Source of the DNA: Polaribacter sp. Hel1_85
GTDB taxonomy: Bacteria > Bacteroidota > Bacteroidia > Flavobacteriales > Flavobacteriaceae
NCBI RefSeq assembly: GCF_000766795.1
Contig: NZ_JPDS01000002.1
Coordinates: 997,001-1,061,000 of the forward strand
Reading direction: 5' to 3'
DNA: 64,000 nucleotides
Shown here: positions 1 to 64,000 of the stretch, piece by piece
Numbering within the stretch: the stretch's first letter is position 1
Layout: each line of letters begins with the position of its first letter
The notes under the pieces: generated by a model
What the model was told of the DNA's origin: nothing
Seen by the model: the letters and a program-made list of their open reading frames with translations, nothing else
Databases searched by the model: none
Translations under genes and position numbers: made by a program

Positions 1-203
1 TTATCGTATTTAGTATTATTTGCTAATGATTTTTGATACGCAACAGATGCATCTGTATATTGTTTTTTACTATATAATTCATTTCCTTGGCGTAATAATT
101 TTCTCGCTTTACGTTGTAATGCAATAGAATCTTTTTGAGCTATAATTTCTTTGGATGAAAATAGCATCAAGAAAATGATAAAAATGTATTGTAAATTCTT
201 CAT
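1..203 (-). CDS. TPR protein of the Bat operon (BatC-like), 5' part only
   Basis: Only the first 67 codons are inside the window; the gene continues past base 1. It starts with ATG at 203, one base before the BatB stop codon, so it is read in the same operon. A signal peptide of about 22 residues ends in IIAQ. The mature part begins with a basic helix followed by GNELYSKKQYTDASVAYQKS, a good match to the first helix pair of a tetratricopeptide repeat. In Bacteroidota Bat operons a TPR protein follows the two von Willebrand factor proteins, so a scaffold role next to BatA and BatB in the periplasm is inferred from context. Confidence 0.75.
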   Translation of the reverse strand, partial: MKNLQYIFIIFLMLFSSKEIIAQKDSIALQRKARKLLRQGNELYSKKQYTDASVAYQKSLANNTKYD

Positions 204-204
204 G

Positions 205-1251
205 TTATTTTTTTGTTTTTTCTTCATTAAACAAATCAACTTTTGTTAACCATTTTGTTTTCTTTTCAAATAAGAAAATATCAATAATTAAGAATAACAA
301 TCCAATTGCAACAAACCATTGAAATTGGTCTTTATAATCTGAAAACTGTTTTGTTTCGAATTCATTTTTTTCTGCATTTGCAATAATTTCTGCAAGTACT
401 TTTACAGGTTTTTCTGTAATATTACCATCAATATATTTTCCATCAGCAGCATCTGCAATTCCTTGTAGAACTTCAGGTTTACGTTTGGTAATTACGGTTT
501 CTCCTTTTCTGTCTTTTTTATAGCCAATCATAGAGCCATTTAAACGCATAGGAATAGGACCGCCATTTTCTGTACCAACACCAACTGTGTAAATTTTTAC
601 ACCTTCTTTTGTTAAGGTTTGAGCTACTTGTTTTGTTTCTTCTTGATGATCTTCTCCATCAGAAATAATGATTAAGAAACGGTTTGTTTGCTCATCATTA
701 TTATAATACGTTTTTGCTAATTCTAAAGCACCATTAATATCTGTTCCTTGGCTAGAAACCATATCTGGATTTGCATTTTGCAAAAACATATTTGCAGCTG
801 CATGATCTGTTGTTATTGGTAAAAGTGGATACGAATTACCTGCGTAAATAATAATTCCTACTCTATCTGAACCTAATTTATCAATAGTTTTAGAGATAAT
901 TTGTTTTGCTTTTTCTAATCTGTTTGGAGCAATATCTTCTGCCAACATACTTTTAGAAACATCTAAAGCAAAAACAATATCTACACCTTCTCTTTTTACT
1001 GTTTTTAGTTTGGTTCCCATTTTAGGGTTTACCAAAGAAATTATTAAAAAAGTGATTCCTAAAAGTAAGATGATCAACTTTAAAACAGATTTAAATATTG
1101 ATGAATTTGGCGCTAATCTTTTTAATAAATTTAAATCAGAAAACTTCTTTTGCGTTCTTTTTTTCCACCATAAAACCAACAAGAAAATAACAACCATTGC
1201 AGGAATGATTATTAATAGCGAAAAATAAATTGGTTCTTCAATCTTATACAT
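205..1251 (-). CDS. batB: BatB-like von Willebrand factor A membrane protein
   Basis: A 348-residue inner-membrane protein of the Bat (Bacteroides aerotolerance) family. Membrane segments lie at about 8-29 and 54-74, followed by a VWA domain from about 89 with an intact metal-ion adhesion motif (DVSKS, 97-101, with the later T and D positions in GTDIN and SDGED). A third membrane segment is near 311-330, so the VWA domain is held in the periplasm. It is 11 bases downstream of BatA and one base upstream of the TPR gene. The family is thought to act with a MoxR ATPase in metal-dependent assembly or stress tolerance; the exact substrate is not known. Confidence 0.9.
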   Translation of the reverse strand: MYKIEEPIYFSLLIIIPAMVVIFLLVLWWKKRTQKKFSDLNLLKRLAPNSSIFKSVLKLIILLLGITFLIISLVNPKMGTKLKTVKREGVDIVFALDVSKSMLAEDIAPNRLEKAKQIISKTIDKLGSDRVGIIIYAGNSYPLLPITTDHAAANMFLQNANPDMVSSQGTDINGALELAKTYYNNDEQTNRFLIIISDGEDHQEETKQVAQTLTKEGVKIYTVGVGTENGGPIPMRLNGSMIGYKKDRKGETVITKRKPEVLQGIADAADGKYIDGNITEKPVKVLAEIIANAEKNEFETKQFSDYKDQFQWFVAIGLLFLIIDIFLFEKKTKWLTKVDLFNEEKTKK

Positions 1252-1262
1252 TGTGTAATTGT

Positions 1263-2279
1263 TTAAATGAAAGATTTAAATAATGTATTTCTTAAAATAA
1301 ATTCTAGCAACAAAAACCCTAATCCTAAAAAGACAAAAATTCTATATTTTTCTTGATAATTATAGTATTTAAACTCTTCTATTTTTGTTTTTTCTAGCTT
1401 GTCAATTTCATCATAAATTTCTTTTAATGATGTATTATCTGTAGCTCTAAAATATTTTCCTTCTGTTTCTGCAGCTATTTCTTCCAACAATTTTTCATCA
1501 ATCTCTACTTGCTGTTTTCTAAATTGTAATTTTCCTGTTCTTGGATCTCTACTCCAAGGAAAATCTGCCATTCCATTAGTTCCAATTCCAATGGTATAGG
1601 TTTTAATTTTTAACTCTTTGGCTAATTCAGTTGCAGTTCTTGGGTCTATGTTTCCAGAATTATTTACACCATCAGTTAAAAGAATAATCACTTTACTTTT
1701 TGCGTTACTTTCTTTTAACCTGTTTACAGCAGAACCTAAACCCATTCCTATAGCAGTTCCTCCTTCTAATTGTCCCCATTTCAATTCAGAAATAGTACGT
1801 TTTACAATTCCTTTATCACTAGTAATTGGTGTTTGGGTAAAACTTTCTCCAGCATAAACTACAATTCCTATTCTATCATTTGGTCTTCTATCAACAAAAT
1901 CTACAGCAACTTTTTTAAGCGCTTCTAATCTGTTTGGTTTTAAATCTCTGGCCAACATACTTGCAGAAACATCAATTGCCATAACAATATCTATACCTCT
2001 GTTTGTTTTTGTTTTTTTACTAACAGAAACGTTTCTGGGTCTTGCTAAAGCCACAATAATTGCTGCTAATGCTAACAATCTTAATAGGTATAAGAGCGGT
2101 TTAAGTTTAGATAAAAGCGAATCTGTTTTAAAACCTTTTACACTTGGCATTGTTAAAACTGCTGCATCTTTTTTGCGCATAAAGAAATGCCAAATAGCTA
2201 ATAACGGAATGATTATTAGTAGCCATAAAAACTCAGGATTATGAAATTCAAAATTACTCCAATTCATCATTTTCTTCAA
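1263..2279 (-). CDS. batA: BatA-like von Willebrand factor A membrane protein
   Basis: A 338-residue paralogue of the next gene, with membrane helices at about 17-35 and 62-80, a VWA domain from about 96 with the metal-binding motif DVSAS (103-107), and a C-terminal membrane helix near 312-332. Its start overlaps the upstream BatD-like gene by 26 bases, which points to translational coupling. Starts at Met1 or Met4/5 are all possible. Family knowledge places it in a membrane complex with BatB and a TPR protein, driven or remodelled by the MoxR ATPase encoded at the head of the operon. Confidence 0.9.
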   Translation of the reverse strand: MKKMMNWSNFEFHNPEFLWLLIIIPLLAIWHFFMRKKDAAVLTMPSVKGFKTDSLLSKLKPLLYLLRLLALAAIIVALARPRNVSVSKKTKTNRGIDIVMAIDVSASMLARDLKPNRLEALKKVAVDFVDRRPNDRIGIVVYAGESFTQTPITSDKGIVKRTISELKWGQLEGGTAIGMGLGSAVNRLKESNAKSKVIILLTDGVNNSGNIDPRTATELAKELKIKTYTIGIGTNGMADFPWSRDPRTGKLQFRKQQVEIDEKLLEEIAAETEGKYFRATDNTSLKEIYDEIDKLEKTKIEEFKYYNYQEKYRIFVFLGLGFLLLEFILRNTLFKSFI

Positions 2280-3267
2280 TAATTGGTTTAGGTTTTAAAT
2301 TACTCACAATGTCTTGCGCGTCTTTTCTATCTTCTTCTATTTCTAAAGCCAAAGGTTTCGATTTTGCAAATTTTACCAAATCAGCTTCTTGTAATAAGTC
2401 TTTTAATTTTTTAATAGTGTCTTCTGATGTTTGAATCGTTTCTGCATTTTTAAAGTCTTTTAGCATATCTAAAACTTCATCAGTTGTTTTTTCTAATGCA
2501 GGAACATGTAATTCGCGCTCAATATAACCACGAACAATTTCAGTTAATTCAGAATAATATTCTTTAACTTTATTGTTTTGCCACAATAATTTTTCGTCTA
2601 ATTCATTCAGTCTAAAAATGGCTTCTTCGAAAGGAGGTAAAGCTCTGTAGGTTGGTTCTTCCTCTTCTTCTTTTCGTTTTCTGATGACAAACCAATAAAT
2701 CCAGAAACCAATAATTGCTAAAGCAGCTAAAAGTATGTAAATGTAGATTTTAAAATCATCAAAAGTAAGAGGTTCACTTTTAATAGATTTAATAGGAAAC
2801 TTCTTCACTTTTGTTGTGTCAATAGCAATTGTAGCTACATTTACCAATAATGAATCTGTTAAGAAAGCTTGATTCTTTACAAAAATTTGTTGCTGTGGAA
2901 TATAAAATGCGCCACTATCAAAACCTGTTAAAATGTATTTTCTGATTAATGATTTTTTTACGGTATCTGTTTTTGTTGAATCAACTATTTCTAATCCTTT
3001 TAATTGTAGTTTCGGTAGAATTACATTCTGAGTTTCATCAACAGAAATTTTTAAATTGAATTGCTCACCAATTCTAATGTTGGTGGTATCAATTTCTGCT
3101 TTAACCATTGGTGTTTGCTGTGCAAAAGCCAATGAGGAAACAAACAAAAACAAGAAGCCTATCTCTCTAACTCTTTTTCCGAAGGAAAGAAAGCACTTGG
3201 CTTGTGATTTTTTATCACTTTTTTTCACCGTTTTATATGTATTGTTTTTTATCAACTTAAAATTCAC
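2254..3267 (-). CDS. BatD-like single-pass membrane protein with repeat-derived N terminus
   Basis: After a signal peptide ending in SLAFAQ (about residue 50) comes a beta-rich periplasmic region (about 52-165), one membrane helix (about 173-195) and a charged cytoplasmic part with the helical PPFEEAIFRLNELDE region. It resembles the protein that sits between DUF58 and BatA in flavobacterial Bat operons. The start is unusual: no ATG is present, and GTG at 3267 (or GTG at residue 14) must be used. The codons for residues about 24-38, including the basic n-region of the signal peptide, lie inside one arm of an inverted-repeat element (3155-3198), so an insertion seems to have replaced the original start. 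Confidence 0.8.
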   Translation of the reverse strand: MNFKLIKNNTYKTVKKSDKKSQAKCFLSFGKRVREIGFLFLFVSSLAFAQQTPMVKAEIDTTNIRIGEQFNLKISVDETQNVILPKLQLKGLEIVDSTKTDTVKKSLIRKYILTGFDSGAFYIPQQQIFVKNQAFLTDSLLVNVATIAIDTTKVKKFPIKSIKSEPLTFDDFKIYIYILLAALAIIGFWIYWFVIRKRKEEEEEPTYRALPPFEEAIFRLNELDEKLLWQNNKVKEYYSELTEIVRGYIERELHVPALEKTTDEVLDMLKDFKNAETIQTSEDTIKKLKDLLQEADLVKFAKSKPLALEIEEDRKDAQDIVSNLKPKPIIEENDELE

Positions 3268-3341
3268 TTTTTATTTGTCTTCATATTTCACAAAGATTGC
3301 ATCCGAGTGTTTCTTCCCTTCGGGAAGACTAAGATGGGCTT
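3155..3341. repeat. Pair of inverted copies of a dispersed palindromic repeat
   Basis: Two related arms face each other: 3155-3198 and 3306-3341. Each has a short internal stem around a GAA or GAAG loop (CTTCCC-GAA-GGGAAG in the second) followed by a conserved AAGCCCATC or AAGCCTATC end. The first arm is translated as part of the BatD-like signal peptide; the second ends three bases from the DUF58 stop codon. A third copy is at 39309-39349. I recognise this as a common flavobacterial intergenic repeat but cannot name it. Confidence 0.75.
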
Positions 3342-3344
3342 TTT

Positions 3345-4214
3345 TTATCTTCCTTTATGTTTAAAATAACCCAATAATTTTTTTACGTAACTTTCATCAA
3401 CTCTTGTATTAATAGTACCTGCGCCACTTCTTTTAAACATGTTCACATAGTAATCAGACAAACGTAAAGCATTTGCTTTGTAACTTGTTCTAACAGATTT
3501 TGCTGATGTATTTATAAGCTGAACATTGCCAGTTTCTGAATCTAACATGGGCACCATTCCTAAATTAGGAATTTCTTCATCATGCTTATCATAAACTCTA
3601 ATACCTGTTAAGTCGTGTTTTTTTGCTGCAATTTTTAATGTTTTTTCATAATCATCATCCATAAAATCAGACAACATAAAAACAATTGCTTTTTTCTTCA
3701 TTACACTAGATAAAAATTTTAAAGCAGCAGCAATATTAGTTTTTTTACTTTTTGGTTTAAACTCTATTAATTCTCTTATGATTCTTAAAACGTGACTTTT
3801 TCCTTTTTTAGGAGGAATAAAAAGTTCTATATCATCAGAAAATAAAATTAAACCAACTTTATCGTTATTTTGGGTTGCAGAAAATGCCAATGTTGCAGCA
3901 ATTTCTGTAACTGTTTCTTTTTTAAATTGAGTTGATGTTCCAAATAATTCAGATCCAGAAACATCTACCAAAAGCATCATTGTTAATTCACGTTCTTCCT
4001 CAAAAACTTTTATATAAGGTTCGTTATAACGTGCTGTAACATTCCAATCAATGGCTCTTACATCATCTCCAAATTGGTATTGTCTTACTTCAGAAAAAGT
4101 CATACCACGTCCTTTGAATGATGAATGATATTCACCTCCAAAAATATGATCAGACAAACGACGTGTCTTAATCTCTATTTTACGAACTTTTTTTAGTATT
4201 TCTTTTGTTTGCAT
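3345..4214 (-). CDS. DUF58 family protein
   Basis: A 289-residue soluble protein with the DUF58 signature: RQYQFGDDVRAIDWNVTAR near residues 45-63, then a VWA-like fold with DVSGS near 89-93 and SDFMDD in the later part. DUF58 genes nearly always follow a MoxR ATPase, as here (the MoxR gene ends 115 bases upstream in the transcription direction). The likely role is as a cytoplasmic partner or adaptor of MoxR in the Bat complex. The ATG start is clear from the conserved opening MQTKEILKKVRKIEIKTRRL. Its stop codon lies directly beside a palindromic repeat arm at 3306-3341. Confidence 0.9.
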   Translation of the reverse strand: MQTKEILKKVRKIEIKTRRLSDHIFGGEYHSSFKGRGMTFSEVRQYQFGDDVRAIDWNVTARYNEPYIKVFEEERELTMMLLVDVSGSELFGTSTQFKKETVTEIAATLAFSATQNNDKVGLILFSDDIELFIPPKKGKSHVLRIIRELIEFKPKSKKTNIAAALKFLSSVMKKKAIVFMLSDFMDDDYEKTLKIAAKKHDLTGIRVYDKHDEEIPNLGMVPMLDSETGNVQLINTSAKSVRTSYKANALRLSDYYVNMFKRSGAGTINTRVDESYVKKLLGYFKHKGR

Positions 4215-4220
4215 TATTTC

Positions 4221-4325
4221 AGTTTGCAGTTGCAGTTTTCAGTCAGCACTTTTGTTATTAAAGATGTTCAGTAAATCAGAATTGAGTAAGCAAAACTGCC
4301 AACTGCTACTGATTTTACTGTCAAC
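4221..4325. repeat. Palindromic CAGTTTGCAG-type intergenic repeat
   Basis: The 115-base gap between the MoxR and DUF58 genes holds an imperfect inverted repeat: CAGTTTGCAGTTGCAGTTTTCAG on the left (4226-4248) is answered by AAAACTGCCAACTGCTACTG on the right (4291-4310). This is a recognisable flavobacterial repeat type. It lies inside an operon and may form a strong RNA hairpin between the two messages. Confidence 0.65.
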
Positions 4326-4329
4326 TCAT

Positions 4330-5319
4330 TTATGGTACTTCAACTTCGTTGATAATTGAATTGATAATGTCTACAGAAGTTACATTTTCTGCTTCTGCTT
4401 CATAGGTAATTCCTATTCTGTGACGTAAAATATCAAAAACAACAGCTCTAACATCTTCTGGTATTACATAACCTCTTCTTTTAATAAAAGCGTAACATTT
4501 TGCCGCTTTTGCAAGGTTAATACTTCCCCTAGGAGAAGCTCCAAAACTAATTAAGTCTTTTAATTGTGGTAAGTTATATTTTTCTGGATAACGAGTTGCA
4601 AAGATAATATCAAGAATATATTTCTCAATTTTTTCATCCATATAAACTTCATTAGCAACTTCTCTTGCTCTTAAAATTTCTGCAACAGTAACCACAGGAT
4701 TTACTTTTGCAAATCCGCCAGATAAATTCTGACGCATAATAATTTGTTCGTCTTGTAATTTTGGGTAATCAATGACCACTTTTAACATAAAACGATCTAC
4801 TTGTGCTTCTGGTAAAGGATAAGTTCCTTCTTGTTCCACAGGATTTTGAGTTGCCATTACTAAAAAAGGCTCATCTAATTTAAAAGTAGTATCTCCAATT
4901 GTAATTTGACGCTCTTGCATTGCTTCTAACAAAGCAGATTGTACTTTTGCAGGCGCTCTATTAATCTCATCTGCTAACACAAAGTTTGCAAAAATCGGAC
5001 CTTTTTTAATTGCAAAGTCATTTTCTTTCATGTTGTAAATCATTGTTCCAACAACATCTGCAGGTAATAAATCTGGTGTAAATTGGACTCTACTAAAACT
5101 TGCATTTATAGCTTTAGACAACGTATTAATTGCTAATGTTTTTGCTAATCCAGGAACTCCTTCTAACAAAATATGACCATTTCCAATTAATCCAATTAAC
5201 AAACTTTCTATCATTTGCTTTTGGCCAACAATTACTTTATTCATTTCTAAAGTAAGAATGTCTATAAAGGCACTTTCTCTTTCTATTTTCTCATTAATAG
5301 CTCTTACATCTACATCCAT
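4330..5319 (-). CDS. MoxR family AAA+ ATPase
   Basis: A 329-residue AAA+ ATPase of the MoxR group. The Walker A motif GVPGLAKT is at 54-61, Walker B and the sensor region follow in the order expected (LADEINRAPAKVQSALLEAM, about 112-131, then MATQNP), and the arginine-finger region and lid domain complete the usual length. The first gene of the Bat operon, it is likely the energy source for chaperone-like insertion of metal or remodelling of partner proteins. On the minus strand a TAGTTTTG box at 5355-5362 lies about 36 bases before the start codon and is a plausible promoter. Confidence 0.93.
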   Translation of the reverse strand: MDVDVRAINEKIERESAFIDILTLEMNKVIVGQKQMIESLLIGLIGNGHILLEGVPGLAKTLAINTLSKAINASFSRVQFTPDLLPADVVGTMIYNMKENDFAIKKGPIFANFVLADEINRAPAKVQSALLEAMQERQITIGDTTFKLDEPFLVMATQNPVEQEGTYPLPEAQVDRFMLKVVIDYPKLQDEQIIMRQNLSGGFAKVNPVVTVAEILRAREVANEVYMDEKIEKYILDIIFATRYPEKYNLPQLKDLISFGASPRGSINLAKAAKCYAFIKRRGYVIPEDVRAVVFDILRHRIGITYEAEAENVTSVDIINSIINEVEVP

Positions 5320-5354
5320 TGTAATATTGTATTAAGTGTTATTTTTTACGAAAA

Positions 5355-5362
5355 CAAAACTA
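5355..5362 (-). promoter_or_regulatory. Candidate -7 promoter box of the Bat operon
   Basis: TAGTTTTG on the minus strand fits the Bacteroidota -7 consensus TAnnTTTG and precedes the MoxR start by 35 bases. A weak TTGG sits 16 bases further upstream. The spacing is short, so this is a moderate call. Confidence 0.4.
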
Positions 5363-5424
5363 CAATTTTAACATATTTCCAATTGTTAAAAGTTGGTTAA
5401 AGATTTCGTAAGTTTTTGTTTATT

Positions 5425-6201
5425 TTAAAGGGAATTATTGTTGAATTTTAACAATTTGAATTCGGAATCATTAAATTCCCCATAAGTGAAATATTGAATC
5501 CAATCTCCAAGATTTATATAGGTACTTTTTTCTTGTAATTTTATTTCTAGCGGAAGATGCCTGTGCCCAAAAACAAAATAATCGTAATGTTGTTCTGTTA
5601 ATTTCTGTTTGCAATATAAAACTAACCATTCGTTCTCATCACCTAAATATTTTGCATCTTCATCACCAGAAATTAATTTGTTTTTTACAGACATATAATG
5701 TCCTAAACGTACTCCTAAATCTGGATGCAACCATTTAAACATCCATTTAAAAAGTGGGAAAGTAAATACTTTTTTCATGCGTTTGTATCCATGATCTCCA
5801 GGTCCTAATCCATCTCCATGACCAATTAAAAACTTTTTATTGTTGATTAAAAATTCTTGAGGTGAATGATAAACAGGAATATTGAGCTCTTTTTCAAAAT
5901 AATCATTCATCCATAAATCATGATTACCAATAAAAAAATAAATAGGAATGCCAGAATCTTTTATTTCTGCTAATTTACCTAAAACCCTTACAAACCCTTT
6001 TGGTACAACTGTTTTGTATTCGAACCAAAAATCGAATAAATCACCTAATAAGAAAATAGCTTCTGCATCTTTTTTTATGGTATCTAACCAAGCAACAAAT
6101 TTTTTTTCGCGCGGAAAACTAGCTTCTGGAGTTGGCGCGCCAAAATGTTGATCTGAAGCAAAATAGATTTTTTTATTTTCTGTAGAAGTTATTGAAATCA
6201 A
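5425..6201 (-). CDS. lpxH: UDP-2,3-diacylglucosamine hydrolase-like metallophosphatase
   Basis: A 258-residue calcineurin-like phosphoesterase. Metal ligands are in order: DQH (17-19), GDLFDFW (from 53), GNHD (about 97-100), HGDG (about 130) and GHRH near 217. This spacing and the aromatic residue after GDxxD match the LpxH type, which removes UMP from UDP-2,3-diacylglucosamine in lipid A synthesis at the inner membrane face. The start must be TTG at 6201, since no ATG lies between an upstream stop and the conserved IYFASDQHFG. It stands alone between the Bat operon and a secreted peptidase. Confidence 0.85.
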   Translation of the reverse strand: MISITSTENKKIYFASDQHFGAPTPEASFPREKKFVAWLDTIKKDAEAIFLLGDLFDFWFEYKTVVPKGFVRVLGKLAEIKDSGIPIYFFIGNHDLWMNDYFEKELNIPVYHSPQEFLINNKKFLIGHGDGLGPGDHGYKRMKKVFTFPLFKWMFKWLHPDLGVRLGHYMSVKNKLISGDEDAKYLGDENEWLVLYCKQKLTEQHYDYFVFGHRHLPLEIKLQEKSTYINLGDWIQYFTYGEFNDSEFKLLKFNNNSL

Positions 6202-6269
6202 GAAATTGTTTATTTATATCCGTAAAAATAGAAAAACTTATTTATAAAGGGTGTTTATTTTACTATTGA

Positions 6270-8183
6270 TTAGTTTTTAGTAATCTTTTTGTAGAAATCT
6301 CCATTATCAGTAATTATTTTAACAAAGTAAATACCAGCACTAAGTTGGCTTATATTTATTTCTCTTTTGGAAGTTTTTAGAATTTCTTTACCCAAATAGT
6401 TATACATAATTGTTTTGTTTATAAGTATGTTTTCTGATGTTTTAATAGTTAAAACATCTTTTATTGGATTAGGAAAAAGAGTAATGCTTTCTGATAAAAA
6501 TACATTGTTTTTTACATTTAAAGTAACACTACTATTTCTAGAAACTAAATGAAAATCTGGATCAAATTCTAAAGAACTTACAGTAAAATTTACGTTTTCT
6601 ATAAATGTTTGCCCATTATTTAAGTTGTTTAAAACAAGTTCTAAAACTTCTCCATTAGTACCCGTTAAACGAATAGGAACATTGGCTTCAAAAAATGAAA
6701 CAGAGCTATGACTTTGGGTTTGATTTAATTGTATACTAATTGTATTTGTTGTGGGTTGATACCACTCTACATTATAAGTTGGATATCCTTGATTGTAAAC
6801 CCAATCATTAAAAAATTCATCTAATTTTTGGCTACTTGCAGTTTCTAAATGTGCCAATAAATCTGGTGTTTTGGCATAATCATAAGCCAAGTTAGGATTT
6901 GTAATATAATTTTTTAATCCGTTAAAAAAATTAGAGTCTCCCAATTTTTTACGCAACATATGCAAAACCATTGCGCCTTTATTGTAAGACAATCTTCCGT
7001 TAAATATTCTACTGACATTTGTGGTGTCAATATCAGAAAGATAAACAGCTCCATCAGTAGAAGAAGTAACAGAATTTATGGTAGAACTTCTCCAACTTTT
7101 AAACGAAGATTCGCCATCTAAATGCTCTATTGTTAAACCAGAAAGGTAGGTTGCAAAACCTTCATTTAACCAAATGTCTTTCCAACTACCACAAGTAACT
7201 TTGTTTCCAAACCATTGATGTGCCAGTTCATGCGCAATTAAACCTCTATTAAAATTCCCCATAAAAGAAACTGTTGTGTGTTCCATTCCACCTCCCCAAC
7301 CAAATTGAGCATGACCATATTTTTCGTTTTCAAAAGGATAATTGCCAAATAAATCAATAAAATGATTCATAATGTCTACTGTAATTCCTGTGCTACTTTG
7401 TGCAGAAATTAAACTTTCTGGGTAGACATAATTTACAATAGGAAAAGGATTTCCGTTGTTTGAAACAGTATGAGAATATGTTTCATAATTAGTAACAGCA
7501 ATTGCAATTAAATAGGCAGGAATAGGATATTGATGTTTAAAATGTGTTGTTTTTTTTCCTGTACTTATTGTTGCATTTTGTTGCAATCCGTTAGAAACAG
7601 ATGTGTATTGTTCTGGAGCAGTGATATAAACATCTATTTCGTCAATTTTATCATTTAAATCTTGTTTACAAGGCCACCAACCTAAAGCGCCATAAGGCTC
7701 AGAAAGCGTCCAAAGAACTGGAGTTCCATTATGAGTATTCACTTCAAAAGACCCAAACCCATTACTTGTTGGGTTTCCATTATAACTTATTATTACTGAT
7801 GTTGAGTTGCCTTGATTTATAGTGTTTTGAAGTGTAATTACCAATTCATCATTAGCATTTTGAATAAACGCTAAAGAATTTCCATTTTGAGTTACAGAAG
7901 TTACAGTCATATTATCATCTAAATCAAAAGTAACGGTTGATAAATTGTCTAAAGCAGTAAAATTGGTTGTTACTTTACCAGTAATTGATGCAACTGCAGG
8001 ATCTACCGAAAACTCTAATTTATGATATGTAATGTCATAATTTGATGTATTTGGGTTTGCTTTAAAATGAATTTTTGATGTAGCAGATTTTGCTTCGACT
8101 TCAGAAATTTTTATAATTTCTTGTGCTGTTGTTTTAGAAAAATTGATAAAAATTAAAAAGAAAATTACAATAAAACGAACCAT
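6270..8183 (-). CDS. Secreted M1 family aminopeptidase with T9SS sorting tail
   Basis: A 637-residue zinc aminopeptidase. A signal peptide (to about residue 20) is followed by the M1 beta-saddle domain, the substrate motif GGGMEH (297-302, in place of GAMEN), the zinc motif HELAH (318-322) and its third ligand Glu341 in WLNEGFATY. The catalytic domain ends near 470. Residues from about 565 form a type A T9SS sorting domain with the usual LFPNPIKDVL opening and a C-terminal GIYFVKI...KKITKN strand. It should therefore be exported by Sec, passed through the outer membrane by T9SS and either attached to the cell surface or released. A link to sprE at 32729-34951 follows. Confidence 0.93.
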   Translation of the reverse strand: MVRFIVIFFLIFINFSKTTAQEIIKISEVEAKSATSKIHFKANPNTSNYDITYHKLEFSVDPAVASITGKVTTNFTALDNLSTVTFDLDDNMTVTSVTQNGNSLAFIQNANDELVITLQNTINQGNSTSVIISYNGNPTSNGFGSFEVNTHNGTPVLWTLSEPYGALGWWPCKQDLNDKIDEIDVYITAPEQYTSVSNGLQQNATISTGKKTTHFKHQYPIPAYLIAIAVTNYETYSHTVSNNGNPFPIVNYVYPESLISAQSSTGITVDIMNHFIDLFGNYPFENEKYGHAQFGWGGGMEHTTVSFMGNFNRGLIAHELAHQWFGNKVTCGSWKDIWLNEGFATYLSGLTIEHLDGESSFKSWRSSTINSVTSSTDGAVYLSDIDTTNVSRIFNGRLSYNKGAMVLHMLRKKLGDSNFFNGLKNYITNPNLAYDYAKTPDLLAHLETASSQKLDEFFNDWVYNQGYPTYNVEWYQPTTNTISIQLNQTQSHSSVSFFEANVPIRLTGTNGEVLELVLNNLNNGQTFIENVNFTVSSLEFDPDFHLVSRNSSVTLNVKNNVFLSESITLFPNPIKDVLTIKTSENILINKTIMYNYLGKEILKTSKREINISQLSAGIYFVKIITDNGDFYKKITKN

Positions 8184-8230
8184 AACTAGTAAATATTTAT
8201 TGCTAAAAGTACTTAATTTTTATTGTTTGA

Positions 8231-9448
8231 TTAAGAATTACTTTTTCTTATGATAAATAAACCTCTGTTAAAGTCGCTAACAATAATATTTCCACTTGGT
8301 AAAAAAGGATATACATTCCAAGTTCCATTTGTTTCTGTATTGTTGTTTTCTGGATATGTATCAAAAAAACCAATTTCAGTAAATGTTTTATTTTCAATAT
8401 TAGAAATATCTATCATTTTAACACCTGAATTAAAGTTTGTTTGGTAATAAATATTTTCTTTAACATAACCATTTTTGTCTATTGCAGTTGTATTTCCTAA
8501 ATAATCAAAATGATGAATAGGATTATCTAAATCTGTAAAATCAAAAATAATAGTTCTAGTATTTAAACTAAAAATTTCTTCATCCTTTTCATCTCCAATA
8601 AGAAAATATTTAAAATCTTCAGTAAACCAACCTTGATTTGATTTCCCAATATGAGTATAACTAATAGTTGAAATTTTTATAAGATTATCTTTATCTGTAA
8701 CATCTAAAATTACAATTTCATTATCGTTGCTTCCTATTAAAATTTCTTTGTCTATATAATCTGTATCTGGGCCTTTATAAGTAATAACCTGGGCATCATT
8801 TGAATAAGAATCAATATCATAACCACCAGCTTCTGCTGGCTTAAAGGTGATATTTAAATCCACAAAATGTGGACCTCCATTAAAAGTATCTGTTCCAGTA
8901 ATATATGCAAAACCAGAATCTTGGTTAATAACAATATTATTTGCTTTTCCAAAAGCACTATAGTTTATATCTGAAGTGAATTCTACTGGTGGATTTTTCA
9001 CATCAATTAACCTGCTTAAATTAAATAATTGCATTCCTTGAAGTGGATCTTCGCTAACAACATATGCAGTAGATTTAAATATTTTAACATTTTTATTTAA
9101 AATATTTTCTGCTTTTGTTTTTAATGTCCCTACAATAACTGCATTTGCAGGATCTGTGATATTTATAAATGTAACTCCTTTATTTGTACACATTAAAGCA
9201 TATTCGTTTTTGCTAATTGGATCTACCCAACCCCAGCAATTATTACCAGTTGTATCTGCACCACCAATTTCTTCTAAAGTGAAATGTGTTAATAAATCGT
9301 AATCATTACAAGGATATTCGCCAGCAAAACCGTTTTCACATTTAGCAATAGGATTAATAATAATTTGATTTTCTCTTTCAAAAACATCATTTTTTGTACA
9401 ACTAAAAATTAATGTGATTAGTATTATGAAAAATGTCTTTTTTATCAT
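8231..9448 (-). CDS. Choice-of-anchor B family (LVIVD repeat) lipoprotein
   Basis: A 405-residue lipoprotein: the signal peptide ends in LIFSC (Cys about 17). The body has beta-propeller-like repeats of the LVIVD type, seen in phrases such as GVTFINITDPANAVIVGTL, QLFNLSRLIDV, ILDVTDKDNLIKIS and KMIDISNIEN. These match the choice-of-anchor B family of Bacteroidota, named for the variable way its members are attached to the surface; here a lipid anchor replaces a T9SS tail. The ligand is unknown. It is transcribed in the same direction as the M1 peptidase 47 bases downstream and may share its message. Confidence 0.85.
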   Translation of the reverse strand: MIKKTFFIILITLIFSCTKNDVFERENQIIINPIAKCENGFAGEYPCNDYDLLTHFTLEEIGGADTTGNNCWGWVDPISKNEYALMCTNKGVTFINITDPANAVIVGTLKTKAENILNKNVKIFKSTAYVVSEDPLQGMQLFNLSRLIDVKNPPVEFTSDINYSAFGKANNIVINQDSGFAYITGTDTFNGGPHFVDLNITFKPAEAGGYDIDSYSNDAQVITYKGPDTDYIDKEILIGSNDNEIVILDVTDKDNLIKISTISYTHIGKSNQGWFTEDFKYFLIGDEKDEEIFSLNTRTIIFDFTDLDNPIHHFDYLGNTTAIDKNGYVKENIYYQTNFNSGVKMIDISNIENKTFTEIGFFDTYPENNNTETNGTWNVYPFLPSGNIIVSDFNRGLFIIRKSNS

Positions 9449-9584
9449 TTAATTACTTTTAGAATCTATGAAACGTTTTCTGTAAAATTATTATTGTAGT
9501 AGTTGTTCATCAAAAATACTATTTAAAATATAAAATAAATAAAGATAGGTGTTAAAGTAGTTCTGTGGTTTTTTAGAATGTACC

Positions 9585-9592
9585 TATCTTTG
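9585..9592 (+). promoter_or_regulatory. -7 promoter box directly before thiL
   Basis: TATCTTTG fits TAnnTTTG and is followed by CAGC and the thiL ATG. With transcription starting a few bases after the box the message would be nearly or fully leaderless. A weak -33 match (TCTG) lies 19 bases upstream. Confidence 0.6.
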
Positions 9593-9596
9593 CAGC

Positions 9597-10649
9597 ATGT
9601 TAGAAGACAAAAATACACAAAAGACATCATTAGCTGAACTAGGGGAGTTTGGTTTAATCAATCATATTACAAAATATTTTAAGGTAGAAAATGCATCAAC
9701 AGTAAAAGCTGTTGGAGATGATGCTGCTGTTTTAGCAGTTTCAGAAAAACAAACCTTAGTAACTACAGATTTGTTGGTAGAAGGTGTGCATTTCGATTTA
9801 AGTTATATGCCATTAAAGCATTTAGGTTATAAAGCTGTTATGGTAAATTTATCTGATGTGTATGCAATGAATGGAGTTGCAGAACAAATTACAGTTTCTA
9901 TTGCAGTTTCTAATCGATTTCCTTTAGAAGCAATAGAAGAATTGTATGCAGGAATTCAGTTAGCTTGTAACACTTATAAAGTTGATTTAGTTGGTGGTGA
10001 TACAACCTCTTCTACAAAAGGAATTTTAATTTCTATTACAGCAATTGGTAAAGCAGAAAAAGACGAAGTTGTTTACAGAAATGGAGCAAAAGACACAGAT
10101 TTAATTGTAGTTTCTGGAGATTTAGGTGCAGCATATTTAGGCTTACAAGTTTTAGAAAGAGAGAAGCAAGTTTTTAAAGTAGACCCTAATAATCAGCCAG
10201 ATTTAGATAATTATACTTATTTAATAGAGCGTCAATTAAAACCAGAAGCGCGTAAAGACGTTGCTGGGTTATTAAAAGAATTGGAAGTAAAACCAACTTC
10301 TATGATAGATATTTCTGACGGACTTTCGTCAGAACTTTTTCATATTTGTACACAGAGTAAAGTAGGGTGTAAGGTATATGAAGAAAAATTGCCATTAGAT
10401 CCTCAAGTAATTTCTACTTGTGAAGAGTTTGAGTTAGATTCTACAATGGTAGCTTTAAGTGGAGGAGAAGACTATGAGCTTTTATTTACTGTACCAATTG
10501 CAGATTTCGATAAAATAAAAGGAAATCCTAATTTTTCTATTATTGGCCATATTACCGCAGAAAACCAAGGTTTAAATTTAGTAACAAGAGCTAATCAAGA
10601 AATTGAATTAAAAGCACAAGGTTGGAATGCTTTAAAAGAAGAGCAATAA
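9597..10649 (+). CDS. thiL: Thiamine-monophosphate kinase
   Basis: A 350-residue ATP-dependent kinase that converts thiamine monophosphate to the diphosphate cofactor. The AIR-synthase-like fold is evident: the N-terminal LAELGEFGLINHI, the Mg/ATP motif GDDAAV near 41-46, TTDLLVEGVHFD, KAVMVNLSDVYAMNG, the nucleotide motif GGDTTSS near 139, and C-terminal SGGEDYELLFTV. Length is normal for the Bacteroidota form. A -7 box sits four bases before ATG. A strong palindromic terminator follows the stop codon and serves the converging gene as well. Confidence 0.95.
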   Translation: MLEDKNTQKTSLAELGEFGLINHITKYFKVENASTVKAVGDDAAVLAVSEKQTLVTTDLLVEGVHFDLSYMPLKHLGYKAVMVNLSDVYAMNGVAEQITVSIAVSNRFPLEAIEELYAGIQLACNTYKVDLVGGDTTSSTKGILISITAIGKAEKDEVVYRNGAKDTDLIVVSGDLGAAYLGLQVLEREKQVFKVDPNNQPDLDNYTYLIERQLKPEARKDVAGLLKELEVKPTSMIDISDGLSSELFHICTQSKVGCKVYEEKLPLDPQVISTCEEFELDSTMVALSGGEDYELLFTVPIADFDKIKGNPNFSIIGHITAENQGLNLVTRANQEIELKAQGWNALKEEQ

Positions 10650-10664
10650 AGGGCAAATTAGTTT

Positions 10665-10704
10665 TAAAAAAAAAGCGAAAATTTCAAATTTTCGCTTTTT
10701 TTTT
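10665..10704. terminator. Bidirectional rho-independent terminator
   Basis: A-rich run, AAGCGAAAATTT, a two-base turn, AAATTTTCGCTT and a T run. It lies between the converging thiL and acyl-protein synthetase genes and has A and T tracts suitable for both directions. Confidence 0.9.
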
Positions 10705-10758
10705 TATGAATGCTCGTTTAACGTATTAACTGATATGATTTTTTTGAGAAAGTAAAGT

Positions 10759-11745
10759 TTATAAAACCATTAAATTACAACCTCTAATATCAGAATCGTC
10801 AAAACGACCAATAATTTCAAAAGTTCCATTTTTGTGAACTTTTCCTAAATCTTGGGTTGCAATAAATGAGCATGAATTGTAGTTAGCCAAATCAATAACA
10901 TTGATTCCACCCGTTTTTTCAACTTGCTGAATTGTTAGAGCATCTTCTGTATCTCTTGTTAGAATTTTCATCCAAGGAGGTGTTTCAAAAATGCCATTTC
11001 CTTTAGAATAACCTTGACTTAGTAATTCTGTCATTCCATATTCTGAGTGAATTTTTGAAACTCCAAAACCGTTTTGTAGAATTTGATGCAATTCATCTCT
11101 AACCAATTCTTTTCTTCTTCCTTTCATGCCACCAGTTTCCATAATTATGGTGTTATCTAAGTTGAATTGTTGCATTTCAATTAAGTCTAACAGAGCAAAA
11201 GAAACACCAACTAAAAGCACTTTTTGTCCTTTTTGGTCTAATTCTGTTAGTTTTTTAGCTAATTCTTTAAGATTATTGAGGTAAAACCCACTTTCTAAGT
11301 TTTTAGATTTTGTAATTAAATCATCAACCATAAAAACTAAAGAAGAACCTTTTCTTTCTAGATAATTGGGTAATAAGGCCAAAACCACATAGTCTTCTAT
11401 ATTCCCATAAAAATGAGCAAATCCTTTTAAATAACTTTCTTTGTAAAGATTAATATCGGTTACAAAATGTTTACTTGTTATGCTTCTTGTTGTACCAGAA
11501 CTATAGAAAATTTCTTGCACTTCATCTACAGAAGAAAGTACTTTTTTACTCTTAAAAAATTGGATTGGTAAAAACGGAATTTCTTCAACCTCTGTAACAT
11601 CAGAAGGGTGAATATAGAGTAAATCACAAAAAGAACGGTACACTTTATTATTTTTAAATTGATGTTTAAAAACTTCTAAAGCAACTTGCTTAAAATCTTC
11701 TGTAGTTTGTATGTTAAAAATAGATTCTTGCATATCCTTTTGCAA
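10759..11745 (-). CDS. LuxE/PaaK-type acyl-protein synthetase (acyltransferase)
   Basis: A 328-residue protein of the LuxE group of adenylate-forming enzymes. The sequence SSGTTRSITSKHFV (about 87) is the phosphate-binding loop, and EYGMTELLSQGYS (about 240) is the later motif also seen in PaaK-type ligases. It is shorter than full acyl-CoA ligases and lacks a large C-terminal domain, as expected for LuxE-like proteins. In Bacteroidota these are usually single genes annotated only as acyltransferases; the acyl group and the acceptor are unknown. No partner reductase (LuxC) or carrier protein is nearby. Confidence 0.8.
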   Translation of the reverse strand: MQKDMQESIFNIQTTEDFKQVALEVFKHQFKNNKVYRSFCDLLYIHPSDVTEVEEIPFLPIQFFKSKKVLSSVDEVQEIFYSSGTTRSITSKHFVTDINLYKESYLKGFAHFYGNIEDYVVLALLPNYLERKGSSLVFMVDDLITKSKNLESGFYLNNLKELAKKLTELDQKGQKVLLVGVSFALLDLIEMQQFNLDNTIIMETGGMKGRRKELVRDELHQILQNGFGVSKIHSEYGMTELLSQGYSKGNGIFETPPWMKILTRDTEDALTIQQVEKTGGINVIDLANYNSCSFIATQDLGKVHKNGTFEIIGRFDDSDIRGCNLMVL

Positions 11746-11762
11746 AAATAGAATTATTTAAC

Positions 11763-11788
11763 GCAACCTTTTTACAATTTTTACATCT
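11763..11788 (+). promoter_or_regulatory. ECF-sigma-like promoter motif of the serpin gene
   Basis: GCAACC (11763-11768), 14 bases, then ACATCT (11783-11788), 22 bases before the serpin ATG. The same arrangement and similar flanks occur at 13038-13063. GCAACC-type -35 elements with a C-T-rich -10 are typical of ECF sigma factors, and one is encoded at 14920-15465. Confidence 0.55.
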
Positions 11789-11810
11789 TTAAGAAAAGAA
11801 ACTATAAACT

Positions 11811-13019
11811 ATGAAAAAAAATGTTTTAATAAAAGTACTTTTTATTGTTGTGTTACAATCTTGTTCGTCAACCTTAAAAGAAAAAGAACCTTTTAATACA
11901 ATACCAAAAAGTGAAAAATTTATAGAATCCAACAATAAATTTGCTTTTGATATTTTTAAAAATATTGCTACTACAGAAACAAATGAAAACTTTATGATAT
12001 CCCCTGTAAGTCTTTCTTTAGCTATAGGTATGGTGTATAATGGAGCAGAAAGTGAAACTAAAATAGCTTTTGAAAACACATTAAACTATACTGATTTTCT
12101 ACCTAATGAGATTAATGAAATCAACAGAGAAATAAGTTTGAATTTATCAGATAACTCTGTTGGTTCTTTGTTTGAAATTGCAAACTCTATTTGGGTAGAA
12201 AAAACATTTTCTGTAAAAGAAGATTTCATCAACACAAATAAAAATTATTACAATGCTGAGGTTGAAAATTTAGATTTTTCTGATGCAAATTCAATAAATA
12301 TTATAAACAACTGGGTGTCAGGTAAAACACATCAAAAAATACCAACAATTATAGAAACGATTAGTCCAACAGATGTTATGTTTCTTATAAATGCTTTGTA
12401 TTTTAAAAGTGATTGGAAATATAAATTTGAAGAAGAAAACACTAAAGAAATCCCTTTTTATGGCGCAAATAGCACAGAAAATGTAGAAATGATGAATCTT
12501 ACTAATGATTTATTATTTTATGAAAATACTTCTTTTTCTGCTGTTAAACTACCTTACAAGAATGATAAATACACCATGACTGTTATACTTCCAAAAGAGA
12601 ACAAAACTACCACAGATATTATAAATCTTTTAAATACTGATAATTGGAAAAGTTGGACTGAAAACTTTAAAAATCAAGCTATCAACTTAACAATTCCAAA
12701 ATTTAAATCTTCTTATCAAAAAATATTAAATGAAACACTAATTGATTTAGGTTTAGGAAATGCATTCTCTACAAATGCAAATTTTAATGGAATTAGTGAT
12801 GTATCTTTAAAAATATCTTATGTATTACAAAAAACGTTTATAGAAGTTAATGAAAAAGGAACCGAAGCTGCTGCTGTTACTGTTGTTGGAATTGAAACTA
12901 CTTCTACTCAACCAAATAAAGAGATGATAATAAACAAGCCTTTTTTGTACACAATTACAGAAAAAGAAACTGGCTCTATTTGTTTTCTTGGGAAAATAGG
13001 AATGCCAAAAGATGAATAA
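11811..13019 (+). CDS. Serpin family protease inhibitor, lipoprotein
   Basis: A 402-residue serpin with a lipoprotein signal (VVLQSC, Cys about 18), so it is probably anchored on the outer membrane. Serpin landmarks include NFMISPVSLSLAIGMVYNGA, FLINALYFKSDWKYKF and the C-terminal NKPFLYTITEKETGSICFLGKI. The reactive-centre hinge EKGTEAAAVTVV has the Gly, Thr and small residues required for loop insertion, so it should be inhibitory. Counting from the hinge puts the scissile bond at Thr-Ser (ETT-STQ), which would suit a protease other than a trypsin-like one. It has its own promoter-like motif shared with the downstream lipoprotein operon. Confidence 0.92.
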   Translation: MKKNVLIKVLFIVVLQSCSSTLKEKEPFNTIPKSEKFIESNNKFAFDIFKNIATTETNENFMISPVSLSLAIGMVYNGAESETKIAFENTLNYTDFLPNEINEINREISLNLSDNSVGSLFEIANSIWVEKTFSVKEDFINTNKNYYNAEVENLDFSDANSINIINNWVSGKTHQKIPTIIETISPTDVMFLINALYFKSDWKYKFEEENTKEIPFYGANSTENVEMMNLTNDLLFYENTSFSAVKLPYKNDKYTMTVILPKENKTTTDIINLLNTDNWKSWTENFKNQAINLTIPKFKSSYQKILNETLIDLGLGNAFSTNANFNGISDVSLKISYVLQKTFIEVNEKGTEAAAVTVVGIETTSTQPNKEMIINKPFLYTITEKETGSICFLGKIGMPKDE

Positions 13020-13037
13020 AAATAACATTATTTAGAC

Positions 13038-13063
13038 GCAACCTTTTTTTAGTTTTTGCATCT
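13038..13063 (+). promoter_or_regulatory. ECF-sigma-like promoter motif of the lipoprotein/sigma operon
   Basis: GCAACC (13038-13043), 14 bases, then GCATCT (13058-13063), 22 bases before the ATG at 13085. The spacing to the second element and to the ATG is identical to that upstream of the serpin gene. Autoregulation by the operon's own sigma factor is the natural reading. Confidence 0.55.
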
Positions 13064-13084
13064 TATAAGAAACAAACTCAAATT

Positions 13085-13444
13085 ATGAAGTTAAAAACAA
13101 TTTTCTTACTCTTAATATTTGTTGTTTTTTCTTGTAATGATAAAAATGAAGTTTCTTTAGTTTGCGGAGTAGAAAATCCGATAGAAGAATTGGCTTTTTT
13201 AAATGAGATAAAAAATAATATAGACAGAATAGATTGTGCAGGTAAAAGTGCTATTATACAATATATTTATAAATCAGAAATTGTTTTTGAAGTAAATATT
13301 TGTGATCAAATTGCAGACGGACAAACATCCGTTTACAATTGTTCTGGAGAAGTAGTTTGCACGTTTGGAGGAATTGCGGGTGTTAATACTTGTCCTGATT
13401 TTGATAAATTAAGAACAGATAAAATTATTTTATATGGCAATTAA
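13085..13444 (+). CDS. Small lipoprotein of unknown function
   Basis: A 119-residue protein with a lipoprotein signal ending in VVFSC (Cys about 17). Five further Cys residues lie in the mature part (CGVENP, DCAGKS, ICDQ, YNCSG, VCTFGG, TCPDF region), enough for disulfide pairs in the periplasm or at the surface. I do not recognise a named family. It opens the operon that runs through three more lipoproteins to the ECF sigma factor, and its last codons overlap the next gene by 11 bases. Confidence 0.75.
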   Translation: MKLKTIFLLLIFVVFSCNDKNEVSLVCGVENPIEELAFLNEIKNNIDRIDCAGKSAIIQYIYKSEIVFEVNICDQIADGQTSVYNCSGEVVCTFGGIAGVNTCPDFDKLRTDKIILYGN

Positions 13445-13781
13445 AAGAATTATTTTAATGTTTTTATTATTATCAATTGCCTCTTGTGAGCAAAATAAAG
13501 AGAATTTAATACAAAAAACAATAATAGTTGCTTCTACAAAGATGGATTGTCAAGGATTAGCAGCACAAAAGTGTTTGTTGATAAGGGAAGAAGATAAACA
13601 AAACTGGGAGTATTTTTATGACTCAATAATTGACTTTGATTATGAAGAAGGTTTTGAATACGAAATTTTAATTTCTGAAATGGAAATAGAAAATCCTCTT
13701 CAAGATGCATCTTCAAAAGAACATACATTCATAAAAGTTATCTCCAAAATTGAAAAAACATCAGAAAATTTACCAAGCTAA
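13434..13781 (+). CDS. Small lipoprotein with DUF4377-like features
   Basis: A 115-residue lipoprotein (signal ends SIASC). The mature part has CQGLAAQKCLLIREEDKQNWEYFYDSI and FEYEILISEMEIENP, which resembles DUF4377, a small domain with a conserved Cys pair and a Trp found in secreted or HslJ-linked proteins; I make this match from memory of the pattern only. It overlaps the upstream gene by 11 bases and is followed by a third lipoprotein gene 13 bases away, so it belongs to the same operon. Confidence 0.7.
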   Translation: MAIKRIILMFLLLSIASCEQNKENLIQKTIIVASTKMDCQGLAAQKCLLIREEDKQNWEYFYDSIIDFDYEEGFEYEILISEMEIENPLQDASSKEHTFIKVISKIEKTSENLPS

Positions 13782-13794
13782 AAATTTAGATATT

Positions 13795-14487
13795 ATGAAT
13801 TTTAAAAATATATTTATTTTACTTTTTGCAGTTATCTTTTTTTCTTGCGAAAACAATGATACAATTATAGATTCAGATAATCTATTATTAGGGAGTTGGG
13901 TGGAACCAATTTATGATGGAGAAACCACAACTTTTAAAAGAGGAAATTCTTTACCAAATGATGCGTATGGAATTTCATTTATTCAAAATGGAGATTTTAT
14001 AGAACATACTTCTGGTTGGTGTGGTACACCTCCTTTAACTTTTTTTAATATTGAAGGAACTTTTGAGTTAGAAAACACCCTTATTAGTATCTCTACAAAA
14101 AGTTATCCAACAAATTATGCTTGGAGAATTATATCGCTTACAGAACAAGAATTAGTAGTAAAAAGAGAATTAACAGAACAAGAAATAGACCATAGAAACT
14201 TAATGGATTTATTTAATGAAATACAGAACCTAGCTTATAGCGTTTCTTGTTCAGATTCTAGTAATTGGTTGTTTACTGCTTATGGAGCAAAAGGTTGTGG
14301 TGGACCTCAAGGATATATTGCATATTCTAATCAAATTGATACTGTTTCTTTTCTTCAAAAAATTGAAATATACACAGAGGCCGAAAAAGACTTTAATTAT
14401 AAATACGGAGTTGTTTCTGATTGTTCTTTGCCAAGTGTTCCAACATCTGTAGAGTGCCAAAACGGATATCCAATCTTTAAATATTAA
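13795..14487 (+). CDS. Lipoprotein of unknown function
   Basis: A 230-residue lipoprotein; ATG at 13795 is preferred because it begins the signal peptide that ends in IFFSC, whereas an in-frame ATG at 13750 would overlap the previous gene and add a polar stretch. Early motifs LLLGSWVEPIYDGET and GISFIQNGDFIEHTSGWCGTPP suggest a lipocalin-like beta barrel of the kind seen in many flavobacterial lipoproteins. Later Cys residues (SVSCSD, KGCGGP, SDCSLP, VECQNG) may form disulfides. Function unknown. Confidence 0.75.
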   Translation: MNFKNIFILLFAVIFFSCENNDTIIDSDNLLLGSWVEPIYDGETTTFKRGNSLPNDAYGISFIQNGDFIEHTSGWCGTPPLTFFNIEGTFELENTLISISTKSYPTNYAWRIISLTEQELVVKRELTEQEIDHRNLMDLFNEIQNLAYSVSCSDSSNWLFTAYGAKGCGGPQGYIAYSNQIDTVSFLQKIEIYTEAEKDFNYKYGVVSDCSLPSVPTSVECQNGYPIFKY

Positions 14488-14507
14488 TTAAAAAAACTAA
14501 ATTAAAA

Positions 14508-14915
14508 ATGAAAAAAATTACGTTGCTTTTATTCGGATTACTTGTTTTCTATTCTTGTTTAAATAATGATATTGATACACCAAATTATAGATTTGAATAT
14601 TTACCTATAGATTCAGCGATAACTCCTGCAAGTTTCACTTTAGGCGAAATAGATACAATTAAAGTAAAATATACGCTACCAAATGGTTGCTATTCTTTTG
14701 ATCAAATTTATTATCAAACAAGAGATACTACAAGAATTGTTGCAATTACAGCATTTGTACAATTAGATGAAGATTGTACCGAAGCTATTATACAAGAAGA
14801 AACGAAGTTTACAGTAAAAGCGTCTCAAGAAGAAGATTATGTTTTTAAATTTTTTAAAGGAAAAGATAGTAATGGCGAAAATATTTTTGAGGAAGTGATA
14901 GTTCCTGTAAATTAG
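14508..14915 (+). CDS. Small lipoprotein of unknown function
   Basis: A 135-residue lipoprotein with a signal ending in LVFYSC. The mature part reads like a single immunoglobulin-like beta sandwich (ITPASFTLGEIDTIKVKYTLPNGC, then EDYVFKFFKGKDSNGENIFEEV). No named family recognised. It is the fourth lipoprotein of the operon and its stop codon at 14913-14915 lies immediately before the ECF sigma factor coding region, so the two are probably translationally coupled. Confidence 0.75.
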   Translation: MKKITLLLFGLLVFYSCLNNDIDTPNYRFEYLPIDSAITPASFTLGEIDTIKVKYTLPNGCYSFDQIYYQTRDTTRIVAITAFVQLDEDCTEAIIQEETKFTVKASQEEDYVFKFFKGKDSNGENIFEEVIVPVN

Positions 14916-14919
14916 AGCT

Positions 14920-15465
14920 ATCAAACTCGAAGAACTCATACAGGAATGCTGTAAACAAAAAATAACAGCACAAGCAGAGGTTTATCAGCTTTTTTCTGAT
15001 AAGCTTTTTGCTGTTTGTTTAAAATATTCAAGTAATTATCAAGATGCAGAAGACAATTTACAAGATAGTTTTATTACTATTTTCGATAAAATTAAACAAT
15101 ATAAAAACAAAGGTTCTTTTGAAGGTTGGTTAAAAAGAATTACCATAAATACAGTATTACAGAAATATAGAAAACAATCTACGGTGCAAATTGTAGAAGA
15201 AGTTTGTGAAGTAGATGAGCTTGAAGAAATCAGTTTAGATAGTACTGTTTTTAGTGTTGATGTTTTGTTAGAATATATTCAGCATTTACCAGACAGATAT
15301 AGGTTAGTTTTTAATTTATATGTGTTAGACAGTTATTCACATAAAGAAATTGCTGAATTGTTAAAAATTTCTATTGGAACATCAAAATCTAACTTGTCTA
15401 GAGCAAGAAAAATTTTAAAAGAAAAGTTAGAAAATCATCAAAAAAACGAAGAAAAGATTAATTAA
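14920..15465 (+). CDS. ECF-type RNA polymerase sigma-70 factor without a canonical start codon
   Basis: About 181 residues with both ECF domains. Region 2 is clear from KLFAVCLKYSSNYQDAEDNL and DSFITIFDKI, with GSFEGWLKRITINTVLQKYR after it; region 4 is LPDRYRLVFNLYVLDSYSHK, the helix EIAELLKISIGTSKSNLSRA and a basic end. The reading frame opens after a stop at 14908 and has no ATG, GTG, TTG or CTG until GTG 15184, which would delete region 2. Homologues begin MKLEEL, so the codon ATC at 14920 probably stands where Met should be (ATT 14911 is the other choice). Its stop overlaps the ATG of the next gene. Confidence 0.75.
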   Translation: MKLEELIQECCKQKITAQAEVYQLFSDKLFAVCLKYSSNYQDAEDNLQDSFITIFDKIKQYKNKGSFEGWLKRITINTVLQKYRKQSTVQIVEEVCEVDELEEISLDSTVFSVDVLLEYIQHLPDRYRLVFNLYVLDSYSHKEIAELLKISIGTSKSNLSRARKILKEKLENHQKNEEKIN

Positions 15466-16811
15466 TGAATCAAAATAATTTAGATAAACTGTTTCAAGAA
15501 CAACTTAAAAATTTGGAGGTAACTCCAAATAAAGAAGTATGGAACAAAATTGAATCTAAACTTAAAAAGAAAAAGAGGAGAATAGTTCCTCTTTGGTGGT
15601 TTGCTAGTGGAGGAGTAGCAGCTTTATTGTTACTTGGCTTACTTTTATTTCCATTTTCATCTAAAGAAAATGATTTGATAAAAATAGATTCAGAAACTAT
15701 AATTACAGAAAGTTCTAAAGAGAAAGTAAAAAAAGAAACCAAGTTACAAACAAAAATAGATTCAGTATTTCAAGAAGAAAATAATGAAGAAAAAGTGTTT
15801 GTTGCTGATAAAAAAACAAACACAAAACAGATTAAGAAAAATAAAAACATAGAAAAGAAGAAGGAATTAGTTAGCACCAAAAACGCTATGAAAAAGATTT
15901 TTTTAGCTGACAATTCTTTGGAAACCAAGATCAATTCATCAGAAGAAGAAAAGGTAATTATTGATGACATTAAGGAGATTGTTTCTAAAAAAAAGGATGT
16001 AATAAAACAGAATGAGATTAATAAACTCGAAACAGAATCAATTACTAATAAAGTAGATTTAAACGAATTTGTAGATAAAAAAGACAGTGTTTCTTCCAAT
16101 AGAAAAATAAAAAGAAAATGGTCTATTGCACCAGTTTTTGCAGTATTAAATTCGAATTCATTTTCTGATGCATCTCCAGTAAATAATAATTTATCAAATT
16201 CTACGAAAGGTAAAAGTTCTTTTTCTTATGGTTTTCAAGTTGGATATAACATAAATAAAAAATGGACAATTCAGACAGGAATTCACGTTCAAGAAATGAA
16301 CTTTGTTAATAACCAAGTAATTGCTGTTTCTTCAATTTCAAAAAATTCATCTTCTGTGGCATTTAATAACGGTGAATCATTTTCTTTTGAAGAGGTTTCT
16401 TTACTGAGTTCAGATTTTGCTAGTAATGCTACATTAAAAACAGGAAGTTTTAGCGGAGATTTAAATCAAAATTACGGTTATATAGAAATTCCTATAGAAA
16501 TTAAATACACTTTTTTAGAAACAAATAAAGTTCGTACACAGATAGTTACAGGTTTTAGCTCACTGTTTTTAAATAAAAATGAAGTGAATTTAAATACACA
16601 GTTTTTGTCTAAATCTGGTGAGGCAACTAATTTAAATAATATTAACTTTAGTGGAAACTTAGGTTTAGATATAAATTATAGTATAAATAAAAAATGGTCT
16701 TTAAACTTAAACCCAATGTTTAAAGCTCAATTAAATACATTTAGTAAAAACTCAAACGGGTTTGCTCCTTTTAATATTGGTGTATATTCAGGAGTTAAAT
16801 ATACCTTTTAG
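15465..16811 (+). CDS. Sigma-factor-linked membrane protein with C-terminal outer-membrane barrel
   Basis: A 448-residue protein typical of the gene that follows an ECF sigma factor in Flavobacteriia. The N-terminal 35 residues (LEVTPNKEVWNKIESKLKKK) are cytoplasmic and would bind the sigma factor, a membrane helix lies at about 43-66, and a long Lys/Glu-rich linker (about 70-215) spans the periplasm. The C-terminal part (about 218-448) has alternating beta strands of a small outer-membrane barrel ending in GVYSGVKYTF. It may therefore connect the outer membrane with sigma release. ATG overlaps the sigma stop codon by one base. Confidence 0.8.
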   Translation: MNQNNLDKLFQEQLKNLEVTPNKEVWNKIESKLKKKKRRIVPLWWFASGGVAALLLLGLLLFPFSSKENDLIKIDSETIITESSKEKVKKETKLQTKIDSVFQEENNEEKVFVADKKTNTKQIKKNKNIEKKKELVSTKNAMKKIFLADNSLETKINSSEEEKVIIDDIKEIVSKKKDVIKQNEINKLETESITNKVDLNEFVDKKDSVSSNRKIKRKWSIAPVFAVLNSNSFSDASPVNNNLSNSTKGKSSFSYGFQVGYNINKKWTIQTGIHVQEMNFVNNQVIAVSSISKNSSSVAFNNGESFSFEEVSLLSSDFASNATLKTGSFSGDLNQNYGYIEIPIEIKYTFLETNKVRTQIVTGFSSLFLNKNEVNLNTQFLSKSGEATNLNNINFSGNLGLDINYSINKKWSLNLNPMFKAQLNTFSKNSNGFAPFNIGVYSGVKYTF

Positions 16812-16938
16812 CGATGTTATATGTAGTTTTATCGAAATTCATATAGAAAAACTATTATAAACACATAATTTGGTCTCGTTTTTGATTATAATCTAATTGA
16901 TTTTAATATTTTAGATAAAAAAATAAAAAGAAAAAAGT

Positions 16939-17283
16939 ATGACATTTTTAGCAATTACCTACAGAACCTTTAGTGGAACAAAAGAAGTTATAGAATTAAA
17001 AGAGCCAAAGAATACACAATGGGTTATATACAAAGATAATATACCTGCATATTTTGTTGATTTTTTTGATTTAGAGAAGGAATCTAACGCTATGATGAAT
17101 AGTTTAGTTTTATGCGCAAAAAGACCATTGCAAGAAGTTTTAGAACTTATTAATAAAAAAAATAACGTTAATTTGTCTGTACCTTTAATTTCTCGTTTAG
17201 GTTTAAAAAAGATAGTTAGGTCTGAAGTAAGAGAAATGAATTTAGAACCAATTCCAGAAGAATGGTTATCTTATTCTATGTAA
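16939..17283 (+). CDS. Small protein of unknown function
   Basis: A 114-residue soluble protein without signal peptide or membrane helix. It starts MTFLAITYRTFSGTKEVIEL and ends in an acidic PIPEEWLSYSM. No family recognised. The coding signal (codon use like its neighbours) and an independent upstream gap of 127 bases support a real gene. It converges with and overlaps the isoaspartyl peptidase gene by 13 bases at their 3' ends. Confidence 0.6.
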   Translation: MTFLAITYRTFSGTKEVIELKEPKNTQWVIYKDNIPAYFVDFFDLEKESNAMMNSLVLCAKRPLQEVLELINKKNNVNLSVPLISRLGLKKIVRSEVREMNLEPIPEEWLSYSM

Positions 17284-18326
17284 ATTTTTACAATTAGCTC
17301 ATCTTTATCATTCATTGAAGCTCTGTACATACCAGTAGTATTAAATTCAAAAGACATATTTCCGTTTTTGTCTAAAGCAACAACGCCTCCAGTTCCACCA
17401 AGTTTTGTCAATTTATTTTGAATGACATCCTTTGTGGCTTCTTTCAATGTTTTTTGTTGGTATTCTATCTGTGCAGAAATATCATACGCAACTTGACTTC
17501 TTATAAAATATTCTCCCCAACCTGTAGATGAAACTCCACAGGTTTTATTATTTGCATAGGTACCAGAACCAATAATTGGGGCATCACCAATTCTTCCCCA
17601 ACGTTTGTTAGTCATTCCTCCCGTCGAAGTTCCTGCAGCAATGTTTCCATATTTGTCTAAAGCAACACAACCTACAGTTCCAAATTTTGCATTTTTAATA
17701 TCTGCATCGTAAAAAGCAGCTTTTTTATCATTATGGTCTAATTCAGTTTTATTTCTATTTTTAATTCTTTGTAAAGATTTAAAACGTTTTTCTGTATAAA
17801 AGTAACTTGGATCTACAATTTCCAAACCTTTTTCTTTAGCAAAAACAGAGGCTCCTTTACCAGAAAGCATTACATGATCTGAATCTGTCATCACTTTTAT
17901 AGCCAGTTCTATAGGGCTTTTTACGTTTGTAACTCCTGCAACTGCACCAGCATTTAATGTTTTTCCATCCATAAAAGAGGCGTCTAATTCATTGGTTTCT
18001 TCATGGGTAAAAACAGCTCCTTTTCCTGCATTAAATAATGGAGATTCTTCCATTACTTGAATCGTTTTCATTAGTGCATTTTGGCTAGTTCCACCATTTT
18101 TTAATATAGTATGACCAACTTTAATAGCTTCTTCTAGTTTTGCTTTATAAGCAACTTCTTTTTCATCAGACATATTTTTCTTTAAAATAGTTCCTGCTCC
18201 TCCATGAATTATAATAGCAAACTCATTATGTTTTATATCTATTTTCTTTTCTTTGGATGAATTTTCTGACTCATTTTTACATCCTAATAGTATTAGAAGA
18301 GAGAAAAGTAGTAAGTAGTTTTTCAT
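17271..18326 (-). CDS. Isoaspartyl peptidase / L-asparaginase (N-terminal nucleophile hydrolase), lipoprotein
   Basis: A 351-residue plant-type asparaginase with a lipoprotein signal (LILLGC). The precursor should cut itself before the Thr of KFGTVGCVALD (about residue 217), which becomes the nucleophile. Around it are the usual HGGAGT at about 41-46, ELDASFMDGKTLNAGAVAG, the GGMTNKRWGRIGDAP substrate loop and GTGGVVALD at the end. It degrades isoaspartyl dipeptides or asparagine outside the inner membrane. Full length. It has no obvious operon partner. Confidence 0.93.
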   Translation of the reverse strand: MKNYLLLFSLLILLGCKNESENSSKEKKIDIKHNEFAIIIHGGAGTILKKNMSDEKEVAYKAKLEEAIKVGHTILKNGGTSQNALMKTIQVMEESPLFNAGKGAVFTHEETNELDASFMDGKTLNAGAVAGVTNVKSPIELAIKVMTDSDHVMLSGKGASVFAKEKGLEIVDPSYFYTEKRFKSLQRIKNRNKTELDHNDKKAAFYDADIKNAKFGTVGCVALDKYGNIAAGTSTGGMTNKRWGRIGDAPIIGSGTYANNKTCGVSSTGWGEYFIRSQVAYDISAQIEYQQKTLKEATKDVIQNKLTKLGGTGGVVALDKNGNMSFEFNTTGMYRASMNDKDELIVKIYIE

Positions 18327-18438
18327 AATTTATTGTTTAAAATTAAACAATTATTATTGTTTTTGTTTAATTTATATTTCTGCAATATTATTCGTAATTT
18401 CGTTCTTCGAATTTAAACAACAAAAACGGAACTGCAAA

Positions 18439-19980
18439 ATGACAGACTTTGGAATTAAAGAAGCTTTAAAAAGATTAGGTTTAAAAGATATAAATGAAGG
18501 AACTTCTACAGGATCAAATAATTTTTCTAATGGCGAAATTATAGAAAGTTATTCTCCTGTTGATGGAAAATTGATTGGAAAAGTAAAGTCTACTTCAAAA
18601 GAAGATTACGAAAAAGTGATGGAAGCAGCGACTAAAGCTTTTCAAACTTTTAGAAATATACCAGCTCCACAAAGAGGAGAAATTGTACGTCAATTTGGAA
18701 ATAAATTAAGAGATTTAAAAGAGCCATTAGGGAAATTAGTTTCTTATGAAATGGGAAAATCTTTGCAAGAAGGTTATGGAGAAGTTCAAGAGATGATTGA
18801 TATCTGTGATTTTGCTGTAGGTTTATCTCGTCAATTAAACGGACAAACAATTCCGTCTGAAAGACCAGGACATGTTATGAGAGAACAATGGCATCCAATA
18901 GGTGTTGTTGGTATTATCTCTGCTTTTAATTTTCCTGTCGCAGTTTGGGCTTGGAACACAGCTTTAGCTTGGATTTGTGGTGATGTTTGTGTCTGGAAAG
19001 CTTCAGAAAAAGCACCTTTGTGTTCTGTTGCATGTCAGAATATTATTGCATCAATTTTAAAAGAAAACAATTTACCAGAAGGAATTTCTTGTATTATAAA
19101 TGGAGATTATAAAGTTGGTGAATTGATGACAACTGATACTAGAATTCCTTTAATCTCAGCTACAGGATCTACAAGAATGGGAAGAATTGTTGGTACAACT
19201 GTTGCCCAACGATTTGGAAAATCCTTATTAGAATTAGGTGGTAATAATGCTATTATTATTACTCCAACTGCAGATTTAAAAGTAGTTGTTCCTGGAGCAG
19301 TTTTTGGAGCTGTTGGAACTTGTGGACAACGTTGTACATCAACAAGAAGATTAATTATTCATGAATCTGTGTATGATAAAGTTAGAGATGCAATTGTTGG
19401 TGCTTATAAACAATTAACTATTGGAAATCCTTTGGATGAAAAAAATCATATTGGTCCGTTAATTGATCATGATTCTGTGAATACTTATTTAGCTGCTATT
19501 GAAAAAGCAAAAGCTGAAGGAGGAAATGTATTAGTTGAAGGTGGTGTTTTAGAAGGAGAAGGATATGAATCTGGTTGTTATGTAAAACCAGCAATTATTG
19601 AAGCAGAAAACCATTTTGAAATTGTACAAGATGAAACTTTTGCTCCAATTTTATACTTAATGAAGTATTCTGGTGAAGTAGAAAATGCTATTGAAAAACA
19701 AAATGGTGTTGCTCAAGGATTATCTTCTGCAATTATGACCAATGAATTGAAAGAAGCTGAGAAATTTTTGTCTTATGCTGGTTCAGATTGTGGAATTGCA
19801 AACGTAAATATTGGTACTTCTGGCGCAGAAATTGGTGGTGCTTTTGGTGGTGAAAAAGAAACAGGTGGAGGTAGAGAATCTGGTTCTGATGCTTGGAAAA
19901 TATATATGCGTAGACAAACAAATACTATTAATTATTCTGATGAATTGCCTTTAGCTCAAGGAATTAAGTTTGATCTTTAA
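18439..19980 (+). CDS. Aldehyde dehydrogenase, ALDH7 (aminoadipate-semialdehyde dehydrogenase) type
   Basis: A 513-residue NAD-dependent aldehyde dehydrogenase. It has FNFPVAVWAWNTALAWICGD for cofactor binding, the general base in LELGGNN (about 267) and the nucleophile Cys299 in GTCGQRCTSTRR. The N-terminal GLKDINEGTSTGS and the C-terminal GGEKETGGGRESGSDAWKIY are characteristic of the ALDH7 (antiquitin) group, which oxidises alpha-aminoadipate semialdehyde in lysine breakdown. The gene is alone, with a terminator downstream, so the lysine pathway assignment rests on the family. Confidence 0.9.
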   Translation: MTDFGIKEALKRLGLKDINEGTSTGSNNFSNGEIIESYSPVDGKLIGKVKSTSKEDYEKVMEAATKAFQTFRNIPAPQRGEIVRQFGNKLRDLKEPLGKLVSYEMGKSLQEGYGEVQEMIDICDFAVGLSRQLNGQTIPSERPGHVMREQWHPIGVVGIISAFNFPVAVWAWNTALAWICGDVCVWKASEKAPLCSVACQNIIASILKENNLPEGISCIINGDYKVGELMTTDTRIPLISATGSTRMGRIVGTTVAQRFGKSLLELGGNNAIIITPTADLKVVVPGAVFGAVGTCGQRCTSTRRLIIHESVYDKVRDAIVGAYKQLTIGNPLDEKNHIGPLIDHDSVNTYLAAIEKAKAEGGNVLVEGGVLEGEGYESGCYVKPAIIEAENHFEIVQDETFAPILYLMKYSGEVENAIEKQNGVAQGLSSAIMTNELKEAEKFLSYAGSDCGIANVNIGTSGAEIGGAFGGEKETGGGRESGSDAWKIYMRRQTNTINYSDELPLAQGIKFDL

Positions 19981-20002
19981 GAGATTTAAAATATATTTAT
20001 AG

Positions 20003-20036
20003 CAAACCCAAATCATAATGATTTGGGTTTTTTATT
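20003..20036 (+). terminator. Rho-independent terminator after the aldehyde dehydrogenase gene
   Basis: AACCCAAATCA, a three-base loop and TGATTTGGGTT followed by a T-rich run, 25 bases after the stop codon. Confidence 0.9.
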
Positions 20037-20079
20037 TTCTGCGAATTAAACTATCTTTCTTTTTTAAAGTCTAAAGTTC

Positions 20080-21452
20080 ATGAAATCAGCACATATACAA
20101 CATTTATATAACAGAGTTGGTTTTGGTATTACACCAAAAGAATTGGCTCGTTTATCAAAAAAAGTAAAAAAAATGTAGTTAACGAGTTGTTTAATTCTTC
20201 TAAGAAAACAACACCTTTAAAGCTAGATACTTCTTTTTTGAATGGTAAAACAAATAAAGATTTTAAAGACAAAGAGAAGAAGAGAGAACTTCAGAAAATA
20301 AGTAGAAAAAAAGTACAAGAATTTTCTGCAGCTTGGTTACAAAGACTAAATAATCCTACAGAAATTTTACGTGAAAAAATGACTTTATTTTGGACAAATC
20401 ATTTTGTTTGTGAGAGTAAAAACATCTTATTTGTAGAGAGTTATAATAATGTGTTACGTAAAAATGCTTTGGGGAATTTTGGCGATTTCACAAAAATAGT
20501 TTCTAAAGAACCTGCAATGCTTGGTTATTTGAACAACAAACAGAACAAGAAAAAAAGTCCGAATGAGAATTTTGCTCGAGAATTAATGGAGCTTTTTACT
20601 TTGGGTCAAGATCATTATACAGAAAAAGATATTAAAGAATCTGCACGCTCTTTTACTGGATATAGTTATCAATTTAAAGGTGAGTTTTTCTTTAGAGAAA
20701 AGCATCATGATGAAAAAGAAAAAACCTTTTTTGGTAAAACTGGTAATTTTAATGGTGATGATATTATTGACATAATTTTAGAGAAAAAACAATGTGCTCG
20801 TTTTATTTCAGAAAAAATATACACCTATTTTGTAAACGAAAGCATCAACAAGAATCATGTAGATGATATGGTTGATGTGCTTTACAAAGATTATAACATT
20901 GAAAACTTAATGCGTTTTGTATTACTGTCTAAATGGTTTTATGATGATGAAAATATAGGAACTAAAATAAAATCTCCAATAGAATTTTTAGTAGGAATTA
21001 ATACAATTGTGCCTTATAAAATAGAAAATCCAAAGCAAGTTATATTACTTCAGAGATTGTTAGGCCAAATATTAATGAAACCACCAAATGTTGCTGGTTG
21101 GAAAACGGGACGAAATTGGATTGACAGCAACACCATTGTAACACGTTTGCGTTTGCCTTCTGTGCTATTAAACAATGCAGAGATTGCCTATTCAGAAAAA
21201 GGTGATGAAGAAACCATTATTACCAATTTTAAGAAAAGAAAATTAAGAAAAAAAGCTTATGTAAAAGTGAGTGAAGATTGGAGTTCTTTTGAGGAAAATT
21301 ATAAAAATGAATCTAATAAAGATTTGGTGCATCAAATAATTACATCCGAGGTAAATAAAGGAACAGTAGAAATGTTAGAGAGAAATTTGCAATTGTCTAA
21401 GCGAGATTTTGTAGTACAATTAATGAGTTTACCTGAATATCAACTTTGCTAA
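20080..21452 (+). CDS. DUF1800 family protein, frame broken at an A8 run
   Basis: A DUF1800 protein of about 457 residues whose frame is interrupted after 32 codons. The first part from ATG 20080 reads MKSAHIQHLYNRVGFGITPK and stops at TAG 20176. One base back, the frame continues NVVNELFNSSKK to 21452 with the family motifs LREKMTLFWTNHFV, NENFARELMELFTLG and PPNVAGWKTGRNWI. The change is at eight A residues (20166-20173) forming the heptamer A AAA AAA in frame, so a programmed or slippage -1 frameshift, an assembly error or a real mutation are all possible. It is 12 bases before the DUF1501 gene, its usual partner. Confidence 0.8.
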
Positions 21453-21464
21453 ATTTTGAAACAC

Positions 21465-22655
21465 ATGAAACGTAGAGATTTTTTAAAACAGTCAACTTTA
21501 GCTTCAGGAATGTTTTTTGTGCCTCAATTTTTAAAGGCATTTGAGAATAATTCAACGAAACCTTTTAGTAATAAAAAAGTAGTTATTATTCAGTTAAAAG
21601 GAGGTAATGATGGTTTGAATACTGTTGTTCCATTTAACAATGATATTTATTATCAACAAAGAAATAATATTGCCATAAAACAAAACGATTTATTTAAGAT
21701 TTCTGATGAAGTTGGGCTTCATAAAAGCTTACAACCTCTACAAAAATTATATGATAAAGGCTTTGTGAGTATTATAAACAATGTAGGATATCCAAATCCA
21801 AACTTATCACATTTTAGAGCTACAGATATTTGGCAAACAGCAAGTGATAGTAATGAATATTTACAAAATGGTTGGGTAGGCCGTTATTTAGATTACACAA
21901 AAGGAAATCCTTACAATGCTATTGAAGTTGATGAAAGTTTGTCTTTAATGATGAAAGGAAAAACGCAAAATGGATTGGCAATTACAGATCCAAAACTGTT
22001 TTACAATTCTATGAAATTGCCATTTTTTAATAATGTTGTAAGCAATTATAATGATGCACATTTAAGCGAACATAACTTAGGGTATTTGTACAACACAATG
22101 ATTGATGCAAAATCTTCTGCAAAACATATTTACGAAAAAAGTAGTACAAAAAACACCTCTGCAGAATACCCCAAAAACTTGTTTGGAAAACAGTTAAAAA
22201 CGATTTCTCAGTTTATAAATTCTGGGTTAGAAACTCAGGTGTATTATGCTGGTTTAAGTGGGTTTGATACACATGCAAATCAGACAAATACACAAGAACG
22301 ATTATTAAAAGTTTATGCAGAAAGTTTAGATATTTTTGTAGATGATTTACAAAAAAACAACACGTTTGATGATGTGTTGATTCTTACATTTTCAGAATTT
22401 GGAAGACGTGTAAAACAAAACGAATCTAAAGGAACAGATCACGGAACTGCAAATAATGTTTTTGTGATGGGTAAAAACTTAAAGAAACAAGGTTTGTATA
22501 ACAACTTACCAAATTTAGAAGATTTAGATAAAAACGGAAATCTAAAATATGAAATAGATTTTAGAGAAATTTATGCAACAATTTTAGACAAATGGTTACA
22601 AGTAGATGATGTTGCTATTTTAAATAAATCGTTTTCTAAATTAGGGTTTGTTTAG
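21465..22655 (+). CDS. DUF1501 family secreted protein
   Basis: A 396-residue protein that starts MKRRDFLKQSTLASGMFFVP, a twin-arginine-like signal. ATG at 21465 is preferred over TTG at 21456. Motifs include LKGGNDGLNTVVPF (about 43), SHFRATDIWQT, AGLSGFDTHANQ and FSEFGRRVKQNESKGTDHGT, with the His and Asp residues of the alkaline-phosphatase-like fold of this family (metal-dependent, also linked to sulfatases). DUF1501 and DUF1800 genes are paired in many bacteria and probably act together outside the cytoplasm; the substrate is not known. Confidence 0.88.
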   Translation: MKRRDFLKQSTLASGMFFVPQFLKAFENNSTKPFSNKKVVIIQLKGGNDGLNTVVPFNNDIYYQQRNNIAIKQNDLFKISDEVGLHKSLQPLQKLYDKGFVSIINNVGYPNPNLSHFRATDIWQTASDSNEYLQNGWVGRYLDYTKGNPYNAIEVDESLSLMMKGKTQNGLAITDPKLFYNSMKLPFFNNVVSNYNDAHLSEHNLGYLYNTMIDAKSSAKHIYEKSSTKNTSAEYPKNLFGKQLKTISQFINSGLETQVYYAGLSGFDTHANQTNTQERLLKVYAESLDIFVDDLQKNNTFDDVLILTFSEFGRRVKQNESKGTDHGTANNVFVMGKNLKKQGLYNNLPNLEDLDKNGNLKYEIDFREIYATILDKWLQVDDVAILNKSFSKLGFV

Positions 22656-22717
22656 AATTTGACTTTCCAATAAAAATGAACTAAAACTTACCTTATCATT
22701 ATCGTTAAACGAAATAC

Positions 22718-23857
22718 TTAACCATACTTTACTTTTCTAATAACACGTAATGCTTCTTTGTATTTGATATAAGTTGTTTTGTTTTCTAGATTTCTAATAT
22801 GATTTTTTACTTTTTTCAGTTGTTCTGCAGCATCTAAAAAACCATGTAAAAAGCAAATAAGACAGTTTGTTGGCAAGCGTAAAACATCTTCATGTTCTAT
22901 AACAGAAAGCGGAATTTTATTTTCAATTTTCTTTATAATTGAATTACAACTATTATTAATATGCTGAATAATTTCGTTATTAAATTTAGGAGGGATAAAC
23001 AAGAATTCATTTATAATATCATGCTGTCCATTTTCTTTAAAATTGATAATTGTTTTCTCTAAAGGATATAATTTTTCTTGCTTTTCTAAACCTAAAAAAA
23101 TGTATTCTGTTATAATAAATGAACGATTATTATAACTAATTTGCACTTCATCTAAAGAAGAAAAAAATAGTTTTACTTGCTCGTTTATCAATTCAATATC
23201 TACTCTAGAAAAGAATTCTTCATCATTTAAAACTTTCTTTTCTCCTGCCCAACAGAGCACAAATTGCTCATTAAAAACCTTATATTGTGGGTTGTATTCT
23301 GGTTTGTGATTATTAATAAAATCGAAAACTCCATCTAAAGTAAGTTCTATGTTATTACGAGCATTTTTTTCTATTGCAGAAACAATTTCTTTATTCGTGT
23401 TGCGTAATTCAAAATTTATAGATGCAGGCATTGAGTTGCTTCCACGTCTGTAGAAAGCAGCTCCTTTTTTATATTTCCATGCATTTTTTAAAAGTGAAGT
23501 AATTTTATTATTAGGATGAATAGTAACCAAACCAACTACTTTATGACGTGGTAATCTTGGAAAAGGTACGTTTTCATATTCAATTTTTGGTGGATTTTTA
23601 AGATAAGCATTTACCAAATTTTGAATTTTGCTGTCATCAAAAAAATCGACACCAATTATTTTGTTTTCTTCATCTTCAATACCAATTACGATATAAGAAT
23701 TATTGGCCGGATTTGAGTTTGAAAGTGCGCAAATATGTTTTAAAAACTTAGCTTTTCCGTCTTTAGAACTTAATGATATTTCTTGCTTTTTATCATAAAA
23801 ACTATTCTCATCATTATGAGAAAGTAGGTTTTTGATAAGTAAGCGTTTGTTAATCAT
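22718..23857 (-). CDS. AlbA_2 (Schlafen-type) putative DNA-binding/ATPase protein
   Basis: A 379-residue protein with an N-terminal AlbA_2 domain: DKKQEISLSSKDGKAKFLKH, a Ser-Asn-rich NSNPANNSYIVIGIED and GAAFYRRGSNSMPA. The rest (about 160-379) has no family I recognise and includes a helical end. AlbA_2 proteins are often called transcriptional regulators or ATP-binding proteins, and some belong to defence systems, but nothing here settles the role. Its ATG overlaps the stop of a short aldo/keto reductase remnant (ATGA), so it may be translated from the same message as the upstream SDR gene. Confidence 0.8.
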   Translation of the reverse strand: MINKRLLIKNLLSHNDENSFYDKKQEISLSSKDGKAKFLKHICALSNSNPANNSYIVIGIEDEENKIIGVDFFDDSKIQNLVNAYLKNPPKIEYENVPFPRLPRHKVVGLVTIHPNNKITSLLKNAWKYKKGAAFYRRGSNSMPASINFELRNTNKEIVSAIEKNARNNIELTLDGVFDFINNHKPEYNPQYKVFNEQFVLCWAGEKKVLNDEEFFSRVDIELINEQVKLFFSSLDEVQISYNNRSFIITEYIFLGLEKQEKLYPLEKTIINFKENGQHDIINEFLFIPPKFNNEIIQHINNSCNSIIKKIENKIPLSVIEHEDVLRLPTNCLICFLHGFLDAAEQLKKVKNHIRNLENKTTYIKYKEALRVIRKVKYG

Positions 23858-23997
23858 TTTAAGGCATTTCTTCTCCTTGACTTGCTTCTAGTAGAATTCT
23901 CATTTTCCACGCAAAACTGTATCATATCAACTTGTTCTTTTGTAGAAAATTGTTTTCCCCAAGACATACAACCAATTATTATTTCTGATTTTGGCAT
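23854..23997 (-). pseudogene. Remnant of an aldo/keto reductase N terminus
   Basis: A 47-codon reading frame begins MPKSEIIIGCMSWG and continues KQFSTKEQVDMIQFCVENEN. This is the start of flavobacterial aldo/keto reductases, in which the usual next words are TTFDHADIYG. Here the similarity ends after ENENST and the frame closes with a basic tail. It starts one base after the SDR stop codon and its TGA overlaps the ATG of the AlbA_2 gene. The reductase body has been lost; a short expressed leader peptide cannot be excluded. Confidence 0.7.
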
Positions 23998-23998
23998 T

Positions 23999-24751
23999 TT
24001 ACTCTCTATTTAAAATTGTTGGTGTTGCTTGTGCTGTTGGGTATACCACTAAATCTTCGATATTTACATGATAAGGTCTTGTAACTACAAAATGAATAAT
24101 ATCTGCAATATCTTCCGCTTGTAAAGCTTTATAACCCGCATAAACAGATTTTGCTTTCTCAGTGTCACCTTTAAAACGCACATCAGAAAACTCAGTCTCT
24201 ACAGCTCCAGGATGAATTGCAGAAACACGAATGTTGTGTTTATTTAAATCAATTCTCATTCCTTTATTTAGAGCGTTTACAGCATGTTTAGAAGCACAAT
24301 ACACATTTCCATTAGGATAAACATCTTTTGCTGCTATAGAGCCAATATTTACAATAAAACCACTATTTCTTTCTGTCATTTGAGGAATAATAGCTTTCGA
24401 AACGTATAACAATCCTTTTACATTAATATCTAGCATTGCATCCCAATCATCTAAACTTCCTTCTTGAATGCTTGCTAACCCATGTGCGTTTCCTGCATTA
24501 TTGATTAGAATATCAATTTGTTTAAAATTTTTGGGTAGAGAATTTATCGCAGTTGCTACTTCATCTCTTTTAGAGACATCAAACTGTAAAGTGGTTACTT
24601 CTGTGAGTTTGCTTAATTCTTTTTGAAGTTTTTTTAACCTTTCAGCTCTTCTTCCACAAAGAATAAGCCTAATATTATTTTTTGCAAAAATTTCTGCAGT
24701 TGCTTTTCCAATTCCTGATGTTGCTCCGGTAATAAATGCTGTTTGTTTCAT
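23999..24751 (-). CDS. Short-chain dehydrogenase/reductase (YdfG-like)
   Basis: A 250-residue classical SDR. GATSGIGKATAE (about 8-19) binds NADP, RRAER gives the phosphate preference, NNAGNAHGL (about 84) is the NNAG motif, the catalytic Ser is in VNIGSIAAKD and the catalytic pair Tyr-x-x-x-Lys in YCASKHAVNAL. The pattern and length match the YdfG group of 3-hydroxy acid (serine, allo-threonine) dehydrogenases. Directly followed by the aldo/keto reductase remnant. Confidence 0.9.
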   Translation of the reverse strand: MKQTAFITGATSGIGKATAEIFAKNNIRLILCGRRAERLKKLQKELSKLTEVTTLQFDVSKRDEVATAINSLPKNFKQIDILINNAGNAHGLASIQEGSLDDWDAMLDINVKGLLYVSKAIIPQMTERNSGFIVNIGSIAAKDVYPNGNVYCASKHAVNALNKGMRIDLNKHNIRVSAIHPGAVETEFSDVRFKGDTEKAKSVYAGYKALQAEDIADIIHFVVTRPYHVNIEDLVVYPTAQATPTILNRE

Positions 24752-24769
24752 TTGTTTGATTTAATATCA

Positions 24770-24826
24770 CTTTGAGCGCAGTTGAGAAGTAATAAAAACA
24801 AGTCTCGTCTGCGCTCGACCAGACAA
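24770..24826. repeat. Cruciform repeat GAGCGCAG
   Basis: GAGCGCAGTTGAGA (24774-24787) and TCTCGTCTGCGCTC (24803-24816) form a 14-base inverted repeat with two mismatched positions, upstream of the SDR gene. Its TCACTTTGAGCGCAG opening resembles the TCATTTTGAGCGAAG repeats elsewhere in the window, so it is probably a GC-richer member of that group. Confidence 0.7.
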
Positions 24827-24918
24827 AAAGTTTATACTTTTCTAATATTTAAAATTATGAAAACTAGTGCTGATATATAGATTTTACCCTGTAATTTTTT
24901 CATCAATTATTAACAAAG

Positions 24919-24949
24919 AAAAAACCGCTCTTCCCAGAGCGGTTTTCCT
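24919..24949 (-). terminator. Rho-independent terminator of the 24998 lipoprotein gene
   Basis: Stem AAAACCGCTCT / AGAGCGGTTTT with a four-base loop; on the minus strand it ends in a T-rich run. A weaker hairpin ATTGGTTATT / AATAACCAAT (24954-24976) lies between it and the stop codon. Confidence 0.9.
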
Positions 24950-24997
24950 TTCAATTGGTTATTGAGAATAACCAATCAAAAATCAACTAACCAAACT

Positions 24998-25939
24998 TTA
25001 TTTTAAATTTCTTCTAATTTTTGTTTTTCTTTCTACTTTAGTACGTTTTCTTCCATCATTCCTTACAATATTTTTTGCTTCTATTTTAGATTTTCCACCT
25101 TTTAAATACTGTACAAATCCTCTTCCTGAAAACTCATATGTAGTTTTTGTATCTACATTGTAAAGTTCTATTCTTCCATCATTAATAACGCTTAATTCGA
25201 ACTCTTCAATATCTCCTTCATCATAATTAAGTGTTAAAATTTTTAGGTCTTCATAACCAGTTACATCGTAGATTTCATATCCTCCAACGTAATCCCAATT
25301 TATATAATCAACTTGTGTGCCAAAACTATCTTGAGAACTATAAAATGTTGTTATATTTTCTGGTGTAAATGCTAAATAATTTTCGTAATCAAATGTATTT
25401 GGAATTCCACCTGTTGTTGTTACCTTTTCCCAAGCAACATATTCTTGTAAAAAGTATTCAATGTTTTCGTAAAATAATTTATCATAATCAAACTGGTTTA
25501 CTTGATAACCAATTAAATAATAGTTTACATTTTGTCTGTAGTTATATAATCTTATTTCATTATTCGAGATTATAGTAACTTCAAAGTCATTTGCTCCATC
25601 TATATCATGATTTGTTTCTAACAAACCATTATAAGTATTGTAAGTTCCTACATCAATTCCTAAACCATTTCCTGTTCTGCCAATATCTACAATGTTATTG
25701 TTTGCATACAAAGTTCCGTTTAAAAATGATAAAGTAAACGCTTTAGAAACATAAGGGATATCACCATTTCCAGAAGTTCTGTGATAATCTACATACCATA
25801 CATCATATTCAGAAACTATATTTTCTAATGAAACTTGATTATTATAATTATCTTCAAATGAATCATGATAAATTGCTGAACAAGAACTTAACAGGGTTCC
25901 TGTTATTATAATTGTTAAAAGTAATTTTAGAGATTTCAT
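24998..25939 (-). CDS. Flavobacterial lipoprotein with two related beta-rich halves
   Basis: A 313-residue lipoprotein (LLSSC). The first half carries AFTLSFLNGTLYANNN, DFEVTIISNNEIRLYNYRQ and YYLIGYQ; the second carries LAFTPENITTFYSSQD, EFELSVINDGRIELYNVDT and YEFSGRGFVQYL. These line up as an internal duplication of a lipocalin-like domain. The last 30 residues are very basic (KRTKVERKTKIRRNLK). The family is conserved in Flavobacteriaceae; some entries carry an adenylyltransferase name that nothing in this sequence supports. Function unknown. It has its own terminator. Confidence 0.8.
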   Translation of the reverse strand: MKSLKLLLTIIITGTLLSSCSAIYHDSFEDNYNNQVSLENIVSEYDVWYVDYHRTSGNGDIPYVSKAFTLSFLNGTLYANNNIVDIGRTGNGLGIDVGTYNTYNGLLETNHDIDGANDFEVTIISNNEIRLYNYRQNVNYYLIGYQVNQFDYDKLFYENIEYFLQEYVAWEKVTTTGGIPNTFDYENYLAFTPENITTFYSSQDSFGTQVDYINWDYVGGYEIYDVTGYEDLKILTLNYDEGDIEEFELSVINDGRIELYNVDTKTTYEFSGRGFVQYLKGGKSKIEAKNIVRNDGRKRTKVERKTKIRRNLK

Positions 25940-25991
25940 AAGCTTGTATTTAATGGTTATGCTTATAAATATTCAAAATGTGTGCCAAAAT

Positions 25992-26021
25992 AAAAAACCA
26001 CTCTAAATTGAGTGGTTTTTA
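25992..26021 (-). terminator. Terminator of the 26038 lipoprotein gene
   Basis: AAAACCACTC, loop, GAGTGGTTTT with T tract on the minus strand, 17 bases after the stop codon. Confidence 0.88.
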
Positions 26022-26037
26022 TCTGGTAATCAATTGA

Positions 26038-26502
26038 TTACTGTATTTTTGGAAAAGAGCTTCTGTCTTGTTTTTTTATGTTTTTAATTTTAACATATCT
26101 TGTTTCTCCTCCTAAATGATAACTAAGAACAGCTTCATTATCTTTTAATTCGAAAGGAAAATTATCAGGTTCAGGAATTTTGTTTTTTAATTCTTTTTTA
26201 GGGTCTGAATGTAAAATTAAGTCAGGTTTATTTCTTTTTGAAGTATTAAAATGTGCTATTAAAAGTGAAGCATCTTTTATTTCTACTTTAGTAGATTTTT
26301 TTCTAAAGTATAATGAATCAAATTCTATTGGAGATGTATTTTTTAATTGAATTTGTACATTTATACCACTAACTCCAGGTACACCTCCAACCCAAGAATA
26401 GTATTTTGCTGAATCAATTTTAAAGGGAGGGTTTGTTTCAAAATTAGTACTTCCACATTGTGAAAAACTAAAAATTATTGTCAGTATTGATAAAATTTTC
26501 AT
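26038..26502 (-). CDS. Small lipoprotein of unknown function
   Basis: About 154 residues from the ATG at 26502 (an in-frame ATG at 26511 would add MRT). The lipoprotein signal ends in FSFSQC. The mature part contains YYSWVGGVPGVSGINVQIQL and PIEFDSLYFRKKSTKVEI, with a late ELKDNEAVLSYHLGGETRYV, suggesting a small beta sandwich. No family recognised. It is monocistronic, with a terminator after it and the ATP synthase genes' terminator before it. Confidence 0.7.
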   Translation of the reverse strand: MKILSILTIIFSFSQCGSTNFETNPPFKIDSAKYYSWVGGVPGVSGINVQIQLKNTSPIEFDSLYFRKKSTKVEIKDASLLIAHFNTSKRNKPDLILHSDPKKELKNKIPEPDNFPFELKDNEAVLSYHLGGETRYVKIKNIKKQDRSSFPKIQ

Positions 26503-26554
26503 TGTCCTCATTTTTTCTTTTTTAGAATAGACTCAAACTATATGCCAAGATATA

Positions 26555-26590
26555 AAAAAAGCGAACTAAATTGGCTCGCTTTAATATTTT
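26555..26590 (-). terminator. Terminator of the atpBEFHAG operon
   Basis: AAAGCGA (26558-26564) and TCGCTTT (26577-26583) with an 12-base loop; the minus strand reads into a T tract (the A run at 26553-26560). Confidence 0.75.
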
Positions 26591-26619
26591 TATAAAATTT
26601 GACTAAGCTTTTGCTTTGT

Positions 26620-27486
26620 CTAATTATTCAATGCTTCTGCACCACCAACAATTTCTAAGATTTCGTTAGTAATTGCTGCTTGACGTGCTTTGTTATAAGT
26701 TAACAATAATTCGTCTCTTAATTCTGTTGCATTGTCTGTTGCTTTATGCATTGCAGTCATACGTGCACCATGTTCTGAAGCAAAACTATCTCTAATAGAT
26801 TTATATAATTGAGTTTTTAAAGATTTAGGTATTAAAGCCTCAATGATTTCTAATTTTGATGGTTCAAATATATAATCAGAATTTACTGCATTTGCATCTC
26901 CTCCTTCAATAGGTTTAATTGGTAAAAATTGCTCTACTTGAGGGATTTGAGTTGCTGCGTTCTTAAACTGATTGTAAAGAACTTCAATTCTATCATACGT
27001 TCCTTCAGTATACAAACTCATTAACTTTTCTGCAATTGCTGCAACATTATCAAAAGTTAAATCATCATAAATATCGTTTCTAGTTGCTACAATATTAAAT
27101 TGCTTATCTAATACATCTGCTCCTTTTTTACCAATAGCAAATAAATCAACATCAACATCACTGTAATTTTCATTTACAGTTTTAACAACTTCTTTTGTAA
27201 TAGATGAGTTAAACCCACCACATAAACCTCTATTAGAAGTAACAACAACTAATAAAACTTTTGAAACCTCTCTTTGAGTTGAATACGCTCCACCAGAATC
27301 ACTATCTAAAGTTGCACTTAAATTTTGCAATAATTCAGTTAGTTTAGATGAATATGGGCGCATTGCCGTAATTGCATCTTGTGCTTTTTTCAACTTTGCA
27401 GCAGATACCATTTTCATGGCAGATGTAATCTGCATTGTCGATTTAATAGAAGTAATCCTATTACGTATTTCTTTTAAGTTTGCCAT
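26620..27486 (-). CDS. atpG: ATP synthase F1 subunit gamma
   Basis: A 288-residue gamma subunit, the rotating shaft of F1. It starts MANLKEIRNRITSIKSTMQI and has the classical MKMVSAAKLKKAQ and C-terminal NKARQAAITNEILEIVGGAEAL helices that form the coiled coil. ATG at 27486 is preferred; an in-frame upstream ATG at 27528 would read through a palindromic repeat. The gap to atpA (49 bases) is filled by this repeat. It is the last gene of the atpBEFHAG operon and is followed by a terminator. Confidence 0.97.
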   Translation of the reverse strand: MANLKEIRNRITSIKSTMQITSAMKMVSAAKLKKAQDAITAMRPYSSKLTELLQNLSATLDSDSGGAYSTQREVSKVLLVVVTSNRGLCGGFNSSITKEVVKTVNENYSDVDVDLFAIGKKGADVLDKQFNIVATRNDIYDDLTFDNVAAIAEKLMSLYTEGTYDRIEVLYNQFKNAATQIPQVEQFLPIKPIEGGDANAVNSDYIFEPSKLEIIEALIPKSLKTQLYKSIRDSFASEHGARMTAMHKATDNATELRDELLLTYNKARQAAITNEILEIVGGAEALNN

Positions 27487-27492
27487 TCTATT

Positions 27493-27529
27493 GGAATTTT
27501 GAAATTCCCGCGAATGCGGGAATGACAAC
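27493..27529. repeat. Palindromic repeat between atpA and atpG
   Basis: ATTCCCGC-GAAT-GCGGGAAT (27504-27523) is a perfect 8-base stem with a GAAT loop, followed by GACA. This is the widespread flavobacterial TCATTCCCGC...GCGGGAAT repeat. It is GC-rich for this genome and sits inside the ATP synthase operon, 18 bases before the atpG start. Confidence 0.8.
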
Positions 27530-27535
27530 TAATTT

Positions 27536-29113
27536 TTATTCGAAATGAGTAGAAATCTCTTTAGCTGCTGCTTCTAATACAGCAATTGTTTCTGGAGTTA
27601 ATTTACCAGATTTTAATACATCTAAAGTATCTCTATGTTTTGCGTTTAAGTAATCGATATAATCTTTCTCGAACTTCTTAACTTGATTTACAGGAACATC
27701 TTTTAATAAATTCTTAGAACCTGCATAGATAATTGCAACTTGATCTTCTACTGAGAAAGGATCGTTTTGAGCTTGTTTTAAAATTTCAACATTACGTTGT
27801 CCTTTAGAAATTACACTCATTGTAGCAGCATCTAAATCTGAACCAAACTTAGCAAAAGCTTCTAATTCTCTAAACTGAGCTTGATCTAATTTTAAAGTAC
27901 CAGATACTTTTTTCATTGATTTAATCTGTGCGTTACCACCAACACGAGATACAGAAATACCTACGTTAATTGCTGGACGAACACCAGAGTTAAATAAATC
28001 TCCATCTAAGAAAATTTGTCCATCAGTAATTGAAATTACGTTTGTTGGAATATATGCTGAAACATCTCCTGCTTGAGTTTCTATAATTGGTAATGCAGTT
28101 AAAGAACCTCCACCTTTTACGATTCCTTTTAAAGAATCTGGTAAATCGTTCATTTCACTTGCAATTTTGTCATCATTAATAACTTTTGCAGCACGTTCTA
28201 ATAATCTTGAGTGTAAGTAAAATACATCACCAGGATAAGCCTCACGTCCTGGAGGTCTTCTTAATAATAAAGAAATTTCACGGTAAGCAACAGCTTGTTT
28301 AGATAAATCATCATAAATAATTAAAGCTGGTCTTCCAGAATCTCTAAAGTATTCTCCAATTGCAGCTCCAGCAAATGGTGCATACACTTGCATTGCTGCA
28401 GGATCTGATGCATTTGCAGCAACAATTGTAGTATAAGCTAAGGCTCCTCTTTCTTCTAACATATTTGCAATTGCAGCAACAGTAGAAGCTTTTTGACCAA
28501 TAGCAACGTATATACAATATACTGGCTCACCAGCATCGTAAAATTCTTTTTGATTTAAGATAGTATCAATAGCAACTGTAGATTTACCAGTTTGTCTATC
28601 TCCAATGATTAACTCACGTTGACCTCTACCAACAGGAATCATTGCATCAATAGATTTAATACCAGTTTGTAATGGTTCAGTTACCGGTTCTCTAAAAATA
28701 ACTCCAGGAGCTCTACGCTCTAAAGGCATTTCATAAGTTTTACCTGTAATTGGTCCTTTACCATCAATTGGATTTCCTAAAGTATCTACAACACGTCCTA
28801 CAACGCCTTCACCTGCTTTTAAAGAGGCAATACGTTCTGTACGTTTCACATTAGAACCTTCTCTAATTGAAGTTGATGCTCCTAATAATACAACACCTAC
28901 ATTATCTTCTTCTAAGTTTAATACGATACCTTCTAATCCGTTATCGAATTCTACTAATTCACCATATTGAACGTTAGAAAGACCGTAAACACGAGCAATT
29001 CCATCTCCTACTTGTAAGACAGTTCCTACTTCGTTTAAAGTAGCTTTTGCTTCGAAATTTGTTAATTGTTGCTTTAAAATTGCTGATACTTCAGCTGGTT
29101 TAATACTTGCCAT
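27536..29113 (-). CDS. atpA: ATP synthase F1 subunit alpha
   Basis: A 525-residue alpha subunit with the non-catalytic nucleotide site: Walker [10 protein letters not shown] (about 171-179), the later [20 protein letters not shown] and the arginine finger region [10 protein letters not shown]. The N-terminal beta barrel and C-terminal helical domain are complete. The catalytic beta subunit and epsilon are not in this window, which is normal for Bacteroidota, where atpD and atpC form a separate operon. Confidence 0.98.
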
Positions 29114-29134
29114 CTTTTATAATTTGATGTATTA

Positions 29135-29692
29135 TTAAATTTTAGGAATGTAATGACTATTGTCAAATTCCTTTTTCAATTCGTTTAAATAATTAGAGAT
29201 ACTTGCATCATATTGCACATCTCCAACTCGTAAAATAAACCCTCCTAAAATATTTGGATTTATTTCGTTTACTAAATTTGCTTTTTCACCTGTTAAAGCT
29301 ACTATTTTAGCTAAAACTGCTTTTTCTACATCTTTAGTTAAAGGAATAGCTGTTGTAACTTTTGCTTCTTGCGTATGCTTATCAAAATCATAAATGATTG
29401 CATATTGTTTTGCAATAGGCTGAAGCATTGCTATTCTTTTATTGTCTTGTAATAAATGAAATAAGCCAAGAGTAATATTGTTTACTTTATCTTTAAATAA
29501 AGCGTTTAAAACGTTTATTTTATCAGAAGATTTAACAATAGGGCTTCTTAACATTACTTCTAAATCATCATTTTCAGAAATTGTAGTGTTTATAAATAAC
29601 ATATCGTCATTTACTACAGTTTCTTCTTTAGAATCTTTGGCAAGATTTAAAATTGCTTTTGCATAACGTAATGCTGCTCTTGCGTCTTTCAT
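29135..29692 (-). CDS. atpH: ATP synthase F1 subunit delta
   Basis: A 185-residue delta (OSCP) subunit, the stator link between b and alpha. Typical features are the N-terminal RAALRYAKAILNLAKD and the C-terminal NILGGFILRVGDVQYDASIS that carries the conserved Gly-Gly-x-x-x-x-x-G-Asp. Spacing is 7 bases from atpF and 21 to atpA. Confidence 0.95.
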   Translation of the reverse strand: MKDARAALRYAKAILNLAKDSKEETVVNDDMLFINTTISENDDLEVMLRSPIVKSSDKINVLNALFKDKVNNITLGLFHLLQDNKRIAMLQPIAKQYAIIYDFDKHTQEAKVTTAIPLTKDVEKAVLAKIVALTGEKANLVNEINPNILGGFILRVGDVQYDASISNYLNELKKEFDNSHYIPKI

Positions 29693-29699
29693 GCTCTAC

Positions 29700-30200
29700 T
29701 TAGTTTAAAGTAACATCTTTTAAGAGTCCTTCAACTAATTCTAGTTGATCGTTCTTATTAGATAATTCTTTTTTAATTACTGATTCTGCTATACCAATAG
29801 AAAGCTCTGCAACATTTTTCTTAATTTCTGCTAAAGCTGCTTGTTTTTCTTGTTGAATTGAAGCTTGTGCATTTTCAATTAACTTGGTAGTTACTTCTTT
29901 TGCATCTTCTTTTGCTTCAGCAATCATGTTGTCTCTAACATCTCTAGCATCTTTCATCATAGCATCTCTTTCTGCTCTTGCTTCTTTTACAAGCTTAGCA
30001 TTGTCTGCTTGTAAATTTTGCATTTCTTTACGAGCATTTTCTGCAGCTGCTAAAGCATTTTCAATTCCAGATTCTCTTTCTTCTAAAGAGTTTAAAATTG
30101 GTTTCCAAGCAAATTTTACCATTAAAGCAATTAATGCTAACAATAAGATTGTTGAAACTACAAATAACCCTGGTGAAAAATCGTTTAATAAAGTTTCCAT
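29700..30200 (-). CDS. atpF: ATP synthase Fo subunit b
   Basis: A 166-residue b subunit. One membrane helix at about 10-29 (FVVSTILLLALIALMVKFAW) is followed by a long charged coiled coil (about 35-150, KEMQNLQADNAKLVKEARAE and onward) that makes the peripheral stalk. The length and the motif KPILNSLEERE after the membrane helix are standard for the family. Confidence 0.96.
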   Translation of the reverse strand: METLLNDFSPGLFVVSTILLLALIALMVKFAWKPILNSLEERESGIENALAAAENARKEMQNLQADNAKLVKEARAERDAMMKDARDVRDNMIAEAKEDAKEVTTKLIENAQASIQQEKQAALAEIKKNVAELSIGIAESVIKKELSNKNDQLELVEGLLKDVTLN

Positions 30201-30297
30201 TCTATAAACTAATTAATTTTTTGTTTCTTGTTGTTTAATTTAAAAATAGGTTCTGTAACCAACCGTTACAGAACGCTATTTTTTGTTTTTGTTTGGA

Positions 30298-30504
<207 letters not shown>

Positions 30505-30527
30505 TTATTAAATTAAACAAATTTGTA

Positions 30528-31664
30528 TTAATGAGCTTCTGAGTGATCTGCTACAGCCATACCTATAAATAATGCTGAAAGCATTGTAAAGATATAAGCC
30601 TGTAAGAAAGCCACTAAAACCTCAATTAATGTTATAAAAAATGATAATACTAAAGACAATCCTGTTGCTCCAACCACACCAAGTGATTCTTTAAGAGTAA
30701 ACATAATTGCTATTAAGCTCATTACCACAATATGACCTGCTGATATGTTTGCGAACAAACGTACTAATAATGAAAATGGTTTAATTATTAACGCTCCAGC
30801 TAATTCTATAATTGCTAAAACGGGTCTAATTAAAACAGGAACCCCTGGCATCCAAATCATGTGCATCCAGTAATCCTTATTTCCACTCACTGTATATATT
30901 ACTAATGTAAAAATTGCCAAACAACCTGTAACTGCTAACTGACCTGTAACATTAAATCCTAATGGAGTTAAACCAGATAAGTTTAAAACCCAAATAAAGA
31001 AAAATACAGTTAATAAATAACCTGTAAATCTTCTATAATGTTTTTCACCAATATTTGGTCTTGCAATTTCGTCTCTTACATATAAAACTAAAGGTTCTAA
31101 TACTCTAGCAAAACCTGTTGGTACTTGTTTCGTTTTGTATTGTTTAGCCAATCTAGAGAACCAAAACAATAATAAGAATCCAATTAATAGAATTCCTACA
31201 ACACTTTTAGTAATAGAAAAATCTAATAATTTATGTGCGTTTGTAGCATGGTGAGTTTCATCAAAAGAAACAGTTGTTGCTCCTTTTTCTAACTCATAAA
31301 TTTTAGAATGAATCTTTGCGAATTTTAATCCGTTTTTTTCTACAATTACATGTCCATCATCATTATGATGAAATTCTGAAGACATAAAAGTAACCAAACC
31401 TTCACTAGACCAAATAATAACTGGTAAAGGAAAACCAACATGCTTTCTTTCTCCTTCATCTGAAGTATAAGACCAAAATGAAAAGTCGTGAGAATCTTTA
31501 ATGTGGTGCAGAATATAAGCTTCTACTTCTTCTTTCGTATTTACACGCCCACCATCGTTTTGGTCATCGTGTTTTTTATCAGATTCTGATGCAAAACCAA
31601 CTGTAGAAAAGAAGGTTATTGCTGCTATTAAAAGAAACTTGATTGTTTTTTGTGCAATCTTCAT
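30528..31664 (-). CDS. atpB: ATP synthase Fo subunit a
   Basis: A 378-residue a subunit, longer than in proteobacteria because of an N-terminal signal sequence (FLLIAAITFFSTVGFA) and a roughly 110-residue periplasmic part rich in His and Asp, a form common in Bacteroidota. The membrane domain follows, with the essential Arg in FSLLVRLFANISAGHIV (near 292) and the half-channel helix VLVAFLQAYIFTMLSALFIG. It heads the atpBEFHAG operon, with a clear promoter 29-58 bases upstream. Confidence 0.96.
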   Translation of the reverse strand: MKIAQKTIKFLLIAAITFFSTVGFASESDKKHDDQNDGGRVNTKEEVEAYILHHIKDSHDFSFWSYTSDEGERKHVGFPLPVIIWSSEGLVTFMSSEFHHNDDGHVIVEKNGLKFAKIHSKIYELEKGATTVSFDETHHATNAHKLLDFSITKSVVGILLIGFLLLFWFSRLAKQYKTKQVPTGFARVLEPLVLYVRDEIARPNIGEKHYRRFTGYLLTVFFFIWVLNLSGLTPLGFNVTGQLAVTGCLAIFTLVIYTVSGNKDYWMHMIWMPGVPVLIRPVLAIIELAGALIIKPFSLLVRLFANISAGHIVVMSLIAIMFTLKESLGVVGATGLSLVLSFFITLIEVLVAFLQAYIFTMLSALFIGMAVADHSEAH

Positions 31665-31692
31665 TGTTTAAATACGCTTTCTAAATTCGGCG

Positions 31693-31722
31693 CAAAGATA
31701 TAGAATTATTCATAATCTCAAA
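31693..31722 (-). promoter_or_regulatory. Primary promoter of atpBEFHAG
   Basis: On the minus strand TTTG (31719-31722), 18 bases and TATCTTTG (31693-31700) form a complete match to the Bacteroidota consensus TTTG-N17-23-TAnnTTTG, 28 bases before the atpB start codon. Confidence 0.85.
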
Positions 31723-31744
31723 CCTTTTTCAAAGCTATTTTTAA

Positions 31745-32134
31745 TTATTGCTTTTTCTTCAATATTTTAGCAACAAAAATTGCTTCTGTTAATAAAAAAA
31801 CTATCATTGGAATAAATAGAGATAATCTTGCAACAAAAGGTAGTCCTTCTTCTGTAAATATTGACTTGTAAAAGATTAAACTAAATAATAATAATTTTAA
31901 AAGAATAGTACCTAAATAGATAAAACCTAATTGCTCAAAGATTTTATCAACAGTAGAAAATACCAAGAAATTGATGCAAATTACAAGTGAAAAACCAAGG
32001 TGAAATAGGTATACTTTTTTTAAGGAATAAGGTAAAATAATTTGCTGATTTTCTAAAAAGAAATTATGGAGAGAAAAGCATAATAAAAATAGAGAAAAGA
32101 AAACAAAAGAATAAACTAGAATGCTTTTAACCAT
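31745..32134 (-). CDS. DUF6168-like four-helix membrane protein
   Basis: A 129-residue membrane protein with four predicted helices (about 4-24, 42-62, 72-90 and 101-122). It lies between AtpZ and atpB, the place where Bacteroidota often encode a small membrane protein of the DUF6168 type; other bacteria have AtpI here, which helps assemble the c ring. A similar role is inferred from position only. It overlaps atpZ by 8 bases. Confidence 0.75.
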   Translation of the reverse strand: MVKSILVYSFVFFSLFLLCFSLHNFFLENQQIILPYSLKKVYLFHLGFSLVICINFLVFSTVDKIFEQLGFIYLGTILLKLLLFSLIFYKSIFTEEGLPFVARLSLFIPMIVFLLTEAIFVAKILKKKQ

Positions 32135-32345
32135 TAATTTTATTCGCTTTTTTTATTAATGAATACATTGCTAAAAATATGGCGAGTAAAGTTACAGTTT
32201 CTTTTAAAAAAGAAGTTTCAAACTTAACATCTAACCATTTGCCTAACAAAAAACCTAAATAGATAGTTAACCCCATTTGCAAACCTGCACCTGAGAGCTG
32301 TATTGCTTTATTAAGCGGTTTTTTCTGAGCGTCTTTTTTGTTCAT
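32127..32345 (-). CDS. AtpZ/AtpI family protein
   Basis: A 72-residue protein with two membrane helices: AIQLSGAGLQMGLTIYLGFLLG (about 15-36) and ETVTLLAIFLAMYSLIKK (about 49-66). The motif LQMGLTIYLGFLLGKWLD is typical of AtpZ/AtpI family proteins, accessory factors encoded ahead of ATP synthase genes. It overlaps the upstream bactofilin gene by 35 bases and the downstream gene by 8, so all are co-translated. Confidence 0.85.
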   Translation of the reverse strand: MNKKDAQKKPLNKAIQLSGAGLQMGLTIYLGFLLGKWLDVKFETSFLKETVTLLAIFLAMYSLIKKANKING

Positions 32346-32724
32346 TACCAGAATTCAATTCTTTTATAGCTCCTTTCATAGAACAAGTAGCATTAAATGA
32401 TGCACCTGGTTCTATAGAAAGTTTTCCAATAACAACATCTCCAGAAATGTCTGCTGTAGTTTTTATAGTTAAGGTATTTGATACTAAAAGATCTCCAGAA
32501 AACTTACCTTCTATATCTGCATTTGTAGCCTCTACATTTCCTTTAATAAATCCATCAGTACCAATAATAACTCTTCCATTGGTTATTAATGTTCCTTCTA
32601 AAGTGCCATCAATTCTAAAATCTCCATCCGATTTAATATCTCCAACAATTGTTGTGTTTTTAGCGACAACATTTCTTTCCATAACTTTAGCTTTTTGTGG
32701 TTTTTTATCTTTACTACTAAACAT
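32311..32724 (-). CDS. Bactofilin (polymer-forming cytoskeletal protein)
   Basis: A 137-residue bactofilin. The core (about 15-120) is a right-handed beta helix with a repeating hydrophobic and Gly-x pattern (VGDIKSDGDFRIDGTLEGTL, then GRVIIGTDGFIKGNVEA and ADISGDVVIGKLSIEPG). The short charged N terminus is typical for membrane contact. Such proteins polymerise without nucleotide and scaffold cell-wall or envelope machines. It is 4 bases from the end of sprE, so both come from one message. Confidence 0.9.
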   Translation of the reverse strand: MFSSKDKKPQKAKVMERNVVAKNTTIVGDIKSDGDFRIDGTLEGTLITNGRVIIGTDGFIKGNVEATNADIEGKFSGDLLVSNTLTIKTTADISGDVVIGKLSIEPGASFNATCSMKGAIKELNSGNEQKRRSEKTA

Positions 32725-32728
32725 AGTT

Positions 32729-34951
32729 TTATTTACTTAATTGTTCTACTATCTTTTTTGCCTGCTTTCCTTCTTCTGTATTTCCGTATTTAATTACAAT
32801 AGCTTCTAATGCAAATTTATAAGTTTCTTTATTGGTGTACTTACCTATTGCATAGGCTCTTAAAAGTTCAAATTTAGCAATTAATTTTGAATTTTGTATT
32901 GATGGTAAAATGTCTACTACTTTTTTAACTGTTTCTTGAAACTTATTTTCTTTGTATAAATAGTAAAGTTCTCTATATTTATTTTCTACTTCGTTCACCG
33001 AAATATCTTCTTCAATTTTTTTATTCGGATTTTTAATTGTCTTAGCAAAAATGGTATTTGGATAATTGGTAAGAATTATATTTTTATGTTTGTTTGATTT
33101 TAGATCTTCACCTAAATCTTGATAAATTTTATATAAATGCCAGTTAATTGGTAAAATCAATTCTTTCTTAGGATTTAAAGAGGCAACTCGTTCTAATCTT
33201 TCAATAGCTATTTTTGGATTTTTAAATTGTTCCTTATAAATTAATCCTAATTCGTATAAAGCTTGATTTCTATCTAATTTTAAAGTATCAATTGCACCTG
33301 TAGTACTCGGAATTGTTTTTAAATAACTAGCTAAATCGTAACGTAAATTTACTTGTTCTACTTGTACAGAATCCTTTTCTGTGGCACTTGTTTCTATTTT
33401 AGAAGACCATCTCCAATCATCTTCTAATTTTCTATTTCCCCATATTTTTTTAAATTCTGTTTGGCCAAAATTTAAAGATTGAGGATTATAGAAATACCAT
33501 TTTCCTTTTTTATTAGATTGTAAAGAATTTCCGCCAAAATCAGCACCAAAAGCTGCTTGATTCAATTTTAACTGAGCAGCATCTTTATCGGCCTTTTTTA
33601 AATCATCAATATATTTTTGAAAATAGGTTTCTTGATCTGTTTTAGAAAGAGAAGCTATTTTAATAATACTATCGTTTTCAGTTACAATGTTTTCAAAATT
33701 AATTAAAGAAGCTAAATTTTTATGTTTTCTTTTAATTCGTCTTATTCTAAGATTTAAACTATCAACAGAAATACTTAAAATACTATCATAATAAGCACTT
33801 GCTAATTGATATTTTGAGTCTTTAAAATTGATGTTACCTAATCTTTCAAAAGTAAAAGTCTTTTGTTTAACATTATCAGATTCAGCTCTAAGTGATCTGT
33901 TGTAATAATCGATAGCTAAATTGATACTGTCATTTTTTTCATGTAAAAACCCAACTTGGTAATACAATTCATCTAAATAAGGTCTGTTTTCTCTTTCTTT
34001 AATCAATTTATGCAATTTTTCTAAAACAGCAACAGTTGTTGAATCGCTAGTAGAATTTTTTGCTAATTCAATATTAGCATGCATTTTATATTTTTTTGGA
34101 GCTTTTTTAAAGTCGATAATTTTATTAAAAACCATAGAAGCAGAATCTTTTTTGTTTTCTGAACTATAAATTTGTCCTAAAACAAACAGGTTTCTTGCAC
34201 CTTGATTACTATTATTTAAAGTCTCTGTAGCTTTGGTAAGGTATTTTTTTACTTTTTGAAGGCTATCTGTTTTTACATAAGCCATTGCTAAAGTTGTATA
34301 ACCATGTTCTTTAATTTCTTCTGGTAAATCTACTTCTAGCGTATCTTTTACTTGAAGCAAAAGTTTCATAGATTCTATTGCAAACTCTTCATTATCTAAT
34401 CTAATATTTGTTTTTGCTCTCCAAATTTTAGTTTCGTTAATTAAACTTGCAAAAGGGTAATTAGTAATTACATAATTAAAAGCTTCTATGGCAGGTATAA
34501 AACGTTGATCGTAATAACGTGCTTTTCCTAAAAGTAGGTAAGAATCATCAATTTGACTGTTACGTTCAATTCCATCAATGTTCATACCGTGCTTTTGAAT
34601 CGCTTTTACAGCTTTTTCTTCTGCAATACCAAATGGAGTAGAAGCTTTCTTTTCTTGGCTTTCTTCATCATCAAAACCAGCACCAATTCCTGTATTAAAT
34701 TTAGGAGCATCTATTTTTTCGCCTTCAAACTTAATAGGTTCTATGGGCAATTGTTGAAACCAATCGTCTTCATAATCATTATTAATAGCATCAATACCTT
34801 TTTTAAAAGCTTCTTTACCATTAAATAATACGTTAAATTTTGTGTTTAATGAATGCCAATTTCTGCTAACAACAGTATCTTTTTTTGTGCTACAAGAATA
34901 TATAACTGCAAATACAGAAAGAATTAAAACTATTTTTTTAGTGAATTTCAC
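32729..34951 (-). CDS. sprE: T9SS/gliding lipoprotein SprE (PorW)
   Basis: A 740-residue TPR lipoprotein. The signal ends in VIYSC, followed by SRNWHSLNTKFNVLFNGKEA, the recognisable start of SprE/PorW. TPR-like helix pairs run through about 110-400 and 560-735 (LLGKARYYDQRFIPAIEAFN, LYELGLIYKEQFKNPKIAIE). SprE/PorW links the outer-membrane ring of the type IX secretion system to its motor and is needed for secretion and gliding. It fits the T9SS tail on the M1 peptidase at 6270-8183. It shares its message with bactofilin and the Atp accessory genes. Confidence 0.88.
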   Translation of the reverse strand: MKFTKKIVLILSVFAVIYSCSTKKDTVVSRNWHSLNTKFNVLFNGKEAFKKGIDAINNDYEDDWFQQLPIEPIKFEGEKIDAPKFNTGIGAGFDDEESQEKKASTPFGIAEEKAVKAIQKHGMNIDGIERNSQIDDSYLLLGKARYYDQRFIPAIEAFNYVITNYPFASLINETKIWRAKTNIRLDNEEFAIESMKLLLQVKDTLEVDLPEEIKEHGYTTLAMAYVKTDSLQKVKKYLTKATETLNNSNQGARNLFVLGQIYSSENKKDSASMVFNKIIDFKKAPKKYKMHANIELAKNSTSDSTTVAVLEKLHKLIKERENRPYLDELYYQVGFLHEKNDSINLAIDYYNRSLRAESDNVKQKTFTFERLGNINFKDSKYQLASAYYDSILSISVDSLNLRIRRIKRKHKNLASLINFENIVTENDSIIKIASLSKTDQETYFQKYIDDLKKADKDAAQLKLNQAAFGADFGGNSLQSNKKGKWYFYNPQSLNFGQTEFKKIWGNRKLEDDWRWSSKIETSATEKDSVQVEQVNLRYDLASYLKTIPSTTGAIDTLKLDRNQALYELGLIYKEQFKNPKIAIERLERVASLNPKKELILPINWHLYKIYQDLGEDLKSNKHKNIILTNYPNTIFAKTIKNPNKKIEEDISVNEVENKYRELYYLYKENKFQETVKKVVDILPSIQNSKLIAKFELLRAYAIGKYTNKETYKFALEAIVIKYGNTEEGKQAKKIVEQLSK

Positions 34952-35002
34952 AAAAATAAATATTGATTAAACGATTAATTTAAAAAGCTAAGTAAATAAT
35001 AA

Positions 35003-35049
35003 ACTCTTATTTACAACTACTTTCTTTGTGAAATAGTATAAATAAGAGT
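35003..35049 (-). terminator. Long hairpin after the ABC transporter operon
   Basis: ACTCTTATTTA and TAAATAAGAGT are a perfect 11-base inverted repeat with a 25-base loop, in the 130-base gap between the ABC ATPase stop codon and sprE. It probably ends the ABC message; the loop is long, so the call is moderate. Confidence 0.5.
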
Positions 35050-35081
35050 GTAAAAATAGTAATAAATTAAGAATGGAAGGC

Positions 35082-35777
35082 TTATACAGAAAAATAGCTT
35101 TCTAATTCTTGTAAAGTTTCTGTAGATGTTTCTATATCTTTTACCACATTTCCTTTATCTAAAACCACAATTCTTTCACAAACTTCTGTTACATGTGTTA
35201 AATCGTGACTAGAAACCAAAACTGTAATTTCTCTGTTTTCTGTTAATTTTTTAATGATGGCTTTTAACCTAATTTGTGTTGTTGGATCTAAATTTGCAAA
35301 AGGTTCATCTAAAACCACAACTTGTGGGTTTCCCATTAAGGCAGCAACAATTCCTGCTTTTTTCTGATTTCCTTTACTTAAGTCTCTCAGATATTTTTTC
35401 TTTCCGATAATTTCATCATTGAAAAACTCATTAAACTGAGATAAGAAAGAAGTAACATCAGCTTTATTCATTCCTCTTAAATCACCAATAAAATCGAAAT
35501 ATTCTTCTGGAGTTAAATATCCTATTAAAAAAGATTCGTCGATAAAAGAACCTGTAAAATTTTTCCATGCTTCACTTTGGTTTACAACAATATTATTATT
35601 TGTAATTGCACCCGTTGTAGGTCTAATTAAATCTAAAAGAATATTAAATAATGTAGTTTTTCCTGCGCCATTATTACCAACCAAACCAAAACTTTGGCCT
35701 GTTGGTATTTTTATTGAATCTACATTTAAAACTTCTGCTTTTCCGTATTTTTTTGAAATTGTATCTATTGTAATCAT
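35082..35777 (-). CDS. ABC transporter ATP-binding protein
   Basis: A 231-residue ABC ATPase: Walker A GNNGAGKTT (about 34-42), a Q-loop replaced by the SFIDE region, signature LSKGNQKK (about 128), Walker B VVVLDEPFANLDPTTQIRLK and the switch His in VSSHDLTH. The LSKGNQKK form is common in drug- or antibiotic-related exporters of Gram-positive and Bacteroidota species. It is the last gene of the PadR operon and pairs with the DUF5687 permease 21 bases upstream. Confidence 0.93.
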   Translation of the reverse strand: MITIDTISKKYGKAEVLNVDSIKIPTGQSFGLVGNNGAGKTTLFNILLDLIRPTTGAITNNNIVVNQSEAWKNFTGSFIDESFLIGYLTPEEYFDFIGDLRGMNKADVTSFLSQFNEFFNDEIIGKKKYLRDLSKGNQKKAGIVAALMGNPQVVVLDEPFANLDPTTQIRLKAIIKKLTENREITVLVSSHDLTHVTEVCERIVVLDKGNVVKDIETSTETLQELESYFSV

Positions 35778-35798
35778 TGTGTCTTTTTTAAGGTTGAA

Positions 35799-37268
35799 TT
35801 ATGCTTCTTTTCCAAAAGCGTTAATCATAGCGTATTTGTCTTTAATGTATTTTTTTTCGATAAAATTCATGATGTAGTTTTTTAGAACTAATCCTAAAAT
35901 TCCAACAACTGCAATTGCAATTATACCTGCGTTAAAACTAATTAGAGCTTTAAACCCCCAAAACAATAACATTGGTATTCCCATAATTGGCAACACTATT
36001 AGAAACTGAGTTGCACTTGTTCCTTGCATATTAGAAAAACCTCCTTTTGTTAAATCTATTCTTTTTCTGTTAAACGAACCTGCGTACAATAAAAACAAGG
36101 AGTTAAAACCGATGTTAAATATTGCGCCTGCTGTAATCATTAAGAAAATATCCCATCCAAAATAGATATAAGGAATACTTAAAAAGTATAAAATTACTGT
36201 CATTGCAACCATTAAAAACCATTTAGATTCTAAAAATTTACGATACCTAAAACTTTGACTCATTAGCATCTTATAATGAGAACTATCCCAAGCAGGAATA
36301 AATTGCCCGTAATTTAAAGTGAAACCTCCTGTAACAAATAGAGCTGCAAAAATAAACATTATTGGCATTTTTTCTATGATTAGTGGATTTGTAAAAAAGA
36401 TTAATCCATAAAACAAGAATAAAAATGACATCATAAATACCGTTTTAGTTCTTTTGTTTCTCCAAATTAAACGCATATCGTTTTTTATAAACGGAGCAAT
36501 ATCACCTAATTTATCTGCCCAAGTCATATCAGAAGTATTTGCTTCTTCCACTTTATCTGCAACTGCAGCATCTAAATATACTTGATTGCGTAATTGTTTA
36601 TAATTTAATTGATATAAAACAACCAACACAACTACTCCAACTATAGAATAGATTGGGTTTGCATAAATAGCATCAAAAATTTGTCCTCCATAACCAACAA
36701 CATCAACAATATCAAACTTTTGTAAACCTATTAAACTTAACAAAATTGTTCCAATAACACCTAAAGCAATATTATTTTTATTGATTATAAAGTTTAGGAA
36801 ATTTGCAGATTGAATAATTAATATCATTGTAAATAACCAACCTAAAACTCCAGCTGTATTATATCCTTCTTTGATTAAAACTACTGCAAAAGGGATGTAA
36901 AAAAACAATCCCATAATATTAAAGAATGAGAAAGATGATTTTCTTAAAACATAGTGTACCAACTTGCTTTTTTTAATTGGTAAAGTAAGCATTGGTTTTA
37001 TGTTCATTATAGGTAATTTTTGCATTAAATACCTGAAAATTAGATCTCCAAGAATTGCAAAAAGTAGATAAGAATTTACTAATTGTAAAGGATCTGAATC
37101 TGGAAATTCTTTCTTTAAAATAAAGTAACCTCCAACACCAATTGCTAAAAAAGTAACAATAAAATAGAGTGCAAAAAACCCCATAAGTATTTTTAAAGCA
37201 ATGCTTTTTCCAAAGGTAGCAGAACGAACAAATTGTTTCCATTCTAATTTTAAAAAGTGTGAAATCAT
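35799..37268 (-). CDS. DUF5687 family ABC permease
   Basis: A 489-residue membrane protein with about ten to twelve helices and a cytoplasmic N terminus (MISHFLKLEWKQFVRSATFG). It matches the DUF5687 family, membrane partners of an ATPase of the kind that follows. A central cytoplasmic part (ADKVEEANTSDMTWADKLGD) is followed by NDMRLIWRNKRTKTVFMMSF. Substrate unknown. The operon is headed by a PadR regulator, so expression is probably induced by a small molecule. Confidence 0.85.
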   Translation of the reverse strand: MISHFLKLEWKQFVRSATFGKSIALKILMGFFALYFIVTFLAIGVGGYFILKKEFPDSDPLQLVNSYLLFAILGDLIFRYLMQKLPIMNIKPMLTLPIKKSKLVHYVLRKSSFSFFNIMGLFFYIPFAVVLIKEGYNTAGVLGWLFTMILIIQSANFLNFIINKNNIALGVIGTILLSLIGLQKFDIVDVVGYGGQIFDAIYANPIYSIVGVVVLVVLYQLNYKQLRNQVYLDAAVADKVEEANTSDMTWADKLGDIAPFIKNDMRLIWRNKRTKTVFMMSFLFLFYGLIFFTNPLIIEKMPIMFIFAALFVTGGFTLNYGQFIPAWDSSHYKMLMSQSFRYRKFLESKWFLMVAMTVILYFLSIPYIYFGWDIFLMITAGAIFNIGFNSLFLLYAGSFNRKRIDLTKGGFSNMQGTSATQFLIVLPIMGIPMLLFWGFKALISFNAGIIAIAVVGILGLVLKNYIMNFIEKKYIKDKYAMINAFGKEA

Positions 37269-37317
37269 ATATAGTAATTAGTTTGATTGATAATAAGTAG
37301 TCTAGAAGCAGAATTTG

Positions 37318-38028
37318 TTACAAAGTTTTTGATAATTTATATTCTGGATACGTTTCTTCTAGCAATTCCTCTGCTTTTTGTGGAATTACAACCAATGTTA
37401 TATAGCCAAATATTACTAAAAAAGTGATTAATATTGCAGAAAGTGCTTTTCTAAAATCTCCCATTAATAAAAAGTCTTTTGTGCTATCAGGAAGAAAGAA
37501 ATCGTAAAGATAAAAAAGGACTAAGGCAGAATTTCCTATTCCGTTTATAGAAATAATTTTTTGAAACATCCATTTTTTGCCTGTTTCTTTAAAGTTCTTT
37601 TTTAATTTTCTACTATTTCTAATTAATGTAATAATTTCTAAAATTATAACGACTCCAAAAACAGAAGCGTATACATAATAAGCACTTGGTAACTTTTGTA
37701 ATTGATAAAAGCCAAAAAGTAAACTGAGTGTTAAAACTATTTTTGGTAACTGAAACCACTCTTTTGCAAATTTTAAAATGGTCTTAAGATATTTTTTTGT
37801 CATTTGAGATTCCTTTTGCTCAACAACAGTCATAAAACCAAAAATGCCAAATTTTTTGAAAGAAATATCTCTAGCTTGTTCAAAAGTTAAATTAGAATTT
37901 TCTGCACAAATACTTTCTATATCATTTGCCAAATGATCTACCAATTCTGTTTGCACATCATAATATTCTACATAATGTTTTCTTGTAAAATTATAGAGTT
38001 CTTGTATATGATTTTGGGTTAGTTTCAT
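37318..38028 (-). CDS. Membrane protein with N-terminal HAAS-like helical domain
   Basis: A 236-residue protein. The first about 65 residues (QELYNFTRKHYVEYYDVQTE, then LVDHLANDIESICAEN) form a soluble helical domain that resembles the domain in front of PadR-linked membrane proteins. Four to five helices follow (about 95-112, 116-135, 155-175 and 190-212). It is paralogous to the next gene upstream in the operon (38040-38696): both have a conserved DHL/DHI-x-x-DIES. It probably acts as an accessory membrane component or sensor. Confidence 0.75.
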   Translation of the reverse strand: MKLTQNHIQELYNFTRKHYVEYYDVQTELVDHLANDIESICAENSNLTFEQARDISFKKFGIFGFMTVVEQKESQMTKKYLKTILKFAKEWFQLPKIVLTLSLLFGFYQLQKLPSAYYVYASVFGVVIILEIITLIRNSRKLKKNFKETGKKWMFQKIISINGIGNSALVLFYLYDFFLPDSTKDFLLMGDFRKALSAILITFLVIFGYITLVVIPQKAEELLEETYPEYKLSKTL

Positions 38029-38039
38029 GAATACAAACT

Positions 38040-38696
38040 TTATAGATTTTTATATTTTTTGATAGCTTCTTTGTGTTTTTTGTAGAAATGAAAATAAGTA
38101 TATGTTGAGTAAATATAACACAACAAAATAGAGACTTGAATTGAGTCTAAAGTGCCATCTCTATTTATGTAGTTATAATCAAATAAAATGATTAACGCCA
38201 TAAATAAATTTAAACTTTGTGTATTTAAAATAAAGCTATAAGTGGTTGAGGTTTTAAGTTTATGTTTTAATAAAAATAATGTTACAAAAACTATAAAAGA
38301 AGAAACAGATAAAAATTGAAAAAGCATGTTAAACTCATCTAGAATATTTTCAGATAAAAAATAACTTGATTTTTCAACAAGAAAATATGTAGCAAAAAAT
38401 ATTAAAAAAGGAATAAAAAACCATTTTGAAAACCTTTTTTTGGCTTTTTTTAGTACAATTTTAGGAACAGAAAACATAGTTCCAAACATGTAACTAGAAG
38501 AATGTTTTAAATGTACATTCCATTTATCAGTAACATGGGAAAATGCAGTTTCAAAATCGATATTCTCTTTTGTTATTTTAGATTCTATATCAGAAATTAT
38601 GTGATCTAAAACCTCAAACCTGATATCTATAAACTTGATATCTTTTACATCTAAATAATGTTCTACTCTTTGTATTTCTCCAGTTGTTAATTCCAT
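38040..38696 (-). CDS. Membrane protein with N-terminal HAAS-like helical domain
   Basis: A 218-residue protein with a helical N-terminal domain (IQRVEHYLDVKDIKFIDIRF, EVLDHIISDIES) and four predicted membrane helices (about 93-112, 122-142, 153-172 and 180-200). The next gene downstream (37318-38028) is a paralogue. Lies 14 bases after the PadR gene in transcription order, so both are co-expressed with the transporter. Confidence 0.75.
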   Translation of the reverse strand: MELTTGEIQRVEHYLDVKDIKFIDIRFEVLDHIISDIESKITKENIDFETAFSHVTDKWNVHLKHSSSYMFGTMFSVPKIVLKKAKKRFSKWFFIPFLIFFATYFLVEKSSYFLSENILDEFNMLFQFLSVSSFIVFVTLFLLKHKLKTSTTYSFILNTQSLNLFMALIILFDYNYINRDGTLDSIQVSILLCYIYSTYTYFHFYKKHKEAIKKYKNL

Positions 38697-38709
38697 AGCT
38701 AAAAAATTT

Positions 38710-39048
38710 TTACTCCAAACTAAATTTAGGATTCACTAATTGTTGCATCGTTTTTAAAAACTCTTGCATTTCATCCAACTTGTTGGCAGTTTCTTTGGTT
38801 CCGCTTTCAGTTAATTTGTAATATTTTCTAAGTCTGTTACCAACTTTTGCAACTTCTACATCTAATAAGCCATCGGCTTCTAGTTTGTGCAATGCAGGGT
38901 ACAAAGCACCTTCAGTAATTTTTAGTCCGCCTTTGGTGAGTTCTTTTACTTTTTGCGTAATTTCATAACCATACATTTTATCATTAGTTTCTAATAATTT
39001 TAAAATGATGGTTTGTAAAGAACCTTTGTATAATTTCTGATTTCCCAT
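38710..39048 (-). CDS. PadR family transcriptional regulator
   Basis: A 112-residue PadR regulator with the typical LYKGSLQTIILKLLETNDKM start, a winged helix (YGYEITQKVKELT, GALYPALHKLEADGLL, NRLRKYYKLTESG) and a C-terminal helix. ATG 39048 is preferred; an in-frame upstream start at 39120 would run through a dispersed repeat (39091-39140). First gene of the ABC operon; PadR proteins are usually repressors that release DNA on binding a compound. A candidate operator lies at 39185-39207. Confidence 0.9.
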   Translation of the reverse strand: MGNQKLYKGSLQTIILKLLETNDKMYGYEITQKVKELTKGGLKITEGALYPALHKLEADGLLDVEVAKVGNRLRKYYKLTESGTKETANKLDEMQEFLKTMQQLVNPKFSLE

Positions 39049-39090
39049 ATTGTAAAATGTGTAATCGTGTAACTGTTTATTTGTTTTCAC

Positions 39091-39140
39091 TGTCACTTCG
39101 AGTGATTTCGATTTTTTCAATCGAAATTGTATCGAGAAGT
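39091..39140. repeat. TCACTTCGAG...ATCGAGAA repeat
   Basis: One copy of the widespread TGTCACTTCGAGTGATTT / GTATCGAGAAGT repeat. Its centre ATTTCGATTttttcAATCGAAAT is a perfect 9-base hairpin. It lies in the leader of the PadR message. Related copies: 42109-42158 and 42351-42401. Confidence 0.8.
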
Positions 39141-39163
39141 TTTTTATATAATTTTTCTTGTAA

Positions 39164-39207
39164 CAAATATATGCATAATTTCCCTATACATTAGATTCTT
39201 ATGTATA
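39164..39207 (-). promoter_or_regulatory. Candidate PadR operon promoter with operator
   Basis: On the minus strand TATATTTG (39164-39171) fits the -7 consensus. Just upstream is a perfect inverted repeat TATACAT-N9-ATGTATA (39185-39207) that overlaps the -33 position and is the right size for a PadR dimer. The operator call is inferred. Confidence 0.5.
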
Positions 39208-39224
39208 TTTTTTTTGATAAAAAA

Positions 39225-39256
39225 AATCCTGAAAATTTACTTTCAGGATTTTGAAT
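39225..39256 (-). terminator. Terminator of the thioredoxin gene
   Basis: AAATCCTGAAA and TTTCAGGATTT with a short loop; on the minus strand it ends in a run of Ts. Confidence 0.88.
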
Positions 39257-39308
39257 AATAAATATTGCTTTTTCTGTAAATATGGTTTCACATGAGTAAA
39301 AACATAAG

Positions 39309-39349
39309 AGTGAAGTTTCCTTCCCTTTGAGAAGGTTAGGATGGGCTTT
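39309..39349. repeat. Dispersed repeat abutting the thioredoxin stop codon
   Basis: AGTGAAGTTTCCTTCCCTTT, then GAGAAGGTTAGGATGGGCTT. It is the third copy of the family at 3155-3341 (closest to the arm 3306-3341) and starts directly at the TAA of trxA. Stem CCTTCTC-AAA-GGGAAGG. Confidence 0.75.
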
Positions 39350-39708
39350 TATTTTTCCACCTTTAAAACATCAGCAATAATACGTTCTAATTCTGCTTTT
39401 GGTAAAGCGCCATTTGCCATTTGTGGTTGCCCTTCTGCAGGACAAAACAACATAGAAGGAATACTTCTAATTCCAAACGCAGCAGCTAACTCTTGTTCTG
39501 CTTCTGTATCTATTTTATAAATATCAATTTTACCTTCATATTCTTCAGATAAAACTTCTAAAACAGGAGCCAAAGCTTTACATGGTCCACACCAATCTGC
39601 GTAAAAATCTATTAATACAGGTTTGTCTCCTTCAAATTTCCAATCTTGATTTTCTTCAAAATTAAATACTTTTTTTAAAAAAGTTTCTTTTGTTAAATTT
39701 TCTGTCAT
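39349..39708 (-). CDS. trxA: Thioredoxin
   Basis: A 119-residue thioredoxin with the redox centre WCGPCK at about 40-45, the cis-Pro in SIPSM (about 86) and DFYADW before the active site. No signal peptide, so it acts in the cytoplasm as a disulfide reductant. A TACATTTG box and a 20-base palindrome lie in the region upstream. Its stop codon touches a dispersed repeat. Confidence 0.95.
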   Translation of the reverse strand: MTENLTKETFLKKVFNFEENQDWKFEGDKPVLIDFYADWCGPCKALAPVLEVLSEEYEGKIDIYKIDTEAEQELAAAFGIRSIPSMLFCPAEGQPQMANGALPKAELERIIADVLKVEK

Positions 39709-39720
39709 AATTCATTTATT

Positions 39721-39766
39721 ATTTCCCAAAATTTGGGAATCTATTTTCTGTTTTTATACAAATGTA
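39721..39766 (-). promoter_or_regulatory. trxA promoter box and leader palindrome
   Basis: TACATTTG (39759-39766, minus strand) fits the -7 consensus. Between it and the start is a near-perfect 20-base palindrome (39721-39740, ATTTCCCAAA / ATTTGGGAAT) in the leader, which may form a hairpin or bind a regulator. Confidence 0.5.
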
Positions 39767-39861
39767 GTCGTTTTTATGTGTTGTAAATTACAATGTATGA
39801 ACTATGTGAAATTTTAAATGTTAAAAATTGTTAAATAACTAGCAATATGTTAAATAACCGC

Positions 39862-39869
39862 TAATTTTG
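39862..39869 (+). promoter_or_regulatory. Candidate -7 box of the prolyl oligopeptidase gene
   Basis: TAATTTTG fits TAnnTTTG and is 23 bases before the ATG at 39893. No good -33 element was found at the normal spacing. Confidence 0.45.
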
Positions 39870-39892
39870 AGGTAATACCAAATTTTATAAAC

Positions 39893-42052
39893 ATGAAAAA
39901 CAAAATCATCTTACCTATTTTAATGGCAAGTGCTATTTTAGTCTCTTGTAAAGAAGAAATGAAACAAAGAAATATAGATTTAACGTATCCAGAAACTGCA
40001 AAAAAACCAGTTGTAGATTCACTTTTTGGCACTGCAGTTGTAGACAACTACAGATGGCTAGAAGATGATAGAAGTAAAGAAACAGAAGCTTGGGTAAAAG
40101 CAGAAAACGAAGTTACTTTCGATTATTTAAGTAAAATTCCATACAGAGAGCAGTTAAAATCTCGTTTATCAGAATTATGGAATTACGAAAAAGTAGGTAG
40201 ACCTTTTAAAGAAGGAGATTACACATATTTCTATAAAAATAATGGTTTACAAAACCAATATGTAGTGTATAGAAAAAAAGGAGATGCTGAACCAGAAGTT
40301 TTCTTAGATCCAAATACTTTTTCTGAAGACGGAACAACTTCTTTAGGTTCTTTAAGTTTTTCTAAAGATGGAAAAATGGCTGCATATGCAATTTCTGAAG
40401 GAGGTTCTGACTGGCGTAAAATTATTGTAATGGATGCAGAATCTAAATTGATTAAAGGAGATACTTTAATTGATGTAAAATTCTCTGGAATTTCTTGGTA
40501 CAAAAACGAAGGTTTTTACTATTCTAGTTACGATAAACCAAAAGGCAGTGAGTTGTCTGCAAAAACAGATCAACATAAATTGTATTATCACAAACTAGGA
40601 ACTTCTCAAAAAGAAGATGCTGTTGTTTTTGGAGCAAAAGCATCAGAAAAACATAGATATGTTGGTGGTTATTTAACAGAAGATAATAGGTATTTAGTAA
40701 TTACTGCATCAACTTCAACATCAGGAAACAAGTTGTTTATCAAAGATTTATCTGATAAAAAATCAAAATTAAAAACGGTAATTAATAATTTTGATAGTGA
40801 TACGTATGTAACAGAAAATAGAGATAGTAAATTATATTTGGTCACTAATTTAAATGCGCCAAATAAAAAAGTGATTACTGTTGATGCAGAAAGTCCTACA
40901 GAAGAAAATTGGAAAGATTTTATTCCTGAAACAGAAAATGTTTTGAGTTTAAATTCTGGTGCTGGATATTTCTTTGCAGAATACATGGTAGATGCGGTTT
41001 CTAAAGTTTTACAATACGATTTTGATGGAAAATTAATTAGAGAAGTAAAATTACCTGGAGTGGGTTCTTCTGGTGGTTTTGGTGGAAAAACAGAAGATAA
41101 AGAATTATACTTTTCTTTTACAAATTATAGCACACCAAGTTCTTTGTATAAATTTAATCCAAAAGACGGAACGTATGAAACGTATTGGAAACCTGCTGTA
41201 GATTTTAATTCTGATGCCTATACAAGTAAACAAGTTTTTTATACATCAAAAGACGGAACAAAAGTACCAATGATAATTACGCATAAAAAAGGCGTAGAAT
41301 TAAATGGTAAAAACCCAACTATATTATATGGTTATGGAGGTTTCAATATCAGTTTAACACCAAGTTTTAGTATTGCAAACGCAGTTTGGATGGAACAAGG
41401 TGGTGTGTATGCAGTTCCTAATTTACGTGGTGGAGGAGAATATGGTAAAAAATGGCACGATGCAGGAACTCAATTAAAGAAACAAAATGTATTTGATGAT
41501 TTTATTGCGGCTGCAGAATATTTAATTACAGAAAAATATACATCTTCAGATTATTTAGCAATTAGAGGAGGTTCTAACGGAGGTTTATTAGTTGGAGCAA
41601 CGATGACGCAAAGACCCGAATTAATGAAAGTTGCACTACCAGCTGTTGGTGTTTTAGACATGTTACGTTATCACACATTTACTGCAGGTGCAGGTTGGGC
41701 GTATGATTATGGAACAGCAGAAGACAGTAAAGAAATGTTTGATTATTTAAAAGGATATTCACCTGTACATAATGTGAAAGAAGGTGTAAAATACCCTGCA
41801 ACTTTAGTAACTACAGGAGATCATGATGATAGAGTTGTGCCTGCACACAGTTTTAAATTTGCTGCAGAATTACAAGAAAAACAATCAGGAAAAAATCCAA
41901 CTTTAATAAGAATAGAAACAAATGCTGGTCATGGAGCAGGAACTCCAGTTGCCAAAACAATAGAGCAATATTCAGATATTTTTGGGTTTACGTTATTTAA
42001 TATGGGGTTTGATCAATTACCTAATCCGCCTAAAAGTAAAATTAAATCTTAA
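39893..42052 (+). CDS. Prolyl oligopeptidase family serine peptidase, lipoprotein
   Basis: A 719-residue S9A peptidase. The lipoprotein signal ends in LVSC; the beta-propeller domain (about 70-430) and the alpha/beta-hydrolase domain follow. The catalytic Ser561 is in RGGSNGGLL, the Asp in [12 protein letters not shown] (near 643) and the His in NAGHGAGTP (near 682). The enzyme cuts short proline-containing peptides at the cell envelope. A terminator lies 20 bases downstream. Confidence 0.95.
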
Positions 42053-42071
42053 ACAGATTTTCTTATAAATT

Positions 42072-42106
42072 CTAAAACCGATACATTTTTGTGTCGGTTT
42101 TTCTTT
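42072..42106 (+). terminator. Terminator of the prolyl oligopeptidase gene
   Basis: AAACCGATACA and TGTGTCGGTTT with a T-rich loop, followed by TTTCTTTTTT. Confidence 0.85.
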
Positions 42107-42108
42107 TT

Positions 42109-42401
42109 TGTCACTTCGAGTAATTTTTTGAAGAATAAGAAAAATTGTATCGAGAAGTTGGGCGTTACTCTATCCTGAAGGCATTCAGGACCAAGTCGCG
42201 CTTTCCACTATATCTTTTTTTATGCTGAATTTATTTCAGTATCTGCTCTAATAAAGATGAATTTAATAATTAAATAAAGATAATGAATCCAGTTCAGCAT
42301 AAAAAAAGGATGCCGTTTCAATCGCTAACGCAGACGTATTTGTTAACCAATTGTCAGTTCGAGTGATTTTTTTGCTTTTCAAAAAAAATAGTATCGAGAA
42401 C
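42109..42401. repeat. Compound repeat element
   Basis: The 380-base gap between two plus-strand genes is filled by a composite. Two direct copies of the TCACTTCGAG repeat (42109-42158, 42351-42401) flank a structured core. In the core are GGGCGTTACTC, a hairpin TCCTGAA-GGCA-TTCAGGA (42173-42190), TTTTTTTATGCTGAA (42215-42229) paired perfectly with TTCAGCATAAAAAAA (42293-42307), and GGATGCCGTTTCAATCGCTA. No reading frame of note. I recognise its words from other flavobacterial genomes. Confidence 0.7.
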
Positions 42402-42420
42402 AAATTCAAAATAGAAAACC

Positions 42421-42428
42421 TATTTTTG
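42421..42428 (+). promoter_or_regulatory. -7 promoter box directly before the ABC ATPase gene
   Basis: TATTTTTG, four bases, then ATG. The same spacing as at thiL and at the hydrolase at 63383, so a leaderless message is expected. Confidence 0.55.
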
Positions 42429-42432
42429 CAAC

Positions 42433-43356
42433 ATGCTAAAAGTGAACAACATTTCTTTTTCTTATAACAACAAAAAATCAATATTAAACGATTTTAATTT
42501 TTCTTTACAACAAGGAGAACACCTTTGTGTAATGGGAGAAAGTGGTTGTGGAAAATCGACACTTTTAAAAGCAATTTATGGTTTAGTAGATTTAAATAAA
42601 GGCGCTATTTTTTGGAACGAAGAACAAATCTTTGGACCTAAAAAACATTTAGTTCCAGGTTTTAAAAATTTTAAATATGTAGCGCAAGATTTCGACTTGA
42701 TGCCTTATATTTCTGTATCAGAAAATATAAAAAAATTCTTATCACGTTTTCATCCAGAAGAAAGCGAATTAAGAACACAGGAATTGCTAAAAGTGATACA
42801 AATGCAGGCTTTTGAAAACACAATGGTTAAAAACTTAAGTGGTGGTCAAAAACAACGAGTTGCCATTGCAAGAGCTTTGGCAAAAGAGCCTCAATTATTG
42901 TTATTAGATGAACCTTTTGGACAAATAGATAACTTTAAAAAGAATTCTTTAAGAAGAAATTTATTTAGTTACTTAAAAGAGAAAAATATTTCTTGTATTG
43001 TAGCAACTCATGATAAAAATGACGCACTTTCATTTGCAGATACACTCATTATTATCAAAGACAATAAGATTCTAGAAAACAATTCTCCAAAAGAAATTTA
43101 CAACAATCCAAAAGAAAAATACATTGCTGCTTTGTTCGATGATGTAAACGAAATTATCATCAACAATAAAACAGTTTTATTGTATCCTCATCAAATACAA
43201 GTTGTAGAAAAATCAAAATTAAAAGCAACCGTTTTAAACGCTTATTTTAAAGGTTCTTATTGGTTAATAGAAGCAGAATTAGAGAATCAAAAAGTGTTTT
43301 TTAATCATACTTCTGAATTTGAAAAAAATATTATAATCTATTTAAGTTTTTTATAG
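42433..43356 (+). CDS. ABC transporter ATP-binding protein
   Basis: A 307-residue ABC ATPase with Walker A GESGCGKST (about 34-42), signature LSGGQKQR (about 136-143), Walker B LLLLDEPFGQIDNFK and switch His in VATHDKND. The first 210 residues are similar to methionine or lipoprotein-type ATPases; the tail of about 90 residues resembles a small regulatory domain (TOBE-like). No permease gene is next to it, so the transporter partner is elsewhere or the protein works alone. Confidence 0.88.
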   Translation: MLKVNNISFSYNNKKSILNDFNFSLQQGEHLCVMGESGCGKSTLLKAIYGLVDLNKGAIFWNEEQIFGPKKHLVPGFKNFKYVAQDFDLMPYISVSENIKKFLSRFHPEESELRTQELLKVIQMQAFENTMVKNLSGGQKQRVAIARALAKEPQLLLLDEPFGQIDNFKKNSLRRNLFSYLKEKNISCIVATHDKNDALSFADTLIIIKDNKILENNSPKEIYNNPKEKYIAALFDDVNEIIINNKTVLLYPHQIQVVEKSKLKATVLNAYFKGSYWLIEAELENQKVFFNHTSEFEKNIIIYLSFL

Positions 43357-43367
43357 AATTTATTCTG

Positions 43368-43498
43368 TCATTTCGAATATTACTAAAATAAAAAGACATT
43401 TTTATTGAAAGTAGCTTGCGAAGCAAATTAATGTAGCTTAGAAATCTCATCAGTAATATTTTATTTAGATTTCTCTACAAGGTCGAAATGACATTCTA
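43368..43498. repeat. TGTCATTTCGA-type palindromic repeat
   Basis: A unit beginning TGTCATTTCGAATATT and ending GGTCGAAATGACA, with an internal AGCTTGCGAAGCAAATT. It is the first of a cluster running to 44190. A further half copy starts at 43500 (TGTCATTTTGAGCGAAGTGA). Confidence 0.75.
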
Positions 43499-43556
43499 TT
43501 TGTCATTTTGAGCGAAGTGAAACGTAGTCGAAAAATCTATTTTAAAACTTAAAACT

Positions 43557-43865
43557 CTATACCTCATCATTCAAAAAATCCCAATTTGGGTTTTTCTTAG
43601 AAATCAAAAAGTCTTTTTTCTTTCTATTCCATTTTTTTAACTGCTTTTCTCTACTAATTGCGGTTTCAATATCTTGATAATGTTCAAAATATACTAAATA
43701 TTTACAATTATATTTATGAGAAAAATGTTTAGAATTTGCTTCTGGATTTGAATGGTAAAACAATCTTTCTTTTAAATTATTTGTGACACCAATATATAAA
43801 ACCGTTTTACTTTTATTGGTAATTATATAAATGTAATAATTGTGAGTTCCCAATGTCTTTTTCAT
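43557..43865 (-). CDS. GIY-YIG nuclease family protein
   Basis: A 102-residue single-domain GIY-YIG protein: YYIYIITNK (GIY position changed to YIY), LYIGVTNNLKERLFYH (YIG with Arg), and ETAISREKQLKKWNR with the conserved Glu and the Lys cluster. Such small proteins are common in Bacteroidota and may act in DNA repair or against foreign DNA, but are mostly uncharacterised. It lies between repeat clusters. Confidence 0.85.
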   Translation of the reverse strand: MKKTLGTHNYYIYIITNKSKTVLYIGVTNNLKERLFYHSNPEANSKHFSHKYNCKYLVYFEHYQDIETAISREKQLKKWNRKKKDFLISKKNPNWDFLNDEV

Positions 43866-43932
43866 TGAACTAATATAAGGTATATATTGTCGTTTCTATA
43901 GGATTGTATTGTAGTTAAGATCCGTCTGTATT

Positions 43933-44185
43933 TGAGATTTCTCCACAAGGTCAAAATGACATCTAGTTTGTCATTTTAAGTGAAACAAAGTGGAATCGAA
44001 AATCTCAACAATAATATCTCAATTAGATTTCTCCTTTTCAGTTGTAATGACATTAGAAGTTTTATTGTAATAAATACATGCAGTTTGTCATTTTGAGTGA
44101 AACAAAGTGGAATTGAAAAACCTCAATAATAACACCTCAAATAGATTTCTATATTTCAGTCGAAATGACATTAGAAGTTTCGTTG
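43933..44185. repeat. Tandem palindromic repeats, about 117-base period
   Basis: Two similar units (43969-44061 and 44086-44181) each begin TGTCATTTTRAGTGAAAC, pass through ATAGATTTCT or similar and end GAAATGACATTAGAAG. Their ends are inverted relative to each other (TGTCATTT / AAATGACA). A right half precedes them (43933-43962). With the next stretch to 44231 they fill the 420-base gap between the GIY-YIG and BNR genes; no coding sequence is seen there. Confidence 0.75.
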
Positions 44186-44231
44186 TAGCAAGTTGAATCA
44201 AAAAAACAGAATTATTAAATAAGAATTACAA

Positions 44232-44268
44232 AAAAGCGCTAAAATTCATTTGAAAATTAGCGCCTTTT
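44232..44268 (-). terminator. Terminator of the BNR-repeat protein gene
   Basis: GCGCTAAAAT and AATTAGCGC (one mismatch) with a short loop; T tract on the minus strand (AAAAAA at 44229-44234). Confidence 0.85.
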
Positions 44269-44286
44269 TGTAATTTTTATACTTTT

Positions 44287-47118
44287 CTATTTTACTTCAA
44301 ATTCGCTTTTTTCATCACCAATTTTAACAGTATATTTTCCTTTAGGTAAATAGTACACATCATTTTTAGCTTTCTTTAAATTGGCATCTTTATCTGCTTT
44401 TTGGTAAGCTTTTAATCCTTTTTTAGAAAACGAAAGATCAAAGATAGCTTCGTTAAAACCTTTGTCTGCATCTATAGAAAATGAATTTACTTTTGTTTCA
44501 TCAGAAAAAATATCCACAGTTACCTTTTTACTTGAATTAGCATAAAAAGGAATGTTTAATTCAGGTGTATTTGCATCCAACCATTTGCTCCAAGAACTTC
44601 CCCAAGATTTTCTTTTTTTAATAGAATTAATGGTGAAAATTTCTAATTTATCGTGTTTACGAATTCCTTTTGTAAACTCTTGTATTGGTCTAATATTTGC
44701 TTTGTATAAACTACGTCCGTGAGTTCCAATAATTAAATGTTTTGCAGTAGGTTGAATTACCAAATCATGCACAGCAACATTTGGCAAGTTTTTACTAAAT
44801 GCTTCCCAAGAATTTCCTTGGTTAAAAGAAACGTACAAACCATTATCTGTACCTAAATACAACACGTTTTCGTTTTCAGAATCTTCTTTTATTACATTTA
44901 CAGAAGAAGTAGGAATTGAGTTACCAATGTTTTTCCAAGTTTGTCCATAATCATCAGACATATACACATAAGACGTAAAATCGTCAAAACGATAACCGTT
45001 TAAAGTTACATACACGCGTTCTTTTTTAAATTTAGAAGCAATTACTCTAGAAACCCATAAATTCTGAGGTAAATTGTTAGAAATACGTGTCCAACTTCCT
45101 CCTCCGTTTTTGGTTACGTTTACAAAACCGTCATCAGAACCCACATAAATTAATCCGAATTGAAACGGACTTTCAGAAATTGAAGTCAAAGTTCCATAAG
45201 CAACATTTCCTTTTTTTCCTCCATTCGTTAAATCACCAGAAATGGTTTCCCAATCATCACCTTTATTTAAAGAACGGTGTAATTTATTTCCTCCTAAATA
45301 TAAAATATCTTGGTTGTGTTTAGATAAATGAATTGGAGTTTGCCAGTTAAACCTATATGGATTTTCACCCAAAGTATGTTTTGGTTGAATGTATTTGTTA
45401 TCGCCACTTTCTCTATCAATTCTATAATAATTCCCAAATTGATAACCTGTATAAACAATATTTGAGTTTCTATCATCAACCTGAACTTGCATTCCATCTC
45501 CTCCCATAATTGATTCATAAGGGTTTTGACCAGTTTGTTGCCAACGCTTGTCAATTCTCGCATTATGATTGGCAACCCAAACTCCATTGTCTTGCAAGCC
45601 ACCATAGACTTTGTAATTTTTTTGATTGTCTGCATAAACAGAATAAAATTGCCCAACTGCAGGATCATTTAGCTTAATCCAGTTTTGACCATCATCATAA
45701 GAAATGTTTAAACCACCATCATTTCCATTGATTAAATGACCCGGTTTTTTAGGATTTACCCAAAGTGCTTGATGATCTGCATGCACATTTTCTTTACTGA
45801 TAGAATTAAAAGTTTTTCCTCCATCTTTAGATTTTAAAATAGGAACTCCTAAAACGTAAATTCCATTTTCATCTTGTAAATCCACACGAATTTCACCAAA
45901 ATAATATCCATAAGAATAATATAAATCATCTAAAGTTCCTTCATGTGTTTTTTTCCAAGATTTACCTCCGTTTGTAGTTTTAAAAACTTCTGCTCCAACA
46001 ACCGGTGTGTCAAATAATAGAGAATTTGCATCTTCTAAATACTTTGCTAAATCAATAGGTTTTACGTTTCCAGAACGTACCATTTGTTTTACATTTTCTG
46101 CTCTGTATTTTTCTTGAAATCCATTTGTTTTTAAATAGGTATTTAATTTTTTATCAGTTAATTTATAAAACTCATCAGCAGACATTGCTTTAAAATCTTC
46201 TTTGGTTAATGCATTAGAAGTTTTCTTTTTCTTGTCTTCTTTTCTTCTAAACTGGCTATCATGAAAAGCATAAACTGTATTTTCATTAAAAACTGCTAAA
46301 CCAATTCTACCAACTCCATTTCCAACAGGAAAACCACTTTTATCAGCAATTTTTGTCCAAGAATTACCAGCATCAGTACTTTTGTAAATTGCAGAATTGT
46401 TTCCATCACCATCAAAATTCCATGCTTTACGTTCTCTTTCCCAAGAAGAAGCATACATTACATTAAAGTTATTTGGTGCAAAAGCAACATCAATAATACC
46501 AGTGTCTTTATTTATAAATAATGATTTTGTCCAAGTTTTTCCTCCATCTGTAGTTTTAAAAATTCCTCTTTCATCATTAGAAGAATATAAATGTCCAATA
46601 ACACCAACAATAACTTCATTAGAATTATTAGGATTGATGAGAATTCTACTCACGTGATGAGAATCTAGTAAACCAACATTTTTCCAAGTTTGACCTTTAT
46701 CCGTAGATTTTAAAACCCCGATTCCCGCATAACTTGAACGCGAAGAATTTTTTTCTCCAGTACCAACCCAAATTGTTCCAGATTTCCAATCTACAGCAAT
46801 ATCACCAATATTTTGCGTTGGCGAATTGTCTAAAACGGGTGTAAAAGTTGTTCCGTTATTATTTGTATACCACAATCCACCAGAAGCATAACCAACATAA
46901 AATTCTGTAGTGTTTTCTGGATTTACAGAAACATCAACAACACGTCCACTCATTACTGTTGGTCCAATATTTGTAAATTCAATATTCTTAACTAAAGAAG
47001 ATTTCATCATTTGTGATTTCTTTACTAAAGATTGTTGAATGATATCTGAATTTGTTGCTGTTTGTGCAATTAAAGTTGCCGAAAAACACATCAATAAAAA
47101 CTTGAAAATAGATTTCAT
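44287..47118 (-). CDS. VPS10/sortilin-type BNR-repeat secreted protein
   Basis: A 943-residue secreted protein with signal peptide (about 1-19). BNR/Asp-box repeats recur: STDKGQTWKNVG, TTDGGKTWTKS, STDAGNSWTKI, TTNGGKSWKKT and YMSDDYGQTWKNI, building a large beta-propeller of the sortilin (VPS10) and WD40/YVTN glycosyl-hydrolase-like type. A helical, Lys-rich insertion is at about 290-370. The C-terminal 130 residues look like a separate beta domain (KVTVDIFSDETKVN). No T9SS tail. The ligand is unknown. Confidence 0.88.
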   Translation of the reverse strand: MKSIFKFLLMCFSATLIAQTATNSDIIQQSLVKKSQMMKSSLVKNIEFTNIGPTVMSGRVVDVSVNPENTTEFYVGYASGGLWYTNNNGTTFTPVLDNSPTQNIGDIAVDWKSGTIWVGTGEKNSSRSSYAGIGVLKSTDKGQTWKNVGLLDSHHVSRILINPNNSNEVIVGVIGHLYSSNDERGIFKTTDGGKTWTKSLFINKDTGIIDVAFAPNNFNVMYASSWERERKAWNFDGDGNNSAIYKSTDAGNSWTKIADKSGFPVGNGVGRIGLAVFNENTVYAFHDSQFRRKEDKKKKTSNALTKEDFKAMSADEFYKLTDKKLNTYLKTNGFQEKYRAENVKQMVRSGNVKPIDLAKYLEDANSLLFDTPVVGAEVFKTTNGGKSWKKTHEGTLDDLYYSYGYYFGEIRVDLQDENGIYVLGVPILKSKDGGKTFNSISKENVHADHQALWVNPKKPGHLINGNDGGLNISYDDGQNWIKLNDPAVGQFYSVYADNQKNYKVYGGLQDNGVWVANHNARIDKRWQQTGQNPYESIMGGDGMQVQVDDRNSNIVYTGYQFGNYYRIDRESGDNKYIQPKHTLGENPYRFNWQTPIHLSKHNQDILYLGGNKLHRSLNKGDDWETISGDLTNGGKKGNVAYGTLTSISESPFQFGLIYVGSDDGFVNVTKNGGGSWTRISNNLPQNLWVSRVIASKFKKERVYVTLNGYRFDDFTSYVYMSDDYGQTWKNIGNSIPTSSVNVIKEDSENENVLYLGTDNGLYVSFNQGNSWEAFSKNLPNVAVHDLVIQPTAKHLIIGTHGRSLYKANIRPIQEFTKGIRKHDKLEIFTINSIKKRKSWGSSWSKWLDANTPELNIPFYANSSKKVTVDIFSDETKVNSFSIDADKGFNEAIFDLSFSKKGLKAYQKADKDANLKKAKNDVYYLPKGKYTVKIGDEKSEFEVK

Positions 47119-47229
47119 AAGAAATAAGTTTTGGTTTTAAGTGATGAAATTACCACTTGTATTTTCAATATCAAAAAAATTAACATAAAATAGGAGTTAA
47201 CAGTCAATTCTCACCAATTTAAAACAGTG

Positions 47230-47237
47230 TATCTTTG
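47230..47237 (+). promoter_or_regulatory. -7 promoter box of the DEAD helicase gene
   Basis: TATCTTTG, 44 bases before the ATG at 47282, giving a leader of about 40 bases. Confidence 0.6.
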
Positions 47238-47281
47238 CAGCTAGAAACAACTACATAAAGTTACTTTCATAAATAATTTCT

Positions 47282-48601
47282 ATGACATTTTCAGATTTAG
47301 GTTTATCTCCAGCATTGGTAAAAGCAGTTGCCGAAAAAGGATATACCAAACCATCACCAATACAAGAAAAAGCAATTCCACATATATTAGAAGGAAAAGA
47401 TCTTTTAGCTTCTGCACAAACTGGTACAGGAAAAACAGCAGGTTTTACGTTACCTGTTTTACAATATTTAACAGATACAAAACATCCAAAATACAGACCA
47501 TTAAGAGCGTTAGTTTTAACGCCAACAAGAGAATTAGCAGCCCAAGTTTATGATAATGTAAGAGAATATAGTAAATACGCAAATATAAAATCTGCTGTAG
47601 TTTTTGGCGGAGTAAATGCAAAACCACAAATTGCAACTTTAAAAAGAGGTGTTGATATTTTAGTAGCAACACCAGGTAGATTATTAGATTTACACGATCA
47701 AAAAGCGCTTTCTTTTAAACGTGTAGATGTTTTAATTTTAGACGAAGCAGATAGAATGTTAGACATGGGTTTTGTTAGAGATATCAACAAGATTATCAGT
47801 TTTATGCCTGCAAAACGTCAGAATTTGTTATTTTCTGCAACTTTTTCTAACGATATTAAAAAATTGGCAGCAGGTATTTTAAAAAACCCTGTTTCTGTAG
47901 AAGCTGAGCCTCAAAATTCAACAGCAAAGAAAGTTACACACAAGGTTTATAAAGTTGATAAAAAGAAAAAAACTGAGTTTACAATTAAGTTGATAAAAGA
48001 CGGAAATTGGAATCAAGTTTTAATCTTTACAAGAACAAAACATGGTGCTAATAGGTTAACTCAAAACTTAATAAAAGCCAAAATTTCTGCAGCTGCCATT
48101 CATGGAAATAAAAGTCAAGGAGCCAGAACAAAAGCGCTAAAAAACTTTAAAGAGAATTCGATTAGAATTTTAGTTGCTACAGATATTGCTGCACGTGGGT
48201 TAGATATTCCATTATTACCACATGTAATTAATTATGAATTGCCAAATGTACCAGAAGATTATGTACATAGAATTGGTAGAACAGGTAGAGCAGGAGCTGC
48301 TGGAGAAGCAATTTCTTTAGTGTGTAGTGAAGAAACAGAATATCAAAATGAGATTGAAAAATTATTAAAAGAAAAGCTAGAATCTAACATTGTAAAAGGT
48401 TTTGAACCTACAGATACAGCCCCTCCAAAAAGAGCGGCAACGCAAAGTAAAGGTTCTTTTGGTAAGAAGAAAAAAGGAGGAAACTCAGATTCATCAAATC
48501 AAAATAAGCCAAAAAGAAAACCTCATTTTAAAGGAAATAAACCTGCAGGTGCTGCTTCTGGAAGAGGGAGAACTGGCGCACCAAAAAAGAAACGTTTTTA
48601 A
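47282..48601 (+). CDS. DEAD-box RNA helicase (RhlE-like)
   Basis: A 439-residue ATP-dependent RNA helicase. Motifs are present in order: Q motif ([12 protein letters not shown], about 25), [12 protein letters not shown] (I), PTRELAAQ (Ia), TPGRLLDL (Ib), DEADRML (II), SATF (III), [11 protein letters not shown] (V) and [10 protein letters not shown] (VI). The last 55 residues are rich in Lys, Gly and Arg and probably bind RNA. Similar cold-induced helicases act in RNA decay or ribosome assembly. A terminator follows. Confidence 0.94.
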
Positions 48602-48630
48602 CGAAAAAAATAAAATTAATTTTATACTTT

Positions 48631-48668
48631 AACCTTTTCTGTTTTTAAAAAAAGAAAAGGTTTTTTGT
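48631..48668 (+). terminator. Terminator of the DEAD helicase gene
   Basis: AACCTTTTCT and AGAAAAGGTT with a 12-base A/T loop, then TTTTTTG. Confidence 0.88.
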
Positions 48669-48705
48669 TTACTAGCTAGATTTTAACTTCGTATTAATTA
48701 TTTGC

Positions 48706-48713
48706 TACCTTTG
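48706..48713 (+). promoter_or_regulatory. -7 promoter box of the aminopeptidase P gene
   Basis: TACCTTTG fits the TAnnTTTG consensus, 23 bases before the ATG at 48737. Confidence 0.55.
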
Positions 48714-48736
48714 TATTTCAACATAAATTCATCAGT

Positions 48737-50029
48737 ATGAAATACGATAAAATAGACTCACAATTATTCATAAAAAATCGTAAAAATTTTGCTTCAGCTA
48801 TGAAGCCAAATAGTTTAGCGATTTTTAATTCTAATGATATTTATCCAATAAGTGCAGATAGTACTTTACCTTTTGAGCAGCATAGAGATATTTTTTATTT
48901 AAGTGGTGTAGATCAAGAAGAAAGTGTTTTGTTTTTATTTCCTGATTGTCCTAAAGAAGATCATAGAGAAATCTTATTTGTTAGAGAAACCAATGATCAT
49001 ATTGCAGTTTGGGAAGGAGCGAAATTAACAAAAGAAGCTGCTTTTGAAACCTCTGGAATTAAAACAGTGTATTGGTTACAGGATTTAGAAAAAGTACTTT
49101 TTGAATTGTCTACTTATGCAGATACTTTTTACATCAACACAAACGAACATTATAGAGCCAATGTAGAAACAGAAACACGAGAAGCTCGTTTTACAAAATG
49201 GTTGTTGGCAAAATATCCTGCACATTCTGTGGCTAAAAGTAATCCTATTATGCAACGTTTACGTTCTGTAAAAGACCAAATAGAATTAGATTTAATGCAA
49301 CATGCTTGTAATATTACCGAAAAAGGTTTTCGTAGACTTTTAGGTTTTGTAAAACCGGGTGTTTGGGAATATGAACTTGAAGCAGAATTAATACATGAGT
49401 TTGTAAAGAATCGTTCTAAAGGCTTTGCTTATTCACCAATTATAGCTTCAGGAAATAGCGCCAATGTTTTGCATTACATGGAGAATAATAAAGAATGTAA
49501 AAGTGGTGATTTAATCTTACTAGATATTGCAGCAGAATACGCAAATTACAAAAGTGATTTAACAAGAACAATACCTGTTTCTGGTAAATTTTCTGACAGA
49601 CAAAAAGCGGTATACAATGCTGTAAATTACGTTAAAAAAGAAGCTACAAAATTATTGGTTCCTGGAACTTTATGGAAAGAATATCATGTAGAAGTTGGCG
49701 AAATTATGACTTCTGAATTACTAAACCTAGGTTTACTAGATAAAGCTGATCTACAAAATGAAGATAAAGACTGGCCTGCATATAAAAAGTATTTTATGCA
49801 TGGAACTTCTCATCATATTGGTTTAGATACGCATGATTATGGTTTATTACACAAACCAATAGAAGCAAAAATGGTATTTACAGTAGAACCTGGAATTTAC
49901 ATACCTGATGAAGGTTTTGGAATTCGTTTAGAAGATGATGTTGTGGTTCAAGAAAAAGGAGCACCTTTTAATTTAATGCAAAATATACCTATTGAAGCAG
50001 ATGAAATTGAAGAGTTAATGAACTCATAA
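48737..50029 (+). CDS. Xaa-Pro aminopeptidase (aminopeptidase P)
   Basis: A 430-residue M24 metallopeptidase. The N-terminal domain (DSTLPFEQHRDIFYLSGVDQ, about 53) is the AMP N domain; the pita-bread catalytic domain holds the metal ligands Asp in LILLDIAAEYANYKSDLTRT (two Asp), His in HGTSHHIGLDTHD (about 358) and Glu in FTVEPGIYIPDEGFGIRLED (two Glu). It frees the N-terminal residue when Pro is second. No signal peptide, so it is cytoplasmic. A bidirectional terminator follows. Confidence 0.94.
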   Translation: MKYDKIDSQLFIKNRKNFASAMKPNSLAIFNSNDIYPISADSTLPFEQHRDIFYLSGVDQEESVLFLFPDCPKEDHREILFVRETNDHIAVWEGAKLTKEAAFETSGIKTVYWLQDLEKVLFELSTYADTFYINTNEHYRANVETETREARFTKWLLAKYPAHSVAKSNPIMQRLRSVKDQIELDLMQHACNITEKGFRRLLGFVKPGVWEYELEAELIHEFVKNRSKGFAYSPIIASGNSANVLHYMENNKECKSGDLILLDIAAEYANYKSDLTRTIPVSGKFSDRQKAVYNAVNYVKKEATKLLVPGTLWKEYHVEVGEIMTSELLNLGLLDKADLQNEDKDWPAYKKYFMHGTSHHIGLDTHDYGLLHKPIEAKMVFTVEPGIYIPDEGFGIRLEDDVVVQEKGAPFNLMQNIPIEADEIEELMNS

Positions 50030-50032
50030 AAT

Positions 50033-50068
50033 AAAAAAGGCGAATTATTATAACTCGCCTTTTTTTAT
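50033..50068. terminator. Bidirectional terminator between aminopeptidase P and kdgK
   Basis: AAAAAGGCGA and TCGCCTTTTT with an 11-base loop between converging genes. Confidence 0.88.
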
Positions 50069-50083
50069 GCTATTTTTTTAATA

Positions 50084-51088
50084 TTATCTTTTTAATCTTC
50101 CTGTAGTATTTCCATCTAGAATACTAATAACTTCTTCTTCATCTGCATAATTTACATCACCTAAGTATGTGTGTTTTATAGCACAAGCAGCACTACCAAA
50201 TTCCATAGCTTTGTAGTCATCAAATTTCTGCAAACCATGTATTACACCAGCAGCAAAAGCATCTCCAGTTCCAATTCTATCAATAATATGTGTAATATCT
50301 AAATCTTGTGTTTCTTTAAACTCTTTACCATTCCACATTCTTGCTCGTATTTTATGCCAAGAAGAATTGATAGAAGTTCTAATCTTATCAAATACTTTTT
50401 CTATGGATGGGTATCTTTCCATTAATTGTTTACTTGCTTCAATAAAATCTTCATTAGAAAAAGAAAAATCGGTTTCTAAAAGTTCATTTATTTCATTAAC
50501 TCCACCGATAAAAACGGTAGAATATTCTACTAATTCAGATAAAATTTCTCTTGGGTTTTCACCATAATTCCATAATCCACTTCTATAAGTTGGATCTGCA
50601 GAAACTTGCATTCCTTTTTTTCTAGCAAGTTTTATACCTTCTAACAAAGTTTCTTGAGCGCCTTTATTAAGAGCAGGTGTAATTCCGGTCCAATGAAACC
50701 ATTTACCATTTTCTAAAGAGGTTTCCCAATTTACCATTGCGGGTTTAATTTCTGAAAAAGCAGAATGTGATCGATTGTAAGAAATAGAACTTGGTCTCAT
50801 TACTGCTCCAACTTCTAAAAAATAAACACCTAAAGGTCTATTAGAGCGCACAATTGCAGAAGTGTCTAAATCAAATTTATTTAAATAAGAAATAGCTGTT
50901 TTACCAATAAAATCATTAGAAATACAACTAATATGTTTCACCTTACCACCAAAATTAGCAATAGAAATACCTACATTTACTTCTGTACCACCAAAATAAA
51001 ATTCTACATTATTTGATTGAATAAACTTTTTGTTTCCACGTGGTGAAATTCTCATTAAAACTTCTCCAAACGTAATTATTTGATTCAT
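50084..51088 (-). CDS. kdgK: PfkB sugar kinase, 2-dehydro-3-deoxygluconokinase type
   Basis: A 334-residue ribokinase-fold enzyme. MNQIITFGEVLMRISPRGNK is the start, GTEVNVGISIANFGGKV (about 33) binds sugar, and DRIGTGDAFAAGVIHGL (about 270) carries the catalytic Asp and anion hole. The pattern fits KDG kinases used in uronate breakdown. No aldolase or uronate gene is next to it, so the sugar is inferred from the family. A -7 box (TATCTTTG, 51108-51115) is 19 bases before the start. Confidence 0.8.
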   Translation of the reverse strand: MNQIITFGEVLMRISPRGNKKFIQSNNVEFYFGGTEVNVGISIANFGGKVKHISCISNDFIGKTAISYLNKFDLDTSAIVRSNRPLGVYFLEVGAVMRPSSISYNRSHSAFSEIKPAMVNWETSLENGKWFHWTGITPALNKGAQETLLEGIKLARKKGMQVSADPTYRSGLWNYGENPREILSELVEYSTVFIGGVNEINELLETDFSFSNEDFIEASKQLMERYPSIEKVFDKIRTSINSSWHKIRARMWNGKEFKETQDLDITHIIDRIGTGDAFAAGVIHGLQKFDDYKAMEFGSAACAIKHTYLGDVNYADEEEVISILDGNTTGRLKR

Positions 51089-51107
51089 ACTAAAAACTTT
51101 TAAAAAG

Positions 51108-51115
51108 CAAAGATA
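51108..51115 (-). promoter_or_regulatory. -7 promoter box of kdgK
   Basis: TATCTTTG on the minus strand, 19 bases before the kdgK ATG. Confidence 0.6.
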
Positions 51116-51167
51116 CTTTATAAAATAATCTTAGACTGCTGTTTTATTTGGAATTATATCGTTAAAT

Positions 51168-51947
51168 TTATAAAGATGTAATAAATTGAATTGTTTGGTT
51201 GTTAAATGTTTCTGGTTGCTCAACATTTACTACATGTCCACAATTATCAACCACAAATAACGAAGATGTTACATGTTTAGAAACAATATTTTTAATAGAA
51301 GGTAAAAACAAATGATCTTCAGCTCCCATAATATATAAAGTAGGTATTTTGATATCTTTTGTTCTAAAAAAACGTAATAAAGGGTTGATTTCTGAAGTTA
51401 ATTTAAACCAACGTAAAAATTCTTTTTGGTATAATTTTTTTGCTTCGTTTACAAATAAAGATCGCGATTTTTTATGATTCTTCTTTGGCATAATAATAAA
51501 TGCAAAGAGTTTGTATAACATCATATAAGGAACCACAGATTTAAAGATATTACCAACTTTCATTAGCACTTGAGATCTAAAGTTCATTTTTATAATTGCT
51601 CCACCCATTATCATACTTTGTACCAATTCCGATCTTTTTTCTGCTAGATTTCTAATTAAAATAGTACCTAAAGAAATACCAATAAAGTGTGATTTTTTTA
51701 TTTTTAAATGATCAATAACCTCAACAATATCATGAGTAATAGAATCGAAAGTGTACTTGGGATTAAAAGTGTCTTTTAATGTTGGTTTGCTATTTCCATG
51801 GCCACGTAAATCTAAAATTAAAACATTAAAATGCTTTTTAAAATCGCGCACTTGTTTATACCAAATAGAACTACTACCTCCTGCTCCATGAACAAAAGTT
51901 ACCCATTCTTTAGAAGTTGTGTGTGGATAAGAATAATAGTTTAACAA
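51168..51947 (-). CDS. Alpha/beta hydrolase
   Basis: A 259-residue alpha/beta hydrolase: VTFVHGAGGSSSIWYKQ gives the oxyanion loop (HGAGG, about 20-24), LILDLRGHGNSK follows, the nucleophile Ser is in FIGISLGTILI (about 92), Asp in YIMGAEDHLF (about 212) and His in NCGHVVNVEQP (about 240). Start TTG at 51947 is inferred since the frame has no ATG before it. A -7 box TATTTTTG is at 51985-51992. The ester or acyl substrate is unknown. Confidence 0.85.
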   Translation of the reverse strand: MLNYYSYPHTTSKEWVTFVHGAGGSSSIWYKQVRDFKKHFNVLILDLRGHGNSKPTLKDTFNPKYTFDSITHDIVEVIDHLKIKKSHFIGISLGTILIRNLAEKRSELVQSMIMGGAIIKMNFRSQVLMKVGNIFKSVVPYMMLYKLFAFIIMPKKNHKKSRSLFVNEAKKLYQKEFLRWFKLTSEINPLLRFFRTKDIKIPTLYIMGAEDHLFLPSIKNIVSKHVTSSLFVVDNCGHVVNVEQPETFNNQTIQFITSL

Positions 51948-51984
51948 AGACTTAGTTTTTTTAATTTAATAGTAAAACGAAAAG

Positions 51985-51992
51985 CAAAAATA
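51985..51992 (-). promoter_or_regulatory. -7 promoter box of the alpha/beta hydrolase
   Basis: TATTTTTG on the minus strand, 37 bases before the TTG start at 51947. Confidence 0.5.
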
Positions 51993-52117
51993 GGGTATTT
52001 AATTTTGATTAAACCTAAAACTCTTTTTTTGAACTCTTATTATTTATAATTAATTTAAAATAAGGAATCAACATGGAATTCTTGTTCCTTTTTTTTAATT
52101 TTTTGTAAATTGCTTAA

Positions 52118-52918
52118 ATGGAAAAATCTACTTCATCAAACAGCAAAAAAAAGAAATTTAATTACGATCAAGAACTAGCAAAATTACATACAGAACTGGT
52201 TCATATGCAAGAATGGGTTAAAAACCAAGGTTTAAAAGTAGTTATACTTTTTGAAGGAAGAGATGCTTCTGGAAAAGGAGGAACTATTAAAAGATTTACA
52301 GAACCTTTAAACCCAAGAATTTGTAAAGTGGTTGCTTTAGGTGTTCCTACAGAAAGAGAAAAATCTCAATGGTATTTTCAGCGTTATGTACAATATTTAC
52401 CTGCTGCAGGAGAAATTGTTTTGTTTGATAGAAGCTGGTATAACAGAGCCGGAGTAGAAAAAGTGATGGGGTTTTGTACTAACGATGAGTATGATGAGTT
52501 TTTGCGTTCTTGCCCTGAGTTTGAACGCATGTTAGTAAGATCTGGAATAATCGTTTTAAAATATTGGTTTTCTGTAAGTGATGAAGAGCAAGAAAAACGT
52601 TTTAAAAACCGTATTTCAAATCCTTTAAAAAGATGGAAATTCAGTCCTATGGATTTAGAATCTCGTTCTCGTTGGTTAGAATATTCAAAAGCAAAAGACA
52701 ATATGTTTGCTCATACAGACACCAAACAAGTGCCTTGGTACGTTGTGAATTCTGATAATAAAAAGAAAGCAAGGTTAAATTGTATAAGCCATATGTTAAG
52801 TAAAATTCCTTACGAACAAATGAATATAAAACCAATTGAGTTACCTCCATTGCCAGATGGTAAAGCGTATGTAAGACCACCAATGGATTATCAAACTTTT
52901 GTGCCAGAAAAATTTTAA
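52118..52918 (+). CDS. ppk2: Polyphosphate kinase 2
   Basis: A 266-residue PPK2, which moves phosphate between polyphosphate and nucleoside di- or monophosphates. Walker A is EGRDASGKGGTIKRF (about 50-64), Walker B DRSWYNRAG (about 105-113), and the lid region is FKNRISNPLKRWKFSPMDL. A single PPK2 domain of class I type; class III can not be excluded without alignment. Starts at ATG 52118 with a polar Lys/Ser N terminus. Stands alone before the copper-type module. Confidence 0.92.
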   Translation: MEKSTSSNSKKKKFNYDQELAKLHTELVHMQEWVKNQGLKVVILFEGRDASGKGGTIKRFTEPLNPRICKVVALGVPTEREKSQWYFQRYVQYLPAAGEIVLFDRSWYNRAGVEKVMGFCTNDEYDEFLRSCPEFERMLVRSGIIVLKYWFSVSDEEQEKRFKNRISNPLKRWKFSPMDLESRSRWLEYSKAKDNMFAHTDTKQVPWYVVNSDNKKKARLNCISHMLSKIPYEQMNIKPIELPPLPDGKAYVRPPMDYQTFVPEKF

Positions 52919-52948
52919 AATATATCTGTACTTTTCTTACCTAAGTTC

Positions 52949-52956
52949 TATATTTG
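52949..52956 (+). promoter_or_regulatory. -7 promoter box of the MbnP/MbnH module
   Basis: TATATTTG followed by CGG is a good TAnnTTTG match. It contains the TTG that would otherwise look like the start codon of the next gene, so translation must begin further downstream. Confidence 0.6.
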
Positions 52957-52971
52957 CGGAAAAATTATTTT

Positions 52972-53355
52972 CTGAAAAAAATTATTTTCATAACTTTATT
53001 TGTAGCTTTTGCTCTAAGACCAATCTATCATTTAGGGTATATTGCTTATTTTGAGTATAATATAGATTACATTATAGAAACGTATTGTGTAAATAAAGAA
53101 AAGCCACAGTTACAATGTAATGGTAAATGTCATTTAGCAAAACAAATTGCTCCTCAAGTAGATCTTTCTGATAACGATATAAAAGGTTTAAATACAATTT
53201 CCGAAGCATTTTTCCCTGTTTTTAAAGAAGAAGCATATAGTTATAGCATAAAAAAACTACCTCAAGTAAACATAAAAGATAATTGGAAATTACGATTTTT
53301 AAATCCAATAAATCTTGTTAACTTTTTGGAACAACCTCCAGATTTTCTTTCTTAA
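52972..53355 (+). CDS. Small CxGKCH-motif protein of the copper-type module
   Basis: About 127 residues with an N-terminal hydrophobic segment (KKIIFITLFVAFALRPIYHL) that may be a signal anchor. The central motif QCNGKCHLAKQIA, preceded by YCVNKEK, has two or three Cys and a His that could bind a metal. The start is doubtful: TTG 52954 overlaps the -7 box, and the frame then offers CTG 52972 just before KKIIF; CTG is preferred here. I recognise this type of small protein before MbnP genes in flavobacteria but it has no assigned role. Confidence 0.6.
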   Translation: MKKIIFITLFVAFALRPIYHLGYIAYFEYNIDYIIETYCVNKEKPQLQCNGKCHLAKQIAPQVDLSDNDIKGLNTISEAFFPVFKEEAYSYSIKKLPQVNIKDNWKLRFLNPINLVNFLEQPPDFLS

Positions 53356-53394
53356 ATAGAACTCAAATTACATTAAAATTATTTTAGTGCTTTT

Positions 53395-53422
53395 TTATAG
53401 AACCATTTTAGGTTTTCTATAA
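53395..53422 (+). promoter_or_regulatory. Hairpin in the gap before mbnP-like gene
   Basis: TTATAGAA-CC ... GG-TT-TTCTATAA forms a stem with one bulge. A second hairpin (AATACTTTT / AAAAGTATT, 53468-53491) is 15 bases before the next ATG. They may set message stability or translation of the MbnP-like gene; not like a terminator since no T tract follows. Confidence 0.4.
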
Positions 53423-53505
53423 GATACTTCTGTGCTATAATAAACTACACCTATTTATAAAAACCATAATACTTTTAAACCAAAAAGTATTAAAAAAAGA
53501 AAATA

Positions 53506-54282
53506 ATGAAAATTACAAAATACATAGCTGCATGTTTTATTGCGCTAACAATTACTGCATGTTCAAGCGAAGAAGAAGAAATAACAGGAGAAGGAAATGT
53601 TTCTTTAGAATTCGATAATTCTTATAGTACTTCAGATTTATTATTAACCACAACTTCTTATGATGCAAATGAAACAGAAGAAGTTAAAATTTCTAAAGTA
53701 AAATATATTGTTAGTAATATTAGGTTAGAAGATGAAGATGGAGTTGTTTTTACATATCCCAAAGAAGATTCTTATTTTATTGTTACAGAAGAAGATGGAG
53801 CCTCTCAGTTTATAAACCTTACAAATGTTCCTGCAGGAAATTACACAAAAATAACTTTTGGAATTGGGGTAGATAAAGAAAAGTATTTAGAAGGAGCAAC
53901 AGGTCAAGGAGATTTTTTAACCTTAGCACAAGATGCAGGTATGATGTGGTCTTGGCAAGCTGGTTATAAGTTTTTTGTTTTTGAAGGTGTTTATACTTCA
54001 GATGAAACAACAACAGAAACTGCTTTTGCTTTTCATATGGGAAGCCACGGTACTGCTTTAGATAATTATAAAGAAGTAACTTTAGATTTAACAAACTCAG
54101 CAAGAGTTAGAGTAGACACAACTCCAGAAATACATGTTGTTGCAGATATTTCTAAAGTACTTGCCGGAACAACAAGTTTTTTATTAGATGATGCTGCTCA
54201 AATACATGTAGACGCAGTAAAATCTCCACAGATTTCAACCAATGTTAATGGTATGTTTACTGTAGATCACGTACATAATTAA
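53506..54282 (+). CDS. MbnP family copper-binding lipoprotein
   Basis: A 258-residue lipoprotein (ITACSSEE). It has the MbnP (DUF4465-type) pattern: VSLEFDNSYSTSDLLL at the mature start, VKISKVKYIVSNIRL, AGNYTKITFGIGVD, the conserved MMWSWQAGYKFFVFEG (about 146-161), AFHMGSHGT with two His, and IHVVADIS near the end. In characterised MbnP proteins a Trp is oxidised to kynurenine by the partner MbnH, which creates a copper site. The two Trp in WSW and the His residues make this possible here. The C terminus is TVDHVHN. Confidence 0.85.
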   Translation: MKITKYIAACFIALTITACSSEEEEITGEGNVSLEFDNSYSTSDLLLTTTSYDANETEEVKISKVKYIVSNIRLEDEDGVVFTYPKEDSYFIVTEEDGASQFINLTNVPAGNYTKITFGIGVDKEKYLEGATGQGDFLTLAQDAGMMWSWQAGYKFFVFEGVYTSDETTTETAFAFHMGSHGTALDNYKEVTLDLTNSARVRVDTTPEIHVVADISKVLAGTTSFLLDDAAQIHVDAVKSPQISTNVNGMFTVDHVHN

Positions 54283-54290
54283 ATTTAACA

Positions 54291-54328
54291 AAAACGCAAT
54301 TAGAGGTTTTCTAATTGCGTTTTTAATC
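54291..54328 (+). terminator. Hairpin terminator between MbnP and MbnH genes
   Basis: A perfect 13-base stem, AAAACGCAATTAG and CTAATTGCGTTTT, then T-rich sequence. It may end or attenuate the message so that MbnP is made in excess over MbnH. Confidence 0.85.
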
Positions 54329-54336
54329 TTTTAATT

Positions 54337-55386
54337 ATGAAAAATTATAACTTATTTTTTTTAGGAATATTTATTTTATTTTCTTGTTCTAATGATGAGG
54401 AGTACATTTATGTTCCTACTAATTTAGACTTAGAAATACCGAGTAATTTTCCGGAATTAGAATACGATTTGTCAAAAAATCCTTTAACAGAAGAAGGAAT
54501 TGCTTTGGGTAAAAAACTATTTTATGAAGGACGATTAGCTTCAGATAATATTATTTCTTGTGGATTTTGTCATGAACAAGCATCTGCATTTACACATCAT
54601 GGGCACACCATTAGTCATGGAGTAGATGGAAAAACGGGTTTTAGAAATACACAGCCTATACAAAACCTAGCTTTTTTCACAGAATTTACCTGGGATGGAG
54701 CAGCAATTCATTTAGATCTTCAACCAGTAATTCCTATTACAAGTGAAGTAGAAATGAACGAAACCATTCCTTCAGTTTTAGAAAAATTAAGTTCTTATTC
54801 AGAATATGAAACATTATTTACGAATGCTTTTGGAGATGCAGAAGTTACATCAGAAAGAATGTTAAAGGCACTTTCTCAATTTATGGTAACTATGATTTCT
54901 GGCGATTCTAAATATGATAAAGTTGTTAGAAATGAAGACGATACTGCTTTTACAACTTTAGAAAGCGAAGGTTTAAAAATCTTTAATAATAAATGTGCTA
55001 CTTGTCATTCTGGAGAATTATTTACAGATAAAACATATAGAAATAACGGAATTCCTTATAATACTAAATTTACGGAAGAAGAAGGTAGAAAACGTGTTTC
55101 TGGTTTTGAAGCAGACTTCTATAAATTTAGAGTACCAAGTCTTAGAAATATAGAAATGTCTTTTCCTTATATGCATGATGGTAGGTTTGGAACTTTAGAA
55201 GATGTTCTTGATTTTTATACAGACGGGATGACAGAAAACGGAGGAGTTGTAGATCCTTTATTGATTAAAAATGATGGTAGTTTAGGAATTGATATCACTA
55301 CCGATGAAAAAACAGCTTTATTAGCTTTTCTAAAAACATTAACAGATAATACTTTTTTAAATGATGAACGTTTTGCAGAATTTTAA
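54337..55386 (+). CDS. MbnH-like diheme cytochrome c peroxidase/MauG family protein
   Basis: A 349-residue lipoprotein (ILFSC). Two c-type heme sites are visible: CGFCHEQ (about 75) and CATCHSG (about 218). Between them lies the family region with Trp and Met residues, and LRNIEMSFPYMHDGRFGTLE is typical of the cytochrome c peroxidase/MauG family. MauG-like enzymes use a high-valent diheme to oxidise a partner protein; MbnH does so on MbnP. It overlaps the next gene by 26 bases. Confidence 0.88.
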   Translation: MKNYNLFFLGIFILFSCSNDEEYIYVPTNLDLEIPSNFPELEYDLSKNPLTEEGIALGKKLFYEGRLASDNIISCGFCHEQASAFTHHGHTISHGVDGKTGFRNTQPIQNLAFFTEFTWDGAAIHLDLQPVIPITSEVEMNETIPSVLEKLSSYSEYETLFTNAFGDAEVTSERMLKALSQFMVTMISGDSKYDKVVRNEDDTAFTTLESEGLKIFNNKCATCHSGELFTDKTYRNNGIPYNTKFTEEEGRKRVSGFEADFYKFRVPSLRNIEMSFPYMHDGRFGTLEDVLDFYTDGMTENGGVVDPLLIKNDGSLGIDITTDEKTALLAFLKTLTDNTFLNDERFAEF

Positions 55387-56323
55387 AATCAAAAAATTAA
55401 TCCTAGTTTTAGGGTTTATATTTATATCACAAGTTAGTTTTTCTTGCGATTTATGCGGTTGCTCTACAAGTAGTGGTAGTTTTGGTTTAGGAACTTTAAA
55501 CAATGCAAGTTTTGTAGGTTTTCGTTACATTTATCAAAGTTTTGAATCTAAAGATGGAATCTTTTCAAACTCACCTACAAGCAAAGAGAATTTTCATACT
55601 TATCAACTTTGGGGAAGAGTTCCTTTAACTGAAAAGTTTTATGTGAGCGCAATTTTACCTTATCAAGATTTAAAAAGAAAATATACAGACAGAGCAGAAA
55701 ATATAAATGGTTTTGGAGACGCAACTATTATGGGTTGGTATAAAATAAAATTCTATAAAAAATTTGATAAGGAAAAAGCCAAATTATATACAAATGTACA
55801 AAAGGAACCTTCTGGTCACTCCATAGAAATTGGTATAGGAACAAAATTACCAACAGGTAAATTCGAGCAAATTTTAACAGACAGAGTAAACCCTGGTTTT
55901 CAATTAGGAACTGGTAGTTTTGATGGTGTTTTATGCTTTGCACACAGTTATGGTGCAGATAAATTTGGTGTAAATACCAATTTAACGTATTATTTAAAAG
56001 GAGAAAATAAAAACGATTACAGGTTTGGAAATCAGTTTAGTTATGCCTCTAATTTCTTTTATGCTATTGCTAAAGAAAAGTATATGTTGTTGCCTTTTGT
56101 GGGTTTTAATGGTAATATTTACAATAAAATAGAACAGTATGAAGAAAAAATTGCTAAAACAGATGGAACTGTGTTTAACGGAACTGTTGGAGCAGAAATA
56201 ACTACTAAAGATTTTATTTTTGGTGCAAATTATACCTTGCCAATTTCTCATAATTTATTTGGCGGAAATGTAACACCTAAACAAGCATTGTCTATTTATT
56301 TAAATTTTAAACTGAATAAATAA
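55361..56323 (+). CDS. Outer-membrane beta-barrel protein of the copper-type module
   Basis: A 320-residue protein with signal peptide ending in QVSFSC and a Cys-rich start CDLCGCSTSSGSF that could bind copper. The rest consists of alternating strands (VGFRYIYQSFESKDG, WGRVPLTEKFYVSAILPY, YMLLPFVGFNGNIYN) ending in LSIYLNFKLNK, so it is probably a porin-like barrel, in the transporter/MetA-pathway-of-phenol family. Such CDLCGCS proteins follow MbnP/MbnH pairs in Bacteroidota. It starts inside the MbnH gene (translational coupling). Confidence 0.75.
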   Translation: MMNVLQNFKIKKLILVLGFIFISQVSFSCDLCGCSTSSGSFGLGTLNNASFVGFRYIYQSFESKDGIFSNSPTSKENFHTYQLWGRVPLTEKFYVSAILPYQDLKRKYTDRAENINGFGDATIMGWYKIKFYKKFDKEKAKLYTNVQKEPSGHSIEIGIGTKLPTGKFEQILTDRVNPGFQLGTGSFDGVLCFAHSYGADKFGVNTNLTYYLKGENKNDYRFGNQFSYASNFFYAIAKEKYMLLPFVGFNGNIYNKIEQYEEKIAKTDGTVFNGTVGAEITTKDFIFGANYTLPISHNLFGGNVTPKQALSIYLNFKLNK

Positions 56324-56345
56324 AGGCTTTCAATAATATGAAAAC

Positions 56346-56377
56346 AAAAAAGGCGAACAGAAATGTTCGTCTTTTAT
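56346..56377. terminator. Bidirectional terminator
   Basis: AAGGCGAACA and TGTTCGTCTT with a four-base loop (one G-T pair), T-rich on both sides, between converging genes. Confidence 0.85.
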
Positions 56378-57240
56378 TTTACCTCTAATTTATAACCAAC
56401 TCCATGTATGTTTGTTAGTTTAATGTTTTTGTCTTCTTGTAATTTTTTTCTCAATTTAGAAATATACGTATCTAAACTTCTACCCACAAAAACACCATTA
56501 TCTTCCCAAACTTTTTTGGTAAGTTCTTCTCTTTTTATAACTTGATTTGGGTTGGCTACAAAGATTTCTAACAACTCACATTCTTTTTTAGAAAGCGGAA
56601 TTTCGGCTGCTTTTTTAACCAATTTATTCTGCTCTGGATAAAATTGAAAGCTCCCAATATTAATAGAGTTTTTATTTTTAGGTTTAATCTTTTGTAAAGG
56701 TTTCTTTTTTGTGAAGACGAAATACATCAACCATAAAATTGCGATTAAAAAAAGTGTATAAAAAATAATTTTTATGATAGAAGTTTGATTTGTTTCTTTT
56801 AGAAAATTTACTCTTACAGAATAGCAATTTTCAGGTAAATATCTTCCTGCGCAAGGAATAATAGTTTGCTCTTCTAATTCGTGTATTTCATAACTATAGG
56901 CAACTTCATTGTCAGAACAACGAATAACTGCTACTCTATACTTTTTTGATAAAGATGTTTTTTGAAAAACGTTTCTAATAATTATTACTAAAGTATTGGG
57001 TTCAAAAGAGAGTTTTTTTTCAAAAGAAAGAGAAAATTTATTCTCGTCGATTTCTTTAACAGGAAGCACTAAAGAACTCGAGTCTTTTTGAGATAACAAT
57101 AATTGATTTCCAACTTCTCTTAAAGCAACTTTTACTTTTTCAGAAAAATCTTCATTTTCATTTTTGGGTGATGAAAAATTTAAAAAACCAAAAACAGCAA
57201 TTGCTAAAAGTAAGACTCTAAAAATATTCTTTTTACTCAT
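56374..57240 (-). CDS. Membrane-anchored winged-helix transcriptional regulator
   Basis: A 288-residue protein. An N-terminal hydrophobic segment (about 8-24) and a second at about 155-178 border a periplasmic domain with Cys residues (VIRCSDN, IIPCAGRYLPENCYSV). The C-terminal domain (about 190-288) is an OmpR-type winged helix: SFQFYPEQNKLVKKAAEIPL, KKECELLEIFVANPNQVIKR, SLDTYISKLRKKLQ, GVGYKLEV. This is a one-component sensor of the CadC/ToxR kind but with N-terminal sensing and C-terminal DNA binding. Divergent from YceI, with direct repeats between. Confidence 0.85.
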   Translation of the reverse strand: MSKKNIFRVLLLAIAVFGFLNFSSPKNENEDFSEKVKVALREVGNQLLLSQKDSSSLVLPVKEIDENKFSLSFEKKLSFEPNTLVIIIRNVFQKTSLSKKYRVAVIRCSDNEVAYSYEIHELEEQTIIPCAGRYLPENCYSVRVNFLKETNQTSIIKIIFYTLFLIAILWLMYFVFTKKKPLQKIKPKNKNSINIGSFQFYPEQNKLVKKAAEIPLSKKECELLEIFVANPNQVIKREELTKKVWEDNGVFVGRSLDTYISKLRKKLQEDKNIKLTNIHGVGYKLEVK

Positions 57241-57283
57241 ATTGAATACAAATAACCAACAAATCCGTCAATTTTTACAACTG

Positions 57284-57314
57284 TTGACACTTCTTTTACA
57301 TTTTTTTGACACTT
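57284..57314. promoter_or_regulatory. Direct repeats, candidate operator of the winged-helix regulator
   Basis: TTGACACTT occurs at 57284-57292 and 57306-57314, exactly 22 bases apart (about two helix turns), in the divergent gap between the regulator and yceI genes. OmpR-type winged helices bind direct repeats, so an operator is plausible. Confidence 0.45.
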
Positions 57315-57362
57315 TTTTTCTGATGTAGAGATAGTTTTACATCAAACTTAAAAAATATTTTT

Positions 57363-57932
57363 ATGATTAAAAAAATCTCTTTACTAATTTTTATGTGTTA
57401 TTTTACTTTACAAATAGATGCACAAGAAAAAATAAAATTAAACACTAAAACCATTACTATTATTTGGGAAGGAAGCAAACTATTTAACTTTGGAAGTCAT
57501 GATGGAACCGTAAATTTTAAAGAAGGAGAAGTTGTTGTAAAAGACAGTAAAATTACGAGTGGTAGTTTTATAATTGATATGACATCCTTAAAATCTAACG
57601 AGACAGAAAATTGGGTACATGACCTTATTGAGCATTTAAAACACAAAGATTTTTTTGATGTTAAAAGCAACCCAACAGCAAAAATTGTTTTCACAAATAT
57701 AAAATATGTTGGTGATGGTTATGTACAAATTACTGCAGATTTAACCATTAATAAAATTACAAATTCTGTCTTTTTTGTAGGAAAGCAAAATGATGAAAAA
57801 AGACAATTAGAAACTAGATTAAAAATTGATAGAACAGATTGGAAAATTACCTATAAATCGCAAGGAAAAACAAGTATAAAAGATCAGATTATTTCTGATG
57901 CTATTTCTTTTAAAGTCAAATTAAATTTTTAA
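57363..57932 (+). CDS. YceI family protein
   Basis: A 189-residue secreted lipocalin-like protein. Signal peptide to about residue 20; KTITIIWEGSKLFNFGSHDG is the YceI start with the typical beta strands, then SGSFIIDMTSLKSNE, HLKHKDFFDVKSNPTAKIVF and LKIDRTDWKITYKSQG. YceI proteins bind long apolar molecules such as isoprenoids in the periplasm. First gene of a short operon with two paralogous secreted proteins, divergent from a membrane regulator. Confidence 0.92.
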   Translation: MIKKISLLIFMCYFTLQIDAQEKIKLNTKTITIIWEGSKLFNFGSHDGTVNFKEGEVVVKDSKITSGSFIIDMTSLKSNETENWVHDLIEHLKHKDFFDVKSNPTAKIVFTNIKYVGDGYVQITADLTINKITNSVFFVGKQNDEKRQLETRLKIDRTDWKITYKSQGKTSIKDQIISDAISFKVKLNF

Positions 57933-57934
57933 AA

Positions 57935-58508
57935 ATGAATAAAACGTTATGTGTAATTGTTATTTTTTTTTAAACTAATTTCTGTTTTAGGTCAAGAAAA
58001 AGAAGATTTATCAATTTTAAAAAATACTAAGAATTGGAAAAAAGAAATTATTAAATTCCCAATAGATTGGGCACCAAATTTAAAACTAAAAGGTTTTGAA
58101 GAACTACTTTTTTCTCCAAAATGGTCAGATAAAAAGAGTGATCAATTTTGGTCTTTGGTAATTTCTTGGAGTATTGAAGCAAAAGAAAATTTAAGTAAAA
58201 AACAACTCGAATATAATCTTAAAAGTTATTTTGATGGTTTAATGAAACCCAATCATTGGGCAAAAGATTTCCCTGATCCAGAAGTTAGTTTTATTAAAAA
58301 CTATGACCATACTTTTAATGGTAAAATGACTTTTTTTGATGGTTTTTATTCAGGAAAAATAATTACAGTTAATATACAAGTAGAACAAACTTTTTGTGAG
58401 AATAATAATAAAACAATTATCATTTTTCGATTATCACCAAAAGAAAAACGACATAAAATTTGGAAAACTTTAAACGAACTGGAGCTGAATGAAAAACTTT
58501 GTAATTAA
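57935..58508 (+). CDS. Secreted protein, paralogue A, frame broken in the signal peptide
   Basis: The mature protein (EKEDLSILKNTKNWKKEIIK and onward) is 180 residues without a named family. The start ATG at 57935 gives MNKTLCVIVIFF, then the frame meets TAA at 57971 after a run of nine T (57963-57971). A shift of one base restores KLISVLGQEKED, the end of a signal peptide. A frame of TTG 57957 would give a shortened signal. It shares SPKEKRHKIWKTLNELELN with the next gene. Phase variation, decay or a read error at the T9 run are possible. Confidence 0.6.
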
Positions 58509-58518
58509 TCTAATAGCT

Positions 58519-59099
58519 ATGAAAAAGATAATATATATTTCAATATTCTTTTTTTGTTCAATTTTTACTTTCGGACAAAACAACGAGTTCAATTTAATAA
58601 AATTGATTCTACTTGGGGACAAGAAGTAATTCGTTTTCCTGCAAGAGATATGGATTATATTGGAGTTGGAGATATAAGATTTCCACCCAATGGTTGGATC
58701 AAACCAGAACACACTTTTTTTTGGTCTTATACCTATGCTTGGAGTATAGATGTAAATAGAAAAATTTCTACAAGTGAATTAGAACTAGATTTAGAAAAAT
58801 ATTTTAATAGTTTAAATAGAGTTGATGTAACTAATAAAAACGACAAACGAATAGCAACTGCAACAGTTTCTAAAATTAAAAGAAATAAATCGGTTACTTT
58901 TTATGAAGGAAAAGTACATACTTACGATCGTTTTGCAACCAATAAACGATTTACTTTAAACGTAAAAATTAAAAGTCATTTTTGTATAAAGACACAAAAA
59001 ACTGTGCTTTTATTTACCTTTTCTCCAAAGGAATTTAAACATGAAGTTTGGAAAACTTTAAATGAAATTGAATTAGAAAAAGGAGTATGTAAACACTAA
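58519..59099 (+). CDS. Secreted protein, paralogue B, frame broken after the signal peptide
   Basis: ATG 58519 encodes a good signal peptide (MKKIIYISIFFFCSIFTFGQ) and NNEFNLIK, then runs to a stop. The rest of the protein (KIDSTWGQEVIRFPARDMDY to about 59099) is in another frame; a missing A in the short A4 run near 58600 explains this. It is a paralogue of the upstream gene: FHEV/RHKIWKTLNE-type ends and aromatic FWS.YAWSID-like middle. No named family. Ten bases separate the two genes. Confidence 0.6.
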
Positions 59100-59131
59100 A
59101 AAAGGGCAAATAGAAATGCTCGTCGTTTTAA
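59097..59131 (+). terminator. Weak terminator-like hairpin
   Basis: AAAAGGGCAAATAGAAATGC followed by TCGTCGTTTT looks like a decayed copy of the terminator at 56346-56377. The stem is short, so it is a weak call. Confidence 0.4.
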
Positions 59132-59239
59132 TCAATCTAAATTTTATTATATTTATGGAAAAATTGTACTCAGGAATAAACCTTGAATAAAATGAAGGTT
59201 TATTTTTTGAGGTCATATTCATTTTGTTATAAACTAAAA

Positions 59240-59740
59240 ATGCTATCAAATCAAGAAGCTCAATATCTGTTGAATTTAGAAAAAAGTTTAAGTAAACCAA
59301 ATCAAACAATAGATTTATCAAAAAAGAAAAATAGAATTGAATTAATTTCTCATCAAGATTCTGATTATGGGTTTTGGTTAGAAATTACTACAAATCAGAA
59401 AATTATTCTTAAAACTTCAATTCACCATATGGAAAGTAATTCATTTATTGGTTTATTAAGAATAGATTATAAAGGAGGTCATCATAATCCTGCTACTGTA
59501 AAATCTACTTTACCAAGTTTTTTAGAGCCTTATGCAGATAAATGGTTTGAACCAACTGAACCTCATATGCATATCTACGTTGAAGGATATAGAGATTTGG
59601 CTTGGGCTATTCCTTTAATAGATATTGATTTTCCTGTTAAAGAAATAACACAACCTTCCGACTTATCAGAATTAATATTTAACTTTGCTCGTAAAATAAA
59701 TTTAAAATCTTTACTAAACATACAACAAGCAATACTTTGA
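59240..59740 (+). CDS. DUF6978 family protein
   Basis: About 166 residues from ATG 59240 (MLSNQEAQYLLNLEKSLSKP), preferred to the TTG at 59183 because the family starts close to this point. It has LSKKKNRIELISHQDSDYGF, then GLLRIDYKGGHHNPATVK and PHMHIYVEGYRDLAWAIPL, the DUF6978 pattern with conserved His residues. No signal or membrane helix. Its stop overlaps the next gene's start (TTGA). DUF6978 often accompanies DUF1828, and an accessory or defence role is only a guess. Confidence 0.75.
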   Translation: MLSNQEAQYLLNLEKSLSKPNQTIDLSKKKNRIELISHQDSDYGFWLEITTNQKIILKTSIHHMESNSFIGLLRIDYKGGHHNPATVKSTLPSFLEPYADKWFEPTEPHMHIYVEGYRDLAWAIPLIDIDFPVKEITQPSDLSELIFNFARKINLKSLLNIQQAIL

Positions 59741-60519
59741 ATTGGGCAAATACATATGTAGACGAATATTATAACTGGTTAAAAGAAAAAACTTTTATCC
59801 AGAAAGATGATTATACAGATTGGTTTCTAATCAATACTCCATTTGTAGGTGCTTTCAATGATACAATTGAAATATATGCTCAAAAAAAAGGTTCTAATTT
59901 AATTTTAAGTGACAATGGAGAGACAATGACTAATTTGGAGCTTCAAGGTTTACATATTCAAGGCTCTAAAAGAAGAAGGAATATACTAGATTCTATACTT
60001 TTAAATTATGGTGTGAAGTTTGAAAATGATGAATTAGTAATTGAATCTAATATTGAAAAATTTTCTCAATGTAAACATAATTTTCTATCTGCTATTATTG
60101 AAATTAATGATTTATATGTTTTGTCAAAACATCAAGTATCTTCTATTTTTAAAGAAGATGTTCGTAGTTATTTAGATTCTGAAAATATAATTTATACTCC
60201 TGATTTCATATCTAAAGGAGAAACTGGATTAGAATTTAATTTTGATTTTCAAATTGCCCGAAAAGATAAAGAAATAGTTATCAAATCCTTTAATGTTATA
60301 AATAAATCAAATTTACCTAGCTTTCTCTTTTCTTGGGATGATATAAAACCTGTTAGGGAAAAAAGTACAAAAAAAAATGTAAATGCAATTGCAATTATAA
60401 ATGATTTTGAAAAAGAGGTTAAAACTGAATTTTTAGATGCTTTGAAATCTAAAAATGCAGATTACATTCTTTGGTCAGAAAGGGATTTAGAAAAAAATAA
60501 AATTCTTTTATCTGCTTAA
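59737..60519 (+). CDS. DUF1828/DUF1829 protein
   Basis: A 260-residue soluble protein. The N-terminal DUF1828 domain (about 1-95) includes WFLINTPFVGAFNDTIEIYA, then LILSDNGETMTNLELQG; the C-terminal DUF1829 domain (about 115-260) includes VLSKHQVSSIFKEDVRSYLD, EFNFDFQIARKDKEI and ADYILWSERDLEK. Both domains lack a known function. The start is TTG 59737, overlapping the previous stop, which indicates coupling. Probably a two-gene cassette that moves between genomes. Confidence 0.8.
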   Translation: MNWANTYVDEYYNWLKEKTFIQKDDYTDWFLINTPFVGAFNDTIEIYAQKKGSNLILSDNGETMTNLELQGLHIQGSKRRRNILDSILLNYGVKFENDELVIESNIEKFSQCKHNFLSAIIEINDLYVLSKHQVSSIFKEDVRSYLDSENIIYTPDFISKGETGLEFNFDFQIARKDKEIVIKSFNVINKSNLPSFLFSWDDIKPVREKSTKKNVNAIAIINDFEKEVKTEFLDALKSKNADYILWSERDLEKNKILLSA

Positions 60520-60520
60520 T

Positions 60521-61783
60521 TTATTTTTTTGCTAAATTCAATCCAACAAAAACCAAAAAAGCAGGAATTACCCAACCTAAACTAGAATTTGCTAATGGTA
60601 TTAAATTTTTAATTCCAACTAAGTTTTCCCTTGGTATAATAAACCCTAAAAAGTCTGGAATACTAAAGATAAAAGTTACTAAAACAACACTTCTAAAAAC
60701 TAATTTAGAAGCATATTTATTCGGCACAATATTTAATAGAATTAATACAATTGTTATTGGGTACAAAAACATTAAAGCTGGTACTGCTAAAGTGATGATA
60801 AAATCTACTTGATAACTACCCACAATAACGCCAATTACACAAGCAATTGCAGCAGTAATTATAAATGCTTGTTTAGAATCTTTGCAAATTCCTTTTATAT
60901 AATCTGCAGTTCCTGTTACAATACCAACAGCAGTTGTAAAGCATGCTAAAGCCACCAAAACACTTAAAAAAGTGGTTCCTAAGTTTCCTAAAGTTTGTGT
61001 ACTTAAACTAGATAAAATATCTGTTCTAGAAGCATTTTCTGCAAATGTTGAAGAAAGTAAAGAGCCACTTAAAATTAAACCTCCATAAATTAGCAATAAC
61101 CCAACCCCAGCAATAATTCCTGCTTTAGTAATTAGTTTTTTTCTGTCTTCAAAACTATCATCACCTTTTAAATTTAAAGAGATAATGATTACAGCTCCAA
61201 CAACTACACCTCCAATGGCATCAAAGGTTTGATATCCTTCTAATATACCATCTACAAATGGTGTTGTAAATGTTGATGGATTTACAGTTCCTGAAGATGT
61301 AAAAACAGCAATAAAAATAATTATCAATAGAATTAAAACGATAATTGGCGTTAAAAATTTACCAATTAAACTAATTATTTTATTACGATTTACAGCAAAA
61401 ATAAAAACCAATACAAAGTAAAGAATACTGGTTACAATAGCTGGAGTTTCAAAAAATGGTTGAATTGCCATTTCATGTGTAACAGCTGCTGTTCTTGGTG
61501 ATGGAATTGCGATGGCGATTGCATAAATAAGCATACAATATACTGTGCTAAAAATAGGAGAAACTTTCTTACCAAAATCATACAAAGTTCCTTGTAATTT
61601 TGCGTGTGCAAAAATCGCCAAAATAGGAATTGTTACTGCTGTTAGCACAAAACCTAATACAACAATCCACCAATCTGCTCCAGATTTTGCCCCTAAAGTT
61701 GGAGGTAAAATTAAATTTCCTGCTCCAAAAAAGAGTGAAAAAAGTGCAAAACCAGCAATCCAAATATCTTTTGTTTTAATCAA
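60521..61783 (-). CDS. brnQ: Branched-chain amino acid transporter BrnQ
   Basis: A 420-residue transporter with about twelve membrane helices. The start FALFSLFFGAGNLILPPTLG (about 13) is the LIVCS family signature, and GVVVGAVIIISLNLKG and GTADYIKGICKDSK follow. It imports Leu, Ile and Val with sodium. Its gene is 5 bases after the serine hydrolase stop codon, so both are on one message. It converges with the DUF1828 gene with one base between stop codons. Confidence 0.93.
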   Translation of the reverse strand: MIKTKDIWIAGFALFSLFFGAGNLILPPTLGAKSGADWWIVVLGFVLTAVTIPILAIFAHAKLQGTLYDFGKKVSPIFSTVYCMLIYAIAIAIPSPRTAAVTHEMAIQPFFETPAIVTSILYFVLVFIFAVNRNKIISLIGKFLTPIIVLILLIIIFIAVFTSSGTVNPSTFTTPFVDGILEGYQTFDAIGGVVVGAVIIISLNLKGDDSFEDRKKLITKAGIIAGVGLLLIYGGLILSGSLLSSTFAENASRTDILSSLSTQTLGNLGTTFLSVLVALACFTTAVGIVTGTADYIKGICKDSKQAFIITAAIACVIGVIVGSYQVDFIITLAVPALMFLYPITIVLILLNIVPNKYASKLVFRSVVLVTFIFSIPDFLGFIIPRENLVGIKNLIPLANSSLGWVIPAFLVFVGLNLAKK

Positions 61784-61788
61784 AATTA

Positions 61789-63336
61789 TTATTGTTTTTT
61801 AAGGTTTAAATCGCCAAAATCGAAGCTAAAGTCAGTAATAGGTGCAATGTATTTCATTTTTGCACCAGTTGCATTTCCTTTTTCATCAAAAGAAAACTGT
61901 ACAAAAACATCTGCATCAAAACTTCTATTATTCCATTTTGCAACGTATGTTGTTTGGTTGTATGGTAATAATTCACCAAATAATTTCGAAGAATGCTCAC
62001 ATTTTATACTGTAAGAAGTTCCATTATGAGAAATGATTACGTTTCCAAACCAATTATCTTTATAAGTACCAACAATTTGATTTGGTTTTGGTAAATTCTG
62101 ATTCTTTTTTGCAATAACAGTTCTTGCAAAAACGCTAGTTTTTATGCTATCATTATATTTTAAATAATTGGTATTATTTGTTCCGTATTTTTTTAACCAA
62201 CCTCTATTTTCATACCCTAAATAGGTGTCTTTAATAGTGTTTGTAATTGTGCTAAATGCGCTTCCATTCATTTGGTTGGTTAACACTACAATTGCCAAAT
62301 CTAAATCTGGAATCATGGTAAACTGTGTTACTGTACCTAACAAACCACCTGTGTGATATACTTGTTTGTAACCACCTTTTACATCAGTTAAAAACCAACC
62401 CAATCCATAACCTCTAAAGTTGGAATTGTAAGAATCGTTTTTTCTAACTTTTAAAGGCGTTTGTAATTGCCATAATTCATCAAATTGTTGTTCGCTTAAT
62501 AATCGTTTTCCTTCTTTGGTAACAGCATCATTCATTAAAAAATTTGCCCAAGTAAGCATGTCTTTTATATTACTCATTATTCCTCCTGCAGGATTTGCAG
62601 TTTCGCTCCAATCATGAGGAATTTGAATCACTTTTCCTTCTGCTCTTGTATGTGCATCAACAATATTTTTGTGGTTTTTAACTCTATTGTAAGATGCTTT
62701 ACTATTGTTCATTCCAACAGGTTTCAGAATATTTGTTTCAATAAATTCTTCCCAAGAAAGACCACTTACACGTTTTAAAACTTCACCAGCAATAATAAAC
62801 ATATTGTTGTTATAAGCAAACTGACTTCTAAAAGAAGATGCTCTTTTTAGGTGTTTTACATTGTTAATAATGTCTTTTGTTTTAAAGTCATTTCCTTCTG
62901 GAAAAAACATTAAGTCCCCTGCGCCTAAACCCATTCCACTTCTGTGAGTTACTAAATCTCTCACCGTAAATTCTTCTGTTACCCAAGCATCTGCAAGTTG
63001 AAATTCTGGAATGTGTTTTCTTACTTTATCATCCCAGTTTAGTTTACCAGCATCAACCATCATTGCCAAAGCAAAACAAGTAAAACCTTTACTATTAGAA
63101 GCAATACCAACCAAAGTGTTTTCGTTCATGTCTTTTTTGTTGGTTAAAGAACGAACTCCATGACCTTTTGCATAAACTATTTTTCCGTCTTTTAAAATTC
63201 CGACAGAAATACCAGGAACATCAAAAGTTGTGAGCGTTTCTTTTACTAAATTGTCTAAAACTTGTTCTTCAATTTGGGCAAAAAAACTTGTTGTTGCAAA
63301 CAAGAATGTTAAAATAAGTGCTTTTTGAAATTTCAT
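61789..63336 (-). CDS. Serine hydrolase (class C beta-lactamase family)
   Basis: A 515-residue secreted protein of the beta-lactamase/transpeptidase fold. Signal peptide ends in SFFAQ. The active-site Ser-x-x-Lys is SNSK (in GIASNSKGFTC, about 81), Tyr-x-Asn is YNNN (about 172), and the His-Thr-Gly motif is in YHTGGLLGT (about 335). A C-terminal domain of about 110 residues (DUF3471-type) follows. The real substrate is likely a peptide or ester; it is not shown to destroy beta-lactams. It is co-transcribed with brnQ. Confidence 0.9.
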   Translation of the reverse strand: MKFQKALILTFLFATTSFFAQIEEQVLDNLVKETLTTFDVPGISVGILKDGKIVYAKGHGVRSLTNKKDMNENTLVGIASNSKGFTCFALAMMVDAGKLNWDDKVRKHIPEFQLADAWVTEEFTVRDLVTHRSGMGLGAGDLMFFPEGNDFKTKDIINNVKHLKRASSFRSQFAYNNNMFIIAGEVLKRVSGLSWEEFIETNILKPVGMNNSKASYNRVKNHKNIVDAHTRAEGKVIQIPHDWSETANPAGGIMSNIKDMLTWANFLMNDAVTKEGKRLLSEQQFDELWQLQTPLKVRKNDSYNSNFRGYGLGWFLTDVKGGYKQVYHTGGLLGTVTQFTMIPDLDLAIVVLTNQMNGSAFSTITNTIKDTYLGYENRGWLKKYGTNNTNYLKYNDSIKTSVFARTVIAKKNQNLPKPNQIVGTYKDNWFGNVIISHNGTSYSIKCEHSSKLFGELLPYNQTTYVAKWNNRSFDADVFVQFSFDEKGNATGAKMKYIAPITDFSFDFGDLNLKKQ

Positions 63337-63370
63337 TTTTGAAAAATTATTTTAAAGACTTAAAGATACA

Positions 63371-63378
63371 TATTTTTG
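63371..63378 (+). promoter_or_regulatory. -7 promoter box directly before the alpha/beta hydrolase
   Basis: TATTTTTG, CTAC and ATG, the same box-to-start distance as at thiL (9585) and 42421. Confidence 0.55.
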
Positions 63379-63382
63379 CTAC

Positions 63383-64000
63383 ATGCAAAATTCTATCACC
63401 TTTAAAAATGCACAAATTTCATATTCTGATCAAGGAAAGGGAGCTGCTGTTGTTTTAATTCATGGTTTTTTAGAGAATTCCACAATGTGGGATAAAATTA
63501 AGCCTGAATTAATAAAAAACAACAGGGTAATTACTATTGATTTATTAGGTCATGGAAAATCAGATTGTTTAGGATATGTGCATTCTATGGAGTTGTTTGC
63601 AGAAACTGTTGAAGCTGTTTTAAAACATTTAAGAATTCGAAAATATATTTTGGTTGGCCATTCTTTAGGAGGTTATGTTGCGTTGGCTTTTGCCAAAATG
63701 AATCCCTCTAAAACAAAGGGCTTATGCTTATTAAATTCAACTTCTTTTGAAGATTTTAAAGAACGAAAAAACTTGAGAACAAGAGCCAATAAAATGGTGC
63801 AGAATAATTTTGAAACGATGGTAAAAATGTCTGTTTCAAATTTGTTTCATCAAGAAAATGTATTAAAATTTAAAGACGAAATTGAAGCGGTTAAAAAGGA
63901 AGCCTTACAAACTTCTGTTCAAGGTTATATTGCTGCCAATGAAGGAATGAAAAACCGCACAAATGAAAATCAGTTTTTAAAAGAGAGTTCTTTTAAGAAG
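63383..64000 (+). CDS. Alpha/beta hydrolase, 5' part only
   Basis: The first 206 codons of a hydrolase that continues past the window. It begins MQNSITFKNAQISYSDQGKG and has LIHGFLENSTMW (about 27-38, oxyanion loop), TIDLLGHGKSD (about 53) and the nucleophile Ser in LVGHSLGGYVAL (about 95). The catalytic Asp and His would lie in the missing part. It is divergent from the serine hydrolase gene (46 bases apart) with its own -7 box. Confidence 0.85.
   Translation, partial: MQNSITFKNAQISYSDQGKGAAVVLIHGFLENSTMWDKIKPELIKNNRVITIDLLGHGKSDCLGYVHSMELFAETVEAVLKHLRIRKYILVGHSLGGYVALAFAKMNPSKTKGLCLLNSTSFEDFKERKNLRTRANKMVQNNFETMVKMSVSNLFHQENVLKFKDEIEAVKKEALQTSVQGYIAANEGMKNRTNENQFLKESSFKK

Follow-up and report, generated by a model that had tools for sequence, protein, structure and literature searches.

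A four-gene MbnP–MbnH module of Polaribacter headed by a small cysteine-containing open reading frame, most likely a copper sensor read during synthesis

The window, i.e. the entire 64,000-nucleotide stretch of Polaribacter sp. Hel1_85 DNA that was analysed, contains a run of four genes, encoding a small Cys protein, an MbnP, an MbnH-like enzyme and a barrel protein, all on the + strand and in the order given in a preliminary description of the locus. As also described, the last two genes overlap, the barrel open reading frame (55361-56323) sharing 26 nt with that of the MbnH-like protein.

The second gene (53506..54282, + strand) encodes an MbnP-family protein, apparently a lipoprotein (C19), that matches PF20243 with an E value of 6e-50 (170.2 bits, compared with a gathering cut-off of 27). 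It is assigned to the family but not to the equivalog, because it misses the TIGR04052 cut-off (55.9 bits compared with 140). The W148-S-W150 motif and the conserved H177, a candidate ligand, are present as described, with W148 conserved in 118/122, W150 in 109/122 and H177 in 121/123 sequences; the WxW and His stretches align with those of 7l6g by profile (E 1.5e-4), and all six structure matches of the MbnP model at E≤0.001 are 7l6g chains (TM 0.48-0.51 to the query). The third gene (54337..55386, + strand) encodes an MbnH-family di-heme enzyme, also an apparent lipoprotein (C17), which matches CCP_MauG (E 2.5e-49) and 6e1c (over residues 38-347), and for which TIGR04039 is the best-scoring NCBIfam family, with 233 bits, i.e. 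below its cut-off of 362.85. Both of its reported CxxCH heme sites are confirmed, being conserved in 133/133 (first) and 132/132 (second) members of the MbnH set. Together with the presence of MbnH in 118/121 MbnP loci, the PF20243, CCP_MauG and TIGR04039 results support the family identities proposed earlier; on this sequence evidence their relationship to the kynurenine-copper pair is genuine. In that pair, as established by work on MbnP/MbnH and CorA/MopE, MbnH oxidises a Trp in MbnP to kynurenine, giving a Cu(I) site. Gene pairing and retention of the WxW and His residues are common to the window pair, MbnP/MbnH (7l6g, 6e1c), CorA/CorB and MopE/SACCP, as the latter are described in PMC3621798 and PMC3912023. 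By contrast with known MbnP/MbnH, the window proteins fall below the NCBIfam equivalog cut-offs, are both apparent lipoproteins, and are flanked by a putative uORF and a likely channel.

The fourth gene (55361..56323, + strand) has no Pfam match and no significant NCBIfam match, and a PDB sequence search with the barrel profile gave no match at E≤10. Its AlphaFold2 model (pLDDT 82.7) is a β-barrel, likely 12-stranded, for which the closest solved folds are FapF and the COG4313 channel (4rl8). The barrel fold is shared with these (TM 0.55-0.61), but identity is 13-15%, and the window protein differs in its copper-type setting and N-terminal CDxCGC. The latter, the CDLCGCS start noted previously, comprises a CDLCGC motif (55445..55462, + strand) in which C29 and C32 are each conserved in 41/41 sequences and C34 in 36/41; in a 32-row alignment C29 and C32 are invariant, and D30 and C34 nearly so. 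The model and its fold matches support the proposed assignment of the barrel as an outer-membrane channel, which is likely. A terminator-like hairpin is predicted 3' of the gene (56348..56375, + strand).

The four genes form a real and recurring module. All four are found together in 66 of 261 loci, a set selected by the presence of MbnP, the small protein or the barrel. Among the 121 MbnP loci, 58 have the small protein and 43 the barrel, with 41 having both (Fisher p 3e-16, a value that ignores phylogeny). The preliminary description held that absence of the flanking genes from most MbnP loci would speak against it and, taken literally, this is what the survey returned, 78/121 lacking the barrel and 63/121 the small protein; the two genes mark an MbnP subtype, which by hand count extends across 13 family codes of the genome draw. 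At the phylum level the small protein is commoner than MbnP, occurring in 161 of 392 Bacteroidota genomes compared with 101; the match listings for this draw cover genomes with a match and, for the small protein, a part of the matches. A further 60 regions were hand-picked from match listings, the scan was of ORFs of at least 60 aa, and one weak PF20243 place (G178:C4) of the genome draw was set aside. Conserved synteny of the flanking genes with the module was looked for and rejected: counting the window, homologues of the Trans_reg_C protein are present in four loci, of PPK2 in three, of YceI in one, and of the PfkB-like gene in three (L211, L224 and the window).

The small protein itself has no Pfam or NCBIfam match in profile searches, and a PDB search with its profile gave no match at E≤10. 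A start of its ORF at 52949 or 52954 is improbable; the likely start is a CTG at 52972, giving a 127-residue protein (52972..53355, + strand) with a hydrophobic N terminus, a CxGKC core and a PP tail, which we regard as a putative regulatory uORF of the CruR/CutF kind. Read by eye, relatives start at the same place, with CTG in L211 and TTG in L224. Directly upstream, TATATTTG (52949..52956, + strand) has the form TAnnTTTG, which we take to be the Bacteroidota -7 promoter motif. This form is present upstream of 159/216 small ORFs, with 146 occurrences between -150 and -106 nt relative to the codon of the first core Cys, where approximately six are expected from the coding-DNA rate. When the start is taken as the first in-frame NTG after the motif, as is possible for the 151 of 216 small ORFs with a usable motif, it is non-ATG in 113, of which 10 have an ATG within 10 codons. 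It looks as though the small ORF has its own promoter element and mostly non-ATG starts, in a set that includes close relatives and itself supplied the profiles used to find its members.

The Cys core CVNKEKPQLQCNGKC (53086..53130, + strand) is invariant at C39, C49, G51 and C53 in 38 aligned small proteins, and in wider counts C39 is conserved in 71/71 and each of C49, G51 and C53 in 70/70. Most copies have a hydrophobic N terminus, judged by hydropathy only (best 19-residue window ≥1.6 in 182/214). At the other end, the PP codons of the C-terminal EQPPDFLS (53335..53340, + strand), the proposed arrest site, are followed by four codons (DFLS) and the stop; EQPPDF recurs in other Polaribacter and genus loci. 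In 215/217 small ORFs a PP is found no more than 15 residues from the C terminus, compared with 9/620 background ORFs having one in the last 14 residues. The residue at -2 to PP is F in 103/133 tails and that at -1 is H, R or K in 105/133, the window having EQPP. The distance from the last core Cys to PP is 62-75 residues (sd 2.1; n=215, two of 217 being left out), and mean pairwise identity over 214 sequences is 0.56 in the core and 0.58 in the tail but 0.085 in the linker between them (shuffled, 0.066); by alignment, the linker is almost unconserved yet fixed in length. Where the CxGKC family is missing, a PP-tailed ORF precedes MbnP in 13/67 loci, no clear excess overall over controls (antisense, 15/125; upstream of MbnH, 5/133). 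Some of these ORFs look real by eye.

Operons that begin with the small ORF include those of MbnP, TonB copper-type receptors, YHS/SCO and the barrel. The next labelled gene after 217 small ORFs is mbnp in 80 cases, tbdt (TonB receptor) in 72, barrel in 31, ytka in 16 and yhs in nine; more rarely it is a second small ORF (two), sod (two) or mbnh (one), with none in four. Three scanned TonB receptors have TIGR01778 (TonB-copper) as best match, below its cut-off, and other partner clusters, sampled by one member each, gave SCO1, YHS, PepSY_TM, YtkA and Fe/Mn SOD. In the genome draw the barrel is present in 0/17 TonB-bearing MbnP loci (Fisher p 5e-4). The idea that the barrel replaces the TonB receptor was dropped as a rule, because both are present in some loci, including L163 and L164; they co-occur in eight named architectures (sBT 6, sBsT 1, sPHBT 1).

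Between the small ORF and mbnP, a bipartite hairpin A (53379..53443, + strand; gap z -3.19 in the window) and a hairpin B directly before the mbnP start codon (53467..53492, + strand) are predicted. The layout is similar in L211 and L224, and by eye two hairpins are seen in only 6/11 genus loci with MbnP next; a covariation analysis of the gap gave an unfavourable term (+0.5), with double changes in 4/16 pairs. The gap to mbnP has a median of 117.5 nt (n=80, gene start taken as first Met of the ORF). The first 100 nt past the small stop are more structured (mean z -1.68, n=216) than stretches within coding genes (-0.23, n=270), though stretches after barrel or TonB-receptor stops are equally so (-2.05, n=120; p 0.27). 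A strong hairpin between mbnP and mbnH (54290..54324, + strand; z -7.21 for 54283-54336) is a possible partial terminator. An intrinsic terminator 3' of the uORF was rejected as a general switch, there being no special excess of terminator-like hairpins within 150 nt past the small stop (small 36/216, mbnp 28/158, mbnh 9/159, barrel 21/97, tbdt 27/119). An excess of C over G in the last 225 nt is found in 90.8% of 217 small ORFs, compared with 44% for mbnp, 53% for mbnh, 13% for barrel and 37% for tbdt. This Rho-like bubble, however, mostly reflects amino-acid composition and gives Rho weak support, since composition and codon usage explain most of it (C>G 0.052 observed, 0.038 expected; 194 ORFs) and the mbnp control is close (above expectation in 65/114, compared with 143/194 small ORFs; p 0.046).

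The arrangement resembles that of CruR of Bordetella pertussis, a DUF2946 uORF, which, as presented in PMC9426467, is also the first ORF of a copper operon, with a Cys motif, a PP near its end, nearly fixed Cys-to-PP spacing and a long gap to the next gene, and whose homologues are found at the start of TonB receptor, PepSY_TM, Sco and MbnPH operons. By contrast with CruR, the small family has C...CxGxC rather than CXXC (38-member alignment), F[HRK]PP (EQPP in the window) rather than RAPP or RGPP (133 PP tails), and approximately 68 residues from the last core Cys to PP compared with 45 between CXXC and RAPP (PMC9426467). The DUF2946 profile (PF11162) matched none of 38 small proteins at E≤1, and in 148 Bacteroidota genomes it has matches in five, two of them above cut-off. 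CutF of Rhodobacter capsulatus and CutF-like proteins, as covered in PMC9973294, are likewise short, with a Cys motif, a PP in the last 15 residues, the next gene on the same strand and a hairpin before its start. CutF-like proteins are defined there by a length below 150 aa, such a PP, and a same-strand next gene within 1000 nt; the window protein has 127 aa, PP at 122-123 and the mbnP start 150 nt past its stop. CutF differs from the small family in having CxxxC and controlling a multicopper oxidase (PMC9973294).

These observations make it most likely that the small Cys protein is a copper sensor read during its own synthesis, with a slowed ribosome deciding expression of the genes behind. 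The preliminary description had offered a transfer or sensor partner. The PP tail in 215/217, the fixed spacing, the almost unconserved linker and the promoter element directly upstream argue that 'sensor' was probably right in the sense of a cis-acting nascent-chain regulator, though not of a partner protein; transfer is not supported, the linker being almost unconserved and fixed in length. In this reading, the hydrophobic N terminus of the uORF product would go to the membrane and the Cys core (C...C-x-G-K-C) would meet copper with the chain still on the ribosome, which the PP of the tail (EQPP in the window, F-H/R-P-P in most relatives) would slow or arrest shortly ahead of the stop codon. 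By analogy with Bordetella CruR, low copper would keep the ribosome stalled and the genes behind expressed; copper on the Cys core would release it and shut the operon off. The regulated genes would form a copper-capture device, with MbnH oxidising a Trp of the MbnP WxW to kynurenine to complete the Cu(I) site, and the channel, with its N-terminal CDxCGC, may admit copper to the periplasm. The copper-uptake setting first proposed for the module is supported, and regulation of such an operon by a nascent-chain copper sensor of the CruR sense is, by this analogy, a somewhat probable reading. That the small ORF is a uORF of either sense, CruR or CutF, can be held with good confidence. The direction of regulation is uncertain, because the PP tail of CutF was not sufficient for arrest and the effect of copper on CruR is opposite to that on CutF (PMC9973294).

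In the opposite sense, copper would lengthen the stall, the hairpin ahead of the mbnP start would open, and the operon would be switched on. This is unlikely: hairpin B lies where such a mechanism would need it, and the window protein fits the length, PP and gene-order definition of CutF-like proteins (PMC9973294), but the genes behind are largely of the import type, and CorA and MopE are copper-repressed according to PMC3912023. It is similarly improbable that the protein acts in trans, as a membrane-anchored periplasmic copper chaperone or store passing copper from importer to cuproenzymes. The three invariant Cys residues, the hydrophobic N terminus of most copies, the adjoining copper-type genes and occasional tandem copies (L162, L170) would suit such a role, the likelihood of which is lowered by features not expected of a chaperone, i.e. 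an almost unconserved linker of fixed length, a near-invariant terminal PP, weak start codons, a promoter element directly upstream and a structured gap behind. That the signal sensed is a metal other than copper, or the redox state, appears very unlikely given the MbnP, SCO, TonB-copper-like and YHS partners and the retained MbnP fold and WxW/His residues, even though SOD genes occur in some operons and CutF-like proteins include His-only types beside HupE/UreJ genes (nickel, cobalt; PMC9973294).

A nascent-chain copper sensor is a kind of regulator already known, CutF-like Bacteroidota proteins having been tallied before (40% normalised, 19% otherwise; PMC9973294). The passages of that paper compared here name no MbnP as a neighbour of CutF-like proteins, and no description of the small family, or of its link to MbnPH and the barrel, was found in the literature consulted. 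We tentatively propose, at slightly under even probability, that the family comprises phylum-wide Bacteroidota nascent-chain copper sensors, with no detectable relation to DUF2946 and arresting on F[HRK]PP rather than RAPP, that can be placed interchangeably in front of no fewer than three copper-import devices, i.e. the TonB receptor, the SCO/YHS set, and the kynurenine pair MbnP–MbnH, which comes with a CDxCGC outer-membrane channel of its own. If so, the tail motif would escape a RAPP/RGPP survey; in one such survey, as far as PMC12992588 was covered, copper-gene uORFs were reported missing from Bacteroidota, and TonB-related RAPP/RGPP uORFs were found in Gram-negatives generally. The proposal would also give a likely function to a protein without Pfam or NCBIfam match in 161/392 Bacteroidota genomes, and link both a regulator and a candidate outer-membrane route to the kynurenine-copper pair, all open to testing in culturable flavobacteria. 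Metal sensing by a half-made protein would then be a general means by which Bacteroidota control copper import.

The copper-related operon occupies the forward strand of a 3.9-Mb genome and comprises four genes: a small ORF with a likely CTG start at 52972, mbnP (53506-54282; 170 bits to PF20243), a gene for an MbnH-like di-heme enzyme (54337-55386; best family TIGR04039, MbnH, at 233 bits, below cut-off) and an ORF for a candidate outer-membrane channel with a CDxCGC motif, termed the barrel (55361-56323). Scans of the small ORF and the barrel against Pfam and NCBIfam family profiles gave no useful match. The WxW motif and the His of MbnP are conserved across loci, and its profile aligns with the MbnP structure 7l6g through the WxW and His stretches (E 1.5e-4; E 0.37 only with the single sequence); matches to the MbnP model (pLDDT 89.5) at E<=0.001 are 7l6g chains only. 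Both heme sites of MbnH are likewise conserved, and the enzyme aligns with the MbnH structure 6e1c over 38-347. In flavobacteria, a lipobox Cys with acidic residues can mark surface lipoproteins; as MbnP and MbnH both have, by eye, a lipobox-like Cys with acidic residues after it, their sequences make copper capture at the cell surface plausible. The barrel model, for which the closest structures are FapF and 4rl8, is built of 13 strand segments; those at 112-118 and 121-132 look like one broken strand, so the protein is taken as 12-stranded. Both C29 and C32 are present in all 32 aligned rows, but the stretch that holds them is modelled at low pLDDT.

A strong hairpin (54290-54324; folding z-score -7.21), terminator-like on both strands, lies between mbnP and mbnH and could hold the level of MbnH below that of its substrate MbnP. 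Beside the operon are genes for a Trans_reg_C-domain protein (56374-57240, reverse strand), with a transmembrane stretch by eye, and a YceI protein (57363-57932, forward strand); both seem unlinked to the operon, since their homologues are rare in other loci.

Gene neighbourhoods were reportedly given in a 2021 MbnP study. A survey of 392 Bacteroidota genomes gave PF20243 matches in 101, of which 100 exceed the cut-off. Iterated profiles were then run on 121 loci: the window and 120 regions surrounding such matches, each of about 16 kb unless the contig was too short. Two of the regions, L149 and L150, surround sub-cut-off matches. Of these 121 loci, 118 have MbnH, 58 the small protein, 43, covering 13 families by hand count of the survey's family codes, the barrel, and 41 both of the latter. 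The gene order in these 41 is small-MbnP-MbnH-barrel, apart from L041 and L080, which have the barrel upstream of MbnP. Clustered SCO proteins occur in 10 loci, every one with the small protein. The 17 loci with TonB receptors, which form one cluster, all lack the barrel (Fisher p 5e-4, without phylogenetic correction); replacement of the receptor by the barrel was considered and rejected as a general rule, given L163, L164 and eight named architectures having both. Five loci (L085, L096, L097, L101, L102) carry a two-headed cluster, uORF-YHS-SCO-Fe/Mn SOD-uORF-MbnP-MbnH-barrel. In some MbnP loci in which the CxGKC uORF was undetected, another small PP-tailed ORF lies upstream, with an RGPP/RDPP tail and a CPY motif in L108, L123, L129, L132 and L134, and ending FHPP in L110; by eye, these appear CutF-like.

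The small protein is not confined to MbnP loci, a profile search finding it in 161 of 392 Bacteroidota genomes and, separately, in 93 of 146 genomes of the genus draw. The barrel profile matches 134 of 392 genomes; among the matches listed, the 47 at >=157 bits are the 43 MbnP loci and G388:C20, G045:C55, G158:C22 and G164:C14, all four with a small ORF upstream of the barrel. In seven stretches that lack MbnP and MbnH (L163, L164, L173, L178, L189, L208, L209) the barrel comes immediately after the small uORF, and L163 and L164 have a TonB receptor after that. Sixty stretches outside MbnP loci, picked by hand, each contain the small protein; 49 have a TonB receptor, from a single cluster, and seven a barrel, two of these seven having both. 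For three receptors scanned (two non-MbnP, one MbnP locus) the best family was TIGR01778, TonB-copper, with scores of 144-262 bits that do not reach the cut-off of 472. Other partner clusters, judged from one protein each, are SCO1, YHS, PepSY_TM, YtkA-like and Fe/Mn SOD. For the 217 small ORFs in 261 loci, the labelled gene that comes next was mbnp (80), tbdt, i.e. TonB receptor (72), barrel (31), ytka (16), yhs (9), small (2), sod (2), mbnh (1) or none (4). A second copy of the small uORF is present in the genome that holds the window (L191, G000:C2:488294-500647), before a TonB copper-like receptor; upstream there, on the opposite strand, are ORFs that by eye resemble cytochrome bd subunits. 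Among named loci, the small protein of the window is closest to those of two Polaribacter, P. vadi (L211) and an uncultured one (L224), at 57% identity each.

Three Cys, one Gly and a C-terminal PP are invariant in an alignment of 38 small proteins. PP lies <=15 residues from the C-terminal end in 215 of 217 small ORFs, followed by 1-12 residues, mostly 2-4, and 62-75 residues from the last core Cys (sd 2.1, 215 ORFs); of 133 with PP, 103 have F at -2 and 105 have H, R or K at -1. Identity between pairs of sequences averages 0.56 for the Cys core, 0.58 for the tail and 0.22 for the N-terminus (shuffled, 0.082). For the linker it is 0.085 (shuffled, 0.066), a region that keeps its length but hardly its sequence. 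TAnnTTTG, a Bacteroidota promoter element, occurs 146 times 150-106 nt upstream of the first core Cys codon, with about 6 expected. The first NTG after it, in 151 ORFs, is TTG (64), ATG (38), GTG (37) or CTG (12), and an ATG follows <=10 codons downstream in 10 of the 113 ORFs where this NTG is not ATG.

The gap to mbnP has a median of 117.5 nt (n=80). Folding over 100 nt past the small ORF stop has a mean z of -1.68 (n=216) versus -0.23 for coding DNA (n=270), and is similar to that after barrel and TonB-receptor stops, which are not always operon ends (-2.05, n=120; p 0.27). Two hairpins are predicted in the gap of the window, L211 and L224, and are seen by eye in six of the 11 genus loci where MbnP is the next gene; two of these six seem to repeat the sequences of L211 and L224.

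This anatomy closely resembles that of Bordetella CruR, a uORF of the DUF2946 family. As described in PMC9426467, a Cys motif in its nascent chain senses copper, the C-terminal RAPP is needed and spacing is kept; copper relieves arrest, whereupon Rho ends transcription, and TonB, PepSY_TM, Sco and MbnPH operons begin with homologues of it. Arrest of CruR has been demonstrated in vitro (PMC12992588). CutF, a second such protein, responds to copper in the opposite sense, with a hairpin covering the next start (PMC9973294), and C-terminal-Pro arrest peptides lie upstream of sec genes in Bacteroidota (PMC10987492). On these grounds the first ORF of the window operon is read as a copper-sensing uORF. 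The DUF2946 profile matched none of 38 small-protein members, CXXC and RAPP are absent from the family, and DUF2946 itself was found in 5 of 148 Bacteroidota genomes, twice above cut-off; by analogy, the protein would be CruR-like in its working, outside DUF2946. The small protein of the window has the length, PP and gene order of CutF-like proteins as set out in PMC9973294, whose survey already counted many Bacteroidota proteins, and its family may be one of the clusters there. The RAPP/RGPP survey (PMC12992588) has copper-related uORFs missing from Bacteroidota and TonB-related ones universal in Gram-negatives; RAPP/RGPP may therefore be present in a part of the TonB uORFs of Bacteroidota. 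A literature search, largely of open-access papers, found no description of this Cys family with F[HRK]PP or of its link to MbnPH and the barrel.

That the first ORF is a uORF responding to copper in either sense is probable; the fuller proposal, of a uORF through which copper would repress the operon, is more likely than not. Repression is preferred as the probable direction on the ground that most of the genes under such control are of import type.
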